A DNA stretch of 64,000 bases from Ignavibacteria bacterium (GTDB lineage: Bacteria; Bacteroidota; Ignavibacteria; Tepidaquicellales; Tepidaquicellaceae). Location of the stretch: positions 516,177 to 580,176 of the forward strand of contig DATAJP010000002.1 in the NCBI GenBank assembly GCA_036262055.1, read 5' to 3'. The notes under the pieces are model-generated. The model was given only the letters and a program-made list of their open reading frames with translations, ran no database searches and was not told the origin of the DNA. Shown piece after piece: positions 1 to 64,000 of the stretch (the first letter of the stretch is position 1; the number at the start of each line of letters is the position of its first letter). A program made the position numbers and the translations under genes.

Positions 1-500
1 CTACCTTTATCAGATTTATTTTCTCTGCCGTAACAACAACCGTTTACAGCAACTACATTTAATTTTGAATTACTTGTTCTTAAAGTTCTTTTTGCTCTAT
101 CAAAATCTTCAATTAATTTTTTTACTTGACTACTATTGCCCCAATTTGGACCTGATTTTATAGTAATAATATATCTGATTTTTTCCTTATCAAACTCTAA
201 ATCAATGCCTGGTATTCCTGATTTTCTGCCCTTATAAACTTTTTCGTTTATAAATATTGCAAGTCCTTCAAGCCAATCTCCAAATATTGTTTCTTCTTGT
301 GAAGATATATAAGCATCTGTTAAACTTTTTATTATATCTTGTGCCGTAAGAATATATTTGGCTTTAAAAAGATAAGGGTTCTTTTTACTTAAAACCTTGA
401 TAAGCTTAAGATTATTTAAACCCGAAATTCTTTTTTGATGAAAAACACCTATGTTTTTTTCAACGTACCGCGATACGTCTTTCAAATTTAGTGTCTTCAT
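1..500 (-). CDS. Type II restriction endonuclease, PmeII-like (3' end cut by window edge)
   Basis: The first about 166 residues of a restriction nuclease are visible; the rest lies beyond position 1. It should cleave DNA at the site protected by the adjacent methyltransferase. The start (ATG at 498-500) gives MKTLNLKDVSRYVEKNIGVF. A PD-(D/E)XK-like core is seen as 'PGIDLEF' (Asp about 100) followed by 'YIITIKSGPNWGNSSQ' (Lys about 115), then 'RTLRTSNSKLNVVAVNGCC'. This pattern is what I recall of the PmeII family of type II enzymes. The start overlaps the methyltransferase end by 41 bp, so the two are translationally linked. The recognition sequence cannot be read from the gene. The family name is recalled, not searched. 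Confidence 0.8.
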   Translation of the reverse strand, partial: MKTLNLKDVSRYVEKNIGVFHQKRISGLNNLKLIKVLSKKNPYLFKAKYILTAQDIIKSLTDAYISSQEETIFGDWLEGLAIFINEKVYKGRKSGIPGIDLEFDKEKIRYIITIKSGPNWGNSSQVKKLIEDFDRAKRTLRTSNSKLNVVAVNGCCYGRENKSDKG

Positions 501-1332
501 CTTCTTTTTTGTTTTTAAACAGAGATAATTTTGAGTATGACAGCCTTTCTTTGACTAAATCGTAGTATTCGGGAACAATATCAATTCCAATGGAATTTCT
601 TTCCATCCTATTTGCAACGACTATTGTAGTTCCTGAACCCATAAATGGATCAAGAACTGTATCACCTATTTTAGTAAATAATTTTATAAACCATTCAGGT
701 AATTCTTCGGGAAAAGCTGCACTATGTTTCTTGTTATTACATTCAGTTGCAAGATGTAAAACATTTGTAGGATATGCCTTATCTCTTTCCACCCAATTAG
801 AGATATTTTTTCCAAAACCGCTCTTAACTTTGGAGTTATCCCTTTTTTTATCTGTATCTGAAAGATTCTTTAATCTAGATTTAGCCCAATCTCCCATCGG
901 AACCATAACTTCTTCCTGATACATACTAAAACTTTTTTCTTTGTTAAACTGTATAAGTCTTTCCCAAGAATCTCTAAATCTATTTGGCCATTTTCCGGGA
1001 TAACTGTTTTTTTTATGCCAAATAAATTCTTCTGTCCATAACCATCCCTGTTTACGCATTTCTATAATTAATTCTAAAACATATGTTGCGCGTTCACTTT
1101 CAATAACTTTTTCTTTAATATTAAGAATAAATGTTCCTGTAGGTTTTAAAACACGTAAAAGCTCTTTAGAAATAGGTAAAAACCATTCTACATATTTATC
1201 GGGATGAATACCTCCATAGGTATTCTTTCTTTGATCTGTATAAGGAGGGGACGTTACTATTAAATCAATTGAGTTAGATTTAAGTTTTTTTAATTCTTCT
1301 TTAGAGTCTCCAAGGAATAAATCTGTTTGCAT
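460..1332 (-). CDS. Type II DNA methyltransferase (beta class, probably N4-cytosine)
   Basis: Amino-methyltransferase that protects host DNA from the partner nuclease. Motif IV 'TSPPY' (residues about 27-31) comes first and the AdoMet motif I 'DPFMGSGTT' (about 228-236) comes near the C-terminus, which is the beta-class order. SPPY rather than DPPY favours N4-cytosine over N6-adenine, but adenine enzymes with SPPY exist. I chose the ATG at 1330-1332 (MQTDLFLGDSKEEL). The reading frame is open upstream to 1395, but that extension (MRGNLLYLRIL...) is not family-like. At about 290 aa the length is normal. The gene is more AT-rich than the mazG region next to it, consistent with horizontal gain of the pair. 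Confidence 0.88.
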   Translation of the reverse strand: MQTDLFLGDSKEELKKLKSNSIDLIVTSPPYTDQRKNTYGGIHPDKYVEWFLPISKELLRVLKPTGTFILNIKEKVIESERATYVLELIIEMRKQGWLWTEEFIWHKKNSYPGKWPNRFRDSWERLIQFNKEKSFSMYQEEVMVPMGDWAKSRLKNLSDTDKKRDNSKVKSGFGKNISNWVERDKAYPTNVLHLATECNNKKHSAAFPEELPEWFIKLFTKIGDTVLDPFMGSGTTIVVANRMERNSIGIDIVPEYYDLVKERLSYSKLSLFKNKKEDEDTKFERRIAVR

Positions 1333-1461
1333 ATTGTAAATATACATTAGTATATAGAATTTTAAAATTCTTAAATAAAGTAAATTCCCCCTCACTTCTC
1401 TCTTTATACTTTTTCCTCAACTGCTTATATTTAGATTTCAAACCTCAATTAAGTTACATTT

Positions 1462-2232
1462 TTGGCAGACACAAAAGACCTGGCTGAAGAATTCATAAAA
1501 TTTTATGAGCTGATGAACCGGCTGAGAGCGGAATGTCCCTGGGATAAAGAGCAGACTCACAAATCCTTGCGCAGATGCCTCCTCGAAGAAACTCATGAAG
1601 TCCTCGATGCGATTGACTCCGGCGACATGACCGAACTAAAAAAAGAGCTCGGTGACGTGATGCTTCAGGTTCTCTTTCATTCCGTAATGGCGGAGGAAAC
1701 GGGCGACTTCACTCTCGTCGATGTTATGAAAACCGAACAGAAAAAATTAATCGACCGCCACCCGCATATTTTTGGTGACGTGAAGGTTGCAAACTCAGAC
1801 GAAGTAAAAGTTAACTGGGAAAAGCTCAAAGCAAAAGAAGGAAGAAAGTCTGTTCTCGACGGAATCCCCGGCGAGCTTCCCGCGCTTTTCAAAGCATATA
1901 GAATTCAGGAGAAAGCGTCGAAAGTCGGCTTCGACTGGAAAGAAGAAGCTCCCGTTCTCGATAAAATCTCCGAAGAGCTTGAAGAGCTGAAGGAAAACGT
2001 TCAGGCAAATAAAAGCAAAGAAGAAATCGAAGACGAACTCGGCGATTTGCTGTTTTCAATAGTGAACTATGCGCGTTTCTTAAAAATAAATCCTGAAGAC
2101 GCTTTAAGAGGAACGATAAAAAAGTTTTCATCGAGATTTCAAAAGATAGAAGAGTTCGCAAAGTCTAACAACAAACAGCTTGAAGACATGACACTTGAGG
2201 AAATGGACGCAATCTGGGAAAAGGCAAAATAA
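1462..2232 (+). CDS. mazG: Nucleoside triphosphate pyrophosphohydrolase MazG
   Basis: Cytosolic house-cleaning enzyme that hydrolyses (d)NTPs to NMPs and PPi. The start codon is TTG (1462), giving MADTKDLAEEF. Two MazG helical repeats are visible: residues about 14-100 contain 'LRAECPWDKEQTHKSL', 'LLEETHEVLDAI' and 'ELGDVMLQVLFHS' (the EExxE and ExxD metal-binding pattern), and about 150-235 contain 'EELEELKE' and 'EIEDELGDLLFSIVNYAR'. At 256 aa it has the normal length for two-domain MazG. It is the first of a run of plus-strand genes facing away from the restriction pair; no promoter was identified in the 66 bp upstream of the start. Confidence 0.95.
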   Translation: MADTKDLAEEFIKFYELMNRLRAECPWDKEQTHKSLRRCLLEETHEVLDAIDSGDMTELKKELGDVMLQVLFHSVMAEETGDFTLVDVMKTEQKKLIDRHPHIFGDVKVANSDEVKVNWEKLKAKEGRKSVLDGIPGELPALFKAYRIQEKASKVGFDWKEEAPVLDKISEELEELKENVQANKSKEEIEDELGDLLFSIVNYARFLKINPEDALRGTIKKFSSRFQKIEEFAKSNNKQLEDMTLEEMDAIWEKAK

Positions 2233-2339
2233 ATTTACCGCAAAGGCACAAAGACTCAAAGCTTAAAAAACTTTACACAGAGTTCACAGAGAAATACCAA
2301 GAGAAACAAAAAAAATAAATCGATAAAGTACCACAAAAT

Positions 2340-2364
2340 GTCATTCCAGCGAAAGCGGGAATCC
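2340..2364. repeat. Dispersed palindromic repeat, family A
   Basis: Imperfect copy of the 'GTCATTCC-tgcgcag-GGAATCC' palindrome found at many intergenic sites in this window, here with arms ATTCC/GGAAT around agcgaaagcg. It lies in the 270-bp gap between mazG and the Nudix gene, which holds no gene. Confidence 0.8.
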
Positions 2365-2502
2365 AAAAAAAAATATCGAGAAAAGGTATTTATTTTATAT
2401 TCAAAGAAGTTAATAGAGACAAACTAATAATTTTTTGTTCGTGAATTTTATTTTTTCTCTGTGTCCTCTGTGTAGATTTTTGGAGAAGGAAGTTTTTAAA
2501 CA

Positions 2503-2955
2503 ATGCTTAAAGACAACGCAGTCGGTGTAATAATATTCAAGAAGTTCGGCGACAAGAATGAGAGTGAGATAAAATATCTCCTCCTCAAAGCTCATAAATG
2601 GGGCACGTTCCCAAAAGGACACATAGACGCAGGAGAAGCTAAACTCGATGCGGCTCTCCGTGAGCTTTTTGAAGAAACAGGAATCAAAAGCGATGAAATA
2701 AAGCTTATCTCTGAAGATATTTTACTCACACAGCAATATCACTTCAAAGATAATAAAAAAGGACTTATACAAAAAACAAATGAGTTTTATTTTGCAGAAG
2801 TGCAGAATGATAAAGTCACGATAGACAACGATGAAATTTCCGAATACAGATGGTGCACAATGAACGAAGCTTTGAAGCTCTCCGAATACAAAAACTTCGA
2901 AGAAGTCATCATCAAAGCTGATGAAATTGTAAAAAAATTTTTAAATAAAAAATAA
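2503..2955 (+). CDS. Nudix hydrolase (Ap4A-hydrolase-like)
   Basis: Hydrolyses a nucleoside diphosphate linked to another moiety; diadenosine tetraphosphate is the likely substrate by overall resemblance. The Nudix box GX5EX7REUXEEXGU is complete around residues 43-65: G, then E in 'AGEAKL', then 'RELFEETGI'. The N-terminus MLKDNAVGVIIFKK and 'KAHKWGTFPKGHIDAGE' fit the small bacterial Ap4A-type Nudix proteins (about 150 aa). The ATG at 2503 lies about 15 nt after a weak purine-rich 'GGAGAAGGAAG' (2480-2490). The specific substrate is inferred. Confidence 0.88.
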   Translation: MLKDNAVGVIIFKKFGDKNESEIKYLLLKAHKWGTFPKGHIDAGEAKLDAALRELFEETGIKSDEIKLISEDILLTQQYHFKDNKKGLIQKTNEFYFAEVQNDKVTIDNDEISEYRWCTMNEALKLSEYKNFEEVIIKADEIVKKFLNKK

Positions 2956-3000
2956 ATCCCTATTGCTTCGTAAAGAGTGCCTGCAAGAAGAAGTAAAAAT

Positions 3001-3046
3001 CCCCTCTCGAGAGGGGTGGCTCCAACGAAGTTGGAGACGGGGTGTG
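3001..3046. repeat. Dispersed repeat, family C
   Basis: Composite of CCCCTCTCGAGAGGGG (a perfect 16-bp palindrome), a second hairpin CTCCAACGAAGTTGGAG, and ACGGGGTGTG. The same modules recur near 14.2, 42.6, 53.0, 55.1 and 62.4 kb, in both orientations. It lies directly in front of the dacB start. Confidence 0.85.
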
Positions 3047-3055
3047 TAAAGAGTT

Positions 3056-4339
3056 ATGAAAATTTTCCTCAACAATAAACTAAGTTCCTATAAGAAACAT
3101 CAAGTCTGGATCCCTGCTTTCGCAGGGATGACATATCTGTTTTTTATTTTATTTCTTTTTAATCCCAATAACGTTCTCGCTTCACCTTCAAACGACCCGG
3201 TTCTTGAGCTTCAAAAAAGATTAGATGAAATCGTTGCGGCGGCTGACTGCAACGTCTCGGTGCAAATCGTAAGCGCGTCTAAATATGATATGCTTTATTC
3301 TTATAACCCTGAATCGCGCATGATTCCCGCTTCAATCACCAAGCTTGTTACTTCGGCAATTGCGCTTGAATTTCTCGGGTCAAATTACAAATTCAAAACA
3401 ATCGTCTATACAGACGGCACCGTTACCGATGGCAATATAGAAGGAAACATTTATCTTAAAGGTTTCGGCGACCCTGATTTAAACTCATCTGACATAGCAA
3501 CTCTCGCGCAGCGTCTTTCGGAAAAAGGAATAAAATCCGTTTCAGGAAATTTATATTACGATGAGTCGTTTTTAGATAATAATTATTACGGGCTTTCAAA
3601 TTATTTTAAAGGTGATACACGCTCAAATTACTGGCCTTATGTTAGCGCTATAAATCTGGATAAAAATCAGGGCGGCTATAATCCCGCTTCAACCGCTGCC
3701 GATTTGCTCGCATCGGAAATCGTTCGTCTCGGAATAGTCTTTAACGGCAATATTACATCAGGCGTTACTCCCCCTGCGGCAAAAGAACTCGCAGAAGTTT
3801 CGCATGAAATCTTCGACGTGCTTTCATATATGAATAAAGAAAGCGATAACCATTCTGCAATCACTGTGTTCAAAGTTGTCGGCGCAGTTCACGGCGGAAT
3901 TCCGGGTTCTCTTGAAAAAGGAACTCAAGCCGTAGTCGAGCTTCTTACCTCAATGGGTCAGGACCGTGGAAGCTTTGAAATCCTCGAGGGTTCTGGACTT
4001 ACAAGACAAAACATGGTTACGTCAGATATGTATATGCGTCTTTTGAAATACATGTATGACGACGTTAAAAATTTTGATTTCTTTTATCAGACTCTTGCAA
4101 TCGGTGGATATGACGGCACACTCAGAAAAAGAATGATTGGGGGCGAAGCTGAGAGAAACGTTCATGCCAAAACCGGAACATTAAACGGTGTGAGCACTCT
4201 TACAGGTTACGCAATTTCACGTGACAACGAACTTATAATTTTTTACATAGCAATGAACGGTTTCTCAGGCAGCAATACATATTACAAAGACATTCAGGAC
4301 GCTATCTGCGAAGCTATCTGTCAGTTCACAAGAAAATAA
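3056..4339 (+). CDS. dacB: D-alanyl-D-alanine carboxypeptidase/endopeptidase (PBP4, S13 family)
   Basis: Periplasmic penicillin-binding protein that trims or cuts peptidoglycan peptide cross-links. All three serine-enzyme motifs are present: SITK (residues 93-96, nucleophile Ser93), SDN (about 261-263) and KTG (372-374). The 427-aa length and the large insert between SxxK and SxN fit PBP4/DacB. The N-terminus has a hydrophobic export segment (about 27-42) ending in VLA. Residues about 16-26, reading WIPAFAGMT, are encoded by a family A dispersed repeat (3104-3132) that has become part of the signal peptide n-region. An alternative ATG at 3128 inside the repeat would remove the positive n-region, so I prefer 3056. 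Confidence 0.93.
   Translation: MKIFLNNKLSSYKKHQVWIPAFAGMTYLFFILFLFNPNNVLASPSNDPVLELQKRLDEIVAAADCNVSVQIVSASKYDMLYSYNPESRMIPASITKLVTSAIALEFLGSNYKFKTIVYTDGTVTDGNIEGNIYLKGFGDPDLNSSDIATLAQRLSEKGIKSVSGNLYYDESFLDNNYYGLSNYFKGDTRSNYWPYVSAINLDKNQGGYNPASTAADLLASEIVRLGIVFNGNITSGVTPPAAKELAEVSHEIFDVLSYMNKESDNHSAITVFKVVGAVHGGIPGSLEKGTQAVVELLTSMGQDRGSFEILEGSGLTRQNMVTSDMYMRLLKYMYDDVKNFDFFYQTLAIGGYDGTLRKRMIGGEAERNVHAKTGTLNGVSTLTGYAISRDNELIIFYIAMNGFSGSNTYYKDIQDAICEAICQFTRK
3104..3132. repeat. Family A repeat inside the dacB coding sequence
   Basis: GGATCCCTGC-tttc-GCAGGGATG palindrome, matching the intergenic family A repeats but read in frame as WIPAFAGMT within the pre-signal region of the dacB product. Confidence 0.85.
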
Positions 4340-4393
4340 CAAGAAGTAATTTTTTCACCATTAAGTAGAGTTCCTGATTTTAATAAATATTTA

Positions 4394-4446
4394 TGTAGCC
4401 GAACCCTTTGGGTTCGTTTAAACGAAAGCTGAAGCTTTCGCCTACC
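4394..4446. repeat. Tandem hairpin repeat (GAACCC/GGGTTC and GAAAGC/GCTTTC)
   Basis: Two adjacent inverted repeats: CGAACCCTTTGGGTTCG, then CGAAAGCTGAAGCTTTCG, flanked by GTAG and CTAC. This resembles the modular intergenic repeats of the window but only one copy was noticed. It sits in the 142-bp gap between dacB and the MFS gene and could terminate dacB transcription, though no T-run follows. Confidence 0.6.
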
Positions 4447-4481
4447 ATTTTTTTAAATTAGGACATCACCAAAGATTACCT

Positions 4482-5732
4482 ATGCTTACTCCATTAGAAA
4501 AGAAAAATGTCTTTCATTATTTCGTCACCGATATAAGCGTTTTCATAAGTGTTTACCTCTCTTTTCTAACGATGGTGTGGATTGATTACACAAAGTTTCA
4601 CTCATCGGCACAGCTTGGTGTAATCGGCTTTGCGCAGAACGTGCCTTTTATGCTTTTCAGTGTTTACGGGGGTGTAATCGCTGACCGCTATAACCGCAGA
4701 AAAATAATCATCAATTTCAATTTCATCTTTGTAATCCTCGCGCTCGTCGTATTTTTCATTTTTATAACAAACAATCTTACTTATCCTGTTATTTTAATTT
4801 GCTCGTTCATGCTCGGCGGATTTTTTTCTTTATATTACCCCTCAATGATTGCAATTGTAAAAGACATGATTGCAGATGAAAAAGAATTCCCGAAAGTCAT
4901 GGGTGCTGCCGCATCTAATGCAAAAATCGGACAGCTTATTGCATCATCTTCATTCAGCTTTTTAATTGCTGCATTCTCCGCAGCAGGCACGTTCCTCAGC
5001 GCATTCATTTTTAACGTAATCGCTTACTTTTCTTTTATGCGTGTAAAGGGAGTTCAGCAGCAATACCAAACCAAAACCGAAGGGGTTTTCCAACAGATAA
5101 AGACCGGGCTAAGCTATACATTTCAAAATAAAGTCCTGCTCGGAATAATCCTTGCCGCAACCGCAATCAGCTCGGTATTTGTATTCGTAACATTTCAGCT
5201 CGTAGCAATAGACTCAACCTTTATGGGAGGAGGTTCATCCCAGCTTGGAGTGCTGTTTATAGCGGGTGCAGTCGGCGGACTTACTTCCGGAATCTATCTC
5301 GGCAAAAGAAAGTCAACAAAAAACTTGCTATGGTTTTTAATAATTTGTATTTTTGTTTCAGGGGCATCTCTCATAGGACTTGCTTTTTCAAGAACGTTAT
5401 GGTTAAGTTTTATTTTTGCGATGGGTGTTGATTTTGCTTTCATAGCAACGATGGGTATGAGCAATACTTTGCTTCAGCTTTTATCAGACCCCGACAAATG
5501 CGGAAGAGTGCTCGGAGTCAACACAATGTTCTGCTGGGGAGTTTCTTCCGTCATCATGATGCTGTTCGGTTTTTTTATTTCATCATTGGGATTGCAGACA
5601 ATAATGATTATAGTAAGTTTGTTGGTCTTGGCAAGCGGAGTAATTTATATCGCTGCTCTTAAGTTTCAAAAACCGGTCTTCAGTAAATTATACAAACTGA
5701 GAAATATTCCTGATGCAAGTATTCCTTACTGA
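4482..5732 (+). CDS. MFS transporter (drug/siderophore exporter-like)
   Basis: Inner-membrane secondary transporter of 416 aa with about 12 hydrophobic helices. After TM2 the loop reads 'GVIADRYNRRKIII', the classical MFS G-x-x-x-D-R-x-x-R-R/K motif A. The overall look (short N-terminus, 'LEKKNVFHYFVTDISVFISVYLSFLT') fits the MFS_3/EntS-like exporters. The substrate cannot be told. Start ATG at 4482; no strong Shine-Dalgarno. It is followed after 39 bp by clpS, but the two functions are not obviously connected. Confidence 0.85.
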   Translation: MLTPLEKKNVFHYFVTDISVFISVYLSFLTMVWIDYTKFHSSAQLGVIGFAQNVPFMLFSVYGGVIADRYNRRKIIINFNFIFVILALVVFFIFITNNLTYPVILICSFMLGGFFSLYYPSMIAIVKDMIADEKEFPKVMGAAASNAKIGQLIASSSFSFLIAAFSAAGTFLSAFIFNVIAYFSFMRVKGVQQQYQTKTEGVFQQIKTGLSYTFQNKVLLGIILAATAISSVFVFVTFQLVAIDSTFMGGGSSQLGVLFIAGAVGGLTSGIYLGKRKSTKNLLWFLIICIFVSGASLIGLAFSRTLWLSFIFAMGVDFAFIATMGMSNTLLQLLSDPDKCGRVLGVNTMFCWGVSSVIMMLFGFFISSLGLQTIMIIVSLLVLASGVIYIAALKFQKPVFSKLYKLRNIPDASIPY

Positions 5733-5771
5733 TTAAATATTTTTTATAAAACAATTTTAATTTATGTAAGA

Positions 5772-6044
5772 ATGTCTACTACCGTAAAAGAAGTTGAACA
5801 ATCCGATGTCGATTCGGGTGTTGATGTAACCCGCAAGCTTGAACTTTACAACTCCGCTCATTACTGGGACGATGTTGTCCGCCAGCTCAACAAAGCAACC
5901 GGCTACGATTTTTTGCACTGCGAACAAATTGCCGTCATTGCGCATACAAAAGGTAAAGCCATCATAAAATCAGGTGAAGTTCAGGAACTTAAGCGTATCC
6001 AATCGGTGTTAAATGAAATAAATCTAAAGACTAAAATCGTTTAG
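5772..6044 (+). CDS. clpS: ATP-dependent Clp protease adaptor ClpS
   Basis: Small cytosolic adaptor (90 aa) that hands N-degron substrates to the ClpAP/ClpCP protease. After a flexible 20-residue N-terminus, the ClpS core reads 'KLELYNSAHYWDDVVRQL' (normally a 'LxNDDxxxxxxVxxxL' strand-helix), 'EQIAVIAHTKGKAII' (the helix with the conserved H-x-x-G) and 'LKRIQSVLNEINLKTKI' (C-terminal helix-strand). The usual NDD is replaced by NSAH, so N-degron pocket residues differ from the E. coli form. This is common in Bacteroidota-type ClpS as I recall it. Neither clpA nor clpC is in the window. Confidence 0.8.
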   Translation: MSTTVKEVEQSDVDSGVDVTRKLELYNSAHYWDDVVRQLNKATGYDFLHCEQIAVIAHTKGKAIIKSGEVQELKRIQSVLNEINLKTKIV

Positions 6045-6110
6045 ATTTCATCAAATAAACGCCAAATAATCAACTACTTAAACATTATCCTTTTAAGCTA
6101 AGCAAATAGT

Positions 6111-6136
6111 GTCATTCTGAGCGAAGCGAAGAATCT
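6111..6136. repeat. Dispersed repeat, family B
   Basis: GTCATTCTGAGCGAAGCGAAGAATC: an inverted repeat around gcGAAGCga that recurs in both orientations near 14.3, 37.3, 42.9, 46.1, 48.5, 55.1 and 61.8 kb. It lies upstream of uvrB. Confidence 0.85.
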
Positions 6137-6221
6137 CGTTTTTCTTACCTGAAATTCTTAATTTATTCAGAATTACAAGAGATGGATTTTTAGAATATAT
6201 TAGTCAGGAGTAAATAATATT

Positions 6222-8252
6222 TTGCCTTATAAGTTAGAATCACAATACAAGCCAACCGGCGACCAGCCAAAAGCAATCAAAGAGCTTACCGAAGGAGTTT
6301 TAAGAGGCGACAAGTACCAGACTTTTCTTGGTGTCACCGGCTCGGGGAAAACTTTTTCGATTTCAAACGTCATACAAAACGCGGGCAAGCCCGTGCTTGT
6401 AATGTCGCATAACAAAACTCTTGCCGCTCAGCTTTACGGCGAGTTCAAAAGATTTTTCCCGGAAAACCGCGTTGAGTTTTTTATTTCATATTACGATTAC
6501 TACCAGCCCGAAGCTTACGTGCCTTCTTCGGATACTTACATACAAAAAGACTTATCCATAAACGAAGACATCGACCGTCTCCGTCTTCGCGCAACATCGG
6601 CAATCCTCGAAGGAAGAAAAGACGTTATCGTCGTTTCATCGGTGAGCTGTATTTACGGTATCGGTGCGCCTGAAGAATACGCCGCGCAAATGATAGTACT
6701 TCGCGTCGGACAAAAAATTTCCCGCAAAACTTTATTATCGAATTTCATCGACATACATTACGTCCGCAATGATTACGAGTTTTCACGCGGTACGTTCCGT
6801 GTTCGCGGTGACGTGATTGAAATCATTCCCGCTTATGAAAACGACATCGGAATCCGCATAGAGCTTTTTGATGACGAGATTGAAAAAATTTCTTACATCA
6901 ACCGCATTGATGGTAGTGTTGTCGGAAAAGACATAAGCGTTGCTATTTATCCCGCAAAATATTTCGTAAGCAGTAAAGACAAAGTTCAGGCAGCAATCGT
7001 CAACATAAAAGAAGAGCTTAAAGACCAGATAAATTATTTCCAAAAACAGGGTAAGCACATCGAAGCGCAAAGAATCGAACAACGCACGAATTTCGATATA
7101 GAAATGATTCAGGAAATCGGCTACTGCAGCGGCATAGAAAACTATTCGCGCCACATGGACGGCAGACCAGCGGGCTCACGCCCGTCGTGTTTGTTTGATT
7201 ACTTCCCGAAAGACTTTTTACTCGTCGTCGATGAATCTCACGTAACCGTTCCCCAGATTTCAGGAATGTACAACGGCGACCGCATGCGCAAGAAAACCCT
7301 TGTCGAACACGGCTTCAGACTGCCGTCTGCGCTTGACAACCGTCCAATGACATTCGAAGAATGGGAGGGAATGGTCAATCAGGCAATCTTCGTGAGCGCA
7401 ACTCCGGCAAACTATGAGCTTGAAAAAAGCGAAGGCGTTATCGTCGAACAGATTATCAGGCCGACCGGTTTGCTTGACCCAGAAATTCAGGTGCGTCCCG
7501 TTAAAAATCAGATTGATGATTTAATAAACGAAATCAGAAAGCGTTCTGTAAAAGGCGAACGTGTGCTTGTTACCACACTCACAAAACGAATGAGCGAAGA
7601 CCTTACCGATTACCTTTTTGACATCGGCATAAAAGTAAAATACATGCACTCCGAAGTCGATACTCTCGACCGCATAAATATTTTGCGCGGACTCCGTCTC
7701 GGTGAGTTTGATGTGCTTGTTGGTGTCAACTTGTTAAGAGAAGGCCTCGACCTTCCCGAAGTTTCTCTCGTTGCAATTCTCGATGCCGACAAAGAAGGAT
7801 TCTTGCGTTCCGAAAAATCTTTGCTTCAGACCGCAGGAAGAACCGCGCGTAACGTAAACGGTCTTGTAATTTTTTACGCGGATAAAATCACCGACTCAAT
7901 GGCAAAGGTTATTGCAGAAACCGCGCGCAGAAGGCAAATTCAGGAAGAATACAATAAAAAACATAACATCGAACCGAAAACCGTTTATAAATCATTTGAG
8001 GAAATTATGTCTACGACAATCATCGCCGACAGCAAAAGCAAAAATACCGAAGAATACGGCAGACCAAAACGTGACGACAAGAAAAGCGGCATAAGAGAAA
8101 TGACGGGTGTGCTTGATAAAAAAATCACAAAGGAACAGCGCAATGAATTAATAGACCAGCTTCGAAAAGAAATGGTTGAAGCCGCTAAAGATTTGGAATT
8201 TGAACGCGCCGCCGAACTTAGAGATGAAATAGATAGATTGGACGGAAAGTAA
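6222..8252 (+). CDS. uvrB: Excinuclease ABC subunit UvrB
   Basis: DNA-damage verification helicase of nucleotide excision repair. It receives the lesion from UvrA and recruits UvrC. TTG start (6222), with CAGGAG at 6205-6210 as ribosome binding site. Walker A 'GVTGSGKT' at 37-44, the beta-hairpin signature '[12 protein letters not shown]' at about 90, the DEAD-box-like 'DESH' at about 340, helicase motif VI 'QTAGRTARN', and a C-terminal UVR motif '[20 protein letters not shown]' that binds UvrC. At 676 aa it is full length. uvrC is also in the window, 54 kb away; uvrA is not. Its stop codon abuts the stop of the next, convergent gene. Confidence 0.98.
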
Positions 8253-8744
8253 TTAATTATACCTTATCCCGCATCTCGGACAACCGGAATGAATGTTTTT
8301 CATTCTGGTACCTGCAATTACAAATATAATTCCTATAATAACCGGAGTTAAAAGAGTTCCCATAATAATCATTGCCCAGCCGCTTGTTGATATTGTTGCA
8401 TAATGATAAGGGTAAACTTTTTGATGGCAATAAGGGCATTCTATTTCACCGGGTCTTAATTGCGAATAAACAGGGTTAACATACTCAGCTTTTGGAATTA
8501 CCGGTTTACGCTCAACGGGCAGAACACTATAATCCATTTTTTTAACATCATATTGTTTCGCGTTAATAAAAACCGGTGATTTATATTTGCTGTCAATCGA
8601 CCGTTCTTTTATATATAAAGGATGTATATGTTCGAGATAAAATTGTGTATCGTTTTCACGATAATGATTTGCAATTGAATCGAACTTTGCTCTGTCGTTT
8701 TTAAAATATTCTTGAAGTTGTTCTGGGGTCGGTTTCTCTTCCAT
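8253..8744 (-). CDS. Membrane protein with LITAF-like zinc ribbon
   Basis: 163 aa; I do not recognise an assigned function. The C-terminal 65 residues read 'ECPYCHQKVYP', then a hydrophobic segment 'WAMIIMGTLLTPVIIGIIFVIAG', then 'SGCPRCGIRYN'. Two CxxC knuckles separated by a membrane-associating helix is the layout of the LITAF/PIG7 zinc ribbon (monotopic membrane proteins of eukaryotic endosomes, with scattered bacterial relatives). The N-terminal 90 residues are polar and unrecognised. The gene ends exactly where uvrB ends, tail to tail with no gap. Confidence 0.7.
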   Translation of the reverse strand: MEEKPTPEQLQEYFKNDRAKFDSIANHYRENDTQFYLEHIHPLYIKERSIDSKYKSPVFINAKQYDVKKMDYSVLPVERKPVIPKAEYVNPVYSQLRPGEIECPYCHQKVYPYHYATISTSGWAMIIMGTLLTPVIIGIIFVIAGTRMKNIHSGCPRCGIRYN

Positions 8745-8767
8745 TTTTTTAAAATAAAAAAACTTTT

Positions 8768-9655
8768 TTAAAAATTCTCTTTCAAAAATCTCTTATCCTT
8801 CCTCCAATCTTTTCGCACCTTAACAAACAGTTTCAAAAAAACTCTTCTCCCAAGCATCTTCTCAATTTCAATCCGCGATGATTCACCGATTTTCTTAATC
8901 ATTGAGCCGCCCTTGCCGAGAATAATCCCTTTCTGTGATTCCCTCTCGACAATAATATCCGCATTTATGTAATCCGGTTTCCCTTCCGCTTCACGCTCCT
9001 GAAACTCGGTTATGTTTATGAAAACACTATACGGAATCTCCTCGCTCAAAAGTTCAAGTATGCTCTGCCTGATAATCTCCGCCGCATAAAACCTCTCCGA
9101 CTTATCCGTTACTTCATCTTCATTAAATAAAAATTCTCCCTCCGGCAAATCATTCACAAGCTCTCTTTTCAGCGTATCGATGTTAAACTTTTCCTTTGCA
9201 GAAACAGGAATAACATCACCGCTGTAAGTTTCTTTTATCGCATTCCCAATCTCAACAAGCTTGTCCTGGTCAATTGCATCAATCTTATTCAAAACAAGAA
9301 TATATTTTTTATCCTTAAAAAACTTCCCGTACTGTTCCTGCACTTTCTGAAATTCTTTTACATCAAAATTCGATACATCGACAATATGCGCAATCACATC
9401 CGAACCCTTCATTGCATTCCTGATTTCATTCGCCATCACCGTCTGCATTTCATACTTCGGCTCCAATATCCCCGGCACGTCGGTAAAAATTATCTGGTAA
9501 TCATTCTCCGTGAGTATCCCGAGAATTTTATTCCTCGTTGTCTGCGGCTTCTTATTCACAATGCTCAGGTTCATCCCTATCATTGCGTTCATCAGTGTTG
9601 ACTTCCCCGCGTTCGGCAGCCCGAACAGGCACACATATCCGCATTTAGTTTTCAT
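8768..9655 (-). CDS. era: GTPase Era (16S rRNA maturation)
   Basis: Essential GTPase that binds the 3' end of 16S rRNA and checks 30S assembly. G1 'GLPNAGKST' (12-20), switch region 'PQTTRNKI', G3 'DVPG', G4 'NKID' and G5 'SAK' are all visible. The C-terminal KH domain carries 'IILGKGGSMIKKIGESSR'. 295 aa is the standard length. ATG at 9653-9655. It lies directly downstream of the OB-fold lipoprotein gene (12-bp gap) and probably ends the minus-strand operon that begins with the TPR genes. Confidence 0.97.
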   Translation of the reverse strand: MKTKCGYVCLFGLPNAGKSTLMNAMIGMNLSIVNKKPQTTRNKILGILTENDYQIIFTDVPGILEPKYEMQTVMANEIRNAMKGSDVIAHIVDVSNFDVKEFQKVQEQYGKFFKDKKYILVLNKIDAIDQDKLVEIGNAIKETYSGDVIPVSAKEKFNIDTLKRELVNDLPEGEFLFNEDEVTDKSERFYAAEIIRQSILELLSEEIPYSVFINITEFQEREAEGKPDYINADIIVERESQKGIILGKGGSMIKKIGESSRIEIEKMLGRRVFLKLFVKVRKDWRKDKRFLKENF

Positions 9656-9667
9656 AAGTCGAATAAA

Positions 9668-10096
9668 TTATTTTATAATTTTTATTTGTTCCGGTGAGTT
9701 CAAAATTATCTGAGGTTTTTTGTTATATTCACTTATAATCCCTGTCAGCTCAACATTCTTTTTCTCATAAAAACTTAAATTACCAAATTTAGCATATTTT
9801 GAAGCAAATATTACTCCCGCGAAAGTATTTTTAGGATATTTATCGTCAAAATTCAGGTATGAAACTTTGTTTCTTTTGGTCACCTGTGCAACAACACCGG
9901 CAATAATCACCTCCTTGCCTATGTTAACCCCGGCTTCGGAAGTTGTGATCCTTTTAATTTCTTTTAAACTATCCGGCTTATTTGAGCCTGCTTCGCGTGA
10001 ATCTTTCTTGTCTAAAACATTTTCAATCTTAACTGTATCATTTTTGTTGCATGAGAATAATACAATCAAAAGAAATGTGAGAGATGCTGCTCTCAC
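9668..10096 (-). CDS. Predicted lipoprotein with OB-fold domain
   Basis: 142 aa. Signal sequence with lipobox 'LFSC' (Cys about 16), a Lys/Asp-rich linker, then a domain (about 48-142) of the shape 'ITTSEAGVNIGKEVIIAGVV', 'VSYLNFDDKYPKNTFAGVIF' and 'KNVELTGIISEYNKKPQIIL'. That strand order is typical of small OB-fold proteins related to tRNA_anti/nucleic-acid-binding modules. A membrane-anchored periplasmic OB-fold may bind an oligosaccharide, nucleic acid or metal. Its start overlaps the stop of the upstream TPR gene by 4 bp, so it is co-translated with it. Confidence 0.75.
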   Translation of the reverse strand: MRAASLTFLLIVLFSCNKNDTVKIENVLDKKDSREAGSNKPDSLKEIKRITTSEAGVNIGKEVIIAGVVAQVTKRNKVSYLNFDDKYPKNTFAGVIFASKYAKFGNLSFYEKKNVELTGIISEYNKKPQIILNSPEQIKIIK

Positions 10097-10842
10097 TTTT
10101 TCTTCATGTTTGATTTTGAGTTATCGAGAAATGGCTGGATTTCTTCTTTGAGTGACTTATCAAGTGCAAGCGCATGCTCAAAATCATTTACGGCAAGTTC
10201 ATATTTTTGCAGATACATATTTGCAATTCCCCGAAGCTCATATGCCTGTGCAAAAGATGCATTATTTTTTATTGCATTAGTAAAATCATCAACTCCTTTT
10301 TGCCAGTTTTCCATCTGCATGTAAATTGCACCGCGGTTAAAATATGCTTCGGTATATCCCGAACGAAGCTTCAATGCTTTTGTGAAATCCATAATTGCAT
10401 TTCCGAAAACACGCTTATCACCGTAAATCATTCCGCGATTATTATAAGGTTCCGGGTTGTCGGGATTTAACATAATCGCTTTTGTAAAATCATCGAGTGC
10501 TTCACTGTCCTGTTTCAATTCTTTTTTCGTTTGCCCCCTGAGGTTAAAATAATCGGATTGGGATGTGTCTATCTGGATGGCATTGTCAAAGTCAACAAGC
10601 GCATCACGGTATTTTTTTGTGTTAAACTTTACTGTGCCTCTTTTGTAATATGCCTCCGCATTGTTTGACACCATCGTCATATAAAGGTCAAAAAGCTGCA
10701 ATGCCTCAACATAACTTCCCGAGTTAAGCGCTGTCGTTCCCTGGCTTAAAATTGCATCGGGGTCATTTTGCGCGCTTCCTTCTTTAGTGTTCGAAAAAAG
10801 AAAAAAGAAAAAGAGAACCAAAATTAAATAAAATTTTTTCAT
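10093..10842 (-). CDS. Exported TPR-repeat protein
   Basis: 249 aa with a signal peptide (MKKFYLILVLFFFFLFSN...). About six tetratricopeptide repeats follow (residues about 33-235), each recognisable by the 'A-x-x-x-F/Y-x-x-A-L/I' helix and the NNRGMIY/YFNRGAIY type start ('AYYKRGTVKFNTKKYRDALV', 'PYNNRGMIYGDKRVFGNAIM'). TPRs form protein-protein scaffolds; no catalytic domain is present. It overlaps both neighbours by 4 bp (the next TPR gene upstream, the OB-fold lipoprotein downstream), so the set is an operon. Targets are unknown. Confidence 0.85.
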   Translation of the reverse strand: MKKFYLILVLFFFFLFSNTKEGSAQNDPDAILSQGTTALNSGSYVEALQLFDLYMTMVSNNAEAYYKRGTVKFNTKKYRDALVDFDNAIQIDTSQSDYFNLRGQTKKELKQDSEALDDFTKAIMLNPDNPEPYNNRGMIYGDKRVFGNAIMDFTKALKLRSGYTEAYFNRGAIYMQMENWQKGVDDFTNAIKNNASFAQAYELRGIANMYLQKYELAVNDFEHALALDKSLKEEIQPFLDNSKSNMKKK

Positions 10843-11681
10843 CTTATTTTTAATTTAATTTGCTCCATAAAATCATTTACCTTTGGCTGCATATCCGGAG
10901 CTATTTCAATGGCTGTTTTCAAATCATTCAAAGCCAGAGTATATTCCTGCATTGAGTTCAAAATATATGCCCGTATAATAAGTGCCTGATAATTTCTGGG
11001 ATAAATGTCTATAGATTCGTTTAGGTCACTCAGTGCTTTATCATAAATATTTTTATTGTAAAAATATACCGCTCTGTCAAAAAATGCCTTATAGTTCTGC
11101 GGATTTATTTCAATCGCTTTGTTAAAATTTGCAAGTCCTTTTACTGAATCTCCCTGGGATAGATTAATTAGCCCTTTATATCTATATGCATCTGAAATCT
11201 GCGGGTCATATTGAATCGCGTTATCAAGGTCACTCATAGCCAGATCATTCTGTGTGTTTCCATAATATGCCACTCCGCGGTTAAAATATGCCACTGCGTT
11301 TCCGGGACTGTTTTGGATTGCGCTCGTTAAATTGCTTATTGCGTTGGGATAATCTTTCTGCGATATATATAAGATTCCAAGATTGATGTAAGCTTTTATG
11401 TTTTTTGGGTCAAGTTGAATAGCTGTTCCGAAATCGTTAATCGCGCTTTGATAATTATTCAAACCAAAATATGCTTCTCCTCTCAGGTTATATGCTTCCG
11501 AACTCTGGGTTTTTATCTGGATATATTGCGTAAGCCAATTTATTGCAGTTTTATAATCTTGCCCAAGCAATGCTTCTTTTCCGAATCCAAAAATCTGGTC
11601 AGGAGTATATTGAGCTTTTGCTTGCTCTGAAAAATATCCCGACAAAATAAAAACAATAAAACATAGTAATTTTTTCTTCAT
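10839..11681 (-). CDS. Exported TPR-repeat protein
   Basis: 280 aa; signal peptide MKKKLLCFIVFILSGYFSEQAKA, then about seven TPRs ('AYNLRGEAYFGLNNYQSAIN', 'AYINLGILYISQKDYPNAIS', 'AYFNRGVAYYGNTQNDLAMS', and so on) to the C-terminus. It begins with 'QYTPDQIFGFGKEALLGQDYKTAINWL', nearly parallel to the first repeat of both neighbours, so the three TPR genes look like tandem paralogues. The end overlaps the following gene start by 4 bp; the gap to the upstream TPR gene is 3 bp. Confidence 0.85.
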   Translation of the reverse strand: MKKKLLCFIVFILSGYFSEQAKAQYTPDQIFGFGKEALLGQDYKTAINWLTQYIQIKTQSSEAYNLRGEAYFGLNNYQSAINDFGTAIQLDPKNIKAYINLGILYISQKDYPNAISNLTSAIQNSPGNAVAYFNRGVAYYGNTQNDLAMSDLDNAIQYDPQISDAYRYKGLINLSQGDSVKGLANFNKAIEINPQNYKAFFDRAVYFYNKNIYDKALSDLNESIDIYPRNYQALIIRAYILNSMQEYTLALNDLKTAIEIAPDMQPKVNDFMEQIKLKIR

Positions 11682-11684
11682 AAA

Positions 11685-12506
11685 TTAATTTTTTGCTTCG
11701 ATTAAATAAGCTTCAACCTGAGGTTTAAATCCGGGATTTAGTTTTATTCCATATTCCATATCTTCAACTGCTTTCTTTTTATTACCGAGCATTAGATAAG
11801 CGATTCCCCTTCTGCAGAAAGCTTCCGCGTTTTGCGGGTCAAGTTCAAGAACTTTATCATAGTCTTTAATTGCAAGCTCATGCTTTTTACATTCTTTATA
11901 CAATGCGCCGCGCGTATTAAGAACATTAACATTGCCGGGATTTATTTCAAGGGCTTTATTCAGAGCATCAAAAGCTTTTATTGTATCTCCTAAATTAAAA
12001 TGGACAACAGATATGTTTCTGTATGTTTCCGGATTGTCCGGGTCTGAAAGCAAAGACCTGTCAAATATTTTTATTGCATCATCAATATAGCCGACTTTCA
12101 GATATGTCGCTGCAAGAGAATTTAATGTTGAAGTATTTGTCGAATCATATAACAGAGATTTTTTAAAATCCTCAATGGCATAAGCATAATCTCCTTTCAT
12201 CGTATAAACAACACCCCTCCCTGAAAGCGCCGGTGCCGAATTTGGATTTTTATCAAGAACCTCATTATAAATTTTCAATGCATCATCCGGCATGTTTGTA
12301 AGAAGCAGAATGTTTGCTTTGCCCACGTATCCTTTTGAGCTGTCGGGACTTAATTTTATATATTCATCATAAAGCTTATATGACTCCGTGTAATTCGCTT
12401 TGCCGAACTCCTCAGATGCTCTGTCGTATATCTCCTCAGGGTTGCTCTGAGCAAAAATCAGACCGGGAAATATCAAAAATAGTATAATTTTTACGGATTT
12501 TAACAT
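11685..12506 (-). CDS. Exported TPR-repeat protein, first of three
   Basis: 273 aa; short signal peptide MLKSVKIILFLIFPGLIFAQ followed by 'SNPEEIYDRASEEFGKANYTESYKLYDEYIKLSPDSS' and about seven TPRs to 'AYLIEAKN'. Same architecture as the two genes downstream. As the first gene it should carry the operon promoter in the 68-bp gap 12507-12574; I see no clear -35/-10 pair there. Function unknown; cell-envelope scaffolding or an assembly role is a guess from signal peptide plus TPR. Confidence 0.85.
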   Translation of the reverse strand: MLKSVKIILFLIFPGLIFAQSNPEEIYDRASEEFGKANYTESYKLYDEYIKLSPDSSKGYVGKANILLLTNMPDDALKIYNEVLDKNPNSAPALSGRGVVYTMKGDYAYAIEDFKKSLLYDSTNTSTLNSLAATYLKVGYIDDAIKIFDRSLLSDPDNPETYRNISVVHFNLGDTIKAFDALNKALEINPGNVNVLNTRGALYKECKKHELAIKDYDKVLELDPQNAEAFCRRGIAYLMLGNKKKAVEDMEYGIKLNPGFKPQVEAYLIEAKN

Positions 12507-12574
12507 ATTACAAGTTACTTACATAGTTTATTATTTAAAATAGATTTCGGTTGGATAGTTCCTGTGGATGGGAA

Positions 12575-12991
12575 TTAATTTATAGTTTTATAATAGTTAT
12601 TTAAAACCTCGATTCCTTTATCTGATATTTTTTTTGAATATATATTATCTTTGACGCGGAAAACAATATGATTGCACTCATTCATTAAGTTGAATTGCAT
12701 GTTGCTGATGCTGATGTTGTCTTTGAAAAACTCAATCGTTCCCGTATATCCGCATTTATAAAACTCCGATGTTTCATCCGTTATCGACTGCGCAAGCATG
12801 TTCACCGTATCCAGATTCGTAATCGTGATAATTGCCCTCTGCTCGGTAGCAGTATCCTTTGTTGGAACAATGTTTGTAAAATAAATCTTCACCTTATCAA
12901 CTCCCATTAGCTGTTTATCTAAAGTCCCCTTAATTGAATCACCGCATCCTGCAAACGCAATCAATATTATTAAAAATAAAAATCTCTTCAT
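12575..12991 (-). CDS. Hypothetical lipoprotein
   Basis: 138 aa, not recognised. Lipobox 'IAFAGC' with Cys about 16. The mature part 'VDKVKIYFTNIV', 'RAIITITNLDTVNMLAQSI', 'YTGTIEFFKDN' and 'HIVFRVKDNIYSKKISDKG' alternates strand-like and polar stretches and looks like a small beta-sandwich. Its start overlaps the stop of the aminotransferase by 4 bp, which suggests co-transcription rather than shared function. Confidence 0.7.
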   Translation of the reverse strand: MKRFLFLIILIAFAGCGDSIKGTLDKQLMGVDKVKIYFTNIVPTKDTATEQRAIITITNLDTVNMLAQSITDETSEFYKCGYTGTIEFFKDNISISNMQFNLMNECNHIVFRVKDNIYSKKISDKGIEVLNNYYKTIN

Positions 12992-14154
12992 AATTTGGTT
13001 AAATTCTCGATTGCTTTCTCAAGAGTTGCGTTGCTCTTCGCAAAACAAAACCTCAAAACTTTATTATCATCTTTGTTCTCATAAAAAACCGAAACAGGAA
13101 CAGAAGCAACTTTGTAATCCCTTGTCATTCTCCTTGCAAACTCAAAATCATTTTCATCTGATATATCCGAGTAATCTAAAATCTGAAAATACGTCCCCTT
13201 GCATTCAAGCGGCTTGAACCTCGTCTTTTTCACCAGCTCCAAAAAATGATTTCTTTTCTCTTCATAAAAATTTTTTAGGTCTGCTATCCTTTGCAAGTCC
13301 ATCGAGTACTCTGCAAGTGCAAACTGAAACGGTGTTGATGTCGCAAATGTAAGGAATTGATGAATTTTTCTAAATTCCGAAGTTAGGTTTGGAGGTGCCG
13401 TGCAATAGCCGACCTTCCAGCCCGTTATGTGAAATGTCTTTCCAAAAGATGAAACGGTAAAAGATTTTTTATAAAGCTCATCGTTCAACAACATGCTCTG
13501 ATGCTTCGTGCCGTCAAAAGTTATATGCTCATAAACTTCATCACTCAATATATAAATATTTTTGTCGCGTATAATCTCTGCAAGTGTATTCAAATCATCT
13601 GCGGACATAACCGACCCCGTCGGATTATGCGGAGAGTTCAAAATAATCAGCCGCGTCTTATCGTTTATCTTATCCTTAACTTTATTCCAATCGATTTTAT
13701 AATCGGGAAACGTCAGCGGTATTCTCACCGAAACTCCTTTATTCAAAGTAACCGCCGGCTCATAAGAATCATATGAAGGGTCGAACATTATCACCTCATC
13801 ACCGTCATTCACTACAACGCTAATTGCCGCAAAAAGCGACTCAGTCGCTCCCGATGTTACCGTAACCTCAGTATCAGGATTTATGTCCCTGTCATAAAAT
13901 TTCTTTACAATCTTTGAAATGCTCTGCCGCAAAACGGGAACACCCGTCATCATCGCATATTGATTATGCCCGTCTTTCATTGCTTTTGCAACCAGCTCCA
14001 TTAACTGCGGGTCAACCGGAAAATCAGGGAATCCCTGTGAAAGATTCACCGCTCCGCACTCATTCGAAAGCGTCGACATCACACTAAAAATACTCGTCGG
14101 TGTATTTGGAAACTTACTTTTAATTTTTTCTCCTAATTTTTTGTAGAGACGCAA
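12988..14154 (-). CDS. Methionine/kynurenine-type aminotransferase (class I/II, YbdL-like)
   Basis: PLP-dependent aminotransferase of 388 aa. It closely follows E. coli YbdL as I remember it: 'NLSQGFPDFPVDPQL', 'QYAMMTGVPVLRQSI', 'VTSGATESLFAAI', 'FDPSYDSYEPA', 'ILNSPHNPTG', 'LSDEVYEHI', the PLP lysine in 'SSFGKTFHITGWKVGY', and 'LRFCFAKSNATL' with the substrate-carboxylate Arg. Such enzymes transaminate methionine, aromatic amino acids or kynurenine, for example in methionine salvage. The only plausible upstream start is TTG at 14152-14154, and this codon lies inside a dispersed palindromic repeat. The family-like sequence begins about 14 residues later. Confidence 0.9.
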   Translation of the reverse strand: MRLYKKLGEKIKSKFPNTPTSIFSVMSTLSNECGAVNLSQGFPDFPVDPQLMELVAKAMKDGHNQYAMMTGVPVLRQSISKIVKKFYDRDINPDTEVTVTSGATESLFAAISVVVNDGDEVIMFDPSYDSYEPAVTLNKGVSVRIPLTFPDYKIDWNKVKDKINDKTRLIILNSPHNPTGSVMSADDLNTLAEIIRDKNIYILSDEVYEHITFDGTKHQSMLLNDELYKKSFTVSSFGKTFHITGWKVGYCTAPPNLTSEFRKIHQFLTFATSTPFQFALAEYSMDLQRIADLKNFYEEKRNHFLELVKKTRFKPLECKGTYFQILDYSDISDENDFEFARRMTRDYKVASVPVSVFYENKDDNKVLRFCFAKSNATLEKAIENLTKL

Positions 14155-14167
14155 TATTTTGCGTCTC
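14146..14167. repeat. Dispersed palindrome, family F, overlapping an aminotransferase start
   Basis: GAGACGCAATATTTTGCGTCTC: near-perfect palindrome with 8-bp arms GAGACGCA/TGCGTCTC. A second copy is at 52331-52352. On the minus strand it supplies the TTG used as start codon of the aminotransferase. Confidence 0.8.
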
Positions 14168-14201
14168 CGGTTAACAAATTCATATTAAAACTACATCAAA
14201 T

Positions 14202-14417
14202 CCCCTCTTGCTCCGAAGGAGTCCCTATGGGAAGAGGGGTGTCAACGAAGTTGGAGACGGGGTGTGTTCACAAATTAACCTAATTCAACGAACTATAAAA
14301 TTCAAATAAATTTTATTATGTTTGAAATATTTTCCTTTGGGTGTCATCCCGAACGAAGTGAAGGATCTCTTCTTTGTCTGATTATAAAACGAGATTCTTT
14401 GCTTCGCTCAGAATAAC
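14202..14417. repeat. Repeat cluster: family C plus two family B copies
   Basis: The 284-bp gap 14155-14438 carries no gene. It holds family C at 14202-14267 (CCCCTCTTG...AGAGGGG, with an inserted GGAGTCCCTATGG module, then GTCAACGAAGTTGGAGACGG). Two family B copies follow in opposite orientation: 14343-14368 and about 14391-14417. Confidence 0.8.
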
Positions 14418-14438
14418 ACAGAGCATCAATTATTAATC

Positions 14439-15461
14439 ATGCGTTCACAATTAATCACCAAACTACTGCAAAGCACTAACCCATCCATCAGATGGAAAGT
14501 CCGCGTCAACGTTCTCGGTGAAAACCCTAACTCAAAAGAAATAAAAAACCTCCGCGAAGAAATCAGAAACGGTGACATCGCAAAAAAACTTCTCCCGCGC
14601 CATGATAAATCAGGACACATAATTTCTAAAGGTCACGTTTACGATAAATGGCAGGGAGCGCATTGGGTTCTTGCGTCGCTTGCTGACATCGGCTATCCCG
14701 AAAACGACAAATCGCTTCATCCCGCAAAAGATGACGTGCTTGACGCATGGCTGAACCCGTTTTATTTCAACGAAGTCATCATAGAAAAAAAATCTCAGCT
14801 TCAGCAAAAGGAAGGCGTCCCGGTAATCGAAGGGCGCTATCGCAGATGCGGTTCAATGCAGGGCAATGCTCTTTGGTATTTGCAGAAGCTCGGATTTAAA
14901 GACAAGCGAATCGATTCTCTCGTCGAACGCCTGCTCCATTGGCAGTGGCCCGACGGCGGATGGAACTGCGACAAAAATTTTTCTGCAGACACTTCATCAT
15001 TCATGGAAACAATCCTGCCTCTTCGCGGACTTGCTCTTTATGCAAAGCTGAACAACGACAAAAAAGTCCGCAAAGCCGCAGACAAAGCCGCAGAAGTTTT
15101 TTTAAGCCGTCATTTATATAAAAGAATCACAAACGGAAAAATCATTCATCCGGAATTTACTCACCTGCATTATCATCTCTATTGGCATTATGACATTCTC
15201 CACGGACTAAAAGTTCTCGCAGAATCCGGCTACATAAAAGACAAACGATGCAATGACGCTCTCGACTTGCTTGAAAGCAAAGAACTCAAATCCACCGGCG
15301 AATCACAAGGATGGCCAGCCGAAAAAAAATATTTCAAAACTTCCAACACACTCGGGCACAACACCGACTACGTCAACTGGGGCTCCCCCAGCAAAAAAAT
15401 CATGAACGAATGGGTTACAGCAGATGCATTATTTGTATTAAAAGAAGCAGGGAGGTTATAA
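14439..15461 (+). CDS. QW-motif alpha/alpha-toroid protein (terpene cyclase/prenyltransferase fold)
   Basis: 340 aa. The central motif 'LLHWQWPDGGWNCD' (about 164-177) is a classic QW motif of squalene-cyclase and protein prenyltransferase toroids. Further helices carry 'KWQGAHWVLASLADIGYP' and 'LYWHYDILHGLKVLAESGY', and a C-terminal 'ESQGWPAEKKYFK'. The protein is half the size of squalene-hopene cyclase (about 630 aa), and I do not see the catalytic DxDD motif, so it is probably not a triterpene cyclase. Start ATG 14439. The catalytic or binding role is unknown; the fold assignment rests on the QW motif and helix pattern. Confidence 0.7.
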   Translation: MRSQLITKLLQSTNPSIRWKVRVNVLGENPNSKEIKNLREEIRNGDIAKKLLPRHDKSGHIISKGHVYDKWQGAHWVLASLADIGYPENDKSLHPAKDDVLDAWLNPFYFNEVIIEKKSQLQQKEGVPVIEGRYRRCGSMQGNALWYLQKLGFKDKRIDSLVERLLHWQWPDGGWNCDKNFSADTSSFMETILPLRGLALYAKLNNDKKVRKAADKAAEVFLSRHLYKRITNGKIIHPEFTHLHYHLYWHYDILHGLKVLAESGYIKDKRCNDALDLLESKELKSTGESQGWPAEKKYFKTSNTLGHNTDYVNWGSPSKKIMNEWVTADALFVLKEAGRL

Positions 15462-15470
15462 AAAAATTTT

Positions 15471-15662
15471 AGTAGGACAGACATTCTTGTCTGTCCCGAG
15501 CGAAGCGAGTGATTCCTAATAATTGAAGTCATCCCCGCACAGTGCGGGAGACATCCCGGTATATACAAACACAAAAATCCCATCATTACAATGGGATTCT
15601 TCATTTAATATCTTTTAGTACGACAGGCATTTCTGCCTGTCGGGACAGATGGGAACGTCTGC
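15471..15662. repeat. Repeat cluster: two family E copies, one A-like copy, and a hairpin
   Basis: Family E copies (GACAGACATTCTTGTCTGTC type) are at 15471-15514 and 15619-15662. Between them are GTCATCCCCGCACAGTGCGGG and a hairpin AATCCCAT-cattaca-ATGGGATT (15576-15598) that may terminate the convergent genes on both sides. The gap 15462-15671 has no gene. Confidence 0.75.
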
Positions 15663-15671
15663 CCTACTTAT

Positions 15672-16106
15672 TCACTTCTCTGATATTTCTTTCAGCTTTT
15701 CATTCATCATCTCAAATCCTTTCTTTGTGTTTCCCTCTAACATTTTTTTAAAAAACCCAATCAATATTCCGCTAAAATTTTCTCTGTGTATAAATGTTGT
15801 TGTGCCGTTCACATTATCTTTTAACTCGAATATATGTTCACCGTCAAATAAACCCGGAATGAAAAGCTGACCTTTCCATCTGAACTCCCGGTTATAATCA
15901 ACCTTTAAAACTTTCGGACTTATCGTCATCCCTTTTTCATCAGGTGGTTCCAGACGAACAGAAATTTTTTCTCCCGCTATCGGATTACCTTTCACAAACT
16001 TAATGAACGGATTCCATTCCGGATACTTTTCAAAATCTGTTAGAACGCTCCACACTTTTCCGGGTGAAGCGTTAATTAATATTTCTGTTCTTAATTGGTA
16101 TTTCAA
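15672..16106 (-). CDS. SRPBCC-family protein (START-like, polyketide cyclase/Aha1 type)
   Basis: 144 aa filling one SRPBCC/START-like helix-grip domain: 'TEILINASPGKVWSVLTDFEKYPEWNPFI' at the N-terminus is the hallmark first strand-helix, followed by 'GEKISVRLEPPDEKG', 'FRWKGQLFIPGLFDGEHIFEL' and a long C-terminal helix 'IGFFKKMLEGNTKKGFEMMNEKLKEI'. The domain binds a hydrophobic ligand in a cavity; the ligand cannot be told. Not obviously linked to its neighbours. Confidence 0.85.
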   Translation of the reverse strand: MKYQLRTEILINASPGKVWSVLTDFEKYPEWNPFIKFVKGNPIAGEKISVRLEPPDEKGMTISPKVLKVDYNREFRWKGQLFIPGLFDGEHIFELKDNVNGTTTFIHRENFSGILIGFFKKMLEGNTKKGFEMMNEKLKEISEK

Positions 16107-16146
16107 TTTTTTAATTATTCATTGTTCATTGCAAATTGCAAATTGA

Positions 16147-17661
16147 TCAATAATTATCAATCTGCGCTCTCTGCAATTTACCCGAGTAATCAACATAAAC
16201 AGCCTTCCACTCGGTATAAAAATCAAACACTGTCCATCCGCCCTCGCGGTGACCGTTGCCCGTTGCTTTCACACCGCCGAACGGCATGTGTGCTTCCGCG
16301 CCGATTGTAGCGCCGTTCACATATGTAATCCCCGCTTCGATATCGCGAATCGCCCTGAAAGCATCGTTAACATTATTCGTAAATATGCTCGACGACAACC
16401 CGTATTGCGTTGAGTTCAAAATCTGTATTGCATCATCCAAGTCTTTGCATTCGATAACCGAAAGCACCGGACCAAAAATTTCTTCCTGCGCAATTCTCAT
16501 GTAAGTGGTTACGTCCTTAAAAATCGTCGGCTTATAAAACCATCCCTTCGACAAATCACCGCGCGTCGCATAATCACCTCCGCATACAAGCGTCGCTTTG
16601 TCCTCCTCGATTCCGATGTTCACATACTTGTTCACCGTTTCTCTTTGCTTCTCGCTCACACAAGGACCAACATCAATGCCGTCATTGTTACCGTAACCAA
16701 GCTTTAATTTTTCGACTCGCTTGACAAGCTTATCTATAAATTTATCATGAATTTTTTTCTGTAAAATCAATCTCGATGTCGCAGTGCATCTCTGACCCGT
16801 CGTTCCGAATGCTCCCCATAAAACAGCATCAAGCGCTAAGTCCAGATTAGCATCGTCCATAACTATCTGCGCATTCTTTCCGCCAAGCTCTAAAGAAACT
16901 CTCTTCAAATCTCCGCCAGCAACGGTATTAATTCTCTTCCCGACTTCAGTCGAACCCGTGAAAGAAATAAAATCGATTTCAGGATGCGATGTCATCGCTT
17001 CACCGACAATGCTTCCGCTTCCATGCACAAGATTCAAAACTCCCGGTATGTAACCGCTTCCCAAAACTTCTCTCATCGCTTCATCGATAATCTTCACAAG
17101 CGTTGTTGCAGTCTTCGGAGTAAGCTCCGCAGGTTTGAACACGCATGTGTTTCCGCAGACAAGCGCAGGAAATAATTTCCATGTCGGAATCGCCATCGGA
17201 AAATTCCACGGTGTTATAAATCCGCCGACACCAATCGGAACCCTGAAGCTCATGTTCATCTTGTTCGGCATTTCGCTCGGTGCATTGTATCCGAATAATC
17301 TTCTTCCTTCGGAAGCCGCATAATATGCAGTATCAATTCCTTCCTGAACGTCGCCGCGTGTTTCTGCAATCACCTTTCCCATTTCGCGTGTCATCTCATG
17401 CGCAATTTCTTCTTTATGCTTAAGCATTTTATCACCGACAACTTTCAGAACGTCACCGCGTCTCGGAGCAGGAACCAATCTCCATTTTTTAAACGCCTCT
17501 CTCGCAGCAATCACCGCATCATCAAGGTCATCTGCATTCGATGAAGGGAACGTCCCTATCAAATCATCTTCCCACATTGCAGGATTTCTGTTCTCAAAAG
17601 TTTCTTCGCTTACTGAATCACGCCACTCTCCGTTTATGAAATTATGAAATTTTTTAGACAT
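16147..17661 (-). CDS. NAD(P)-dependent aldehyde dehydrogenase
   Basis: 504 aa, a standard ALDH. 'ITPWNFPMAIPTWKLFPAL' (cofactor-binding loop), 'FTGSTEVGK' (Rossmann), catalytic Glu in 'LELGGKN', catalytic Cys in 'GTTGQRCTATSRL', 'EEIFGPVLSV' and the C-terminal 'PFGGVKATGNGHREGG'. The ending 'DYSGKLQRAQID' and the overall pattern match a bacterial group annotated variously as 2-oxoglutarate-semialdehyde or aminoadipate-semialdehyde dehydrogenase, so the substrate is open. It is divergent from the L-2-hydroxyglutarate oxidase gene with a 141-bp shared intergenic region, hinting at joint use in dicarboxylate/lysine-type catabolism. Confidence 0.92.
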   Translation of the reverse strand: MSKKFHNFINGEWRDSVSEETFENRNPAMWEDDLIGTFPSSNADDLDDAVIAAREAFKKWRLVPAPRRGDVLKVVGDKMLKHKEEIAHEMTREMGKVIAETRGDVQEGIDTAYYAASEGRRLFGYNAPSEMPNKMNMSFRVPIGVGGFITPWNFPMAIPTWKLFPALVCGNTCVFKPAELTPKTATTLVKIIDEAMREVLGSGYIPGVLNLVHGSGSIVGEAMTSHPEIDFISFTGSTEVGKRINTVAGGDLKRVSLELGGKNAQIVMDDANLDLALDAVLWGAFGTTGQRCTATSRLILQKKIHDKFIDKLVKRVEKLKLGYGNNDGIDVGPCVSEKQRETVNKYVNIGIEEDKATLVCGGDYATRGDLSKGWFYKPTIFKDVTTYMRIAQEEIFGPVLSVIECKDLDDAIQILNSTQYGLSSSIFTNNVNDAFRAIRDIEAGITYVNGATIGAEAHMPFGGVKATGNGHREGGWTVFDFYTEWKAVYVDYSGKLQRAQIDNY

Positions 17662-17802
17662 GTAATTTATTGTAGTTTTTAGATATTAGTGCAATTTAAC
17701 ATATATGCATCAAAGTTTTTATTCATAATAAAATCCTTATAAACAGCTATTTTTTACTGTAAAATTTTTATTTAATAGAATATATTGAATTAATTAAACT
17801 AA

Positions 17803-19005
17803 TTGAGAGAAAAATACGACGTCATATTAATTGGTGCGGGCATAATCGGTCTTGCAACTGCTTACAACCTGATAAAGAAAAATCCCGGTGTAAAACTCTG
17901 CATCATCGAAAAAGAAGACGTCATCGCAAAACACCAGACCGGCAACAACAGCGGAGTCATTCATTCAGGAATTTATTACAAGCCCGGCAGTCTTAAAGAG
18001 CAAAACTGTATACGCGGATATAAAATGCTCCTCGAGTTCTGCAATGAACATAACATCAAATACGACATCTGCGGAAAGCTCATCGTCGCTACAAACGAAC
18101 ACGAACTAAAAGCGCTTCAGATTCTATACGACAAAGGAATCCAAAACGGTCTGCAGGGATTAAGAATTATTTCAAGAGAAGAAGCAAAGGAAATCGAGCC
18201 CTATGTAAATTGCGTGAAAGCAATTCACGTTCCGCAAACGGGCATCATCGATTACTCAAATGTAACAGAAAAAATTTTTGACATACTTTACAAACACGGT
18301 GTAAACATAAAGCTCAAAGAAAAATTAAAAGATGTTGATGAGGATTCTAATTGCGTGACCGTCATCACAGATAAAGACGATTATGAATGCAAAATTTTTG
18401 TAAGCTGTGCCGGTTTGCAATCCGACCGTATCGCAAAGCTCACAAACAACAAGCTCGACGTTCGGATAATTCCATTCCGCGGAGAATATTTCAATATAAA
18501 AGAACACAAACGCTATCTCGTTAACCATCTTATTTATCCCGTTCCCGACCCGCAGTTCCCGTTTCTTGGTGTGCATTTCACAAGAATGATTGACGGAAAT
18601 GTTGAAGCGGGACCAAACGCCGTCCTTGCAATGAAGCGCGAGGGTTACGGCAAGCTCGATATGAACATTAAAGACATGAAAGACACTTTCACGTGGAGCG
18701 GATTTTATCACATCACGTGGAAACACTGGCAGACAGGCATTTACGAATTTTACCGCTCACTTATGAAATATGAATTTGTAAACTCGTTGCAAAAACTTAT
18801 TCCCGATATCACCGGCAAAGATTTGGTTCCGGGCGGAAGCGGGGTTCGCGCGCAGGCAGTAGACAAGCATGGAAACTTAATCGATGATTTTTTGTTTGCA
18901 GAAGATAAAAGAATCATAAATGTTCTCAATGCTCCATCACCCGCCGCAACGTCTTCACTTTCGGTCGGCGACACTATAAGCGATAAAATTATTTCAAGAT
19001 TATAA
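17803..19005 (+). CDS. lhgO: L-2-hydroxyglutarate oxidase (DAO family)
   Basis: FAD enzyme (400 aa) oxidising L-2-hydroxyglutarate to 2-oxoglutarate, usually feeding electrons to the quinone pool. TTG start at 17803 gives MREKYDVILIGAGIIGLATA with the FAD dinucleotide motif GxGxxG. 'HQTGNNSGVIHSGIYYKPGSLK' is the characteristic active-site stretch of the LhgO family, followed by 'FRGEYF' and a C-terminal 'LNAPSPAATSSLSVGD'. Length normal. Paired head-to-head with an aldehyde dehydrogenase. Confidence 0.92.
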   Translation: MREKYDVILIGAGIIGLATAYNLIKKNPGVKLCIIEKEDVIAKHQTGNNSGVIHSGIYYKPGSLKEQNCIRGYKMLLEFCNEHNIKYDICGKLIVATNEHELKALQILYDKGIQNGLQGLRIISREEAKEIEPYVNCVKAIHVPQTGIIDYSNVTEKIFDILYKHGVNIKLKEKLKDVDEDSNCVTVITDKDDYECKIFVSCAGLQSDRIAKLTNNKLDVRIIPFRGEYFNIKEHKRYLVNHLIYPVPDPQFPFLGVHFTRMIDGNVEAGPNAVLAMKREGYGKLDMNIKDMKDTFTWSGFYHITWKHWQTGIYEFYRSLMKYEFVNSLQKLIPDITGKDLVPGGSGVRAQAVDKHGNLIDDFLFAEDKRIINVLNAPSPAATSSLSVGDTISDKIISRL

Positions 19006-19044
19006 TAATGTAATATTTATTTTTGTAACTATATATTAGAGGAA

Positions 19045-19085
19045 GTCATTCCCGCGCAGGCGGGGGGAACCCTTTGGGTCATCCC
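19045..19085. repeat. Dispersed repeat, family A, with a second module
   Basis: GTCATTCCCGCGCAGGCGGGGGGAA followed by CCCTTTGGGTCATCCCGG. It is a family A copy interrupted by a CCCTTTGGG hairpin, the same hairpin seen at 43.02 kb and near 48.46 kb. It lies in the 127-bp gap before the DUF1287 gene. Confidence 0.75.
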
Positions 19086-19132
19086 GGTGTTAGGGTGAAA
19101 AATATATTTATTTTAATTTTTAATTTTATAAC

Positions 19133-19792
19133 ATGACACTCATAATAATTTTCTTTTTATTTTTCTATTCGTTTAATTGCAACAAGGAAAATACTCAACA
19201 AATTTCTTCGCCGCAGCAAGTAACACAAACATCAAAAGATTCAGCAAAACAAATATCACTTTCCGCCAATCAGCAAAAAGTTCTCGACGGCGCAAAGAAA
19301 ACTCTCGCCGATAATTACGAATACGATATGTCGATGGCATATTATACAATTGATTTTCCAAATGGTGACATTGATGAAACCATAGGAGTCTGCACTGATG
19401 TAATCGTTCGCGCTTTGCGAAAATCAGGCATCACCGATTTACAAAAAGCAATCAACGACGACGTTAAATCCGATTGGAACGCATACCCCATGAAAAGATG
19501 GAAAGCAAAAAAACCCGATTCAAACATAGACCATCGCCGTGTAATGAATCTCGAAGTCTGGTTTGCTAAATATTGGCAGACACTCAATAACGATGCTGAC
19601 TTTCAGCCCGGCGACATCGTTGTATGGGATATGAATCAGGATGGTTACAGCGACCACATCGGCATCGTATCCGACACTTTCGCAAACGGAAATTATTACG
19701 TCATTCACAATCATCCCAATCCCGGCTACGTGGCAAACGAAGACAAGCTTCACCTCTGGGAAATCATCGGTCATTATAGAATCAAAGATTAA
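19133..19792 (+). CDS. DUF1287 family lipoprotein (predicted cysteine hydrolase fold)
   Basis: 219 aa. N-terminal hydrophobic stretch with a possible lipobox 'YSFNC', a Gln/Ser-rich linker, then the DUF1287 domain (about 45-217): 'GVCTDVIVRALRKSG' with the conserved Cys-Thr-Asp, 'NIDHRRVMNLEVWF', 'FQPGDIVVWDM', 'DHIGIVSD' and 'VIHNHPNPG'. The Cys plus His arrangement resembles NlpC/P60-like papain folds, so a cell-wall or amide hydrolase is plausible but not shown. Confidence 0.85.
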   Translation: MTLIIIFFLFFYSFNCNKENTQQISSPQQVTQTSKDSAKQISLSANQQKVLDGAKKTLADNYEYDMSMAYYTIDFPNGDIDETIGVCTDVIVRALRKSGITDLQKAINDDVKSDWNAYPMKRWKAKKPDSNIDHRRVMNLEVWFAKYWQTLNNDADFQPGDIVVWDMNQDGYSDHIGIVSDTFANGNYYVIHNHPNPGYVANEDKLHLWEIIGHYRIKD

Positions 19793-19831
19793 TTTTTCTA
19801 ATTAAAAATGGTTTTACTAAAATAATTTTTC

Positions 19832-20620
19832 ATGGACTTACTCGAAGCAATAAAGAAAAGAAAAACAACTAACGGATTTTTTTTAGACAAGGAAATATCA
19901 CAAGAGCACATCGACCTTCTCGTGAAAATGTCCTCGCACTGCCCGAGTCATTTCAATTCACAGCCGTGGCGCTTTGTGCTTGTGCAGGATAAATCCGTAA
20001 TCAAAAAAATCGGACGAATCGCAGGCGATGCAATGACACAGCTTATGGATGACGGCCGCTTCTGGAAACAATACAAAAAATATTTCCGCTTCTCAGAAGA
20101 AGAAATGGAAAAAACAAAAGACGGCATACACATAGACCACCTGCCCGCTTTTCTTAAACCGTTTGCAAAAAGCATTTTCTCCGAAACCGGTGGCAAAGTA
20201 ATTTCAATGCTCAAAGTCTCAAAAATTCTCGGCAACGATGAAGAAAAGCTCGTTTCATCATCACCGCTTCTGTTCGCAATTACGCTTACAAAAGATGAAT
20301 ATAAACCCTGTGAGCTTTCGGGGTTTTATTCCGTCATCAGTATGGGGGCGGTGATTCAGACTTTATGGCTCGTCACAACTTCAATCGGAATGGGAATGCA
20401 GTTTATTTCAACTCCCGGTGAAATTCCCAAAAAATGGAAAGAAGTTTCGGAGATTCTGAATATTCCCCTTGATCAGGAGCTTATGGCTATCTTCAGAATG
20501 GGATATATTGATGAAAACGTCGAGCGTCCTGCAATTGACTGGACTTCCTCACAAAGAAAAGGAATTGATGAACTTGCTTTTAATAACTATTTTGGAAATA
20601 AGTTCAATAATCAAAAATGA
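19832..20620 (+). CDS. Nitroreductase-family flavoprotein
   Basis: 262 aa. FMN-dependent NAD(P)H oxidoreductase fold: 'LLEAIKKRKTTNGFF' (start helix), 'SSHCPSHFNSQPWRFVLVQD' (FMN phosphate-binding loop) and 'YSVISMGAVIQTLWLVTTSIGMGMQFI' (FMN and dimer region). The reductant acts on unknown quinones or nitro compounds. Its stop overlaps the start of the next gene by 4 bp (ATGA). No regulator is nearby. Confidence 0.88.
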   Translation: MDLLEAIKKRKTTNGFFLDKEISQEHIDLLVKMSSHCPSHFNSQPWRFVLVQDKSVIKKIGRIAGDAMTQLMDDGRFWKQYKKYFRFSEEEMEKTKDGIHIDHLPAFLKPFAKSIFSETGGKVISMLKVSKILGNDEEKLVSSSPLLFAITLTKDEYKPCELSGFYSVISMGAVIQTLWLVTTSIGMGMQFISTPGEIPKKWKEVSEILNIPLDQELMAIFRMGYIDENVERPAIDWTSSQRKGIDELAFNNYFGNKFNNQK

Positions 20621-21309
20621 AGCAAATAAAATTTTTAGTTCTGCTCACGATATCATGTCTTGCTTTTTTCAAAGGTTCGTGTCCGAAGGATAATGAAGTT
20701 GACATAGATAAGATTAATCAAAATTATTTCATAAGATACAACGAGGCAAAATTAGAATTATATACAGAGGCAACATTTAAGCTGCCGAGCGGAACCGAAG
20801 TTGAATTGACCTCCCCCTCTTACATAAAGTTAAACGGACTTCCTTTAACCAAATCGCTGATAGGTTCGGTTTATACATTAACCGTAACAGGAACAGCGTT
20901 AGCATCGAACTACCAATGGGAATACAACGACAATCAAAACAGAGTTTACAAAAATGAAATAAATTTCAACGGCAGAACGATTTCTTTTCTTCCTCTGCCT
21001 GACAGCGTGCAGAGAACTGCACCCGTTAACATTTCATGGAATAGTGTCGTTCAGACTGATGAGAACGTAAAGGTTAATATCATCAACAGCGTGAACGACA
21101 GCACGCTTGTAACAATTGAACAGAATGTTGTCGGCGCAACAAACATACAGGTAATTTTTTCATCATATGTTCCCTCAGCAGTCAACAAAATTTATCTTCA
21201 GGCGATAAGACATTATGAAACAGGCATTCAGCAAAAAACACCGAGCGGTGATGGAAGAATCAAGCTCGATTATTATTCAAAAAGAGATTCTATTAAATTG
21301 AGTAATTAA
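20617..21309 (+). CDS. Hypothetical exported protein
   Basis: 230 aa, not recognised. N-terminal signal MKQIKFLVLLTISCLAFFKGSCPKD, with a possible lipobox around Cys13 or Cys22. The mature part is beta-rich ('TEVELTSPSYIKLNG', 'YTLTVTGTALASNYQWEYN', 'VPSAVNKIYLQAIRHY') and may be an Ig-like or lipocalin-like fold. Translationally coupled to the nitroreductase (ATGA overlap), but an accessory role for that enzyme is not supported by sequence. Only 4 bp separate its stop from the convergent histidine kinase. Confidence 0.65.
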   Translation: MKQIKFLVLLTISCLAFFKGSCPKDNEVDIDKINQNYFIRYNEAKLELYTEATFKLPSGTEVELTSPSYIKLNGLPLTKSLIGSVYTLTVTGTALASNYQWEYNDNQNRVYKNEINFNGRTISFLPLPDSVQRTAPVNISWNSVVQTDENVKVNIINSVNDSTLVTIEQNVVGATNIQVIFSSYVPSAVNKIYLQAIRHYETGIQQKTPSGDGRIKLDYYSKRDSIKLSN

Positions 21310-21313
21310 GAGA

Positions 21314-22525
21314 TTATTTAAAAGCCGGAAGTGAAAAGTTGAATGTTGACCCGTCGCCTTCAATGCTTTCTACCCAGATGCATCCTCCGTTTTTTTCAAT
21401 AAGGTCTTTGCAGATAATCAATCCGAAACCGGATCCTTTTTCAAAATTCGTTCCTGCGGTTGACTGCATATCGCTGTTAAAAATCTTTTCAAGTTTTTTC
21501 TTGCTGATGCCCAGCCCGTTATCAATAATTGAAGTCATAACTTTATCACTCTGGTGAACTGCCGTAATGATAATTTTTCCATTATCTCTTGTGAATTTTA
21601 TTGCATTAGAAATCAAATTTCTTAAAATTGAATTAATGCAGTTTTTATCTGCATTTACAAGTGTTTTAAACGGAACATCATTTTTTATTTCGATGCCTTT
21701 TGTAAGTGCGTTAAGCTGAAGCAGCTCTATAACGTTATCAACTTGGGTTCGCAAATCGAATACAATAGGCTCAATTTCTTTTTTTCCCGTTTTGATTCTC
21801 GCCCATTCAAGCAGGTTATCAAGCAGGTTAAAAATATCAGTTGCAGTTTTTGCCGTGGTGTTAAGGTAATCCTTTATTTCACTGTCTGTCAGTTCGTTAT
21901 ATTCTTCGCTCATTATGTTCGTTAATCCTATTATTCCCGAAAGCGGACTGCGCAAATCATGAGCAAGAATGGAAATTATTCTGTCTTTATTCTGGTTTGC
22001 CTCAAGAAGTTTTTCGGTCAGCAGTTTTTCCTTTTCGGCTTCAAGCTTTCTTTTTGATATGTCCCTGTTAAAAACAATGACGCCATCCTGATAAGGAATT
22101 ATCTGTTGATAAAACCAGGTTTCGTAGTGTCCATCGGGCATTGTGTATTCCTGTTCAAAAGGTTTTCCGCTTCTATATACTTCACTGAATAATTCAATAA
22201 AGCCGCGTTCTTTATAAATTGGATTTGCTTCGGAAAGAGTTTTGCCGATTACGTCTTTTCGCTGAAGGTGTTTTTGCTTTGCTGCAAGATTATTTATTTC
22301 CTTAAAAACAAAATCTCTTACGTGACCGGAATTGTCTTTTTGCGCTGCAAGCATGCAAAAACCGTCAAGGCATCCGCTTGTAATCGCCCTGAAAAGTTTA
22401 TCTTTTTTGTCAATCTCTTTTTTAAGAGTTAAAACTTTTGAGAAACTTTTTCTGCAAAAAAATGCCGCAAGGATTAATACAATGCCAATACATATGAAAA
22501 TAAATATGTAATCTGATGTAGTCAC
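21314..22525 (-). CDS. PAS-domain sensor histidine kinase (orphan)
   Basis: 403 aa. One N-terminal TM helix (about 6-24), a PAS domain (about 45-160, with 'EANPIYKERGFIELFSEVY' and 'GVIVFNRDISKRK'), a coiled coil, then HisKA with 'SILAHDLRSPLSGIIGL' (phospho-acceptor His about 189) and HATPase_c with 'NLISNAIKF' (N box), 'DNGLGISKKKLEKIF' (G1) and 'GSGFGLIICKDLI' (G2). With a single TM and no periplasmic loop it probably senses an internal signal through PAS. No response regulator gene lies next to it. Confidence 0.92.
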   Translation of the reverse strand: MTTSDYIFIFICIGIVLILAAFFCRKSFSKVLTLKKEIDKKDKLFRAITSGCLDGFCMLAAQKDNSGHVRDFVFKEINNLAAKQKHLQRKDVIGKTLSEANPIYKERGFIELFSEVYRSGKPFEQEYTMPDGHYETWFYQQIIPYQDGVIVFNRDISKRKLEAEKEKLLTEKLLEANQNKDRIISILAHDLRSPLSGIIGLTNIMSEEYNELTDSEIKDYLNTTAKTATDIFNLLDNLLEWARIKTGKKEIEPIVFDLRTQVDNVIELLQLNALTKGIEIKNDVPFKTLVNADKNCINSILRNLISNAIKFTRDNGKIIITAVHQSDKVMTSIIDNGLGISKKKLEKIFNSDMQSTAGTNFEKGSGFGLIICKDLIEKNGGCIWVESIEGDGSTFNFSLPAFK

Positions 22526-22756
22526 TATTTTTTACTATTCAATCGTGGTTAAAAATTTTAAATAGTATATAACAGCAAATTAATGCCGTATTTTATAGAC
22601 TAATTTTTACTGAGCGCAATAAAGGAAAAATGAGTAATATTAATTTTTGGTGGGTGGCACCAATGTGAACAGAGCAAAAAAACTAAAAAACCCCCAATAT
22701 TCTCCTAATTTTACAGTTTAATATTACAAAATAGAGTTAATATATTTATAATTATT

Positions 22757-23320
22757 TTAATTTAACAGGGTTTCTAATTTACCTTTCCAGAACTTTTTCA
22801 TCTTTTCTGCGGTCGTTTTTCCGGGAAGTTTTTCATGTTGGACTACCACCTGTGCTTTTTTACTATTCTTGGGATAAAAATTTATGCTTAAAATTGTCTT
22901 GCCGTCTTCCCAGTTCATCCTCATTGATTTATCTTTTGTTTCCGTTCTTATGGATACCTTTTCCGAAAGCCATTTTTTTCTTAAAGCGGGTTTTGAAAAA
23001 TAATCGTAAAGCTTGCTCACCGGCGCGTCAAAAGTTTTGCTTACTGAAATTGAGTAACCGTCCGACACCTGATGTTTAATCCTTTTTCCTGTTGCCTGCT
23101 CATAGCCGACTGTCACCATCTGAGACCACCATCCGCTGATTTCATGTTTATCATAAATCATCTGCGCAACTTCTTTATGCGTCATTTCTTTAGCGCTGGC
23201 TTTATCAAGAAGCTTTATCCAATCGTTCCAGCTTTTGCCGGTGGCTTTTTTAACCGCATCCGATGAAATACCGCCGAAATTTTCGGATTTACTTTGTGTG
23301 GTTTTAATCTGTTTTGCCAT
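22757..23320 (-). CDS. DUF4287 plus SRPBCC two-domain protein
   Basis: 187 aa. The N-terminal about 75 residues ('SSDAVKKATGKSWNDWIKLLDK', 'SGWWSQMVTVGYEQATG') look like DUF4287, a small helical domain of unknown role. The remainder ('SVSKTFDAPVSKLYDYFSKPALRKKWL', 'MNWEDGKTILSINFYPK', 'LPGKTTAEKMKKFWKGKLETLL') is an Aha1/SRPBCC ligand-binding domain. The fusion is common in bacteria. The gap 22526-22756 before it holds nothing I recognise. Confidence 0.85.
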   Translation of the reverse strand: MAKQIKTTQSKSENFGGISSDAVKKATGKSWNDWIKLLDKASAKEMTHKEVAQMIYDKHEISGWWSQMVTVGYEQATGKRIKHQVSDGYSISVSKTFDAPVSKLYDYFSKPALRKKWLSEKVSIRTETKDKSMRMNWEDGKTILSINFYPKNSKKAQVVVQHEKLPGKTTAEKMKKFWKGKLETLLN

Positions 23321-23406
23321 AATACTAATAACTTGATTAATTTATATTAAATTAAACAAGATTGAATTATTAAACAAGAAATATTAATTTTACACAAACT
23401 TAACAT

Positions 23407-24405
23407 TTGATAAAAAAACAAGTATTTATTAAATGTCTTTTCTTCGCAGCTTTCCTGATTTTATTTTCTAATTCCTATTCATTTTCGCAAACCGATTCCG
23501 TTCCGAGAACTCCCGATACTGTAAAAATCGGCGCATATATATTTTCTCTTTATGACATCGACTTTCCGAATAATCAGATGAACATGGATTTTTACTTATG
23601 GTATAATTCAAGCAAAGACAGTATGCACCTGCTTGAAAATTTTGAGCTTGTGAATGCAAAAGAGATAAGCAAAATGGGTGAGACAAATGAAAAACGCGGA
23701 CCAAACGGTGAAATTTATTATATGACGCTGAAAGTTCTCAGTAAGGTTAAAGAGCAGTGGGACATAACGGATTTTCCGTTTGACAGACAGAGAGTCGAGT
23801 TAATAATCGAAGACATTGAAAAAGATAAAACGAAACTTTTATTCATTCCTGATACGGTTAACACTAAAATTGCAAACAATATAACAATTGATGGGTGGAG
23901 CATAACAGGATATGGAATTAAGGTTGAAGACCACCCTTATGAAACAAATTACGGCGACCCCGATATTCCGGATGGTGAATATGCAACTTATTCAAGAGTT
24001 ATAATTTATGTTGACCTTGAGCGGGAAGGCGCCGGGTTGTTTTTTAAATTATTTATCGGACTGTTTATTTCTGTTCTAATTTCACTTGCAACTTTTTTCA
24101 TTAATCCGCTTGACCTTGACCCGAGATTCGGACTTTCGGTCGGGGCAATCTTTGCTGCCATCGCAAGCCAGTATGTGATAAGCTCCACTCTTCCGCAAAA
24201 TCAACGGCTTACGCTTGTAGACGTTCTGCATGACATATCATTTATTTACATTTTCATCTGCATAATTACTTCCATCATTTCGCTTTCTCTGATGAAAAAA
24301 GGAAACGAAAAAGCATCGAAAAAACTTGACAAAATTTGTTTTATTGTGCTGGCTGTTTCCTATATTTTGCTGGTATATTATGAAATATCCAGCCATGTGA
24401 GCTAA
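23407..24405 (+). CDS. Prokaryotic pentameric ligand-gated ion channel homologue (Cys-loop superfamily)
   Basis: 332 aa. Signal peptide (1-27), then a beta-rich extracellular domain: 'VKIGAYIFSLYDIDFPNNQMNMDFYLWY' and, at 119-128, 'DITDFPFDRQ'. FPFDxQ is the conserved turn of the eukaryotic Cys-loop; the flanking cysteines are absent, as in GLIC and ELIC. Four hydrophobic helices follow: M1 about 209-232 (with Pro234 after it), M2 about 239-260 'RFGLSVGAIFAAIASQYVIS', then 'LPQNQRLTLVD', M3 about 275-297 and M4 about 308-327. TTG start at 23407. Length (about 305 aa mature) matches prokaryotic channels. Ligand and ion selectivity cannot be told; it could also be a non-conducting relative. Divergent from the DUF4287 gene. 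Confidence 0.8.
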   Translation: MIKKQVFIKCLFFAAFLILFSNSYSFSQTDSVPRTPDTVKIGAYIFSLYDIDFPNNQMNMDFYLWYNSSKDSMHLLENFELVNAKEISKMGETNEKRGPNGEIYYMTLKVLSKVKEQWDITDFPFDRQRVELIIEDIEKDKTKLLFIPDTVNTKIANNITIDGWSITGYGIKVEDHPYETNYGDPDIPDGEYATYSRVIIYVDLEREGAGLFFKLFIGLFISVLISLATFFINPLDLDPRFGLSVGAIFAAIASQYVISSTLPQNQRLTLVDVLHDISFIYIFICIITSIISLSLMKKGNEKASKKLDKICFIVLAVSYILLVYYEISSHVS

Positions 24406-24408
24406 AAA

Positions 24409-24773
24409 CTATTTTGCATCCGGGTCAAATTGCATCATGCCGAAGATATTTCCTTCTGTATCTGTGCCGTAAGCCATCCATCCGACTTTAGGAACTCCCA
24501 TTTTTTCAACAACTATTTTTCCACCGTTTGCCTGAACCTTTTTCATAGACTCGTCAAGGTTATCAACATGAATCGTATTATATACATTTCCTTTCGGGTC
24601 GCGGCGCGGCATCATGCCTCCGTTAATTCCCGGGGTTCCATCTTCTCCGGTTTTAATCAGCCGTAATCCCCGCCTTCCCATTTATTAAATTCCCATCCGA
24701 AAATGTCTGAATAAAATTTTGATGCGCGGTTCACGTCATCGACGTGAATTTCAAAATGAACTACTCGTCCCAT
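24409..24773 (-). pseudogene. VOC-family (glyoxalase-like) protein gene, frameshifted
   Basis: The ATG at 24771-24773 starts 'MGRVVHFEIHVDDVNRASKF', running 38 codons to 'WEGGDYG' and a TGA at 24657-24659. The missing remainder continues immediately in the next frame as 'LIKTGEDGTPGINGGMM' to 'MMQFDPDAK'. The two halves together make one complete VOC domain of about 121 aa. One base appears to be missing near 24660-24662 (family members usually read Y-W-L-I-K here, so TAC-TGG-CTG would fit). Either a recent frameshift mutation or a sequencing/assembly error. It lies 3 bp from the convergent channel gene. Confidence 0.8.
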
Positions 24774-24800
24774 AATTTTTATTTTTAATTGTTAGTTAGT

Positions 24801-24836
24801 ATTCCCCCTTAGAAAAGGGGGACAAAGGGGGTTGTT
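24801..24836. repeat. Dispersed repeat, family D
   Basis: ATTCCCCCTTAGAAAAGGGGGA followed by CAAAGGGGGTTGTTT. Same family as 28514-28550, 37429-37463 and 62310-62343. Confidence 0.8.
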
Positions 24837-24842
24837 TAAAAC

Positions 24843-25319
24843 TCACTCAACAACCCTTGTATAAATAAACTCCGAACTTGCCTCACTTCCGTTATATTTT
24901 CCCTCGATACGCGCATGCAGATTATTTTTATCTTTCGGAAAATATATTATTCTTTGAGGAAAGTCATGCTCGGGGTTTTCAAAAATATAAACCTGTTCTT
25001 TATTTGAAATCAACTTAAACCTGACAGGCAAGCCGTCATTCTGGTTTATTACCGTCGGTATGTAATATACACCATCGGGTTCAATTGATAACTCAAGGTT
25101 CTCAAGAAGCGTTGTGTCACTGTCTTTAACCCTGTAAGAACTGCCTGTGAGCTTATTTCTGTCTTCACTTGTCTGCCACTCTTCAAACACGATACCTTTT
25201 TTGGTTTGCATCTGCCACTTGCCGAGAAGAAAACCAAAGTCTTCAATCTTATGCGATGTCTGTGATTTTAAATTTTCTGTCATAAAAATTATTATAATTA
25301 TGAAAAATAAATATTTCAT
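24843..25319 (-). CDS. DUF6265-like exported protein
   Basis: 158 aa. Signal peptide MKYLFFIIIIIFMTENLKSQ, then a lipocalin-like pattern: 'FGFLLGKWQMQTKKGIVFEEWQ', 'GSSYRVKDSDTTLLENLEL', 'YIFENPEHDFPQRIIYF' and 'LHARIEGKYNGSEASSEFIYTR'. The 'FLLGxW' start and 'NPEHDFPQRIxY' signature are what I associate with DUF6265. Function unknown. Expected to act in the periplasm. 18 bp downstream of the VOC gene in the same direction, so possibly co-transcribed. Confidence 0.78.
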   Translation of the reverse strand: MKYLFFIIIIIFMTENLKSQTSHKIEDFGFLLGKWQMQTKKGIVFEEWQTSEDRNKLTGSSYRVKDSDTTLLENLELSIEPDGVYYIPTVINQNDGLPVRFKLISNKEQVYIFENPEHDFPQRIIYFPKDKNNLHARIEGKYNGSEASSEFIYTRVVE

Positions 25320-25337
25320 TTATCCTGAGAATATTTT

Positions 25338-25688
25338 TTAATGTTCTTTTGGGTTTACAAGCTGAAACCAGTTGCCGTCAGGGTCGGTGAAGGTCAGGCA
25401 TCTGTCCGACCCATCGGTTCCCTTAAATACGAGTCCGCGTTCCTTAAGTTGCTTTGCTTTTTCATCAAGATTATCAGTATATAAAACCAATCCGAAAGAA
25501 CTTTCCTGATAATTTTTTTCTCTATTTGTTTCTTTGCCGGGTCTGAACAGGATTAAAATTTCGTCTGATTTAACCCAGATAAACTTATCACCCTGGTTTT
25601 CAACAAGCTCAAAACCAAGTACATCGCAGTAAAACTTCATTGAAACTAAAGGTTCTTTTACAAATAATTCTATGTGTCCCGCTTCCAT
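25338..25688 (-). CDS. VOC-family protein (glyoxalase/bleomycin-resistance fold)
   Basis: 116 aa covering one VOC unit: 'HIELFVKEPLVSMKFYCDVLGFELVENQGD' (metal-ligand His/Glu type N-terminus), 'GLVLYTDNLDEKAKQLKERG' and 'DGSDRCLTFTDPDGNWFQLV' (C-terminal metal Glu is replaced by Gln). Cytosolic. Reaction unknown; the family includes glyoxalases, dioxygenases and drug-binding proteins. Second VOC gene within 1 kb, the other being frameshifted. Confidence 0.85.
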   Translation of the reverse strand: MEAGHIELFVKEPLVSMKFYCDVLGFELVENQGDKFIWVKSDEILILFRPGKETNREKNYQESSFGLVLYTDNLDEKAKQLKERGLVFKGTDGSDRCLTFTDPDGNWFQLVNPKEH

Positions 25689-25776
25689 TTTTCTAAATTA
25701 GAACGATAAAATAAATTAATCATTTTTGATAAACAAATCTTAAATATGGGCAATGCTTAATTTTAGAATTATAGGA

Positions 25777-25820
25777 ATAAAAAAAATCCTTCGTTTCTTA
25801 TTCACAAGAATCGAAGGATT
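25777..25820 (-). terminator. Rho-independent terminator (minus strand)
   Basis: Stem AATCCTTCG/CGAAGGATT (25785-25793 with 25812-25820), 18-nt loop, followed on the minus strand by a run of eight T. There is no T-run on the plus-strand side. It lies about 90 bp upstream of the VOC gene and about 200 bp downstream of a separate terminator, so it must end a short independent transcript or act as an attenuator for the VOC gene. Confidence 0.7.
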
Positions 25821-25940
25821 TGTATGGGGGATGAAGGAATTACTAATGAGAAGTTAAAACTGCTGATTTGTTTTTCTAATCGCCGAATCTATATAAAATA
25901 TTAGTTTTTTCATAAATTTTAAACGTCGTAGTATTTGCTA
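25777..25940 (-). ncRNA. Candidate short transcript or small RNA
   Basis: Between two minus-strand terminators lies a stretch with its own promoter-like pair and a 3' terminator, predicted length about 160 nt. It contains a 20-codon frame (25854-25913, MKKLIFYIDSAIRKTNQQF) without a ribosome binding site. The gap 25689-26088 has no longer gene. An inverted repeat GTCGTAG/CTACGAC (25925-25931 with 25938-25944) covers the expected start of transcription. Speculative: no homology was recognised. Confidence 0.3.
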
Positions 25941-25945
25941 CGACA

Positions 25946-25974
25946 AATATGGTATAATTTATTTTAAATGTCAA
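25946..25974 (-). promoter_or_regulatory. Promoter-like -35/-10 pair
   Basis: On the minus strand, TTGACA (25969-25974), a 17-bp spacer, then CATATT (25946-25951). The -35 is a perfect sigma70-type hexamer and the -10 matches four of six. Bacteroidota-type primary sigma factors prefer other hexamers, so activity is uncertain. Confidence 0.3.
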
Positions 25975-26021
25975 GAGGATAAATAATGGAAAAATTATTG
26001 CTATTATCTAAGAAAAGTGTC

Positions 26022-26054
26022 AAAAAAATAAGGGTTTCAGTTATTTTGAAACCC
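26022..26054 (-). terminator. Rho-independent terminator of the M23 peptidase gene
   Basis: Stem GGGTTTCA/TGAAACCC (26032-26039 with 26047-26054), 7-nt loop, followed on the minus strand by TTATTTTTTT. It lies 35 bp after the stop codon of the M23 peptidase gene. Confidence 0.8.
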
Positions 26055-26088
26055 TCATTTTATATTACGAAAAATTATTAAATAAAGT

Positions 26089-26874
26089 TTAACCTACCTG
26101 TTTTGCTTTAACAAGTTCCTTATAATAATTGTGCGGCTGGGGAAGTTTATCAATTATTTTAAACATTCCAAGATGAAGGTGTGTCGGTGAGCGTGATTCA
26201 AATGCATTTCCTGTTCTTCCGACTGTTGCGATTTTATCTCCGGGCTTTACTAAATCGCCAACATCAACAAATATTTCATTATTGTGCGCATAATAAAAAA
26301 CGGATTGAGTAACCGGGTCATATACCCAAATAAATTTTCCGCCTTTTGATTTATCGCCAAGCATCCAGCTTTCTTTTGTAGATACAACAATTCCGCCCGA
26401 TAAAGATAAAACATTTACCGGCTGGTTCGTACGGTCATCAAGGTTATCCTGGTTCTTATCGAAGATAAAAATATCATGCGCGGGATGTCCTGAATATTTT
26501 CCTTCAAGAAAATCCGATTTATTTGATTTGAAACCGTTTCCGTTTTTTCCGCCAATCTGATCAGGACCATATCCCTGAAGGGGAAACACCCAGTCTTCAT
26601 AAGAATATAATTTTTCAGACCTGGCATTATAAAAATCTTCAGTGTCTTTGAGAAGTGATTCTATTTTTTGGGCAGCTACTTCTTTATCAATTAAACCGAG
26701 CTTGTACTGCGCGATCGCAAGATTAAAATTAAAGTATATTAAATAAAAATCCTGACGTTTTTCTTTTTCAAGCTCTTCGGTTTCCTTTTCACCTGCAGCG
26801 TTATATGTTTCGTTTTTTCCTGAACAGCTTAAGAAAATTAGCGTTATCAATAAAATAAAAATTCCGTTTTTCAT
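26089..26874 (-). CDS. M23-family (LytM) metallopeptidase lipoprotein
   Basis: 261 aa. Lipobox 'LIFLSC' (Cys about 17), a charged helical linker (about 28-95), then a LytM fold (about 130-255). The zinc ligands appear as H-x-x-x-D in 'GHPAHDIFIF' and H-x-H in 'PTHLHLGMF', with 'VDVGDLVKPGDKIATVGRTGN' typical of M23. The usual first motif HxGxD reads HPAHD, a variation also seen in active members. Expected to cut peptidoglycan cross-bridges at the outer or inner membrane. A good terminator follows. Confidence 0.88.
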   Translation of the reverse strand: MKNGIFILLITLIFLSCSGKNETYNAAGEKETEELEKEKRQDFYLIYFNFNLAIAQYKLGLIDKEVAAQKIESLLKDTEDFYNARSEKLYSYEDWVFPLQGYGPDQIGGKNGNGFKSNKSDFLEGKYSGHPAHDIFIFDKNQDNLDDRTNQPVNVLSLSGGIVVSTKESWMLGDKSKGGKFIWVYDPVTQSVFYYAHNNEIFVDVGDLVKPGDKIATVGRTGNAFESRSPTHLHLGMFKIIDKLPQPHNYYKELVKAKQVG

Positions 26875-26962
26875 AGTTTGTTTTCATATTTTGTCTGAGC
26901 ATATAAATATTAAACTATAAAAAACGGAATAAAGTTTTATGAATTATTTAAGAAAACAGAAT

Positions 26963-28483
26963 TTATTTACCTGCTTCGAGATAAACCTGATTAATGAAGT
27001 CATCCCACTTAGAGCTAAAATGCGCATAGGCATTTTGTTTTTCACCGGCATCCATTGAGCTGTATTCTATCGAGTTTAATGCAAGACGTTTTAATTGACG
27101 CAGGTCAAGCTCCCATGCCATGAACGCAGACCAGAAGTCATAACTCAATCCATCGTAATTAAAAATCAGCGGGTCATCCGAGCTTATTGTAACCGGAAGA
27201 CCACGGTTTATATATTCGGATGCAGGGTGCATTCTTAAATTTTCTACATAGCCTAGTATCTGGTTGCTGAGCGGGCAAACCTCGAGAGCAATGTTATTTG
27301 TTTTCACCACATCAACAAGCGAAGGAAACCTGAACAAATTTATTCCGTGTCCGATTCTTTTTGTTCTCAAAGCAATTGCATCATATAAATTAAAATCATC
27401 AGGCAGTGTGCTTTCACCGTCATGGAAATAAAACGGAATATCCGTTCCCATCTGCTGCGCTATTTCGCTTGCATTAAGAAATTGCTCTGCAAAAAATTCT
27501 GTTGTGTGTCCTTTATCTTCCTCGCCGACCAAATCATACCCAACAACTACATTCGGATATTTCTGCCGTAGGTCGGTTGCCGTCTGCAAACTTGCTGCAA
27601 TTTGTTCCTGCGTTTTGCCGCGCCAGTCACTGTAAATAATTTTATATGAAAAATACGGATACTTCATTCTGCTCATCTCTGCTGCGGTTTTATAAACAGT
27701 CAGTACATCTTCTTTTGTGTATTGCTTGCCGGTTAAGTCATACAGTCCGCCAAGTGACGTCCGTACCTCAATATGATACACTCCGTCTGCAAGCAGTGAA
27801 TCAAAAGCCGTTGTAAGAAATTTTGTAAATACAGGATAATAAGAAACGATACCGCCGATTCTGGTGAAAATCTGTTCGAAGTCAACCCAGATTACGGAGC
27901 TTCTGTCATCCTGCTCGCCAAAAGTTAAAAGGTCAAGAAGCTTCTGGTCAAAATTTGAATCCTGCGCCCGCAGTTTTTCAAGAGATTCCCAGCCGGCAGG
28001 AGCTTCACCCGGTTTGAAAAACTGAAGCTGGCCATAAACATTATTTTGCGAAGTCGGCTGAGTGTACATATAACAGTCTGGCATGTATGATGCAACTTTC
28101 ACTAACCACTCGGCAGAACCCATTGCCGAGCTGTGAACATGAAGAAGTCCGCCTTTAGGCATTCGCTTTATGATACCGTAAATTCTTGATGTGTCAATCA
28201 TTCTCCGGTTTTTATAAAAATAATTAGCCGGCGGAAAATTTTTTCCTGCAGATTGAATAAATCCCTGCTGAAGGGATTTTAAGTAATTATTAACCTTCAG
28301 CTCTTTCTCATTCAGCACAATCTCGCTGCCAAGACGCAATGCATCATCGGTTTTTACATATAAAGCTTTTTGCTTTTCATAATATTCGCGAAGGTCATCG
28401 TCCTGAGAAAAAACAGGTGCGGAGAAAAACTGAGCAAAAACCAAAACAAAAAAAACTGAAAAAGCTAATGAAAGGTTTTTCAT
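26963..28483 (-). CDS. Secreted adenosine deaminase-like protein (ADGF/ADA2 type)
   Basis: 506 aa with a signal peptide (1-26). TIM-barrel amidohydrolase of the adenosine deaminase superfamily. 'MPKGGLLHVHSSAM' gives the HxH metal ligands, 'FYFHDGES' carries a zinc His and a following Glu, 'RIGHGINLF' the catalytic His region, and 'SSDDPLIF' the terminal Asp ligands. The long N-terminal part before the barrel (about 110 aa) and export signal are features of the growth-factor-like ADGF/ADA2/CECR1 family rather than the cytosolic Add enzyme. It would deaminate extracellular or periplasmic adenosine to inosine; substrate inferred. Separate transcription unit. Confidence 0.85.
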   Translation of the reverse strand: MKNLSLAFSVFFVLVFAQFFSAPVFSQDDDLREYYEKQKALYVKTDDALRLGSEIVLNEKELKVNNYLKSLQQGFIQSAGKNFPPANYFYKNRRMIDTSRIYGIIKRMPKGGLLHVHSSAMGSAEWLVKVASYMPDCYMYTQPTSQNNVYGQLQFFKPGEAPAGWESLEKLRAQDSNFDQKLLDLLTFGEQDDRSSVIWVDFEQIFTRIGGIVSYYPVFTKFLTTAFDSLLADGVYHIEVRTSLGGLYDLTGKQYTKEDVLTVYKTAAEMSRMKYPYFSYKIIYSDWRGKTQEQIAASLQTATDLRQKYPNVVVGYDLVGEEDKGHTTEFFAEQFLNASEIAQQMGTDIPFYFHDGESTLPDDFNLYDAIALRTKRIGHGINLFRFPSLVDVVKTNNIALEVCPLSNQILGYVENLRMHPASEYINRGLPVTISSDDPLIFNYDGLSYDFWSAFMAWELDLRQLKRLALNSIEYSSMDAGEKQNAYAHFSSKWDDFINQVYLEAGK

Positions 28484-28513
28484 AATGAGAATGTTATTTT
28501 AGAATTATTATAT

Positions 28514-28550
28514 ATTCCCCCTTAATAAAGGGGGATAAAGGGGGTTGTTT
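28514..28550. repeat. Dispersed repeat, family D
   Basis: ATTCCCCCTTAATAAAGGGGGATAAAGGGGGTTGTTT-type copy between the deaminase and the next minus-strand gene. Confidence 0.8.
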
Positions 28551-28580
28551 AAAATTTCATTTTTCCTGCCAACTTGTTGC

Positions 28581-29060
28581 CTATTTACATTTTAAATTTG
28601 TGCTTGTATAAAGCTGCTTTAAATAAGTTAGTAAGGGTTCAATTTTTTTTGCGGTCTCGGAAGAACGGTAATCATACTGCGCGCCTTCGAACTCCGTGCG
28701 GAAATATCCCCGTGTTGACTCTATGTTAATTTTTATTTTTTTATAGCTTGCGGGCGATAATATGTTATACAACTCAATTGTATTTTTTAAAAAATCATTT
28801 TTGATAATTAAATTTTTTAGTTCATCTCTTAATTCTTTTGTAAGGTCGCATTCAATAATGGTTTTCTCCCTGTTCTTCAATTTTCCTGTATAAGATTCGG
28901 AAAATTTTATGAAATTATTTTCCACTGTTATTTCTTTAATCGTTGCATAGGAATCTTTTCCTTTTTCTCCTTCTTCAAGATAAACGGTAACTTTGCTGAT
29001 TTCCTGCGCGGTCGCAACACTGCTGACAAAAAATAAAAACATTATTAAAATTTTTCTCAT
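28581..29060 (-). CDS. Hypothetical exported protein
   Basis: 159 aa, not recognised. Signal peptide MRKILIMFLFFVSSVATA, then 'EISKVTVYLEEGEKGKDSYATIKEITVENNFIKFSE' and 'EPLLTYLKQLY'. Strand-rich with one amphipathic region. It is coupled by a 4-bp overlap to the DUF3667 gene upstream. A repeat of family D lies after its stop. Confidence 0.65.
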   Translation of the reverse strand: MRKILIMFLFFVSSVATAQEISKVTVYLEEGEKGKDSYATIKEITVENNFIKFSESYTGKLKNREKTIIECDLTKELRDELKNLIIKNDFLKNTIELYNILSPASYKKIKINIESTRGYFRTEFEGAQYDYRSSETAKKIEPLLTYLKQLYTSTNLKCK

Positions 29061-29797
29061 GGCTTATAAAAGAATAAATAAAATGTTCCAAACATTAAAG
29101 CTCCATGAATCACATAAAAAAGCGCTATGCACAGAAACCCTTTTAAAAACATCCAAACACTTCTGAACTTAAAAAACTGTGCAAAGGCATAATAATAATA
29201 AATCATCCATAATAATGTAAAACCCATCATAATAAAGGTTAAATAAGGTCTCCAGATTATTACAAGGGGAATAATAATAACGACATACATAACGCTTCTT
29301 TGTCCCGCATAAAAAGTATTCATAATTAAATTTTCAGCATAATTATATCCCGATTTCCAAAAGAAGATACGTGTAAACAAAGCAAAAAGAGGCACACTAA
29401 GAAACATTATTATGTTAATATACTTGTAAATAAAAGTATTAAATTGTGAGAAGAATAATGCTCTTCCATGCAAATTTACCGTAGTTGTCGAAATTACCGA
29501 TTCCATAACATGAAACTGAATCGTGGCAAATGCTGCTATTGCAGTCATGATAATAAGAAACTGTATGGGGTTAAAATATCTCTTTCTTTGGCCGGCAATA
29601 TAATTGCGGACTGTTTCACCGGGTTTGGTAAATAAATCGGGAATTAATTTAAGCAGTCCTTTATCTGCGTGAGTGAATGTGTGGACAGCTTCGTGGAAGA
29701 TGTGTTTTAATGAAAATCTATGAGTGTCGGCGGTCTGCCCGCAGTTGTTGCAATAATTTCCCTGAAATTCGTTACCGCAGTTTTGGCAGACCGTCAT
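29057..29797 (-). CDS. DUF3667 membrane protein with zinc ribbon
   Basis: 246 aa from the ATG at 29795-29797 (MTVCQNCGNEFQGNYCNNCG), which starts exactly with the zinc ribbon; a TTG 45 bp upstream is possible but less family-like. After the CxxC...CxxC ribbon comes the DUF3667 signature 'FSLKHIFHEAVHTFTHADKGLLKLIPDLFTKPGETVRNYIAGQRKRYFNPIQF' in pieces, then about five TM helices. A Bacteroidota-enriched inner-membrane family of unknown function. Confidence 0.88.
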   Translation of the reverse strand: MTVCQNCGNEFQGNYCNNCGQTADTHRFSLKHIFHEAVHTFTHADKGLLKLIPDLFTKPGETVRNYIAGQRKRYFNPIQFLIIMTAIAAFATIQFHVMESVISTTTVNLHGRALFFSQFNTFIYKYINIIMFLSVPLFALFTRIFFWKSGYNYAENLIMNTFYAGQRSVMYVVIIIPLVIIWRPYLTFIMMGFTLLWMIYYYYAFAQFFKFRSVWMFLKGFLCIALFYVIHGALMFGTFYLFFYKP

Positions 29798-29889
29798 TGA
29801 TTGTTTTAAATAGTTTTGTTTGAACGAAAATAATGTTTTCAATCAAACATAACTACCCATCTTTTAAGGCAGATAAACCGCGCAGATAT

Positions 29890-30393
29890 TTAAAACAATT
29901 TAACTTTTGTTTTTCTAAACTGACTGCCGTCGAAGAAGTCTCCCATCAATGTTTCTCCGCGTACCATTAAATACGGCTTCTTGACGCTTTCGGGCACCTC
30001 GAAAACAAAATATGTAACCTCACTTTCATAAGGCTTTGTTTCGTGCTGTTCCTTGAACCTGAACGGCTCTATTCTGTTCAGCGTTTTCTGATGCTCAACC
30101 GAGTTTTCATAAGTATTCCCGTTTTCATCAATTATGTATGCAATCGAATTATTCCACAGATGGTCAACTTTTTTTGCCCGGTTATCAACCTTAAACTTTA
30201 CGACATAAAAATTTCCCTTCGGCTTGAAAACTACCGAGCCGTCGAATATCGAATCCATCGTAAAATATCCCGGCACGGAATAAAAAAAATCATCATGCTG
30301 GATTTCTTCGTTAAGCCCTATTTCTTTTTCATTGGCTGAGCATGAAATTATAAATAAAGCGGCAAGTAAAAATATATATTTTAATTTATTCAT
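29890..30393 (-). CDS. DUF4352-like lipoprotein
   Basis: 167 aa. Lipobox 'LFIISC' (Cys about 18). The mature domain reads 'DDFFYSVPGYF', 'GNFYVVKFKVDNRAKKVDHLWNNSIAYIIDENGNTYENS' in pieces, and 'EVTYFVFEVPESVKKPYLMV', which is the Ig-like DUF4352 pattern (a telobox-like extracellular module). It lies 4 bp after the winged-helix regulator gene and is the last of a three-gene unit. Confidence 0.78.
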   Translation of the reverse strand: MNKLKYIFLLAALFIISCSANEKEIGLNEEIQHDDFFYSVPGYFTMDSIFDGSVVFKPKGNFYVVKFKVDNRAKKVDHLWNNSIAYIIDENGNTYENSVEHQKTLNRIEPFRFKEQHETKPYESEVTYFVFEVPESVKKPYLMVRGETLMGDFFDGSQFRKTKVKLF

Positions 30394-30397
30394 AAAA

Positions 30398-30697
30398 TTA
30401 AGTATGATTCTTAATTAATTTTTCAAGAGCCGACAGGTGCTCTTTGAATGTTTTTCTGCCGGTCTCTGTGATCAGATAGCTTGTATTGGTTTTTTTCCCC
30501 ACAAACTTCTTTTTTATTTTTATGAGCTTCTCTTTTTCAAGAGCGTTTATGTGGCTCGCAAGATTTCCGTCGGTAACGTCGAGCATCTCTTTGAGCGTAT
30601 TAAAATCCGTTCCGTCATTGACGGCAAGTATCGACATTATGCCGAGCCTCACCCTGCTTTCGAAAATTTTATTAATATTGTCTATTATTTCTTTCAT
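30398..30697 (-). CDS. Winged-helix transcriptional regulator (HTH_34-like)
   Basis: 99 aa, one winged-helix domain: 'FESRVRLGIMSILAVNDGTDFNTLKEMLDVTDGNLASHINALEKEKLIKIKKKF' in pieces, followed by the wing and 'YLITETGRKTFKEHLSALEKLI'. 'TDGNLASHINALE' is the recognition helix region typical of the MarR/ArsR-related HTH_34 family. It lies between a membrane protein gene (12-bp gap) and a lipoprotein gene (4-bp gap), so it probably regulates this operon. Confidence 0.88.
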   Translation of the reverse strand: MKEIIDNINKIFESRVRLGIMSILAVNDGTDFNTLKEMLDVTDGNLASHINALEKEKLIKIKKKFVGKKTNTSYLITETGRKTFKEHLSALEKLIKNHT

Positions 30698-30709
30698 CGG
30701 AATTGCAAA

Positions 30710-31327
30710 TCATCTTTCATATTTATAATACATTATCGCTCCATAGATAATGTTCAGGATGCCGAAGCCGGTTCCCCACAGCCACAGGCTGTACGGCGTG
30801 AGAACTGCTGCCATTAAGCCGATGATTATTTCTATAATTCCCAGCCAGCTCATTTCTTCAAACGTATATTTCCCGGCATTGACAAGCGCTAACCCGTAAA
30901 AAATAAGAGTCGTAGGAATAATTAAATCGAATACTCCCTGCATCAGAATAATCAGAGAAAACATTCCGCCTGTTGCAAGCGGAATTATCAAGTTTAATGT
31001 CATTTTCCTGCCCGATATATCTTTGATGTTCAGACCTTTGAGCTTTGCCTTTCTGTATGAAAAAAATACCACAACTATTCCTGCAGCAGTGAGCGTAAGC
31101 ATTGCAACAACCATAAGAAACATAACAAGCTCTTTCTTCTGAGCAAGTGTGATGCGGTATAAATCGGGATACTCGGATATTTTAATGAATGAAATCACGA
31201 ACGCAACCAGCCCTATTATGCCTGCGCCGATTCCCGATAACCCGCTTATGGAGCTGAACGTCGATGAACGCTCCATAAGGTTTTTTATTCCCGATATATC
31301 TTCCAGTAATTCTTTTTGTTTATCCAT
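30710..31327 (-). CDS. Integral membrane protein, partner of the winged-helix regulator
   Basis: 205 aa from ATG 31325-31327 (MDKQKELLEDISGIKNLMERSS). The frame is open 10 codons further up, but the N-terminal cytosolic helix 'MDKQKELLEDISGIKNLMERSS' looks like the natural start. Five or six TM helices: about 33-52, 70-95, 115-138, 140-160 and 165-195. In Bacteroidota such proteins often precede a small HTH_34 regulator. Function unknown; sensing or anti-regulator roles are guesses. Confidence 0.75.
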   Translation of the reverse strand: MDKQKELLEDISGIKNLMERSSTFSSISGLSGIGAGIIGLVAFVISFIKISEYPDLYRITLAQKKELVMFLMVVAMLTLTAAGIVVVFFSYRKAKLKGLNIKDISGRKMTLNLIIPLATGGMFSLIILMQGVFDLIIPTTLIFYGLALVNAGKYTFEEMSWLGIIEIIIGLMAAVLTPYSLWLWGTGFGILNIIYGAIMYYKYER

Positions 31328-31411
31328 TTTAATAAAAATTTCTGTGATAAAAAGCACTTTGTATTACAAAGTTAATAATTAAAAAATTTTATGTCAAGGA
31401 ACTTGCTTAAA

Positions 31412-31443
31412 ATAAAAAGGACGGTCAATGCCGTCCTTTTTTA
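31412..31443. terminator. Bidirectional terminator
   Basis: AAAAAGGACGG (31414-31424), loop tcaatg, CCGTCCTTTTTT (31431-31442): an 11-bp stem with A/T tracts on both sides. It ends the TonB-type receptor gene and isolates the regulator operon. Confidence 0.85.
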
Positions 31444-31468
31444 TGCTCGAAATAAATGTTAAGTACTT

Positions 31469-33922
31469 TTAAAACCCGAAGCCGTCGTTGCCCGGTTGCT
31501 GCTGCTCGGTCGGACGTCTTCTTCTGGTCGGTTTATTATCTTTGTAATTTCCGAACCTGTAAGTAAGATTGAAAAAAGCCGTTCTTGAATCTCTCTTGAA
31601 TGAAAGGTCTTCCCTGAAATTCCTGTCGTTGACAATGTTAACCTTAAAATTAAGCGTATTGAAAATATCGCTGAACCTGAAACCGAGTGTTAATCTTTTG
31701 TCAAAGAAATCTTTGCTGATGGATGCATCGAAAGACTGGAACGGGTCGAGGTTTCCCTGCGGAAAAGTAATTTTTCCCGAATAGAAATAAGAAAGCATCA
31801 GGTTAAAATATTCCGGCAAGTTTAACATAGCGCTTGCTCTTCCGCTCCAGGTTGAGTTGCTGTTGGCAAGTCCCGGAGATAAATTCTGCGCATCTGATTT
31901 TGTCTCAAAATAACTTAAGCTTCCGTTAAGATTCAGGAATGGAAACACCTGAGAGTTAACAATAAGCTCGCCGCCGTAAGATTCTTCCTTTGCGTAGTTT
32001 GCAAAAGTTACTTCCGCAACGTTGCTATCGAGAAGCACTCTCACACGCTGAATTAAATCCGTCGTTCTTCTGTAAAAAATCGAAGGGGTGATTGTCGTTG
32101 TGTTTAAATATTTTATGAAGCTGAGCTCAACAGAGTTTGTATATTGGGGTTTTAAGTTCGGGTTTCCCGAAAAATAATTCTGAGGGTCGGATGCCTGCTT
32201 GAATGGATTCAATGCCCATGACTGCGGACGCTGAATTCTTCTGCTGTAGCTTAAAGAAAGTTCTTCGGTCTTTCCGAGTTTCTGCGACAGGCTTGCGCTC
32301 GGAAATAAATCAAAATAATTCTGGTCAAACTGCTGGTTTGTCGTTACAAGGTCGCCCTTTGTATTAGTCTGCTCACCCCTTAACCCCAGCACATATGAAA
32401 AATCCCCCATGCTTCCGGAATATGAAAGGTATGCGGCATAAACATTTTCTGTGTATTTGAATCTGTTCGTAAAATTAGGGTTTACTGCAAACTGATTTGT
32501 TGTGTAATTAAAATCGTTTGTTACATAATCTTTATCAATATCATTAATCGTTGTCTTTACGCCGGCTTCAAGCTTCATTGTTTCACTAAACGGATTCACA
32601 AGGTCTATTTGCCCTGTGAAGTTATTATTTTTTTCGTCATTTGTTTGCTGTCTGTTCAATGGGTCAGGAATAACGGGATTAATCGGGGTTTCCTTTGTGA
32701 AAGAATTTAAATCATCATCATTTCTTGAGAAAGTAAAATCCCCGGTCAGTGTTCTTTTTGTTTCTTTCCATTTTCTCTGATAATAAAAATTGGCGTCAAG
32801 CGTATATCCTTTTCTGTCCTCACCGCCGTCGGTTAAATATTCAGAAGTTGTTACGCCTGAGGTATTTTGCTGAAGTGAATTTCCCCTTGAATTTCTTCTG
32901 CCCTCACGGTTCATATAATTAGCAGATAAGCTCATTGTGTTAAGCTCATTCGGATTATAATCTATTCCGCCTTTTACAAAGTGGTTTGTATTTCTGCTAG
33001 TCGCTGAAGTATTCTGGTCTAAGTAATAAGCGCTTGGGTCAATGTAATTGTATCTTGTTACGTCACCTGTAACGGGAGTATTAAATCTTCTGAAATCATA
33101 ACTGCCGAATGCATTAATATCGCTTTTTCTAACATTCATATTAAGCGAACCCGTATATTTATCCTGTGTGCCTGCATTAAGCTGTAAGCTGCCGTTATAT
33201 CCGAGGTTATCGGATTTTTTTAATATAATATTTATGACACCCGAAACACCCTCAGCATCGAATTTTGCGCCCGGGTTTGTGATAAGCTCAATTGAGGCAA
33301 TCTGGTTAGCGGGTATCTGCTCGAGTATTGCGCTTCTGTTTTGTCCCTGCAAACCAAACGGTTTGCCGTCAACGGTAATCTTTACGTTTGTGCTTCCGCG
33401 CAAGCTTACGTTGCCGTCGTTATCAACCGACACCGAAGGAATATTTTTCAGAACGTCAACTGCAGAACCGCCCTGAGTAATCATTTGTCCCTCGACGTTA
33501 AAAACTTTTCTGTCGGCTTTGAATTCAATCGGGCTCTTCTCTGTTTCGACGACAATCTCTTCCGTTTCGGTAATGCCCGCGCGGAGTGAAATTGTGTTTA
33601 CATTTGCATTCGGTTTATCACTTGATACCGTTATTCCGCGAACGACCGCTGTTCCGTAACCAATCATATTCACCTCAAGCTTGTATGTTCCATACGGAAC
33701 ACCTGAAATAACAAACATACCGGCGGCATCGGTTGCTGCTCCGCCGATTTTTGATGAGTCGTTAGAATTAAACAAAGTAATTGTTGCATCCTGAACGGGT
33801 GTTTTTGTATCACGGTCAACAACCATTCCCGTTATGCTCCCTGTTTGTTGTGAAAAACCGGTTCCTGCCCCCATAAACACAAGAATCAAGAGTAATGCTA
33901 ATTTTTTGTAAATGTTATTCAT
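31469..33922 (-). CDS. TonB-dependent receptor-like outer-membrane beta-barrel protein
   Basis: 817 aa. Signal peptide, then a carboxypeptidase-regulatory-like domain (about 26-112, 'GSITGMVVDRDTKTPVQDATI'), a plug domain (about 125-225, 'QGGSAVDVLKNIPSVSVD' and 'SIELITNPGAKFDAEGVSGVINIIL'), and a long beta-barrel ending in 'FFNLTYRFGNYKDN' and a basic, Gly/Phe tail. This is the OMP_b-brl_3 layout common in Bacteroidota. A TonB box is not obvious. Substrate unknown. Isolated by a strong terminator downstream; no SusD-like partner, so it is not a polysaccharide-utilisation locus. Confidence 0.9.
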   Translation of the reverse strand: MNNIYKKLALLLILVFMGAGTGFSQQTGSITGMVVDRDTKTPVQDATITLFNSNDSSKIGGAATDAAGMFVISGVPYGTYKLEVNMIGYGTAVVRGITVSSDKPNANVNTISLRAGITETEEIVVETEKSPIEFKADRKVFNVEGQMITQGGSAVDVLKNIPSVSVDNDGNVSLRGSTNVKITVDGKPFGLQGQNRSAILEQIPANQIASIELITNPGAKFDAEGVSGVINIILKKSDNLGYNGSLQLNAGTQDKYTGSLNMNVRKSDINAFGSYDFRRFNTPVTGDVTRYNYIDPSAYYLDQNTSATSRNTNHFVKGGIDYNPNELNTMSLSANYMNREGRRNSRGNSLQQNTSGVTTSEYLTDGGEDRKGYTLDANFYYQRKWKETKRTLTGDFTFSRNDDDLNSFTKETPINPVIPDPLNRQQTNDEKNNNFTGQIDLVNPFSETMKLEAGVKTTINDIDKDYVTNDFNYTTNQFAVNPNFTNRFKYTENVYAAYLSYSGSMGDFSYVLGLRGEQTNTKGDLVTTNQQFDQNYFDLFPSASLSQKLGKTEELSLSYSRRIQRPQSWALNPFKQASDPQNYFSGNPNLKPQYTNSVELSFIKYLNTTTITPSIFYRRTTDLIQRVRVLLDSNVAEVTFANYAKEESYGGELIVNSQVFPFLNLNGSLSYFETKSDAQNLSPGLANSNSTWSGRASAMLNLPEYFNLMLSYFYSGKITFPQGNLDPFQSFDASISKDFFDKRLTLGFRFSDIFNTLNFKVNIVNDRNFREDLSFKRDSRTAFFNLTYRFGNYKDNKPTRRRRPTEQQQPGNDGFGF

Positions 33923-34083
33923 ATAATTAATAATTAAAATTTTGTCCCTTTTTGTAGTGTGATTTGTAAATTTCTCGGCGGAAATTTCTCTCCAGCTGTA
34001 TTATAGGTTTAGACGGAAAAAGGTCTTTAAATGTTGCATAAGTTCCCGAATTAACGATTTTTACCGTTTTATCATATCTCATA

Positions 34084-34104
34084 ATATATCCGTTACGGAT
34101 ATAT
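34084..34104. promoter_or_regulatory. Inverted repeat, possible operator
   Basis: ATATATCCG-tta-CGGATATAT: 9-bp perfect arms with 3-bp spacer in the 304-bp gap between the divergent receptor and lipoprotein genes. No T-run follows, so it is not a terminator. The compact symmetry suits a dimeric DNA-binding protein. The remainder of the gap shows nothing recognisable. Confidence 0.4.
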
Positions 34105-34226
34105 GTTTCAAGTTATATTTCGGTGCTTTTGAGGAACGCAAAAATTGAATTGATGGTTAAAAAATTAAGAGAGTGAAGAAATAACCGGGACATATTTATC
34201 TTATTAATTAACAATTAGGAGGTTTT

Positions 34227-34916
34227 ATGAAACCCGGTATTTATTTTCTTAGTTTTTTTTATGCATTGGTTTTTTCTGCAGTTTTATTTTTTAATGGTTG
34301 TTCAGATACAAACACAGGTCCTGTTTCAGATAATATTGAAGTCGGATACAGAGGTTCACCTGATAACAGCGCAACAGATGGAATTTTTCAGTTAGATTCT
34401 GTTAAAGTTTTGGTTCGGGATATAAAGTTAGGAACAGCTATGGGTGTATATAATAATTTCAGGTTTGGTCCGTATATTTTATATATTAATTTAAACTCAA
34501 ATGGTATTGCTCGAATAAGCAACACATATATGGGACCGGGAGCATATTCATCGGCATCTCTTGATATTTATCAGCTTGGTGTTGGCGAATCTGTAGGAGA
34601 CCCTGACTTTGTTGACGCAAACGGAAGATATTCCATAGTTGCAAAAGGCACATACAACGGAACAGCATTTACTTATAAGTCTACGGCAAATGCGAATCTT
34701 ATATTGAATCTTCCAACAGCCATTGATCTTGCGGCAACTTCAATGACTTATCTGACTCTCAGAGTAAGTCCTTATGGGTGGTTCCTTTCAGGAGGAACTT
34801 ATCTCGACCCGATGAATGCCGTAAATGATGCAATGATAAATTCAAATATTCAAACAAATATTAACAACAGTTTAAGAATTTACAGAGATACAAACAGAGA
34901 CGGCGAACCGGATTAA
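34227..34916 (+). CDS. Hypothetical lipoprotein
   Basis: 229 aa, not recognised. Strong ribosome binding site AGGAGG (34217-34222) 4 bp before the ATG, unusually strong for this genome. Lipobox 'LFFNGC' (Cys about 25). The mature part is beta-rich ('GIFQLDSVKVLVRDIKLGTA', 'YILYINLNSNGIARISNTYM', 'MTYLTLRVSPYGWFL') and ends 'YRDTNRDGEPD', a DxNxDG-type calcium-binding-like tail. This resembles DUF4382-style surface lipoproteins only loosely. Followed by a repeat-derived terminator. Confidence 0.7.
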   Translation: MKPGIYFLSFFYALVFSAVLFFNGCSDTNTGPVSDNIEVGYRGSPDNSATDGIFQLDSVKVLVRDIKLGTAMGVYNNFRFGPYILYINLNSNGIARISNTYMGPGAYSSASLDIYQLGVGESVGDPDFVDANGRYSIVAKGTYNGTAFTYKSTANANLILNLPTAIDLAATSMTYLTLRVSPYGWFLSGGTYLDPMNAVNDAMINSNIQTNINNSLRIYRDTNRDGEPD

Positions 34917-35079
34917 CCTCCGGGATTTATAAATAAAAACTTAAAGGGTAAAAATTTATGAATCCACCTGATAAACGATAGCGTTAAGGAAATATTTATT
35001 AATGATGACAGCTATTTTTATTTTTAAATTGAAAAGATGACAAACAAATAAGTATTTCTATTAACGCTTACACAATCTA

Positions 35080-35128
35080 CTGTCATTCCGGTGCGGCTCA
35101 TTTGGCAAACCGGAATGACAGTTTTTTT
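35080..35128 (+). terminator. Strong terminator with family A-type repeat ends
   Basis: CTGTCATTCCGGT (35080-35092) and ACCGGAATGACAG (35109-35121) form a 13-bp perfect stem with a 16-nt loop followed by seven T. The arms carry the GTCATTCC/GGAATGAC ends of the family A repeats. It sits about 165 bp after the lipoprotein gene; the gap 34917-35215 is otherwise empty apart from the repeat at 35154-35178. Confidence 0.75.
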
Positions 35129-35153
35129 GTGCACTTACATTAATCAAAAAGAG

Positions 35154-35178
35154 GTCATTCCTGCGAAAGCAGGAATCC
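35154..35178. repeat. Dispersed repeat, family A
   Basis: GTCATTCCTGCGAAAGCAGGAATCC: full-length copy, 33 bp after the terminator above. Confidence 0.85.
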
Positions 35179-35215
35179 CAGTCTTATTTAAAAAGCTATA
35201 AAAAATAATTTGGCA

Positions 35216-35998
35216 TCATCTCCCCAAACAATACTCCTCATACTCCGCACTCACCTCAAACCCAATCTTTTTATAACTCCTGATAGCCGCCTCGTTATCA
35301 GGCATAACATTTAATCCGATATAATCTACTTTCTTCAACAGCTCCGTACATAATTTATAAGTCACCTGAGTTGCAATCCCTTTACCTCGATGCTCAGGAT
35401 GTGTAGTAACATTCCCTATTGCCGCAACTCTGTATTCAGGGGAATAAATATGTATCCCCGCAATCCCTATCAATTCCTCTTCGTTGGCTCCCGGTTCAAA
35501 ATACCCGTAATATATTCCCGTCTCAAGCATCCTTTTATCAAACCAATTGCCGATATAACTGAAAGAATAAAAATGTTTTATGACCTCAATGTCATGTATT
35601 GTCAACTGCCTGATTTTATTTTCAACAATCTTAATACCTGTATTAAGATTTCTCAGCGTCATCTTATAATGCAAGCCATAATCTTCAATAATTGCCTCCT
35701 TGCCAAAAACATCTATCAGCCCCGGAGTTAAATGACAAAAGAATTTTCCCGGCAAACTTTGTTTCACGTTTTTCAAAAGCGCGGTCATTCCCGCAACATC
35801 ATCGGTAAGCGAAATCATTGTCGGAGGCGTAACTCCCGCATAAACCAAAACGATATTTTTCGGCTCCTGCGCATCATCTCCATACCACGTCGTATATTTC
35901 CAGAAGAAATCATCCAAATCCCCAATCTGATAAATATTCAACGCCGCATTTCTGCGCAAAGATTTTTCTAAAATTTTTTTATCGGTGAGAATAACCAT
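35216..35998 (-). CDS. GNAT-family N-acetyltransferase
   Basis: 260 aa. The C-terminal half is a GNAT domain: 'ELIGIAGIHIYSPEYRVAAIGNVTTHPEHRGKGIATQVTYKL' in pieces, with the acetyl-CoA pyrophosphate loop 'HRGKGIA', then 'IGLNVMPDNEAAIRSYKKIGFE', the usual C-terminal helix-strand. The N-terminal about 120 residues are a divergent GNAT-like half. The acceptor is unknown. It begins 7 bp after the toxin gene stop on the same strand, so it may be co-transcribed with the toxin-antitoxin pair. Confidence 0.87.
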   Translation of the reverse strand: MVILTDKKILEKSLRRNAALNIYQIGDLDDFFWKYTTWYGDDAQEPKNIVLVYAGVTPPTMISLTDDVAGMTALLKNVKQSLPGKFFCHLTPGLIDVFGKEAIIEDYGLHYKMTLRNLNTGIKIVENKIRQLTIHDIEVIKHFYSFSYIGNWFDKRMLETGIYYGYFEPGANEEELIGIAGIHIYSPEYRVAAIGNVTTHPEHRGKGIATQVTYKLCTELLKKVDYIGLNVMPDNEAAIRSYKKIGFEVSAEYEEYCLGR

Positions 35999-36005
35999 GA
36001 AGACA

Positions 36006-36272
36006 TTAAGGAAAATATCTATACACTTCTTTTCTGTGAAGAAATCTTATGAATATTATTTCATTACCGGTTATAGAAATGCCTATTCTATAATTATTTA
36101 TTTTTATCCGATAATACGACTGATTACCGGAAAGTTTTTTAAGATTAGGAATTTCTTTTTGAGAAGAAACTGCGGATATGTTTGTGATTACAGCAGAAAG
36201 TTTTGACAGAATAATTTTATCATTAATTTTTGCAACATCGCGCTCGAAAGATTTTTCAATTTTAATTATCAT
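36006..36272 (-). CDS. RelE/ParE-family toxin
   Basis: 88 aa. 'IKIEKSFERDVAKINDKIILSKLSAVI' (start strand and helices), 'NLKKLSGNQSYYRIKINNYRIGISITGNEIIFIRFLHRKEVYRYFP' in pieces: the K-L-x-G...Y-R-I...Y-R-I-G pattern and the terminal H-R-K...Y-R are the RelE/ParE toxin core. Members with His/Arg/Tyr at these places are often ribosome-dependent mRNA endonucleases. Lies 5 bp after its antitoxin gene. Confidence 0.88.
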   Translation of the reverse strand: MIIKIEKSFERDVAKINDKIILSKLSAVITNISAVSSQKEIPNLKKLSGNQSYYRIKINNYRIGISITGNEIIFIRFLHRKEVYRYFP

Positions 36273-36277
36273 TCGAA

Positions 36278-36484
36278 TTAATTGCCTGAATCAATTCGAC
36301 TGTTTAAATCATTCATAAATTTATCAAAGTTAACATAGTCACCTTTTTCGCCTTCATTCATTGCCTTAATTAACCCTATATCTTCAATAGCATTCAAAAG
36401 CGCTTTTTCCAATAATTCAGGTTTTGATTCCAAAACTTCGGTTATCGCTTCCTTAACTATATCTTTTATTTCTGTATTTGTCAT
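36278..36484 (-). CDS. Antitoxin of a RelE/ParE-type pair
   Basis: 68 aa, acidic, helical: 'EIKDIVKEAITEVLESKPELLEKALLNAIEDIGLIKAMNEGEK' in pieces, then 'DYVNFDKFMNDLNSRI'. The length, charge and position directly in front of a RelE/ParE toxin indicate the antitoxin. No DNA-binding fold is evident, so autoregulation may depend on an unrecognised N-terminal part. The C-terminal 'VNFDKFMNDL' segment would wrap the toxin. Confidence 0.82.
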   Translation of the reverse strand: MTNTEIKDIVKEAITEVLESKPELLEKALLNAIEDIGLIKAMNEGEKGDYVNFDKFMNDLNSRIDSGN

Positions 36485-36533
36485 AATTTAAAATATATAA
36501 AATTATTAGTCGTTTCAACTACTATCTTTACCG

Positions 36534-37280
36534 TTAATTCTTCACCCTCATCACATAAAACACATACCCGTAATAATCCGAGTATTTATTAAACATATTT
36601 ATCTCCTGCTGTGTGTCATAAAGCACGTTCATTGCCTCCTGGTCGTTAATGTATTTATCCCATAACGAGGTAATGCGATTTTCAATCGGCGTGTAATAAT
36701 CCGTCCGCCAGCTTTCGCTCGGCAGAGTGAAATGCTCGATGATTTCATACCCGCTCTCTTTTATGTCGTGAAGATTTTCGTAGATTTGCTTGACGGGATA
36801 TTTCGTTGACCAGAATTCTTTCGCTTCCTCGGGCACATCAAACTTCAGCCAGCTGATTTCCGAAACAACAAGATACCCGCCTTCTTTCAAAAAATTTTTC
36901 CATTCCTTAATTCCCCGCTTGAACCCGATAATGTAAATCGACCCTTCCGCCCAGATGCAGTCGAAGCTCTCATCCTCAAACTCGAGCGAGAACATCGACC
37001 CGTAATGCGTCTGAATTTTCTCCGAAAGATTTTCTTTCTTCGCTTTTTCGTCGACAACTTTCAAAAACGGCTCGTGGTTATCCAGCGCAATGATTTTGCA
37101 GGAAGTGCTCTCAAGATTTTTCGCAAGCTCCAGAGTCTGCATTCCCGGTCCGCACCCTATATCCAGAATCTTCGCATCCTTAGGAAGATTTTTCAGATAA
37201 CTCAGCGCTTTCCTTGTTGATGCATTATCCCCCGGACCCTCTCTCGGCAAATCCTTATGTATCTCATAAAAAATATCCAT
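36534..37280 (-). CDS. Class I SAM-dependent methyltransferase
   Basis: 248 aa. SAM motif I 'ILDIGCGPGMQTLELAK' (about 40-56), motif II acidic 'IIALDNHEPF', motif III 'DCIWAEGSIYIIGF'. The remaining C-terminal part 'EFWSTKYPVKQIYENLHDIKESGYEII' is a typical small-molecule methyltransferase cap. Substrate unknown. It precedes the toxin-antitoxin pair by 49 bp on the same strand. Confidence 0.88.
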   Translation of the reverse strand: MDIFYEIHKDLPREGPGDNASTRKALSYLKNLPKDAKILDIGCGPGMQTLELAKNLESTSCKIIALDNHEPFLKVVDEKAKKENLSEKIQTHYGSMFSLEFEDESFDCIWAEGSIYIIGFKRGIKEWKNFLKEGGYLVVSEISWLKFDVPEEAKEFWSTKYPVKQIYENLHDIKESGYEIIEHFTLPSESWRTDYYTPIENRITSLWDKYINDQEAMNVLYDTQQEINMFNKYSDYYGYVFYVMRVKN

Positions 37281-37316
37281 TAGAAATTAAATTTTTTTAT
37301 CACCCTGAACTTTTGT

Positions 37317-37463
37317 GTCATCCTGAGCGAAGCGAAGGATCCCCCTTCTCCTTTTTAATTAAGACAATAAACGAAGTCATTCCTGCGCAGGCAGGAATCC
37401 CATTTCTTTCTCAACAGTTTAAAATTAATTCCCCCTTAATAAAGGGGAAAAAAGGGGGTTGTT
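37317..37463. repeat. Repeat cluster: families B, A and D
   Basis: Stacked in the 192-bp gap 37281-37472: family B (37317-37342), family A (37376-37400, GTCATTCCTGCGCAGGCAGGAATCC) and family D (37429-37463). No gene. Confidence 0.85.
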
Positions 37464-37472
37464 CAAAAATTC

Positions 37473-38192
37473 TCATATCACCCTCCCTTTCCTCACAACT
37501 ATCTCACTCCCCTCAGCAAGCAAAACCGAATGCGGCTTCACCGACAACGTATCGACAAACTCCGCGCCATAAATATTCTTCACATCAATATTCATCTCAA
37601 AATTTTTTATCTCGTATAAATCCCATCTCGGATGCTCAACCTGATATTCCGATGTTTTTAGGTCATCGCATTTAGTATAACCCCAGAAATGCTCGGTAAT
37701 AAATTCTTCCTCGCTGTTTTCTTTTAAAACAATTTTCTCGTTTCCCGCTTTGGCATAAAGAAAGTTCTGCGAGCCGAAATTATATTTAACTTCGAAATTA
37801 TTTTCATTCTGTACAAACTCTCTTTTCATCGGGAGCGTAATATAATTCTCACTGTAAATCGCATTCGCAACAGCACTCACAATCTTCTTCGGAACAATCT
37901 CCTTAATAAACGTTACTCCCCTTTTCCATTTACCATTTTCTTTATAGCGGACATAAAATCTTAAATTCACTTCATCAAAATCTTTATGATACGGCAGCGA
38001 CAACCCAAGGACTTTTGTATTCAAAAACATAAACCCGACGATGCTCACATAATGCCTGCCGTTCCAATTATCAAGCTCGGTTTTATAAGGGATATACTTC
38101 TTAAGAATTGACGGGTCGATGAGAAAATTCGCCATCACAAGCTTTCGCCACTCCGCGGTCAAAAACACCGGCTGTTTATTTTTTTCTCCCAC
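37473..38192 (-). CDS. DUF2071 family protein (YqjF-like)
   Basis: 239 aa matching the DUF2071 pattern: 'PVFLTAEWRKLVMANFLIDPSILKKYIPYKTELD' in pieces at the start, 'YVSIVGFMFLNTKVLGLSLP', 'VNLRFYVRYKENGKWKRGVTFIKEIVPK' in pieces, 'TEHFWGYTKCD' and 'VEHPRWDLYE'. The fold is a bacterial acetoacetate-decarboxylase-like one; the role is unknown. ATG start at 38190-38192; a family A repeat lies just upstream. Confidence 0.85.
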   Translation of the reverse strand: MGEKNKQPVFLTAEWRKLVMANFLIDPSILKKYIPYKTELDNWNGRHYVSIVGFMFLNTKVLGLSLPYHKDFDEVNLRFYVRYKENGKWKRGVTFIKEIVPKKIVSAVANAIYSENYITLPMKREFVQNENNFEVKYNFGSQNFLYAKAGNEKIVLKENSEEEFITEHFWGYTKCDDLKTSEYQVEHPRWDLYEIKNFEMNIDVKNIYGAEFVDTLSVKPHSVLLAEGSEIVVRKGRVI

Positions 38193-38200
38193 TCTGCCTT

Positions 38201-38322
38201 GTCATTCCTGCGCAGGCAGGAATCCATATACGTTTCGTTGACCCTGAAACAAGTTCAGGGTGACATGATTGGTAAATATCAATTACTCATTGCTCATTGC
38301 ACATTACTAATTGCACATTGAA
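38201..38322. repeat. Family A repeat and short AT-rich repeats
   Basis: Family A at 38201-38225 (GTCATTCCTGCGCAGGCAGGAATCC), a family B-like half (CCTGAAACAAGTTCAGGGTGACA), then ATTGCTCATTGCACATTACTAATTGCACATTG-type short repeats (about 38286-38321, given in pieces). Similar ATTCATTGTTCATTGCAAATTGC occurs at about 16118-16145. Confidence 0.7.
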
Positions 38323-40347
38323 TCACCCTCTCATATATATCATCAACGCCGAAATATCTGATGGACGTACTCCCGAAATTCGCATCGCCTGCCCTATCGA
38401 GCGCGGACGAACTTTCTTCAGCTTCTCCATCGCCTCCGCAGAAATCGATTTCAGCTTCTCGTATTTAAAATCATCAGGAATCGTCAGGTCTTCATTCTTG
38501 TTAAACGTATCTACAATTTCATGCTGGCGCTTTATGTACCCGCTGTATTTTATGTCGATGTCAATCTGCTCGAGCACTTCCTCGTTACTCAGAACTTCCT
38601 GAATCAATTTATTTTCCTTAAACGCATCGATGCTGAAAAGCTCTTTTGTTTTCACGTCATTGCGCTTCACAAGATTTGCAATGAACTCCCCTTGCGAAAT
38701 CTCCGACGAGTTAATCGATTTCAAAAATTCATTCGCCTGCGAAGGCACAAGCGTATTCGAATTTAAATAAACCAGCGCCTCGTTAATCAGCTCTTTCTTT
38801 TCATCAAGCTTGTCAATCATTTCCTTATCAATCAATCCGAGCTCATAACCTTTTTGCATCAGTCGCAAATCGGCATTATCCTGTCTTAATATCAAACGAT
38901 ATTCTGCGCTTGAAGTAAACATTCTATACGGCTCTTCAGGACATTTGTTAATCAAATCATCAATCAGCACACCGATATATCCCTCGCTTCGCTTCAATAT
39001 AAACGGCTCTTTGTCCTTCAGCTTCAACGCAGCATTTACACCTGCAATAAATCCCTGCGCCGCTGCTTCTTCATAACCCGACGTCCCGTTTATCTGTCCC
39101 GCGAGATATAACCCCTCGACAATTTTCGTCTCGAGTGTAAGCTTTGTTTGATGAGTCGGAAAAAAATCATATTCAACCGCATAACCCTGCTTCACGAGCT
39201 TAACATTCTCAAGTCCCGGAATTGTTCGCGCTGCTTTTTGCTGAACGTCAACCGGCAGACTCGTAGAAAATCCATTCATGTAAATCGTCTCGCCGTTCAA
39301 TGTCTCCGGCTCTAAAAAAATATGATGTCTCGGCTTTTCCGAAAATCTTGAAATCTTATCTTCGATGGAAGGACAGTAACGCGGACCAATGCCTTTTATT
39401 CTGCCCGTGAACATCGGCGACTCTTCAAAACCCGTTCGCAAAATATCATGCGTCGCTTCGTTAGTATATGTAATGAAACAATCGATCTGTTTTTTCTCGG
39501 GAAAATTTTTCTTGTCCGTTCTGTATGAAAACGGTTTTGGGTCATCATCACCGGGCTGAACTTCCGTCTTTGAAAAATCAATCGTGTTAATATCCAACCG
39601 TGGGGGAGTGCCCGTCTTCAATCGGCCTGTCTCAAATCCCATTCCGAGCAAACATTCCGAGAGACCCGTTGCAGATTTTTCTCCCAATCTACCGCCTGCT
39701 GTTTGCGATTGTCCCGTATGCATTATCGCATTCAAAAAAGTCCCCGACGTAATTATCACCGACTTACACTCAATCTCATAACCCAGCGAAGTCTTTATTC
39801 CCTTAATCTTATATTTATAACCGGACAACAATTCTTCTTCACTGATACCATTCACACTCTTTTCATTCACCACTTCGCCACTCCACGACTTCACATTTGA
39901 CTCTTCACCATTTCGCATTTGATTCTTCACCACTTCACCACCTCGCCACTTCACCTCTTGAACTACCAGCTCCTGAACCATATCCTGAACAAGAGTGATG
40001 CCGTCTGTTTTACGAATCAGCTTCGCCGCCTCGAGTGAATACAAATCTTTATCCGATTGACATCTCGGCGACCATACTGCAGGACCTTTCGAGCGGTTCA
40101 ACATTTTAAATTGAATGCCCGTTTTGTCCGCAAGAATTCCCATCACCCCGCCAAGCGCATCAATCTCACGAACCAGGTGTCCCTTTGCTGTTCCGCCGAT
40201 TGCAGGGTTACAGCTCATTCGCCCGATTGCATTCAAATCCATCGTCACAAGCCCGACCGAAAACCCCATCTTAGCGCAAGCATACGACGCCTCAACTCCG
40301 GCATGCCCTGCCCCGATAACAATTATATCAAAATATTTCTTCGCCAT
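38323..40347 (-). CDS. mnmG: tRNA uridine-5-carboxymethylaminomethyl(34) synthase MnmG (GidA)
   Basis: FAD-dependent enzyme that, with MnmE, modifies U34 of certain tRNAs. FAD motif 'GAGHAGVEA' (12-20), 'NPAIGGTAKGHLVREIDALGG', 'KGPAVWSPRCQSDKDLY', 'FLEPETL', 'INGTSGYEEAAAQGF' and the C-terminal 'RPRSIGQAMRISGVRPSDISAL'. At 674 aa it is about 45 residues longer than usual. Residues about 131-178 ('KWRGGEVVKNQMRNGEESNV' and so on) are an insertion encoded by a low-complexity repeat, placed between the strand 'QELVVQE' and 'KIKGIKTSLGYEIECKSVII'. The frame is kept. It lies next to the presumed origin; mnmE and rsmG are not here. Confidence 0.95.
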   Translation of the reverse strand: MAKKYFDIIVIGAGHAGVEASYACAKMGFSVGLVTMDLNAIGRMSCNPAIGGTAKGHLVREIDALGGVMGILADKTGIQFKMLNRSKGPAVWSPRCQSDKDLYSLEAAKLIRKTDGITLVQDMVQELVVQEVKWRGGEVVKNQMRNGEESNVKSWSGEVVNEKSVNGISEEELLSGYKYKIKGIKTSLGYEIECKSVIITSGTFLNAIMHTGQSQTAGGRLGEKSATGLSECLLGMGFETGRLKTGTPPRLDINTIDFSKTEVQPGDDDPKPFSYRTDKKNFPEKKQIDCFITYTNEATHDILRTGFEESPMFTGRIKGIGPRYCPSIEDKISRFSEKPRHHIFLEPETLNGETIYMNGFSTSLPVDVQQKAARTIPGLENVKLVKQGYAVEYDFFPTHQTKLTLETKIVEGLYLAGQINGTSGYEEAAAQGFIAGVNAALKLKDKEPFILKRSEGYIGVLIDDLINKCPEEPYRMFTSSAEYRLILRQDNADLRLMQKGYELGLIDKEMIDKLDEKKELINEALVYLNSNTLVPSQANEFLKSINSSEISQGEFIANLVKRNDVKTKELFSIDAFKENKLIQEVLSNEEVLEQIDIDIKYSGYIKRQHEIVDTFNKNEDLTIPDDFKYEKLKSISAEAMEKLKKVRPRSIGQAMRISGVRPSDISALMIYMRG
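39868..39957. repeat. Low-complexity CACTTCGCCA-type repeat inserted in mnmG
   Basis: The plus strand reads CACCACTTCGCCACTCCACG, then CTTCACCATTTCGC and TTCACCACTTCACCACCTCG. These are degenerate tandem units of about 8-10 bp (TTCACCAC/TTCGCCAC). It fills the insertion seen in MnmG and preserves the frame. Confidence 0.8.
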
Positions 40348-40497
40348 AAATTTAACAATAAAATTACGAGAAAATATATTGATTATCTATTCAAATTCTA
40401 ATATCTTATTTATATAACAGTAGTTTATATCTAAATATTGTTAAAACAACGTTTATTTATTTAAATCAAAATTGTTTCACGTGAAACAATTCAAATA
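40348..40497. other. Candidate replication origin region
   Basis: AT-rich 150-bp gap between divergent mnmG (-) and the metallo-hydrolase (+), with a perfect parS at its right end. In hand-counted samples the plus strand changes from C-rich (C20:G11 in 38341-38400) to G-rich (C7:G16 in 40501-40560) across this gap, and the main gene direction switches too. I found no canonical DnaA box TTATCCACA here, so DnaA loading could occur nearby rather than in this gap. Confidence 0.5.
40473..40488. promoter_or_regulatory. parS centromere site 1
   Basis: TGTTTCACGTGAAACA, a perfect match to the universal bacterial parS palindrome bound by ParB. Symmetry extends to 22 bp (40470-40491). It lies 10 bp before the ATG of the metallo-hydrolase. 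Confidence 0.93.
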
Positions 40498-41862
40498 ATG
40501 CAAAATAATCTCATTTTTAAGGTTTTGGGTGGTGGAAATGAAATCGGGGCGAACTCGTTTTTGTTTTCTTATGGCAAGGACAATTTTGTTATGGATTGCG
40601 GTCTGCATCCTCGCAAAAAAGGGCGAGAGATTTTTCCGAACTATGAGATTATAAAAGACATGACCGTTCAGAATTTAATGATAACTCATGCGCATAATGA
40701 CCATATCGGGGCACTGCCGTATTTCCTGAACCTGTTTCCGTATGCGAACATTTACATGACCAAGCCGACGCATTCGATTGCTGAGATTACTCTGGCGAAT
40801 ACTGCATTTTTGATGGAGAGGGAATTCGAGGATGAATGGGACAAATCGCAGATTAAGTATTACACCGAAGAGACTTTGAACCTGATTCCGATGATTATCA
40901 AGCAGCGGGATTACAACGAGAAAACAAGTTTGAATGAACAGGTTAATTTTCAATTTACCGATGCAGGACACTTGCTTGGCTCGGCGGGTGTGCTGTTGAA
41001 CGTTGAAAACAAGCGGGTTTTCTTTACAGGGGACATCAACTTCCGCAGCCAGAAGCTCATTCCAAAAGCAGAGCTTCCGAAGCATAAGATTGACGTTTTG
41101 ATTACCGAAACCACCAACGGATTAGCGGCTACAATGCCTGATTATGATCGTGAGCAGGAACGTTTGGCTCAGTTCATTAATAAGATAACCAACAGAGGCG
41201 GGTCGGTTTTGATACCGGTTTTTGCGCTCGGGAAGGCATCGGAAATGCTCGCACGTATCGATGAAATGATGATGAAGAATAAGATTCCGCACGTTCCGGT
41301 TTATTTCAGCTCGCTTGCAAAAGCGTTAAATAACGTTTATGATGACTTTAATTATACCGTTCGGCGAACCAAGCAGGGTTTCAAATTAAGCGACATTGAC
41401 GTTCAGATTCTAAAGCGGGAGGACATCCAAAGGGGAGAGTTTTATAAGAAGCCGGGGATTATCCTGGCGACGAGCGGAATGGTTATTGAGGGGACATACT
41501 CTTACAAGATTGCCAAGAACTTTCTGCGCAACCGCAATTTTGGAATTGCGATGTGCGGGTATTGCGATCCTGAAACACCAGGGTACCACATTAAGAACGC
41601 CGAGAAGTTCGAGATAATTTACCTGGACAAATACGGTGTCGATACCGCGGAGGTTTTGTGCCACATCGAAAACTTCAGCTTCTCGTCGCACTCGACTAAG
41701 GAGGGAATTATGCACATGGTCGAAACACTTGACCCCGAGCTTATCGTGTTGGTTCATGGTGATGAGCCGGCGATTGATTCCGTCGGCAAGGAGATAGTGG
41801 AAAAATTTCCGAACAAACGCGTTCTCGCACCTGAGAAGTATAAAGATTATCAGTTATTATAA
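40498..41862 (+). CDS. MBL-fold metallo-hydrolase with beta-CASP domain (RNA-processing type)
   Basis: 454 aa. The metallo-beta-lactamase core has the H-x-H-x-D-H motif in 'ITHAHNDHIGALPYF', a further His in 'DAGHLLGSAGVLL' and the Asp in 'FTGDINF'. The beta-CASP part follows ('RGGSVLIPVFALGKASEML'; 'GIILATSGMVIEGTYSYKIA'), ending with 'IENFSFSSHSTKEGIMHMVE' and 'LVHGDEPAIDSVGKEI'. This is the CPSF73/YSH1-like branch, which includes RNA endo- and exonucleases. Substrate unknown. Flanked on both sides by identical parS sites. Confidence 0.88.
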   Translation: MQNNLIFKVLGGGNEIGANSFLFSYGKDNFVMDCGLHPRKKGREIFPNYEIIKDMTVQNLMITHAHNDHIGALPYFLNLFPYANIYMTKPTHSIAEITLANTAFLMEREFEDEWDKSQIKYYTEETLNLIPMIIKQRDYNEKTSLNEQVNFQFTDAGHLLGSAGVLLNVENKRVFFTGDINFRSQKLIPKAELPKHKIDVLITETTNGLAATMPDYDREQERLAQFINKITNRGGSVLIPVFALGKASEMLARIDEMMMKNKIPHVPVYFSSLAKALNNVYDDFNYTVRRTKQGFKLSDIDVQILKREDIQRGEFYKKPGIILATSGMVIEGTYSYKIAKNFLRNRNFGIAMCGYCDPETPGYHIKNAEKFEIIYLDKYGVDTAEVLCHIENFSFSSHSTKEGIMHMVETLDPELIVLVHGDEPAIDSVGKEIVEKFPNKRVLAPEKYKDYQLL

Positions 41863-41883
41863 GTGTTACAAATGGATTTGAAT

Positions 41884-41899
41884 TGTTTCACGTGAAACA
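41884..41899. promoter_or_regulatory. parS centromere site 2
   Basis: A second perfect TGTTTCACGTGAAACA, 21 bp after the stop of the metallo-hydrolase gene. The extended 22-bp palindrome (41881-41902) is identical to that of site 1, so the gene is bracketed by two centromere sites 1411 bp apart. Confidence 0.93.
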
Positions 41900-42017
41900 A
41901 TTGGAAGGTCTGTTAAGACTTGACTTATTTATTAAAAACCCCGGTCTGCGCGGGAATGAGTTCTAAAGGGGAATTATAAACTATAGAACTATAAAAACAA
42001 TAGTTTAACATAAATAT

Positions 42018-42593
42018 ATGGCTAAGGAAATTATTCGGTGTAAATGGTGTATGGGTAATCAGTTGATGATGGATTACCACGATAAGGAATGGGGTGTGCC
42101 GGTTCATGATGACAGGAAGCTGTTTGAGTTTCTGATACTCGATGCGTTTCAGGCGGGGTTGAGCTGGAACATAATTTTACAGAAGAGAGAAAATTTTCGA
42201 AAAGCGTTTGCGAATTTTGAAGCGGAAAAAATTGCAAAGTTCACGGAGAAAAAAATTGAAAAACTTTTGACCGACCCGGGAATAATCCGCAACAGATTAA
42301 AAGTAAACTCGGCGGTTATCAACGCAAAAAATTTTTTGAAGGTGCAGAAAGAATTCGGAAGCTTCGATAAACATATCTGGCAGTTCACCGGAGGAAAAAC
42401 TATTCAAAATAATTGGGACGGAGAATCGTGTTTGGGTCCGACAAGCAAAGAGTCGGATGCAATGAGCAAGGATTTATTGAAGCGGGGATTTAAGTTTGTC
42501 GGCTCGACAATATGCTATGCGTTCATGCAGGCAGCAGGAATGGTGAACGACCATATGCTGACTTGTCATAGGTATAAAATATTGAAAAAATAG
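42018..42593 (+). CDS. tag: DNA-3-methyladenine glycosylase I
   Basis: 191 aa. Removes 3-methyladenine from alkylated DNA. 'RCKWCMGNQLMMDYHDKEWGVPVHDD' carries the N-terminal Cys and His zinc ligands; 'FEFLILDAFQAGLSWNIILQKRENFRKAF' is the helix-hairpin region, and 'MVNDHMLTCHRYK' gives the C-terminal His and Cys ligands. All four Tag zinc positions are present and the length is standard. ATG start. Confidence 0.95.
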   Translation: MAKEIIRCKWCMGNQLMMDYHDKEWGVPVHDDRKLFEFLILDAFQAGLSWNIILQKRENFRKAFANFEAEKIAKFTEKKIEKLLTDPGIIRNRLKVNSAVINAKNFLKVQKEFGSFDKHIWQFTGGKTIQNNWDGESCLGPTSKESDAMSKDLLKRGFKFVGSTICYAFMQAAGMVNDHMLTCHRYKILKK

Positions 42594-43092
42594 AAGGTTA
42601 ATTTTGTTTAACACACCCCCGTCGCTACGCGACACCCCTCTCGAGAGGGGAATTTTTACTCACGAAAATTTTTGTTTTGGATAATAATTTTAAATATAAA
42701 ATAAATTTTCTATAAAGATTTTTACTTAGATTCCCGCCTTCGCGGGAATGACAATTCTTTGATTTCTCTCCCATAAATTCTGATTAGTAATTTATTTTTT
42801 GTTTTTGTTATTTAGCAACGTTGAAAAAAGTTTTTTGTATTTAACATTAAATAATGCTTCGCGGAGGGGGATCCTTCGCTACGCTCAGGATGACACATTT
42901 GTAGTATTAGTAAAACGCAATGGTGTTTTGTGAAAGGATAGATTCTTCGCTTCCCAAAGGGACTCCTTTGGAGCAGGATAACACATTGATAAGGATTAAT
43001 AAAACGCATATGGATGACCCAAAGGGGTTCCCCCGCCTGCGCGGGAATGACACTTTATAAAAATTTTTAGCTCAGAAAAAATAAAATAAAAA
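42594..43092. repeat. Gene-free 500-bp gap filled with dispersed repeats
   Basis: Contains family C (42610-42651, ACACACCCCCGTCGCTACGC then CCCCTCTCGAGAGGGG), family A (42729-42753), family B (42869-42894), a disrupted B copy near 42940-42982 with an inserted CCCAAAGGGACTCCTTTGG module, and family A (43028-43052) preceded by CCCAAAGGGG. No convincing ORF. Confidence 0.85.
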
Positions 43093-44988
43093 ATGAAAGA
43101 TTCTCTTTTCTTTAAAACGGTGAGGTATAAGTTTGATGAATTGATGTCGCGGGGAGTGATTGCGCTGATAGGGTGGCTTGGGTTGATTTCGCTTGCGCTT
43201 GTTGGGGTTGCGGCGATTGTGATTAGCATAATCGGAATCGGGCAAGAGGGAGAGGATGCGCCGGGATTCATAGAGGCGGCGTGGCTGAGCTTGATGAGAA
43301 CGCTTGACCCGGGAACGATGGGCGGAGATACGGGATGGGGATTCAGAATTGTGATGCTTATGGTTACGCTTGGCGGAATTTTCATCGTGTCAACCCTTAT
43401 CGGTTTACTCTCGAGCGGGATATCGTCGAAGGTTGATGATTTAAGAAAAGGACGTTCGTTCGTAATAGAGAAAGGTCATATATTGATACTCGGGTGGTCG
43501 GAGAAAATTTTTCCGATTATATCAGAGCTTATAGTAGCAAATGAAAATCAGGCATCGCCGAAGATTGTAATTCTCGGTGACAAGGACAAAGTCGAGATGG
43601 AAGATGAACTGAGGGTTCGCATTCCCGATAGAAAAAACATGAAGATAATCTGCAGAAGCGGAAACCCGATTGATTATAATGATTTGCAGATTGTGAACCC
43701 GAACGATGCTAAGGCGATTACGATTCTTGCACCTGAAGATGACTCACCTGACATAACGGTTATAAAGTGCATTCTTGCAATCACGAATAATCCCGAAAGA
43801 AAAAAAGAGAAGTATCATATCACTGCGGAGATTTCGAATATTAAAAACAAGGACATTGCAAACCTTGTCGGCGGTGATGAAGCATCGCTTGTGTATTCGG
43901 ATGATTTGATTTCACGTGTGATTGCGCAGACGTGCAAACAATCGGGCTTGAGCATTGTTTATACGGAGCTGTTGGATTTTGACGGTGATGAAATTTATTT
44001 TCAGGAAGAGCCGGCGCTTGTCGGGAAGGCATATAAAGATGCGCTTGCTTCGTTCGAGAAGTCATCGGTCATTGGTGTTCAATCAACGTCAGGTGAATGC
44101 AAGGTTAATCCGCCCATGGATACAGTTATTGCAAAAGGCGACAAAGTGATTGCAGTATCGAAAGATGATGATACGATAAAATATTCCGAGCCAAAACGCA
44201 CTGACTATAAAGATTTAATTGTTACCAAGACCGGGGAAAAAAATGAAGCCGGAAAGATTTTGATTTTCTCGTGGAACGACATGGGAAAAGATATTGTCCG
44301 CGAGCTTGATAATTATTCTTCGAAGGGTTCGATTATAAAAATTGTAGATGAATATCCTGAAACTCCCATAGTCATCAATGAGCTCAAGCATCATATGAAA
44401 AACACGAATCTCGAGTGCGTGCAGAGCGACACTACGGAACGTGAAACAATAGAGACGCTTGTCGCGGAGGATTTTAATCACATAATAATTTTGTGCGACT
44501 CTGATGCGCACGACATTAAACATGCCGATGCAAAAGCATTGGTAACGCTTCTGCATCTCAGAGATATAAGCAACAAAACAGGCAAGGAATTCAGCATCGT
44601 CAGTGAAATGCTTGACATACGCGATAAGGAACTTGCGGAGGTTACGAAAGCAGATGATTTCATTGTCAGTAACAGGCTTGTGAGCTTGCTGATGTCACAG
44701 TTAACAGAAAATAGAAATTTAAAAACTGTGTTCGATGATTTGTTTGATGCAGACGGCTCGGAAATTTATCTGAAGCCGGTTTCGGATTATGTTAAGACGG
44801 GAATTGAAACTGATTTTTATGCAGTGCTTCAATCTGCGGCGCAAAAAAATCAAACGGCGTTTGGTTACCGCCTGAACAGGTATTCAAAAGATGCGTCAAA
44901 AGCGTACGGTGTGGTTGTAAATCCGAAAAAATCCGATAAAATTAAGTTTGAAGACGGCGATAAGCTGGTTGTGTTATCGGAAGATTGA
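43093..44988 (+). CDS. CASTOR/POLLUX-like ion channel with RCK domains
   Basis: 631 aa. The N-terminus has two TM helices (about 22-47 and 88-113) enclosing a pore-like stretch 'FIEAAWLSLMRTLDPGTMGGDTGWGFRI', given in pieces: 'AAWLSLMRTLDPG' and 'GGDTGWGF'. Two long cytosolic TrkA-N/RCK-type halves follow, each with a Rossmann start ('GHILILGWSEKIFPIISELI'; 'KILIFSWNDMGKDIVRELDN'). This is the layout of bacterial relatives of the plant nuclear envelope channels CASTOR and POLLUX, which have a similar atypical filter and RCK ring. The conducted ion and gating ligand are unknown. ATG start; single-gene unit. Confidence 0.85.
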   Translation: MKDSLFFKTVRYKFDELMSRGVIALIGWLGLISLALVGVAAIVISIIGIGQEGEDAPGFIEAAWLSLMRTLDPGTMGGDTGWGFRIVMLMVTLGGIFIVSTLIGLLSSGISSKVDDLRKGRSFVIEKGHILILGWSEKIFPIISELIVANENQASPKIVILGDKDKVEMEDELRVRIPDRKNMKIICRSGNPIDYNDLQIVNPNDAKAITILAPEDDSPDITVIKCILAITNNPERKKEKYHITAEISNIKNKDIANLVGGDEASLVYSDDLISRVIAQTCKQSGLSIVYTELLDFDGDEIYFQEEPALVGKAYKDALASFEKSSVIGVQSTSGECKVNPPMDTVIAKGDKVIAVSKDDDTIKYSEPKRTDYKDLIVTKTGEKNEAGKILIFSWNDMGKDIVRELDNYSSKGSIIKIVDEYPETPIVINELKHHMKNTNLECVQSDTTERETIETLVAEDFNHIIILCDSDAHDIKHADAKALVTLLHLRDISNKTGKEFSIVSEMLDIRDKELAEVTKADDFIVSNRLVSLLMSQLTENRNLKTVFDDLFDADGSEIYLKPVSDYVKTGIETDFYAVLQSAAQKNQTAFGYRLNRYSKDASKAYGVVVNPKKSDKIKFEDGDKLVVLSED

Positions 44989-45057
44989 CTTGTTGAACAC
45001 TTCAATTTTAAAATTAAATCCTTTAATTTTGTATAATCAAAAAATCTTTTTCCCTTT

Positions 45058-46041
45058 ATGAAAACATTTAAAAAAGTTTTACTGATAGTTGTATGCGTAA
45101 TTTTTTTAGTTGTGGTCGGGTTTTTTGTTTATATGTACACTGCCTTTCCCAAGGTCAACGCGGCTCCTGACATAAAGGTTGAACTAACACCCGAAAGAAT
45201 CCAAAGAGGTGAATATTTATTTAACAACGTGATGTCGTGTGTTGACTGCCATTCGGCAAGAGATTTTAATAAGTTTACATTCCCTGCTGTGCCGGGAACG
45301 ATTGGTCAGGGCGGATTTAAGTTCAGTCCCGAAGAAATGCCCGGCTTTCCGGGAACGCTTTATTCTGCAAACATAACTCCCGCGGGAATAGGCGACTGGA
45401 CAGACGGAGAAGTTTTCCGCGCGATAACGGAGGGCGTAAGCAAAGACGGAAGAGCGTTATTTCCTTTGATGCCATACATGAATTACAGAGAGCTTGACAA
45501 GGAAGACATTTATGCGGTGATTGCTTATGTGAGAACTTTGAAGCCGATTGAAAACGTTGTGCCTAAGCCGTCGCTAAATTTTCCTTTGAACATACTTGTG
45601 AGAACGATGCCGACAAACAGCGATTTGAAACCGAGACCTGATAAATCGAATACAGTTGCATACGGAAAATATCTGGTGACTTCCGCTTCGTGCATAGATT
45701 GCCATACACCGCAGGAGAAAGGCGAGTACATAAAAGATAAAATGTATGCAGGGGGAATGGAGTTTAGTCTGCCGACAGGTGTGGTGAGAAGCTCGAACAT
45801 AACTCCCGACAATGAAACGGGAATCGGGACGTGGTCAAAAGAATTTTTCTTAGGCAAGTTTAAGATGTATGACCACAGCATATATACTCCTGAAGTGGTA
45901 AAGCCGGGTGAGTTTAATACGGTTATGCCGTGGCCCTTGCTGGGCAGCATGACTCTGGAAGACCTTAATGCGATTTATGATTATTTACGGACGTTGCCTC
46001 CGGTGAAGAATAAGGTTGAGAAGTTTACGCCGAGACAGTAG
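45058..46041 (+). CDS. Membrane-anchored diheme cytochrome c
   Basis: 327 aa. N-terminal TM anchor (7-28), then two cytochrome c modules with haem motifs 'CVDCH' (about 62-66) and 'CIDCH' (about 218-222). Distal ligand candidates are the Met residues in 'PLMPYMN' and 'NTVMPW'. Related to the multihaem c subunit of membrane alcohol/sugar dehydrogenases, here with two haems. It may take electrons from the GMC oxidoreductase encoded 4 kb downstream. Followed by a family B repeat and a terminator. Confidence 0.9.
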   Translation: MKTFKKVLLIVVCVIFLVVVGFFVYMYTAFPKVNAAPDIKVELTPERIQRGEYLFNNVMSCVDCHSARDFNKFTFPAVPGTIGQGGFKFSPEEMPGFPGTLYSANITPAGIGDWTDGEVFRAITEGVSKDGRALFPLMPYMNYRELDKEDIYAVIAYVRTLKPIENVVPKPSLNFPLNILVRTMPTNSDLKPRPDKSNTVAYGKYLVTSASCIDCHTPQEKGEYIKDKMYAGGMEFSLPTGVVRSSNITPDNETGIGTWSKEFFLGKFKMYDHSIYTPEVVKPGEFNTVMPWPLLGSMTLEDLNAIYDYLRTLPPVKNKVEKFTPRQ

Positions 46042-46058
46042 CGTTTTTTTTAAAACGA

Positions 46059-46084
46059 GGTCCTTCGCTTTGCTCAGGATGACA
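46059..46084. repeat. Dispersed repeat, family B
   Basis: GGTCCTTCGCTTTGCTCAGGATGACA, inverted orientation, right after the cytochrome c gene. Confidence 0.8.
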
Positions 46085-46109
46085 CTTGGTAAGATTTTTA
46101 TAAAACTTT

Positions 46110-46139
46110 AAGGCGGGAAATTATTCCCGCCTTTTGTTA
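46110..46139 (+). terminator. Rho-independent terminator after the cytochrome c gene
   Basis: AAGGCGGGAA-atta-TTCCCGCCTT, 10-bp stem with 4-nt loop, followed by TTGTTATTTT. Ends transcription of the cytochrome gene. Confidence 0.8.
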
Positions 46140-46148
46140 TTTTAGAAC

Positions 46149-46268
46149 ATGACCACAGAAACCGTAATACTTATTATCGTTGTCATAATAATTGCAATGT
46201 CTTATGTCTGGTATGATTTTTCGAAAAGAAAGCCGGGTGAGAAGAATGGTGATGAGAATAAAGTTGAA
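46149..46268 (+). CDS. Small single-pass membrane protein (39 aa)
   Basis: ATG at 46149 starts MTTETVILIIVVIIIAMSYV, a single hydrophobic helix (5-21), followed by a basic tail with Lys and Arg (positive-inside orientation) ending in NKS. It directly follows a terminator, so it would need its own promoter. No ribosome binding site is evident. Plausible because of its clean helix and charge pattern; it could be chance. Confidence 0.4.
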
Positions 46269-46300
46269 TAAGTTTTAGAAACAACCCCTTTTGTTCCCCG

Positions 46301-46340
46301 CTCCGACAAGTCGGGACAGACAAGAATGTCTGTCCTACCC
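46301..46340. repeat. Dispersed repeat, family E
   Basis: GCTCCGACAAGTCGGGACAG followed by ACAAGAATGTCTGTCC, with a degenerate family D fragment (AACAACCCCTTTTGTTCCCC) just before it. Confidence 0.75.
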
Positions 46341-46436
46341 ACATTTTGTTGTTGCTGTCACACTCCTATTTCCTTATTGTCTAAATAAATAAACCCTATA
46401 AATAATTTATTAGACTTCAAAATAAGGAATTTAATT

Positions 46437-47834
46437 ATGAAAACGTTTTACAAATTATTAATTCTTTTCATATTGCTTTCAAGTATGTTGAAAGCAAATA
46501 TCATTAACGTTCCGGGGAGTTATGGAACGATTCAGGCGGGAATAAATGCGTCGAGCAACGGCGATACTGTTTTGGTTGAACCCGGGACATATTTTGAAAA
46601 CATAATTTTCGGCGGAAAGAAAATTGTTCTCACGAGCAGGTTTTATATTGCAGGTAATCTCACTTTTATTAATACAACTATAATAAACGGAAGCACACCG
46701 TCTCATCCCGATTCTGCAAGCTGTGTAAGGATTTTTCAAGGAGAAGATTCGACAACCGTGCTGCAGGGATTTACAATTACAGGAGGCAAAGGCACAAAGT
46801 GGCAGGATGAACACGGAGCAGGAAGATATACTGAGGGGGGCGGAATTTTGACAGCGCATACATCTCCAACTATAAGATTCTGCGTCATTAAAGATAACGA
46901 GGCAGCAATTGGAACAGGGGTGGTGAGTACAGGCGGAGGCGGAATAAGATGCGGTGACGGGAATCCGAAAATTCTTAACTGCATCATAATGAACAATACG
47001 GGAAGATACGGAGCCGGAATAGTTTTGAATTATACCGGAGCAACAATAAAGAACTGCGTGATTACGAAAAATTACGGGTCGAATTCATATGGAGCAGGTG
47101 CTGCTCTTTGGATTAATAATAATAACGGTACTCTTCCAAAAATTATTGAGAATAACACAATTGTAAATAACTCTGCAACAACGGCGGGAACCGGAGGGAT
47201 ATACTCTAATACGCCAACAACATTCATCCGGAACTGTATAGTCTGGGGCAATACCGGACCGGGTGCAGCATATTCCGGAACTATGAATTTTTCATATACA
47301 AACATAAATGCAACTGTTGCGGGAATGGGAAACATAAATACTGCGCCGCAGTTTGACAGCGCGAATTTTATTCTCGGAACGGGGTCGCCGTGCATTGATG
47401 CGGGTGATACTGCGGTGATATATAATGATAAGCAGGGTGCGCCGGGTTTCGCTTTATATCCTTCGCGCGGAACAACGCGAAATGATATGGGTGCTTACGG
47501 CGGACAGCTTGCAGCAATTTTGCTTTCAAATACTTTTGTGAGTGTTCAAAAAATCAGCAATGTGGTTCCTGAAAGATTCGAGCTTAAACAAAATTATCCA
47601 AATCCTTTTAATCCGACAACCAATTTCGAATTTAGGATTGCCAATTTCGGATTTGTTTCACTGAAAGTTTATGACATTACAGGAAAGGTTGTTGCTGATT
47701 TAGTTAGTGAGAATTTACATCCGGGGCAATACAGTTTTAATTGGAATGCGGAAAGATTATCGTCAGGAATTTATTTTTATAAACTTACAGCGGATAATTT
47801 TTCAGACGTTAAGAAAATGACGCTATTGAAATAA
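46437..47834 (+). CDS. Secreted beta-helix protein with type IX sorting domain
   Basis: 465 aa. Signal peptide (1-20), then a right-handed parallel beta-helix (about 22-350) recognised from repeats like 'PTIRFCVIKDNEA', 'PKILNCIIMNNTGRYGAGIV' and 'ATIKNCVITKNYGSNSYGAG', beginning with 'GSYGTIQAGINASSNGDTVL'. The C-terminal about 85 residues form the T9SS type A sorting domain: 'FELKQNYPNPFNPTTNFEF' and 'SSGIYFYKLTADNFSDVKKM'. Expected to be exported through the outer membrane and attached to the surface. The segment 'FRIANFGF' inside the sorting domain matches a dispersed-repeat-like stretch. Ligand or substrate unknown; no catalytic residues are evident. Confidence 0.9.
   Translation: MKTFYKLLILFILLSSMLKANIINVPGSYGTIQAGINASSNGDTVLVEPGTYFENIIFGGKKIVLTSRFYIAGNLTFINTTIINGSTPSHPDSASCVRIFQGEDSTTVLQGFTITGGKGTKWQDEHGAGRYTEGGGILTAHTSPTIRFCVIKDNEAAIGTGVVSTGGGGIRCGDGNPKILNCIIMNNTGRYGAGIVLNYTGATIKNCVITKNYGSNSYGAGAALWINNNNGTLPKIIENNTIVNNSATTAGTGGIYSNTPTTFIRNCIVWGNTGPGAAYSGTMNFSYTNINATVAGMGNINTAPQFDSANFILGTGSPCIDAGDTAVIYNDKQGAPGFALYPSRGTTRNDMGAYGGQLAAILLSNTFVSVQKISNVVPERFELKQNYPNPFNPTTNFEFRIANFGFVSLKVYDITGKVVADLVSENLHPGQYSFNWNAERLSSGIYFYKLTADNFSDVKKMTLLK
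47618..47665. repeat. Repeat-like stretch within the sorting domain
   Basis: CCAATTTCGAATTTAGGATT then GCCAATTTCGGATTTG: tandem near-copies of an about 16-18-bp unit, read in frame as NFEFRIANFGF. Homologous sorting domains usually carry unrelated residues here. Confidence 0.5.
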
Positions 47835-47913
47835 ATAATTTTCTCTTTTGTTACCAAGGGCGGGTGATGCTGAGGGTTGCTTTGCCTGTCCTTTTTTAAA
47901 TTCAAATTCGGTT

Positions 47914-48378
47914 ATGAAAACAATATTAACAATTTTTATGCTGACGGAAGTATTTTTAAATTTCGGTTTTTTCAATGATGACTTACAAAGAATGATGGAA
48001 ACTGACAGAGAATTTTCTAGAATGTCGGAGGAAAAAGGGACGTCGGAAGCGTTTGTTTTTTATGCAGACGAAAAGGTAATATTGTCGGGCGAGAACAAAC
48101 TGCCAATTATCGGGATTGAGGAGTTAAAAAACATTTTTAACCGGCCTAAAAATCCCAATGCAACGCTGACATGGGAGCCGCTGAAGGGAGAGATGTCGGG
48201 GTCGGGTGAGCTTGGATATACTTTCGGGAGATGGCAGATAAAATCAAAAACAGAGAGCGGAGCAGATACTTTAACGAACGGAGTTTACATGACTGTCTGG
48301 AAAAAACAAGCTGACGGAAGCTGGAAGTATGTGCTTGATGGCGGACACATAACACCGGAGAAGGTGGTGATGGAGTGA
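47914..48378 (+). CDS. DUF4440/SnoaL-like (NTF2 fold) exported protein
   Basis: 154 aa from the ATG at 47914 (MKTILTIFMLTEVFLNFGFF, a signal-like start). The frame is open 22 codons upstream (47848), but that extension, MLPRAGDAEGCFACPF, looks like intergenic sequence. The body 'DLQRMMETDREFSRMSEEKGTSEAFVFYADEKVILS' (in pieces) and 'MTVWKKQADGSWKYVLDGGH' is the DUF4440 pattern: a small cone-shaped pocket that binds a ligand. Role unknown. Confidence 0.82.
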   Translation: MKTILTIFMLTEVFLNFGFFNDDLQRMMETDREFSRMSEEKGTSEAFVFYADEKVILSGENKLPIIGIEELKNIFNRPKNPNATLTWEPLKGEMSGSGELGYTFGRWQIKSKTESGADTLTNGVYMTVWKKQADGSWKYVLDGGHITPEKVVME

Positions 48379-48467
48379 AACATAATGCCGCACTGTAGTA
48401 AACTCAAAACCTTCTTCTTGTTAAGTTAAGAGCTTTATTCTTTGTGCAAGGGATGACCCAAGGGGTG

Positions 48468-48492
48468 CCCCTTCACTTCGTTCAGAATGACT
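48468..48492. repeat. Dispersed repeat, family B-like
   Basis: CCCTTCACTTCGTTCAGAATGAC preceded by GATGACCCAAGGGG; a B copy interrupted by the CCC(A)AAGGGG module. It lies in the gap before the Tat-signal gene. Confidence 0.7.
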
Positions 48493-48547
48493 CAAGTTTT
48501 TTTCTTTTTATGTTGAAATTTTTTTCTCATACGTTTAACTTAAATGC

Positions 48548-48554
48548 AAAGGAG
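48548..48554 (+). promoter_or_regulatory. Ribosome binding site deciding the start at 48559
   Basis: AAAGGAG sits 4 bp before the ATG at 48559, while the upstream ATG at 48544 has no such site and would place AAAGGAG inside the coding frame. This supports the shorter start. Confidence 0.75.
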
Positions 48555-48558
48555 AAAA

Positions 48559-49077
48559 ATGTTTCAGCAAAAATTCAGCAGAAGAGATTTCATTAAAACA
48601 TCTGCAGCAGGACTTGCGCTGATTTCATTTCCTTTTTTACAATCCTGTTCAAAAAAGACCGATGTATCGTTAGATGAGTTTATTCAGCTCAGCTCGCTGT
48701 TAACGGGGTTTGATGCTTCTCAACTTGACAAAGGTCTTGCACAAAAATACCTCACAAGTTTAACGACAGTTCCTCAATCAACAACCACGATTGGAGAATT
48801 ATATACAAAATTTGGTTTGTCTCCCGGAAAACCTGTGAATTTAGATACCGATGCAGCGGTTGATTTAGTTGACAAAGAAGATGAAAAACTTGCCCAGACA
48901 ATCACGCAATATTGGTATGCAGCCGAATACAGGACAACCAATACTTCGGTAAACTACGGTTTGGTTACAGCAAATTTTAATGAAAGTCTCGGATGGGCAG
49001 CAACGGTTTACGGAAGTCCCGAAAGCGAGTGCCATGGTTCAACAAACTCATGGGCAACACCGCCGCAAACTTCATAG
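48559..49077 (+). CDS. Tat-exported small subunit of a GMC-type dehydrogenase
   Basis: 172 aa. Twin-arginine signal 'FSRRDFIKTSAAGLALISF' followed by a possible lipobox 'LQSC'. The mature part 'VSLDEFIQLSSLLTGFDASQLDKGLAQKYL' (in pieces) and 'AQTITQYWYAAEYR', ending 'GSPESECHGSTNSWATPP', resembles the gamma subunit of FAD-dependent sorbitol/glucose/gluconate dehydrogenases, which chaperones and co-exports the flavoprotein. The large flavoprotein subunit follows 23 bp downstream, which supports this. Start chosen by the AAGGAG site. Confidence 0.85.
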   Translation: MFQQKFSRRDFIKTSAAGLALISFPFLQSCSKKTDVSLDEFIQLSSLLTGFDASQLDKGLAQKYLTSLTTVPQSTTTIGELYTKFGLSPGKPVNLDTDAAVDLVDKEDEKLAQTITQYWYAAEYRTTNTSVNYGLVTANFNESLGWAATVYGSPESECHGSTNSWATPPQTS

Positions 49078-49100
49078 AATAATTAGAATAAAAAAGCTTA

Positions 49101-50726
49101 ATGCAGAATAATCTTAATGCAGATGTAGTCATAATAGGCGGGGGAGTTTCGGGAGCAATTCTTGCGTGGTCTCTTGCTTCTTCAGGAGCAAAGGTTATTG
49201 TGCTTGAAGCAGGTGAAGCAATCGACAGAGAAAAAGCTGTTGACCTATATCAAAACACTCCGGGTAGAAATATCGATACGCCATATCCGCAGACGAAGTA
49301 TGCACCAATGCCATATCTTTCGGAGCCGGGACAATATTTTGTTAATGCGGGTCCTGATACTTTCGGAAGCACATACGTTCGCGCTCTTGGCGGAACGACA
49401 TGGCACTGGCTCGGGACTGCGGTGAGGTTATTGCCTAATGATTTTAAGATGAAGTCAACTTACGGGGTCGGGGTTGATTGGCCTATTTCATATAACGACC
49501 TCGAGCCGTATTATGCGCAGGCAGAAACACAGCTTGGTGTTTCGGGAAATTCTGAATATGATTTGGGCGCGCCGAGAAATAATAATTATCCGATGCCTCC
49601 GCTTGCAATGACATATATGGATTCATTGCTTCAGCCGAAGCTCGCTCCGCTTGGTCTTGAAGTTAGGGCAACGCCACAGGCAAGAAATTCACAGCAGTAT
49701 CAGGGAAGAAAATCATGCTGCGGCAATGCGAGCTGTATTCCGATTTGTCCGATACAGGCGAAGTATGATGCAACTGTTCACGTTCAGCTTGCACAGCAGG
49801 CAGGCGCACAGTTTATCACGAGTGCAGTTGCAACTTTTGTTCAGGCAGACCCTGACGGAAACATAATCGGGATAAATTATAAAACTCCGGACAATGCAAA
49901 CAATAATATCACAGGAAAAATATTTGTGCTTGCCGCTCACACAATTGAAACGGCAAAATTGCTGTTGATGTCAACAGATAACCAATATCCGAACGGTATA
50001 GCAAACTCCTCGGGACAGGTCGGAAGAAATTTAATGGACAATCTTACCCTGCTTGCTTATGCGCTTTATCCTGAAAATATTTATCCATACCGTTCGCCTA
50101 TTTCGACTTCAGGAATAGAGAATTTACGTGACGGTGCATGGAGAAGCCAGAGAAGCTCGTTCAGAATTGAAATCGGTAATGACGGATGGAGCTGGCCGAT
50201 TGGTTTTCCTCCGGCATATGCAGTCTATCTTATAAAGCAAAAAAATTTATACGGACAAGAATTAAAAAACCAGATTGCCAATGACGTTCCGAAGCAGTTC
50301 AGATTTGCTTTTTTAACTGAGTCGCTTCCCAATCCTGACAACAGAATCATTCCCGACCCGACGAACTTAGATTCTTTCGGAATACCGCGACCGAAGATAT
50401 TTTATAAATATGACCAGTATGCTCTTGACGGGCAGAACGCAGGTAAAGAATTAGCACAGCAGATGTTTGCTGCCCTCGGCGCAACTGAAATCGGGTACCA
50501 ATATAATCAGGGCGCAGGTCACATAAACGGCACCTGCAAAATGGGTACAGACCCGAAAACGTCTGTCGTAGATATTAATCAGCGAACACACGACCATAAA
50601 AATTTATATATCGCCGGCAGTTCGGTTTTCCCGACCGAAGGAACAGGTAATCCAACCCTCACCATAGCAGCAATGACACTGAGATTAGCTCAGCAAGTTC
50701 AAAAAGAGCTGAAGAATTTTCAATAA
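49101..50726 (+). CDS. GMC-family oxidoreductase (FAD dehydrogenase large subunit)
   Basis: 541 aa. FAD motif 'VVIIGGGVSGAILAWSLA' near the N-terminus, 'GGTTWHWLGTAVRL', a Cys cluster 'CCGNASCIPICPIQAKY' (about 210-226, possibly a [3Fe-4S] binding or disulfide region as in FAD-GDH alpha subunits), 'IFVLAAHTIETAKLLL', 'GHINGTCKMG' (catalytic His region) and C-terminal 'FPTEGTGNPTLTIAAMTLRLA'. It has no signal of its own and would be hitch-hiked out by its Tat partner upstream. Likely oxidises a sugar or alcohol in the periplasm; substrate inferred. The cytochrome c at 45-46 kb may be the electron acceptor. Confidence 0.93.
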   Translation: MQNNLNADVVIIGGGVSGAILAWSLASSGAKVIVLEAGEAIDREKAVDLYQNTPGRNIDTPYPQTKYAPMPYLSEPGQYFVNAGPDTFGSTYVRALGGTTWHWLGTAVRLLPNDFKMKSTYGVGVDWPISYNDLEPYYAQAETQLGVSGNSEYDLGAPRNNNYPMPPLAMTYMDSLLQPKLAPLGLEVRATPQARNSQQYQGRKSCCGNASCIPICPIQAKYDATVHVQLAQQAGAQFITSAVATFVQADPDGNIIGINYKTPDNANNNITGKIFVLAAHTIETAKLLLMSTDNQYPNGIANSSGQVGRNLMDNLTLLAYALYPENIYPYRSPISTSGIENLRDGAWRSQRSSFRIEIGNDGWSWPIGFPPAYAVYLIKQKNLYGQELKNQIANDVPKQFRFAFLTESLPNPDNRIIPDPTNLDSFGIPRPKIFYKYDQYALDGQNAGKELAQQMFAALGATEIGYQYNQGAGHINGTCKMGTDPKTSVVDINQRTHDHKNLYIAGSSVFPTEGTGNPTLTIAAMTLRLAQQVQKELKNFQ

Positions 50727-50801
50727 ATCTTTTTGACACTTGTACTTCTCTATTAAGCTTCTTAGACAATTTAATACTTATTCTATAAAAATGTTCATTT
50801 A

Positions 50802-50826
50802 GATTCCCGCCTTCGCGGGAATGACA
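50802..50826. repeat. Dispersed repeat, family A
   Basis: GATTCCCGCCTTCGCGGGAATGACA, identical to the copy at 42729-42753. Confidence 0.85.
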
Positions 50827-50926
50827 AACTCTCCTGCTTTTATCCCAAAAATTTTGTTTAGTTTCTGATTATGCCAATTATTAGTTTATCATATAATTTT
50901 GAATAAATTTTGAATTAAAATTACAT

Positions 50927-52288
50927 ATGAAATATTTATTTATACTTTTAATAAGTTTTATGCTTTTTCAAACGGCGTATTCACAAAGTGTTTTGAATAT
51001 GACTTTGCTCGGCAGTAAAAACGAGTTCACTTCAGGCGGAACTCCTGCGGGGTGGTATTATTCCTCTTGCTGGGGCTGGACTGCGCCAAACGGCAGAGAG
51101 TATGCAATAATCGGTTTTTATGGCGGAACAATCTGGTATGACATTACAAACCCTGCAAACATCGTAAGATGCGATACAATTTACGGACCGGGTTCGTTTT
51201 ATAATTACCGTGAAATGGCAACATATCAAAATTATTGTTACATAGTTTCCGAGGGCGGTCTCGGCGTGCAGATTGTTGACATGCAGTATCTTCCGGACTC
51301 TGTTCATCTTGTAAAAAATTATACTTTTCCGGGATATGTGCGAAGCCACACGGTGAGAAACGAAGGAAGGTATTTATATTGCAACGGAGGGAATTACAAT
51401 AACGGCGGTGTGTTCATCCTTGATTTGCTTGACCCTGAAAATCCCGTTAAGCGCGGACAATGGGGAACGAGATATGTTCACGATTGCCATGTACGCAACG
51501 ATACCATTTATGCGGCTTGCATCAGCAACTCAAATCTGACCGTGATTGATGCAACAAACAAAGACAGCTTGAAGCAGGTAACGTTCTGGACATATCCCGG
51601 CGCAGTTACTCACAATGCCTGGACATCAAAGAACGGTGATTATCTCATAACAACAGATGAGGGCGGCTCAAATCATGCTAAGGTGTGGAGTATCGGAAAC
51701 ATTATGGCTCCTCTTCAGGTAGCGGATATTGTTCCATACGAAGCAACAATGGTGCATAATGCGTACGTAAAGGGTGATACACTTTATCTTGCGCATTACA
51801 GGTCGGGACTTTTGGTTTATGATATTTCAAACCCGCTTTCTCCGCAGGAAATTGGCAGGTATGATACATATCCGGGCGGAGGAACAGCTTATCAGGGAGC
51901 ATGGAACTGCTATCCTTATTTTGCTTCCGGAAAAATTGTTATATCGGATATTTCAACGGGCTTATATGTAGTTCAAATGGGAACGTCGGTCGGTATCGGA
52001 AACAATAACGGAACGACACCGGGCGAGTATAAGCTTGAGCAAAATTATCCGAATCCGTTTAATCCTGAAACAAAGATTTCTTATTCGCTTCCGTCTAACA
52101 GCAACAATGTTTCGCTTGTCATTTATAACGCGCTCGGCAAGGAGCTTGCGAAGTATGTTTACTCAAATCAAGCTGCAGGAAATTATGAAATCACCTGGAA
52201 TGCAAAAGAATTGTCATCAGGAATTTATTTTTATAAGCTCACAGCGGGAAATTTTTCTGACGTAAAGAAGATGATGTTGGTGAGATAA
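50927..52288 (+). CDS. Secreted choice-of-anchor B (LVIVD-like) protein with type IX sorting domain
   Basis: 453 aa. Signal peptide (1-19), then a beta-propeller-like set of repeats with 'WYDITNPANIVRCDTI', 'VQIVDMQYLPDSVHLV', 'VFILDLLDPENPVKRGQW' and 'LLVYDISNPLSPQEIGRYDT': the LVIVD/choice-of-anchor B pattern. The C-terminus 'YKLEQNYPNPFNPETKISY' and 'LSSGIYFYKLTAGNFSDVKKM' is a T9SS type A sorting domain almost identical to that of the beta-helix protein 4 kb upstream. Expected on the cell surface. A bidirectional terminator follows. Confidence 0.92.
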   Translation: MKYLFILLISFMLFQTAYSQSVLNMTLLGSKNEFTSGGTPAGWYYSSCWGWTAPNGREYAIIGFYGGTIWYDITNPANIVRCDTIYGPGSFYNYREMATYQNYCYIVSEGGLGVQIVDMQYLPDSVHLVKNYTFPGYVRSHTVRNEGRYLYCNGGNYNNGGVFILDLLDPENPVKRGQWGTRYVHDCHVRNDTIYAACISNSNLTVIDATNKDSLKQVTFWTYPGAVTHNAWTSKNGDYLITTDEGGSNHAKVWSIGNIMAPLQVADIVPYEATMVHNAYVKGDTLYLAHYRSGLLVYDISNPLSPQEIGRYDTYPGGGTAYQGAWNCYPYFASGKIVISDISTGLYVVQMGTSVGIGNNNGTTPGEYKLEQNYPNPFNPETKISYSLPSNSNNVSLVIYNALGKELAKYVYSNQAAGNYEITWNAKELSSGIYFYKLTAGNFSDVKKMMLVR

Positions 52289-52330
52289 GCGCGCTTCGTT
52301 TTTGCCACGAAGTAGCGAAGACACAAAACG

Positions 52331-52352
52331 GAGACGCAAAATGTTGCGTCTC
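52331..52352. repeat. Dispersed palindrome, family F
   Basis: GAGACGCAAAATGTTGCGTCTC: near-identical to the copy at 14146-14167 that contains an aminotransferase start codon. Confidence 0.8.
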
Positions 52353-52369
52353 TACAAAACAAAAAAATT

Positions 52370-52407
52370 AATCCCGTTTGGAGAACATCTAAACGGGATT
52401 TTTTATT
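52370..52407. terminator. Bidirectional terminator
   Basis: AATCCCGTTT (52370-52379), 11-nt loop, AAACGGGATT (52391-52400), with T-runs on the plus side and A-runs on the minus side. It lies between convergent genes and should end both. Confidence 0.85.
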
Positions 52408-52425
52408 ATTATAAAATTTTTGCTT

Positions 52426-52893
52426 TTACTTTACGCTTGGAGGGTTAATCATGTTAAGCTTCATAAGCTCTTTTTCTTCGGGGCTTACTGCTGAGCTTCC
52501 GAGTATTCCGCCTGATGCCTGCGCAACCTGCTCTGCATAGGTCAGGAAGCTGTCATAAAGCGCCTTCGCAAAATCATGGTCAATCTTAGGCCAGATGGCA
52601 TTTACTTTATATAATATCTCTCCAATTTCAAGGGTTCTTTTAGAAACATCTTCGGGAAGCTTTTGCATAAAATCTTTTATTGAATCATCGATGAACTTAC
52701 TAACTTCGTAATAATAGTCCTGCAAGATTGAACCTTCTTTTCTTGCTCTGAAGTTGATAGTCTTTTCCGCCCAGTCAAGTTCTTTGCTGCTGATGTCTTT
52801 ATCGGAGCCGGCAACAAGAATGGTTATAAGCGCGGGCACGTTCAGCATTAATGTTTGTTCTTCATCGTTTAATAATGCAAGTTGTGATACCAT
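52426..52893 (-). CDS. Hypothetical protein, possibly TerB-like
   Basis: 155 aa, largely helical, not clearly recognised. 'LNVPALITILVAGSDKDISSKELDWAEKTI' (in pieces) has the hydrophobic helix, acidic loop and following Glu of TerB/tellurite-resistance-like domains, which bind metal. Further helices 'RTLEIGEILYKVNAIWPKI' and 'DSFLTYAEQVAQASGG'. Soluble. TerB resemblance is weak; treat as unknown. Confidence 0.6.
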   Translation of the reverse strand: MVSQLALLNDEEQTLMLNVPALITILVAGSDKDISSKELDWAEKTINFRARKEGSILQDYYYEVSKFIDDSIKDFMQKLPEDVSKRTLEIGEILYKVNAIWPKIDHDFAKALYDSFLTYAEQVAQASGGILGSSAVSPEEKELMKLNMINPPSVK

Positions 52894-52978
52894 TTGATTT
52901 TTATTTTATCTTTTGAGTTTGTATTGTTGTAATTTACGGATTTATAATGATTTTTTCGGTGGAAAAACCTCTCACTTA

Positions 52979-53022
52979 ACACACCCCGTCAACTTCGTTG
53001 CCACCCATCTCAAGAGGGGATT
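52979..53022. repeat. Dispersed repeat, family C (inverted)
   Basis: ACACACCCCGTCAACTTCGTTG then CCACCCATCTCAAGAGGGGA: a degenerate family C copy directly after recN. Confidence 0.75.
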
Positions 53023-53034
53023 TACTAAGTTTTT

Positions 53035-54750
53035 TTAATTATTGATAAGTTCTTTTGCGCTTTTGAGGGAGGCATCAGTTACTTTTTCCCCGCTTAGCAT
53101 TTTTGCGACTTCGGATATTTTTTCATTTTTGTCGAGAGTTTTTATGTCTGTGATTGTCTCGCTGCCTTTGTTTTGTTTTGAAACATGAAAATGATTATTG
53201 CTTTTTGCGGCAATCTGCGGCAAGTGAGTAATTGAAATTATCTGATGCGTATTTGAAATTTCCTGCAGGAGGTTTCCAACTTTGTTTGCAATTCGCCCGC
53301 TTATGCCTGCGTCGATTTCATCGAAGACTAAAATCGGAACGTCATCTTTTTCTGACAATGATGCTTTGATGGAAAGCATTATTCTGGAGATTTCACCGCC
53401 GGAAGCAGACTTGCGGAGTGATGAAAAATCCGCGCCTTTGTTTATGCGGACAAAGAACTCAATGTCGTCTATTCCTTTTGATGTAATGCCTGTTGTTGTT
53501 TTAGAACCTTTTTTATAATTAAATTCGTCTTCGTTTGAGATAGATGAAGATTTAAACTCGACTTTAAATTCAGCGTTTTCGAGACCTGTTTCGTTGAGAT
53601 ATGAATTTACTTTTTTCTCTAAGTCTGCTGATGATTTTTTTCTTTTTTTAGAAATATTTTCAGCTTCTTTATATAAAGATTCTTTTTGAGTTTCGATTTC
53701 TTTTTTGAGTTTGTCGATTTCAAAATCGAAGTTTTCTGCGAGATTTAATTCCTGAGTCAGGTCTTCTGCTTTTTTTATCAGCTCGTTGACGGATAAATTA
53801 TATTTTTTCTTCAGGAAGTTTAAACTGCCGAGGCGTTCACGGATTTGTTCGATTCGGGCGGCATCGAAGTTTAAGTTGTTGTTATAGTCGATAAGGTTAT
53901 GGCTGATTTCTTTTAGAGAAACATAACTTGATTCTATTTCATCCGATAATTTTTCAAACATATTATCAAATTTGGTAAGTTTTTTTATGTCTTTAGAAAT
54001 TATTGATAATATGGAATTTACGTTGGTTTCACCCTCATAAAGAAGGTTGATAATCTGGGTTAATCCGAGTGCAATTTCCTCAGAATTTTCGAGTTTGTTA
54101 AGCTCGTTTTCGAGTTCTTGTTCTTCATCTTGACGCGGGTTAACATTATTTATTTCTTTAAGCTGAAAATCCAGCAAAGATTTTTTTTCGAGAATCTGAT
54201 TTTTTCTTTCCAGGAAATTTTTGTATTTATTTACGAGTTCTTTGTATGCGTTAAAATTGTTTTTGTATTTATTTAACTGTTCATCAAGGCTTGAGAACTT
54301 ATCAAGAATTTTTAGCTGGGTTTCTTTATTAAGTAACGACTGATGTTCGTTCTGTGAATGAATATCGATTATTAAATCACCAAGCTCTTTAAGGTCGTTT
54401 ATATTTACCGGGGTGTCGTTAATAAAATTTCTGCTGGTTCCCTTTTGTGAAAGCTCACGGCGTATTATTATCTCACCATCCTTATCGTTAAAATCCAGTT
54501 CTTTATCTGATATGAACTCCTTAACCGATTCATTTTTTTTAAAATAAAATATTCCTTCGATGATAAGTTTTTCGTTCTGGTTTTTTATTATTGAATAATC
54601 TGCGCGCTCTCCTAATATTAAAGACAAGGCATCAAGTATGATTGTCTTCCCTGCTCCTGTTTCACCTGTGATTATATTTAATCCGTTTGTGAAATTTAAT
54701 TCAGCGTCTTTGATAAGTAAATAATTTTTTATGACCAGTTTTTGAATCAC
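53035..54750 (-). CDS. recN: DNA repair protein RecN
   Basis: SMC-like ATPase of double-strand break repair. 571 aa. N-terminal 'MIQKLVIKNYLLIKDAELNFTNGLNIITGETGAGKTIIL' (in pieces) has Walker A GETGAGKT at about 30-37. A long coiled coil follows (about 150-370). The C-terminal ABC signature is 'SLRKSASGGEISRIMLSI', and Walker B is 'VPILVFDEIDAGISG'. Length normal. ATG at 54748-54750. On the minus strand, head-on to replication if the origin is at 40.4 kb. Confidence 0.95.
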   Translation of the reverse strand: MIQKLVIKNYLLIKDAELNFTNGLNIITGETGAGKTIILDALSLILGERADYSIIKNQNEKLIIEGIFYFKKNESVKEFISDKELDFNDKDGEIIIRRELSQKGTSRNFINDTPVNINDLKELGDLIIDIHSQNEHQSLLNKETQLKILDKFSSLDEQLNKYKNNFNAYKELVNKYKNFLERKNQILEKKSLLDFQLKEINNVNPRQDEEQELENELNKLENSEEIALGLTQIINLLYEGETNVNSILSIISKDIKKLTKFDNMFEKLSDEIESSYVSLKEISHNLIDYNNNLNFDAARIEQIRERLGSLNFLKKKYNLSVNELIKKAEDLTQELNLAENFDFEIDKLKKEIETQKESLYKEAENISKKRKKSSADLEKKVNSYLNETGLENAEFKVEFKSSSISNEDEFNYKKGSKTTTGITSKGIDDIEFFVRINKGADFSSLRKSASGGEISRIMLSIKASLSEKDDVPILVFDEIDAGISGRIANKVGNLLQEISNTHQIISITHLPQIAAKSNNHFHVSKQNKGSETITDIKTLDKNEKISEVAKMLSGEKVTDASLKSAKELINN

Positions 54751-55255
54751 TTATTGTCTTCTTATTATATTTATATAATATATATTTTAATAGTAGTAAT
54801 AGTAAAGGTGTCAGTATTGTTAGTAAGTCGGAAAAACTTCAAATGTGTTTTATAAATAAATAAAATCGTTCTGAAAATGTGTTTATAAAAAATGCGAGTT
54901 ACTGATACTTATAACAATTGTTATTATTAAAAACAGGTTCAGTAAATTTTATTGTCAGTAAGTTATAAATATTAAAACAAAATTAACAAAAATTATTAAC
55001 AAATTTGTTAATAAACGGTTTCTTAATTTTTTTTGTATAAAAACGAGATCCTTCGCTACGCTCAGGATGACACGTATGGTTGTTTTAAATGAAAAAGGGG
55101 CTGATGCCCCACCTAAATTTTTTAATACACCCCGCCGCTTCGCGGCACCTCCCGCCAAGCCGGGACGTTCCGCCTCTCGAGAGGGGATTTAGAACTTCCG
55201 GGACAGACAGGAATGTCTGTCCTACTAAATTATGTTTAACAACTCTTTTAATCTT
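54751..55255. other. Gene-free 505-bp region downstream of dnaA
   Basis: The left half is very AT-rich and contains ATAACAATTGTTAT (54911-54924) and the long palindrome at 54993-55014. The right half holds family B (55046-55072), a small CCCC hairpin, family C (55127-55190, with an added CCCGCCAAGCCGGGA module) and family E (55199-55226). No ORF is convincing. Confidence 0.8.
54993..55014. promoter_or_regulatory. 22-bp palindrome of two TTATTAACA motifs
   Basis: TTATTAACAAA followed by its exact reverse complement TTTGTTAATAA. The same TTATTAACA motif occurs three times upstream of dnaA. It differs from the DnaA box TTATCCACA at two positions, so it may be a lineage-specific DnaA site or an unrelated operator. 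Confidence 0.45.
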
Positions 55256-56773
55256 TTAACTATTTTTTAAAGTCTCTTTTACGTGGGAGATTTGGGCGGC
55301 GAATTTTTTGTCGGCTTTTATCTGCTTGTTGATTGTATTGACCGCATAAAGCACCGTAGCGTGGTCCTTGCCGTTGAAAAATGAGCCAATGAGTTGAAGT
55401 GTCATGTCGGTGTATTCCTTTGCGAGAAACATTGCGATCTGCCGCGCCTGAGCTATCTCTTTTGTGCGTTTTTTTGATAGAATGTCACGTTTTTGGATGC
55501 TGTAATAGTCAGAGACTACGTCAAGAATATTTTCGAGAGTTACGTGTTTGTTGCGTTTAGCAACGCCGACTACCCTGTTGACGACTTTCTCTGCGATGTC
55601 GAGAGTTATTTCTCCTTTATAAATAAAAGTGCTCTCGGCAATCATACCTGCGATACATCCCTCGATTGTTCTGATGCTGTCCTTAACGTTTGTCGCGAGG
55701 AAGTTAATTATATCATCAGGAACTTCGACCTGCGCAACCTCAAGTTTTTTCTTTATGATTGCAACACGCATTTCCCAGTTAGGAGGCTGAATGTCAGAGA
55801 CCATTCCCCACTGAAAACGATTGAGCAGTCTTTCTTCGATACCGAGAATTTGATTTATCGGCTTATCGCTCGAGAAAATTATGTGTTTCTTTTCGTGGAA
55901 GAGATAATTAAAAATCTGATAGAAATAATCCTGTGTAGAAGTTTTACCGCTGAGGTTCTGAATGTCATCAATGATTAAAACGTCGAGTGATTTATAAAAT
56001 GCGTCGAGCTTTTTTGTGCCGTAAGGTTTTTTAGTCGAAAAATCCATTTTGTTCTGCGCGATGCTGTCGGTAAATCTGTTTGTGAACTCAGATGCTGTTG
56101 TGTAATAAACTTTTTTCTCTGGATATTTTTTCAGGACTTCGTTCCCTATTGCCTGAACCAGGTGAGTTTTCCCGAGACCTACTCCGCCGAAAACAAAATA
56201 CGGATTATATGCTTTGCCGGGATTGTTTGAAATTGCATAGGCAATCGAAACAGCGAGCTCGTTGTTTTCGCCTTTTACAAGATTTTCAAATGTATTTTTT
56301 GAATAAAGATTTGATTTGAACGGCTCTTCGGGCTGTTGGTTTTCTGATGGTAAATTTGAAACGAGTGTTTTCGGCTCCGCAATTTTTATTGAAGGCGTAA
56401 TTTGCTGAGCTTCGTGGTGTGTATCTGTCGGAGCAGAGAATAAATTCAACTGTGCAATTTCGAATTTTAACTTTGCTTCATCGCCGAGGAGACTTTTAAG
56501 AACGTTATCGATGTCCTTGTTGAAACGTGACTCAATCATACCATAAATGTCATTGTTTGGGACAGTAACGGTAAGGATGTTGTCCTCGTACTTTTCCGGT
56601 TTGAGAAAAGTGAACCAGGTTTCGATTACGCTTTTTTTAATTTTGGTTTCAAGGAGGCGCAGAAAGTTGCTCCAGATTACATCTGCTTCGGTTGTGAGCT
56701 GTGCTGTGTTTTGAACACCTGTGTTTTCTTTGTGAAAGTCGTCTGAGCCGGAAGAGGGTAAAGTATTATTCAA
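55256..56773 (-). CDS. dnaA: Chromosomal replication initiator protein DnaA
   Basis: AAA+ initiator that melts oriC and recruits helicase. 505 aa from a TTG start (56771-56773). Domain I about 28-105 ('WSNFLRLLETKIKKSVIETWF'), a linker (about 110-160), domain III with Walker A 'GGVGLGKTHL' and Walker B 'LDVLIIDDIQ', 'SSDKP', 'RLLNRFQWG', and domain IV ending with the signature 'FNGKDHATVLYAVNTI'. The first about 27 residues (MNNTLPSSGSDDFHKENTGV...) are extra. It is transcribed on the minus strand, toward 40.4 kb. No dnaN or recF follows. Confidence 0.97.
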   Translation of the reverse strand: MNNTLPSSGSDDFHKENTGVQNTAQLTTEADVIWSNFLRLLETKIKKSVIETWFTFLKPEKYEDNILTVTVPNNDIYGMIESRFNKDIDNVLKSLLGDEAKLKFEIAQLNLFSAPTDTHHEAQQITPSIKIAEPKTLVSNLPSENQQPEEPFKSNLYSKNTFENLVKGENNELAVSIAYAISNNPGKAYNPYFVFGGVGLGKTHLVQAIGNEVLKKYPEKKVYYTTASEFTNRFTDSIAQNKMDFSTKKPYGTKKLDAFYKSLDVLIIDDIQNLSGKTSTQDYFYQIFNYLFHEKKHIIFSSDKPINQILGIEERLLNRFQWGMVSDIQPPNWEMRVAIIKKKLEVAQVEVPDDIINFLATNVKDSIRTIEGCIAGMIAESTFIYKGEITLDIAEKVVNRVVGVAKRNKHVTLENILDVVSDYYSIQKRDILSKKRTKEIAQARQIAMFLAKEYTDMTLQLIGSFFNGKDHATVLYAVNTINKQIKADKKFAAQISHVKETLKNS

Positions 56774-57354
56774 CGATATAAACTCTTTATATTTTTATTA
56801 ACAAGCTGTTTGGTTTAAAAAAGAACTTTAAGAAACGAATTTATCGGGACAAGCAAAAAGTCATTAATTCACATAATTATTAACATGTGGGCAATAAATT
56901 AAGTACCTGATTTTTATGGATTAATTAAACAGGTAAAAAGTTACTAACAATCGATGTTAGTAGTAATGGTTTAATAATAATAAATTAATATTAAAAAAAT
57001 TACTCAAAAAAGTTATTAACAATTAGCTAACAAAGAACGGGTAAAAGAAATTGATATATAATATTAAAGAAAGTTTTAAACTTAGTCAATAAAGTTTGAA
57101 AAATTTTTTGTTGTTGGTGTGGCAAAGCCATCCCTTCGGGAAGAACACCAACAACGGCGGGTGCGTTTGTTGTGCGCAGGGGTCCCTTGCGGGAGACTCC
57201 TGCGGGAGGGGGAAGGTTTGTGGGAATTGTGATATATGCCCCACACTACTGGGATTCCCGCCTGCGCGGGAATGACTTCCTTTGTTCGTATGCAAAGGAA
57301 AATCAGACTAAAATTATAAATATATTTTGTAAAAGGGTTTGGTTAATTTGCTTA
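56774..57354. promoter_or_regulatory. dnaA upstream region with three TTATTAACA motifs, and repeats
   Basis: TTATTAACA occurs at 56795-56803, 56877-56885 and 57013-57021, all in the same orientation. It is a likely site for regulation of dnaA. The region 56774-57110 is AT-rich; 57115-57300 holds GC-rich repeat modules (CTCCTGCGGGAG-type and family A at 57252-57276). A reading frame that extends alr upstream through this region to 57172 is rejected. Confidence 0.45.
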
Positions 57355-58596
57355 ATGCACATATATAATTTTGATGAGTCGTTTTACGATACATATGCCG
57401 AAATCAACCTCGGAGCATTAAAAAACAATTTCCATCTCATAAAAAAAGAAGCACAGAAAAACATAAAAAGGGTTTCAAAAGAAAATTTAAAGAAGGATTC
57501 AAAAAAAAATCCCGAAAGAGATTCAGAAAAAAACTCTAAGGGTGAAAATTACGTAAAAATATGTGCGGTGGTGAAGGCAAACGCATACGGGCATGGATTT
57601 TATGAGGCATCGCTTGCGCTGGCTGAGTTTGGAGCGGATTATCTTGGGACGGCGGATTATGTTGAGTCATTGTCGCTGAGAAAATATCTGAATAAGCACG
57701 GGCAGAAGAATATTCCGATATTGTGCCTCGGAACGCTGAAGCATGACAAGAAATTGGTGAAGGAAATAATTAAAAATAAAATTGACGTTACGATAACGGA
57801 TTATAAGTCAGCGGTTTTTTTGAACGACGTCGCAAAAGAAATGAAGATGAAGCCGGATGTTCATATTCAGTTTGATACGGGAATGAACCGTGTCGGGATT
57901 ACGGAAGAAAAAATTCTCGAGACGATTAGAAAAATTGCAAAGCTGGAAAATATTAATCTGAAAGGAATATACTCGCATTTTGCGACGAGTGAAATCAAGA
58001 ATCATTCGTTTGCAAAAAAGCAGATGAAGCTTTTTGTAGATGTTGTGAAGAAGCTCGAGAAGGAAGGAATAAAATTCGAGCTTAAGCACATGCAGAACAG
58101 CGGGGGAATTTTTAATTATAAGAATGAAATGTTCAACATGGCACGTCCGGGAATTTCTTTGTACGGATATTATCCTGACATCAAAAAACCGAAGAACGAT
58201 ATTGGACTTATTCCTGTTATGTCCTTAAAGTCGAGAGTTAACCTCATCAAAGAAGTAAAAAAAAATAAAAGCATTTCTTACGGGCGAAGGTATTTTACGA
58301 AGGAGAAATCGCTGATTGCATCTGTGCCGGTTGGTTACGGTGATGGATATTACCGCGCGCTGACGAATAAGGCGAAGGTTGTAATTAACGGTAAAAAATA
58401 CAAAACGGTCGGGACGGTGTGCATGGATTGGGTTATGGTTAATATTAAAAAAAATGAGGATATTAAAGTCGGAGACAGAGTGACGCTGCTGGGACCTGAA
58501 TATCCTGCGTATGAGCATTCAAAAATTGTTAAGACCATTCCATATGAAATTACCTGTCACATATCACCAAGAGTAAAAAGGGTTTATGTTAAATAG
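57355..58596 (+). CDS. alr: Alanine racemase
   Basis: PLP enzyme making D-alanine for peptidoglycan. 413 aa from ATG 57355 (MHIYNFDESFYDTYAEINLG). PLP Lys74 in 'CAVVKANAYGHG', 'FDTGMNRVG' and 'HMQNSGGIFNY', then the second-domain catalytic Tyr in 'KSISYGRRYF' and 'VGTVCMDWVMVN'. Residues 31-66 ('KEAQKNIKRVSKENLKKDSK' and so on) form a Lys/Ser/Glu-rich stretch between the first helix and the PLP strand, which is absent or short in typical racemases. Next gene start overlaps the alr end by 11 bp. The candidate long start at 57172 would translate dispersed repeats. Confidence 0.92.
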   Translation: MHIYNFDESFYDTYAEINLGALKNNFHLIKKEAQKNIKRVSKENLKKDSKKNPERDSEKNSKGENYVKICAVVKANAYGHGFYEASLALAEFGADYLGTADYVESLSLRKYLNKHGQKNIPILCLGTLKHDKKLVKEIIKNKIDVTITDYKSAVFLNDVAKEMKMKPDVHIQFDTGMNRVGITEEKILETIRKIAKLENINLKGIYSHFATSEIKNHSFAKKQMKLFVDVVKKLEKEGIKFELKHMQNSGGIFNYKNEMFNMARPGISLYGYYPDIKKPKNDIGLIPVMSLKSRVNLIKEVKKNKSISYGRRYFTKEKSLIASVPVGYGDGYYRALTNKAKVVINGKKYKTVGTVCMDWVMVNIKKNEDIKVGDRVTLLGPEYPAYEHSKIVKTIPYEITCHISPRVKRVYVK

Positions 58597-60628
58597 AAAT
58601 CACAAGTACATAAATTTCATACTCGAAAAACTAAGGAACTCACTTTATTCGTCGGGGTTTGACATTACCGGAACAGAGGCAAGCAAAGCTATCACATTCC
58701 TGATGAGCTCGGATGATATTCTCAGAGATATTTTTATTTTATCGAAATATAAACAGTGCGGTTCGCTGTGCAGCTATCTTTTATTTGTTTATAAAAAACT
58801 TGATGAAAATTCTTTGAAGTATGAAAATCTTCCAGTGAATATTGAATACGACGTCGAGTATCTGAAAAGAATTGTGATTGGAAGCTTTAAGCTGAACAAG
58901 GCAAGCGGAGAAACGGAAGAAAATGGGGAAGAAATGCCGAGCTATGCTGCTGAAAATAATCTTGAGCAGCAGTGGGAAGTATCGGATGAGATTTCGGAGA
59001 GCAAATTCAAGGTTGGTGAAATAGAGAGGGACATTGTAACGGAGGAATTCAGTGAAGATGAAATTGACATAACGCAGTTTAAGGATTTGAATCCCGAAGA
59101 TGAAGAAAAAATTGAAGAGATAATATCGGTGAGTTTAGAGGAAGTGAAAGAAAGCTTTGCAGATGAAGTGAACGAAACCGAAACACAAAACCGGGATGAA
59201 AGGTCAGAACAAAAAAATACGGCATACCCAGAAGAGCAAAGCGAAGAAGAAGTTGAGGCAAAAGAAGAAGCATTTGATTTAAGTGATTTGATGGAGACAA
59301 AACAACCCGAACAAATACATAATGACCTTATTGATGACGAAAAACAAACAGAGGAAATTGATGAAGTAAAAGAAGAAACAGTTTCAGAATCAGCAAATGA
59401 ACATGAGCGCGAAGTAAATCCCGAAGACGAAGAAGAACTTGATGAAGAAGCGATAATAGAGATTTCGAGTGAGCATCTTGAAGTATCTTCCGAAGAAGAA
59501 AAAGAGAAAACCACAGAATACGAAGATACACATATATTTGAAGAAAACAAGATATTGCCTGAAAAAAATGATGAAATTGACGAGGAAACACCACTTCCCG
59601 ATGAAAAAAACAGAAGATTTGCAGAGTTTGAGAAACGGCTTGTTGCGGGAAACCTGGAGATGACTCTGACTTTTGATGAGATTGAAAAGTTAATAAAAAA
59701 ATATGATGACAACGACAGCAGATTAAAAGATAAATCCGAGTTTATTTCAAGGAAGTCAAAGGAACTTGGAAAAGCAACGAGCGAAATGACGTTTGAGATA
59801 ATTTCCAACATGTACGGGTTTATGGAAAGTTATTTTGATAAGGCAAGCAGTCTGCCGTTTGAGATAAGACAAAAAGATGTAAATATATTTTCGTATTCGC
59901 TGAGGGTTATAGAAAAATTTATTTTAGAGGAAGATTTTTCAGGAATAGAGAAAGTACTTGGTGATTTTTATGAAATAGAAAAGTATCTTGCGGAAAAAGA
60001 ACATCAAAAGAAAACGGATGAAATTATTGAGGAAAAAGTGATTAAAGACGAAGTTGAGGAAGAAACTATTGATACTGCATTATCCGAAGCACCAGTTGAA
60101 ACATTTGAAGAAATTGCCGAAGCGGAAGAAAAAGAAATAAGACAAAATGTTGTTGAACAGCCGAAAGAACAAGAGACGGAAAAAGTTTTATATGAGAAAA
60201 AAGATGTGACGGAAAGCCAGGTAACGGAAAAGGATTCACGAAGAAAAATGATGATGGTGCTGAAAGCAGAGATTATGGAACTTGAGATTATTTTTAAATC
60301 GATAGACGAGATTGAAGGTGAATATAAAATATATGAAGGGCTCCGCAAACTTTCAAAGACGTATAATATACTCAAAAAAACCGTTGTATTGTCGAAGCGT
60401 CTGGACATGAAGAAGCTTGCAAGGTTATCTGAGGCATGTTATATATTCATTAAGTTCATTCAGAATTACAGATTGAGTCCTTTTGACAATGACATAAAGC
60501 AGATTTTTAATTACATTATTTACAATTATAAGCTTATAGCTCTGGATAAGCCGACAAAAGATTTTGAAGAATTCGTATTTTATCTAAACGACCCGGTGAA
60601 GATATTTACGCAGAAAAAGAAAAATTAA
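58586..60628 (+). CDS. Large acidic, helical protein of unknown function
   Basis: 680 aa, not recognised. Three helical segments (about 1-105, 345-470 and 555-675) are separated by two long Glu-rich linkers (about 110-340 and 470-550), with runs such as 'EEIDEVKEETVSESANEHER'. There is no signal peptide or TM. The C-terminal segment 'LKAEIMELEIIFKSIDEIEG' and 'LSEACYIFIKFIQNYRLS' resembles a four-helix bundle. It overlaps alr by 11 bp, and the next gene follows after 10 bp, so it is in an operon with alr and the mannose-1-phosphate guanylyltransferase gene. The Glu-rich regions should be disordered. Confidence 0.75.
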   Translation: MLNRNHKYINFILEKLRNSLYSSGFDITGTEASKAITFLMSSDDILRDIFILSKYKQCGSLCSYLLFVYKKLDENSLKYENLPVNIEYDVEYLKRIVIGSFKLNKASGETEENGEEMPSYAAENNLEQQWEVSDEISESKFKVGEIERDIVTEEFSEDEIDITQFKDLNPEDEEKIEEIISVSLEEVKESFADEVNETETQNRDERSEQKNTAYPEEQSEEEVEAKEEAFDLSDLMETKQPEQIHNDLIDDEKQTEEIDEVKEETVSESANEHEREVNPEDEEELDEEAIIEISSEHLEVSSEEEKEKTTEYEDTHIFEENKILPEKNDEIDEETPLPDEKNRRFAEFEKRLVAGNLEMTLTFDEIEKLIKKYDDNDSRLKDKSEFISRKSKELGKATSEMTFEIISNMYGFMESYFDKASSLPFEIRQKDVNIFSYSLRVIEKFILEEDFSGIEKVLGDFYEIEKYLAEKEHQKKTDEIIEEKVIKDEVEEETIDTALSEAPVETFEEIAEAEEKEIRQNVVEQPKEQETEKVLYEKKDVTESQVTEKDSRRKMMMVLKAEIMELEIIFKSIDEIEGEYKIYEGLRKLSKTYNILKKTVVLSKRLDMKKLARLSEACYIFIKFIQNYRLSPFDNDIKQIFNYIIYNYKLIALDKPTKDFEEFVFYLNDPVKIFTQKKKN

Positions 60629-60638
60629 ATCAACAAGT

Positions 60639-61742
60639 ATGGGGAACTATGCAGTAATAATGGCAGGCGGGGTCGGGACGAGATTCTGGCCCAAAGGAAC
60701 ATCGAAACACCCGAAACAGTTTTTGAGGATTGCAAATAATAACGAAACGATGATTCAGCAAACCTACAGGCGTATCGAAGGTTTGATAAAGGACGACAAA
60801 ATTTATGTTGTAACGAACATAAATTATAAAAATGAAGTCCGCAAACAGCTTCCGAAAATTCCCGAGGAAAATATCATTTGTGAGCCATTCGGCAAGAATA
60901 CCGCGCCGTGCATAGGTCTTGCGAGTGTTTTCATTAAGCAGTTCGACCCGAAGGGAAATGTTCTTGTGCTTGCGGCAGACCATATAATAAAAAACGTTCC
61001 CGAGTTTCAGCTTAACGTAAAAGCAGGAATGAAATTTGTCGGCGACAACGGAGGAATTGTGACGCTTGCGATTACGCCTGACAAGCCGGAGACAGGATAT
61101 GGGTATATTCAGTTTGACCCCGATACAAACATCGAAGTTAGTCTTAACGGTTCTGACAACACCGCGAAGAAAGTTTATAAGGTAAAAACTTTTGCGGAGA
61201 AACCCGATTTGCCGATGGCGAAAATGTTTTTGGAGAGTGGAGATTTTTTGTGGAACAGCGGCATGTTTATTTTCAGGGTTGATACGATTATGAAAGAATT
61301 TGAATGTTCTCTGCCTGATTTGTTCGAGTCGCTTCTGAATCTCGAGAAAAAACTGCTCGATAATAATTTTGATAAAATACTTGAAGATGAATACGCGCAG
61401 ATAAAAGGAATTTCGATTGACTACGGTGTTATGGAAAAGTGCAAAGATGTTTATACGATTAAGAGTGATTTCGGATGGAACGATATCGGTTCTTGGGATG
61501 AAATTTATAATATAAACGAAAAAGATAATCATGGAAATGTAAAGAAATCAAAAGCTGTTCTGATTGATACGAAAAATACTCTTGTGCTTGGAGAGCAAAA
61601 AATAATTGCAACGATCGGAGTTGAGGATTTATTGATAATAGATTCTGAGGATGGTTTGTTGATTTGTAAAAAAGGAGAATCACAAAAGGTGAAGGAAGTT
61701 GTTGATTATTTGAGAAGGAAGGGATTGGATCAGTTTATATAA
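60639..61742 (+). CDS. Mannose-1-phosphate guanylyltransferase
   Basis: 367 aa. Makes GDP-mannose from GTP and mannose-1-phosphate for glycan synthesis. 'VIMAGGVGTRFWPKGTSKHPKQFL' (in pieces) is the nucleotidyltransferase signature with the metal/phosphate loop. 'PFGKNTAPCIGLAS', 'VLAADHII', 'ETGYGYIQF', 'FAEKPDLPMAKMFLESGDFLWNSGMFIF' (in pieces) and 'SFGWNDIGSWDEIY'-like 'DFGWNDIGSWDEIY' complete the family. It lacks the C-terminal phosphomannose isomerase domain of bifunctional ManC. Co-transcribed with the acidic protein gene. Confidence 0.95.
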   Translation: MGNYAVIMAGGVGTRFWPKGTSKHPKQFLRIANNNETMIQQTYRRIEGLIKDDKIYVVTNINYKNEVRKQLPKIPEENIICEPFGKNTAPCIGLASVFIKQFDPKGNVLVLAADHIIKNVPEFQLNVKAGMKFVGDNGGIVTLAITPDKPETGYGYIQFDPDTNIEVSLNGSDNTAKKVYKVKTFAEKPDLPMAKMFLESGDFLWNSGMFIFRVDTIMKEFECSLPDLFESLLNLEKKLLDNNFDKILEDEYAQIKGISIDYGVMEKCKDVYTIKSDFGWNDIGSWDEIYNINEKDNHGNVKKSKAVLIDTKNTLVLGEQKIIATIGVEDLLIIDSEDGLLICKKGESQKVKEVVDYLRRKGLDQFI

Positions 61743-61760
61743 ACGAATTTTTAAACTTGT

Positions 61761-61836
61761 GTCATTCTGAGGAGTGAAACGACGAAGAATCCCATTAGTT
61801 GAAAGTAAGGGGATCCTTCACTTCGTTCAGGATGAC
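61761..61836. repeat. Two dispersed family B repeats in front of the epimerase gene
   Basis: GTCATTCTGAGGAGTGAAAC...GAAGAATCC (61761-61792) and GGATCCTTCACTTCGTTCAG...GATGACA (61811-61836, opposite orientation). An in-frame ATG (61774) within the first copy makes the epimerase frame look longer, but the family-like start is at 61858. Confidence 0.8.
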
Positions 61837-61857
61837 ACACGACTACAGTTTATAATT

Positions 61858-62259
61858 ATGAAGATTGCGCATTTGGGAATAGCGGTGAGGTCGTTGAAGG
61901 AATCGGTGCCGAAGTTCGAAAAAATTTTCGGAGTGAAACCGTCAGAGATTGAATTTGTAGCGGAGCAAAAAGTGAACGTACAGAAATTTCATCTTGAAAA
62001 TATTGACATCGAACTGCTTGAGGGAACATCTGAGGATTCCCCGATATATAAATTTATAGAGAAGAAGGGCGAAGGAATTCACCATAGTTCGTTTGAGGTG
62101 GAGGACATCGTAAAATCCCTATCCGAAGCAAAAAAAAGCGGAATAGAGCTTATAAATGAGGTTCCTACGACGGGAGCCGATGATATGCTGATTGCTTTTT
62201 TTCATCCGAAATCCACCAATAATGTGTTGATAGAGTTGACCCAGCACAAAAAAAAGTAA
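61858..62259 (+). CDS. mce: Methylmalonyl-CoA epimerase
   Basis: 133 aa from ATG 61858 (MKIAHLGIAVRSLKESVPKF). VOC-fold enzyme interconverting (R)- and (S)-methylmalonyl-CoA in the propionate/B12-dependent pathway. 'IAHLGIAVRSL' carries the first His ligand, 'VNVQKFHLENIDIELLEGTSEDSP' (in pieces) the catalytic Glu region, 'GIHHSSFEVEDI' the His ligand, and 'KSTNNVLIELTQ' the last Glu ligand. The upstream 28 codons of the open frame are repeat sequence and not included. Methylmalonyl-CoA mutase is not in the window. Confidence 0.9.
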   Translation: MKIAHLGIAVRSLKESVPKFEKIFGVKPSEIEFVAEQKVNVQKFHLENIDIELLEGTSEDSPIYKFIEKKGEGIHHSSFEVEDIVKSLSEAKKSGIELINEVPTTGADDMLIAFFHPKSTNNVLIELTQHKKK

Positions 62260-62512
62260 GTCAGAGAAAAAAAAGATATTGTGTTGTTATGAGGTTGGAA
62301 AAAAAGAAAAACAACCCCCTTTGTCCCCTTTATTAAGGGGGAATATGTTTTTAAAAAATGTTGTTCTCATAGTTCGCAGGAGTCCCTGCGGAGACTCCTG
62401 CGGACGGAAAATAAAATATAAGGGTGGAAATTCGTAACACACCCCGTCGCTTCGCGACACCCCTCTCGAGAGGGGAATTTTTGGATTTAAAATTTTTTGA
62501 AGTATTAAAAAA
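62260..62512. repeat. Intergenic repeats: families D and C
   Basis: Family D (62310-62343, ACAACCCCCTTTGTCCCCTT...AAGGGGGA), a module with CGCAGGAGTCCCTGCGGAGAC (about 62375-62402), and family C (62436-62478, ACACACCCCGTCGCTTCGCG then CCCCTCTCGAGAGGGG). No gene. Confidence 0.85.
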
Positions 62513-64000
62513 ATGTCAGAAGTTTTAAAAAATAAAATTGATGCACTGCCCGCGTCGCCGGGTATTTACCAGTTTAAAGACTCGACTGGTAAGGTGTTGT
62601 ATATCGGCAAAGCAAAAATTTTGCGAAACCGTGTGCGTCAGTATTTCCAGTCGCGACCGCATGAGACACGTTTGGACGTGATGATTAATAAGATTGCTGA
62701 CCTGGAAATTATCAGGACTGACAATGAAGTCGAGGCGTTAATATTAGAGTTAAATTTAATTAATAAATTTAAGCCGAGATATAACGTCAACTTAAAAGAT
62801 GATAAATCATATCCGTATATTGTGATAACGAATGAAGCGTTCCCGAGAGTTTTTCCGACGAGACAAAAGCGTTCGGACGGGTCGAGGTATTTTGGTCCTT
62901 ATACCGATGTGAAGACAATGCGAAGCGCGTTGAAGTCAATAAGAGATGTTTTTCAGATTAGATCGTGCAGTTTTAATCTGACAGAAGAAACGATTACTGC
63001 AAATAAATATAAAGTGTGCTTGGATTATCATATTCATAAGTGCGAGGCGCCGTGTGTTGGTTATGTGAGCAGAGAAGATTATAACAAGATGATTAATCAG
63101 GTTGCGAAATTATTAAATGGCAAGACGACGAGCTTGATTAAAGAGCTGAACTCGGAAATGGAATCGTATGCAAACAATATGCAGTTTGAGAAAGCGGCGA
63201 AGCTGAGAGATACGATTAATGCGCTCGAGGTTTATTCATCACGGCAGAAGATGGTCGATGAAGATGTAATTGATCGAGACATATTTGCTGTTGCTCGTGA
63301 GGAGAAGGAAGCGGTCGGGATGATTCTGAAAATCCGCGAAGGAAAAGTGATTGGGAAGTCTCATTATGCACTGGACAACGTCGAAGGAAAAACCGATGAT
63401 GAAGTGATTGAAAATCTTGTAACGAGCTATTATGAGAAATCAGATTTTGTCCCTGAGGAAATTTATCTCGAAAAAGAGATTGAAGATATTGATGTAATCG
63501 AAAAATGGCTGAAGGAAAGAAAGAATAGTAAAGTTGAAATTGTTGTTCCGAAGATTGGCGAGAAAGCCAAGCTGGTGGCTATGGTGCGGGCGAATGCTAA
63601 ATATGTGCTTGATGAAATAAAGCTTGCGAAGATGAAAAAGGAATTTATTCCGCATTCTATTGAAGCGCTGAAAAGGGATTTGCGTTTGACGAAGCTGCCG
63701 AGAAGAATTGAGTGCTATGACATTTCGCATATTCAGGGAACGGATACGGTTGCTTCGATGGTGGTTTTCATTGACGGCAAGCCGAAGAAATCGGATTACA
63801 GGAAATTTAAAATTCAGACTGCGTTGAACGAAGTCGGCAGACCCGATGATTTTCTTTCGATGCGGGAGGTTATACACAGGAGGTTCAGAAGATTTGTTGA
63901 AGACGGTCATGTGAAAACAGATGCGGAAGAAGAATACCAAATTATGGATGTGCCTGCTGATGAAAAAGAAAAACAGCAGGATGTTTCGTTTGCTTCGATG
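62513..64000 (+). CDS. uvrC: Excinuclease ABC subunit UvrC (3' end cut by window edge)
   Basis: Dual-incision nuclease of nucleotide excision repair. 496 codons visible without a stop. MSEVLKNKIDALPASPGIYQ begins the GIY-YIG domain ('PGIYQFKD' and 'VLYIGKAKILRNRV'); 'YFGPYTDVKTMRSAL', 'CEAPCVGYVS' (the Cys-rich zone), the UVR motif 'NNMQFEKAAKLRDTINAL' and the start of the C-terminal RNase H-like nuclease domain ('RIECYDISHIQGTDTVASMV', 'KSDYRKFKI') follow. The visible end stops before the catalytic DDH motif. ATG start; family C repeat upstream. Confidence 0.97.
   Translation, partial: MSEVLKNKIDALPASPGIYQFKDSTGKVLYIGKAKILRNRVRQYFQSRPHETRLDVMINKIADLEIIRTDNEVEALILELNLINKFKPRYNVNLKDDKSYPYIVITNEAFPRVFPTRQKRSDGSRYFGPYTDVKTMRSALKSIRDVFQIRSCSFNLTEETITANKYKVCLDYHIHKCEAPCVGYVSREDYNKMINQVAKLLNGKTTSLIKELNSEMESYANNMQFEKAAKLRDTINALEVYSSRQKMVDEDVIDRDIFAVAREEKEAVGMILKIREGKVIGKSHYALDNVEGKTDDEVIENLVTSYYEKSDFVPEEIYLEKEIEDIDVIEKWLKERKNSKVEIVVPKIGEKAKLVAMVRANAKYVLDEIKLAKMKKEFIPHSIEALKRDLRLTKLPRRIECYDISHIQGTDTVASMVVFIDGKPKKSDYRKFKIQTALNEVGRPDDFLSMREVIHRRFRRFVEDGHVKTDAEEEYQIMDVPADEKEKQQDVSFASM

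Follow-up and report, generated by a model that had tools for sequence, protein, structure and literature searches.

Do two identical palindromes that bracket a single gene act on that gene, or do they serve the chromosome as a whole? The question is raised by a locus within the window, as we call the whole stretch of 64,000 nucleotides analysed here (C2:516177–580176), where the 16-bp palindrome TGTTTCACGTGAAACA is found on both sides of a gene for a beta-CASP hydrolase. The features of the window are as follows:

38323–40347, minus strand: mnmG (gidA), with parS conserved next to it throughout the class
40348–40497, no strand: intergenic region between the divergent mnmG and beta-CASP genes, A+T-rich, candidate origin region
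40473–40488, no strand: putative parS site 1, 16-bp core, in the divergent mnmG/beta-CASP intergenic region
40498–41862, plus strand: gene for an RNase-like MBL/beta-CASP/RMMBL hydrolase of 454 aa, assigned by domain search
41884–41899, no strand: putative parS site 2, 16-bp core, 3′ of the beta-CASP gene
55256–56773, minus strand: dnaA, the sole copy detected genome-wide, some 16 kb away from site 1

From the sequence we consider it highly probable that the pair constitutes the parS centromere of the chromosome and marks the origin region of an Ignavibacteria-like bacterium. ParB would bind at both sites and the pair would function in segregation, and the arrangement of one gene between two parS sites looks incidental.

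The two palindromes and the gene between them

As described in an earlier note on this DNA, the 16-mer is present with 0 mismatches at both positions in the window, and each copy is part of the 22-bp palindrome AATTGTTTCACGTGAAACAATT, which has the same letters at 40470–40491 and at 41881–41902. The perfect inverted repeat reaches 27 bp (40470–40496 versus 41876–41902), with a 5-bp asymmetric extension pointing inward at both sites. The sites were said to lie just before the ATG and just after the stop codon of the hydrolase gene, and indeed 9 bp separate site 1, in the 5′ leader, from the ATG, and 21 bp lie between the stop codon and site 2.

Besides these two, the window contains no site resembling TGTTTCACGTGAAACA with up to three mismatches. 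When the genome (2,869,104 bp in four contigs) was searched for the 16-mer and for parAB, only the same two exact copies, spaced 1.4 kb apart, and a single parAB operon were returned; 0.0013 exact copies would be expected by chance in the whole genome (first-order Markov estimate). Sites with two mismatches number three genome-wide, and the reversed control pattern gave two matches. Further exact copies away from the putative origin region are thus absent from the assembly, which could lack more parS sites because it consists of four contigs and is 95% complete. No known Rfam RNA elements were found around the pair.

The hydrolase comprises the domains Lactamase_B, Beta-Casp, and RMMBL, and its closest NCBIfam model is aCPSF1, with a score under the model cutoff. 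Its gene is separated from mnmG by an A+T-rich gap of 150 bp which contains site 1. It was detected in 4 of 44 genomes (E ≤ 1e-60), in each case at most 3.5 kb from mnmG; a search of the protein against the contig collection gave no match, and a search with mnmG retrieved two relatives, an 'Ignavibacteria bacterium' MAG and 'Bacteroidetes bacterium SZAS-86'.

The ParAB proteins and the putative origin region

ParB loads at parS, spreads onto adjoining DNA, and together with ParA parts the replicated origins (PMC7333895). Both proteins are encoded in the genome of the window. The earlier note was right that their genes are missing from the window itself, as the parAB operon is found at C2:677336–679191, about 120 kb from parS and mnmG. 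The ParB gene (C2:678301–679191) directly follows the gene of a ParA-like ATPase and is present in single copy; its product scores 159 bits with TIGR00180, above the cut-off, aligns to the structures of Spo0J and of the Caulobacter and Helicobacter ParB proteins, and retains the GERRxRA motif and the equivalent of R173.

The organization is in good agreement with the ParABS systems of B. subtilis (Soj/Spo0J–parS) and Caulobacter (ParAB–parS): the sites have the exact parS consensus, they are few and near the putative origin, there is one parAB operon, and the ParB protein has an N-terminal CTPase motif and an HTH. In contrast to these systems, parAB lies far from parS and mnmG, the pair brackets a beta-CASP gene, and the ParB protein has alanine instead of glycine at the equivalent of position 201 and serine instead of glycine at that of position 170.

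Several observations place the pair near the origin. The cumulative GC skew (G minus C) over the window reaches its minimum at position 40512, 24 bp from site 1 and at the right edge of the mnmG/beta-CASP intergenic region, and dnaA, which the earlier note did not mention, is located 16 kb away. On the 1.17-Mb contig C2, for which the skew was computed from sampled stretches, it is mostly negative leftward and positive for ∼240 kb rightward. As the skew changes sign at the divergent mnmG/beta-CASP pair, gene orientation adds to the skew; since gene orientation flips at the same spot, skew alone cannot place the origin to the base. Clusters of parS at a GC-skew switch mark the origin even when dnaA is located elsewhere (PMC10197239), and we infer that oriC lies at the pair. 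Thus, the proposal that the sites lie near oriC is supported, given that parAB is present in the genome, the sites are unique, the skew minimum falls on them, and parS adjoins mnmG in the relatives.

The single-copy ParB protein, a CTPase clamp, would load at the two parS sites, slide, and bridge over the surrounding DNA. Via ParB–parS, ParA and probably also SMC would then separate the newly replicated origins, and the pair would mark the origin region. The pair may well be called a compact centromere, as had been suggested, if this is taken to mean simply a small group of parS sites; in an uncultured Ignavibacteria-like lineage it would serve as a clean marker of both centromere and origin.

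A DnaA-box cluster at 40512 was considered as an origin element and rejected: there is no cluster at the skew minimum and the window contains 13 matches versus 16.8 expected. Upstream of dnaA the sequence TTATTAACA occurs three times within ∼220 bp (window positions 56795, 56877, and 57013), possibly as a variant of the DnaA box and an alternative origin element.

Location of parS in related genomes

The relatives are mostly represented by fragmented draft genomes. The exact 16-mer is present in 40 of 99 of them, the genome of the window being counted, and in 34 of these 40 mnmG is found within the fetched ±5 kb. Most of the genomes that do not have an exact copy carry a near-match parS beside mnmG. 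Pairs of parS sites 26–50 bp apart adjoin mnmG in G006, G007, G018, G019, G026, G027, and G028. Some 20 members of the class have mnmG itself bracketed by a parS pair, for example G045, G048, G049, G055, G059, G067, G077, and G086 and, where the sites are near matches, G046, G052, G065, G070, G079, G083, G088, G091, and G094. Furthermore, an open reading frame of ∼150 aa has parS at or near both ends in G029, G032, G034, and G038, and members of family f3 carry exact parS pairs away from mnmG. In most members of the family parB is unlinked to mnmG or distant from it.

The position near mnmG is therefore the conserved part and the layout varies, which argues that the bracketed gene is incidental. 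We suggest that the beta-CASP gene is found between the sites because these occupy the two intergenic regions nearest to mnmG and the origin, and not because it is a target of ParB.

Alternative explanations for the arrangement

A ParB protein bound 9 bp before the ATG and past the stop codon might repress the beta-CASP gene or time its expression in the cell cycle. The location of site 1 in the 5′ leader would suit such a role, and in P. aeruginosa ParB indeed represses the neighbours of parS3 and parS4, whose expression is raised upon loss of parB or parS (PMC5521831). On the other hand, B. subtilis ParB at its native level leaves the parS neighbours unsilenced (PMC7333895), and the bracket around the gene is absent in the gene-carrying relatives G003, G006, and G018. 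G003, the nearest relative with the gene (68% identical), lacks the upstream site: no parS is found in the 142 bp that separate mnmG from the beta-CASP gene, and both copies lie 3′ of the latter. In G006 and G018 the pair adjoins mnmG, with two genes between it and the beta-CASP gene, and other genomes bracket mnmG or another open reading frame instead. We therefore regard control of the gene by ParB as unlikely. A regulatory side effect on the gene is conceivable, and nothing in our analysis favours it. The earlier note had suggested that ParB spreading from the pair could silence or mark the gene; this is unsupported, as parS tracks mnmG and none of the relatives examined keeps both sites around the same gene. 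The striking layout would thus have little gene-specific meaning.

It is even less probable, and in our view very doubtful, that the 27-bp inverted repeat bounds a mobile or invertible unit and that an insertion or inversion placed the gene between the two copies. The repeat is perfect and its asymmetric extensions point inward, as such a unit might have them. Nevertheless, the palindrome is parS itself and has unrelated flanks in relatives, the orientation of the beta-CASP gene relative to mnmG is the same in G003, G006, and G018, and no recognisable transposase or recombinase is encoded among the genes scanned around the beta-CASP gene. In addition, the flank AATTCAAAT is also found at parS in G003, G007, and G028, which have no such unit. 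Its recurrences are:

window 40470–40496 and 41876–41902; L037 4991; L041 5051; L049 5053: parS flank AATTCAAAT

That chance palindromes or the sites of another regulator are at hand, for example of a CACGTG-binding repressor, is hardly credible: 16-bp palindromes with a CACGTG core suit some regulators too, but only ∼0.001 copies are expected, the sites have the exact parS consensus, parAB is present, and parS is associated with mnmG class-wide.

In G003 the site 3′ of the beta-CASP gene shares the inner flank ATTTGAATTG of site 2. A role of AATTCAAAT as a general extension of parS was rejected, as it is found at five sites only, in the four genomes G000, G003, G007, and G028. Other genera carry it at individual parS sites, which suggests either that a longer unit was copied or that the flank is an additional element for recognition.

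Changed parS cores and arginine 223 of ParB

We also compared the sites and the ParB proteins within the family. Eleven members of the family that have no exact parS carry, upstream of mnmG, TGTTTC-nnnn-GAAACA sites with another core. The outer arms TGTTTC/GAAACA and the position by mnmG are unchanged, and ACGT is replaced by TCAA (TTGA on the other strand), TTAA, TCAG, CCGA, or TCAC/GCAC. These genomes belong to the genera g2, g10, g11, g13, g14, and g16. The changed-core sites are not background, because a reversed control of the pattern gave 0–1 matches per genome and the matches lie beside mnmG. The loci compared are:

L123, L124, L127, L128, L130, L131, L133, L134, L138, L141, L144: changed-core sites upstream of mnmG
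L147–L174: ParB loci of the changed-core comparison

The ParB proteins of 89 genomes were aligned and are numbered here after the genome of the window. Residue 223 is arginine in 55 of 55 genomes for which an ACGT-type site was verified, be it near mnmG or, as in f3, at another place, and lysine, glutamine, or glutamate in 11 of 11 changed-core genomes. Of the 291 alignment columns, this one alone has no residue in common between the two groups, the groups having been assigned from site lists and the count being inflated by kinship within clades. By alignment, residue 223 corresponds to R227 of the Caulobacter protein, for which we found no base contact listed (residue numbers from PMC7383237). 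On an mnmG tree, built with a quick method, the core label needs three changes and therefore two or three switches. The genome of the window has kept both R223 and the ACGT core.

These sequence comparisons make it fairly likely that the ParB–parS code was rewritten two or three times in the family and that the ParB proteins which lost R223 read the changed cores. The core change together with the arginine loss suggests a natural re-specification of ParB–parS. The changed cores deserve attention, as the parS core is usually well conserved and is changed here alongside a single ParB residue; if the proposal is true, the family would offer a natural experiment on rewriting an essential protein–DNA code.

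There is a precedent in Noc and its site NBS, where a 16-bp site and a small number of ParB residues were changed jointly (PMC7383237). In both cases a change of the site is accompanied by a change of the protein, in the relatives the loss of one arginine. Noc, however, is a paralogue beside ParB, whereas in the relatives the single ParB itself appears to be changed, and the change affects the site core and the R227 equivalent instead of residues 173 and 201. The genome of the window does not have such a change. The R173 equivalent is conserved in every ParB of its family, and many of these proteins (L147–L174) have alanine at the 201 equivalent and serine at the 170 equivalent. G201 was described as absolutely conserved in ParB, and position 170 as a conserved glycine (PMC7383237).

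In genus g17 of family f2 (L050–L055, L235, L237–L240) sites with the cores ACGG/CCGT or ACAG are found beside mnmG, often with ACGT sites. These sites are intermediate between those of parS and Noc, and the ParB proteins of this group retain the arginine and G201.
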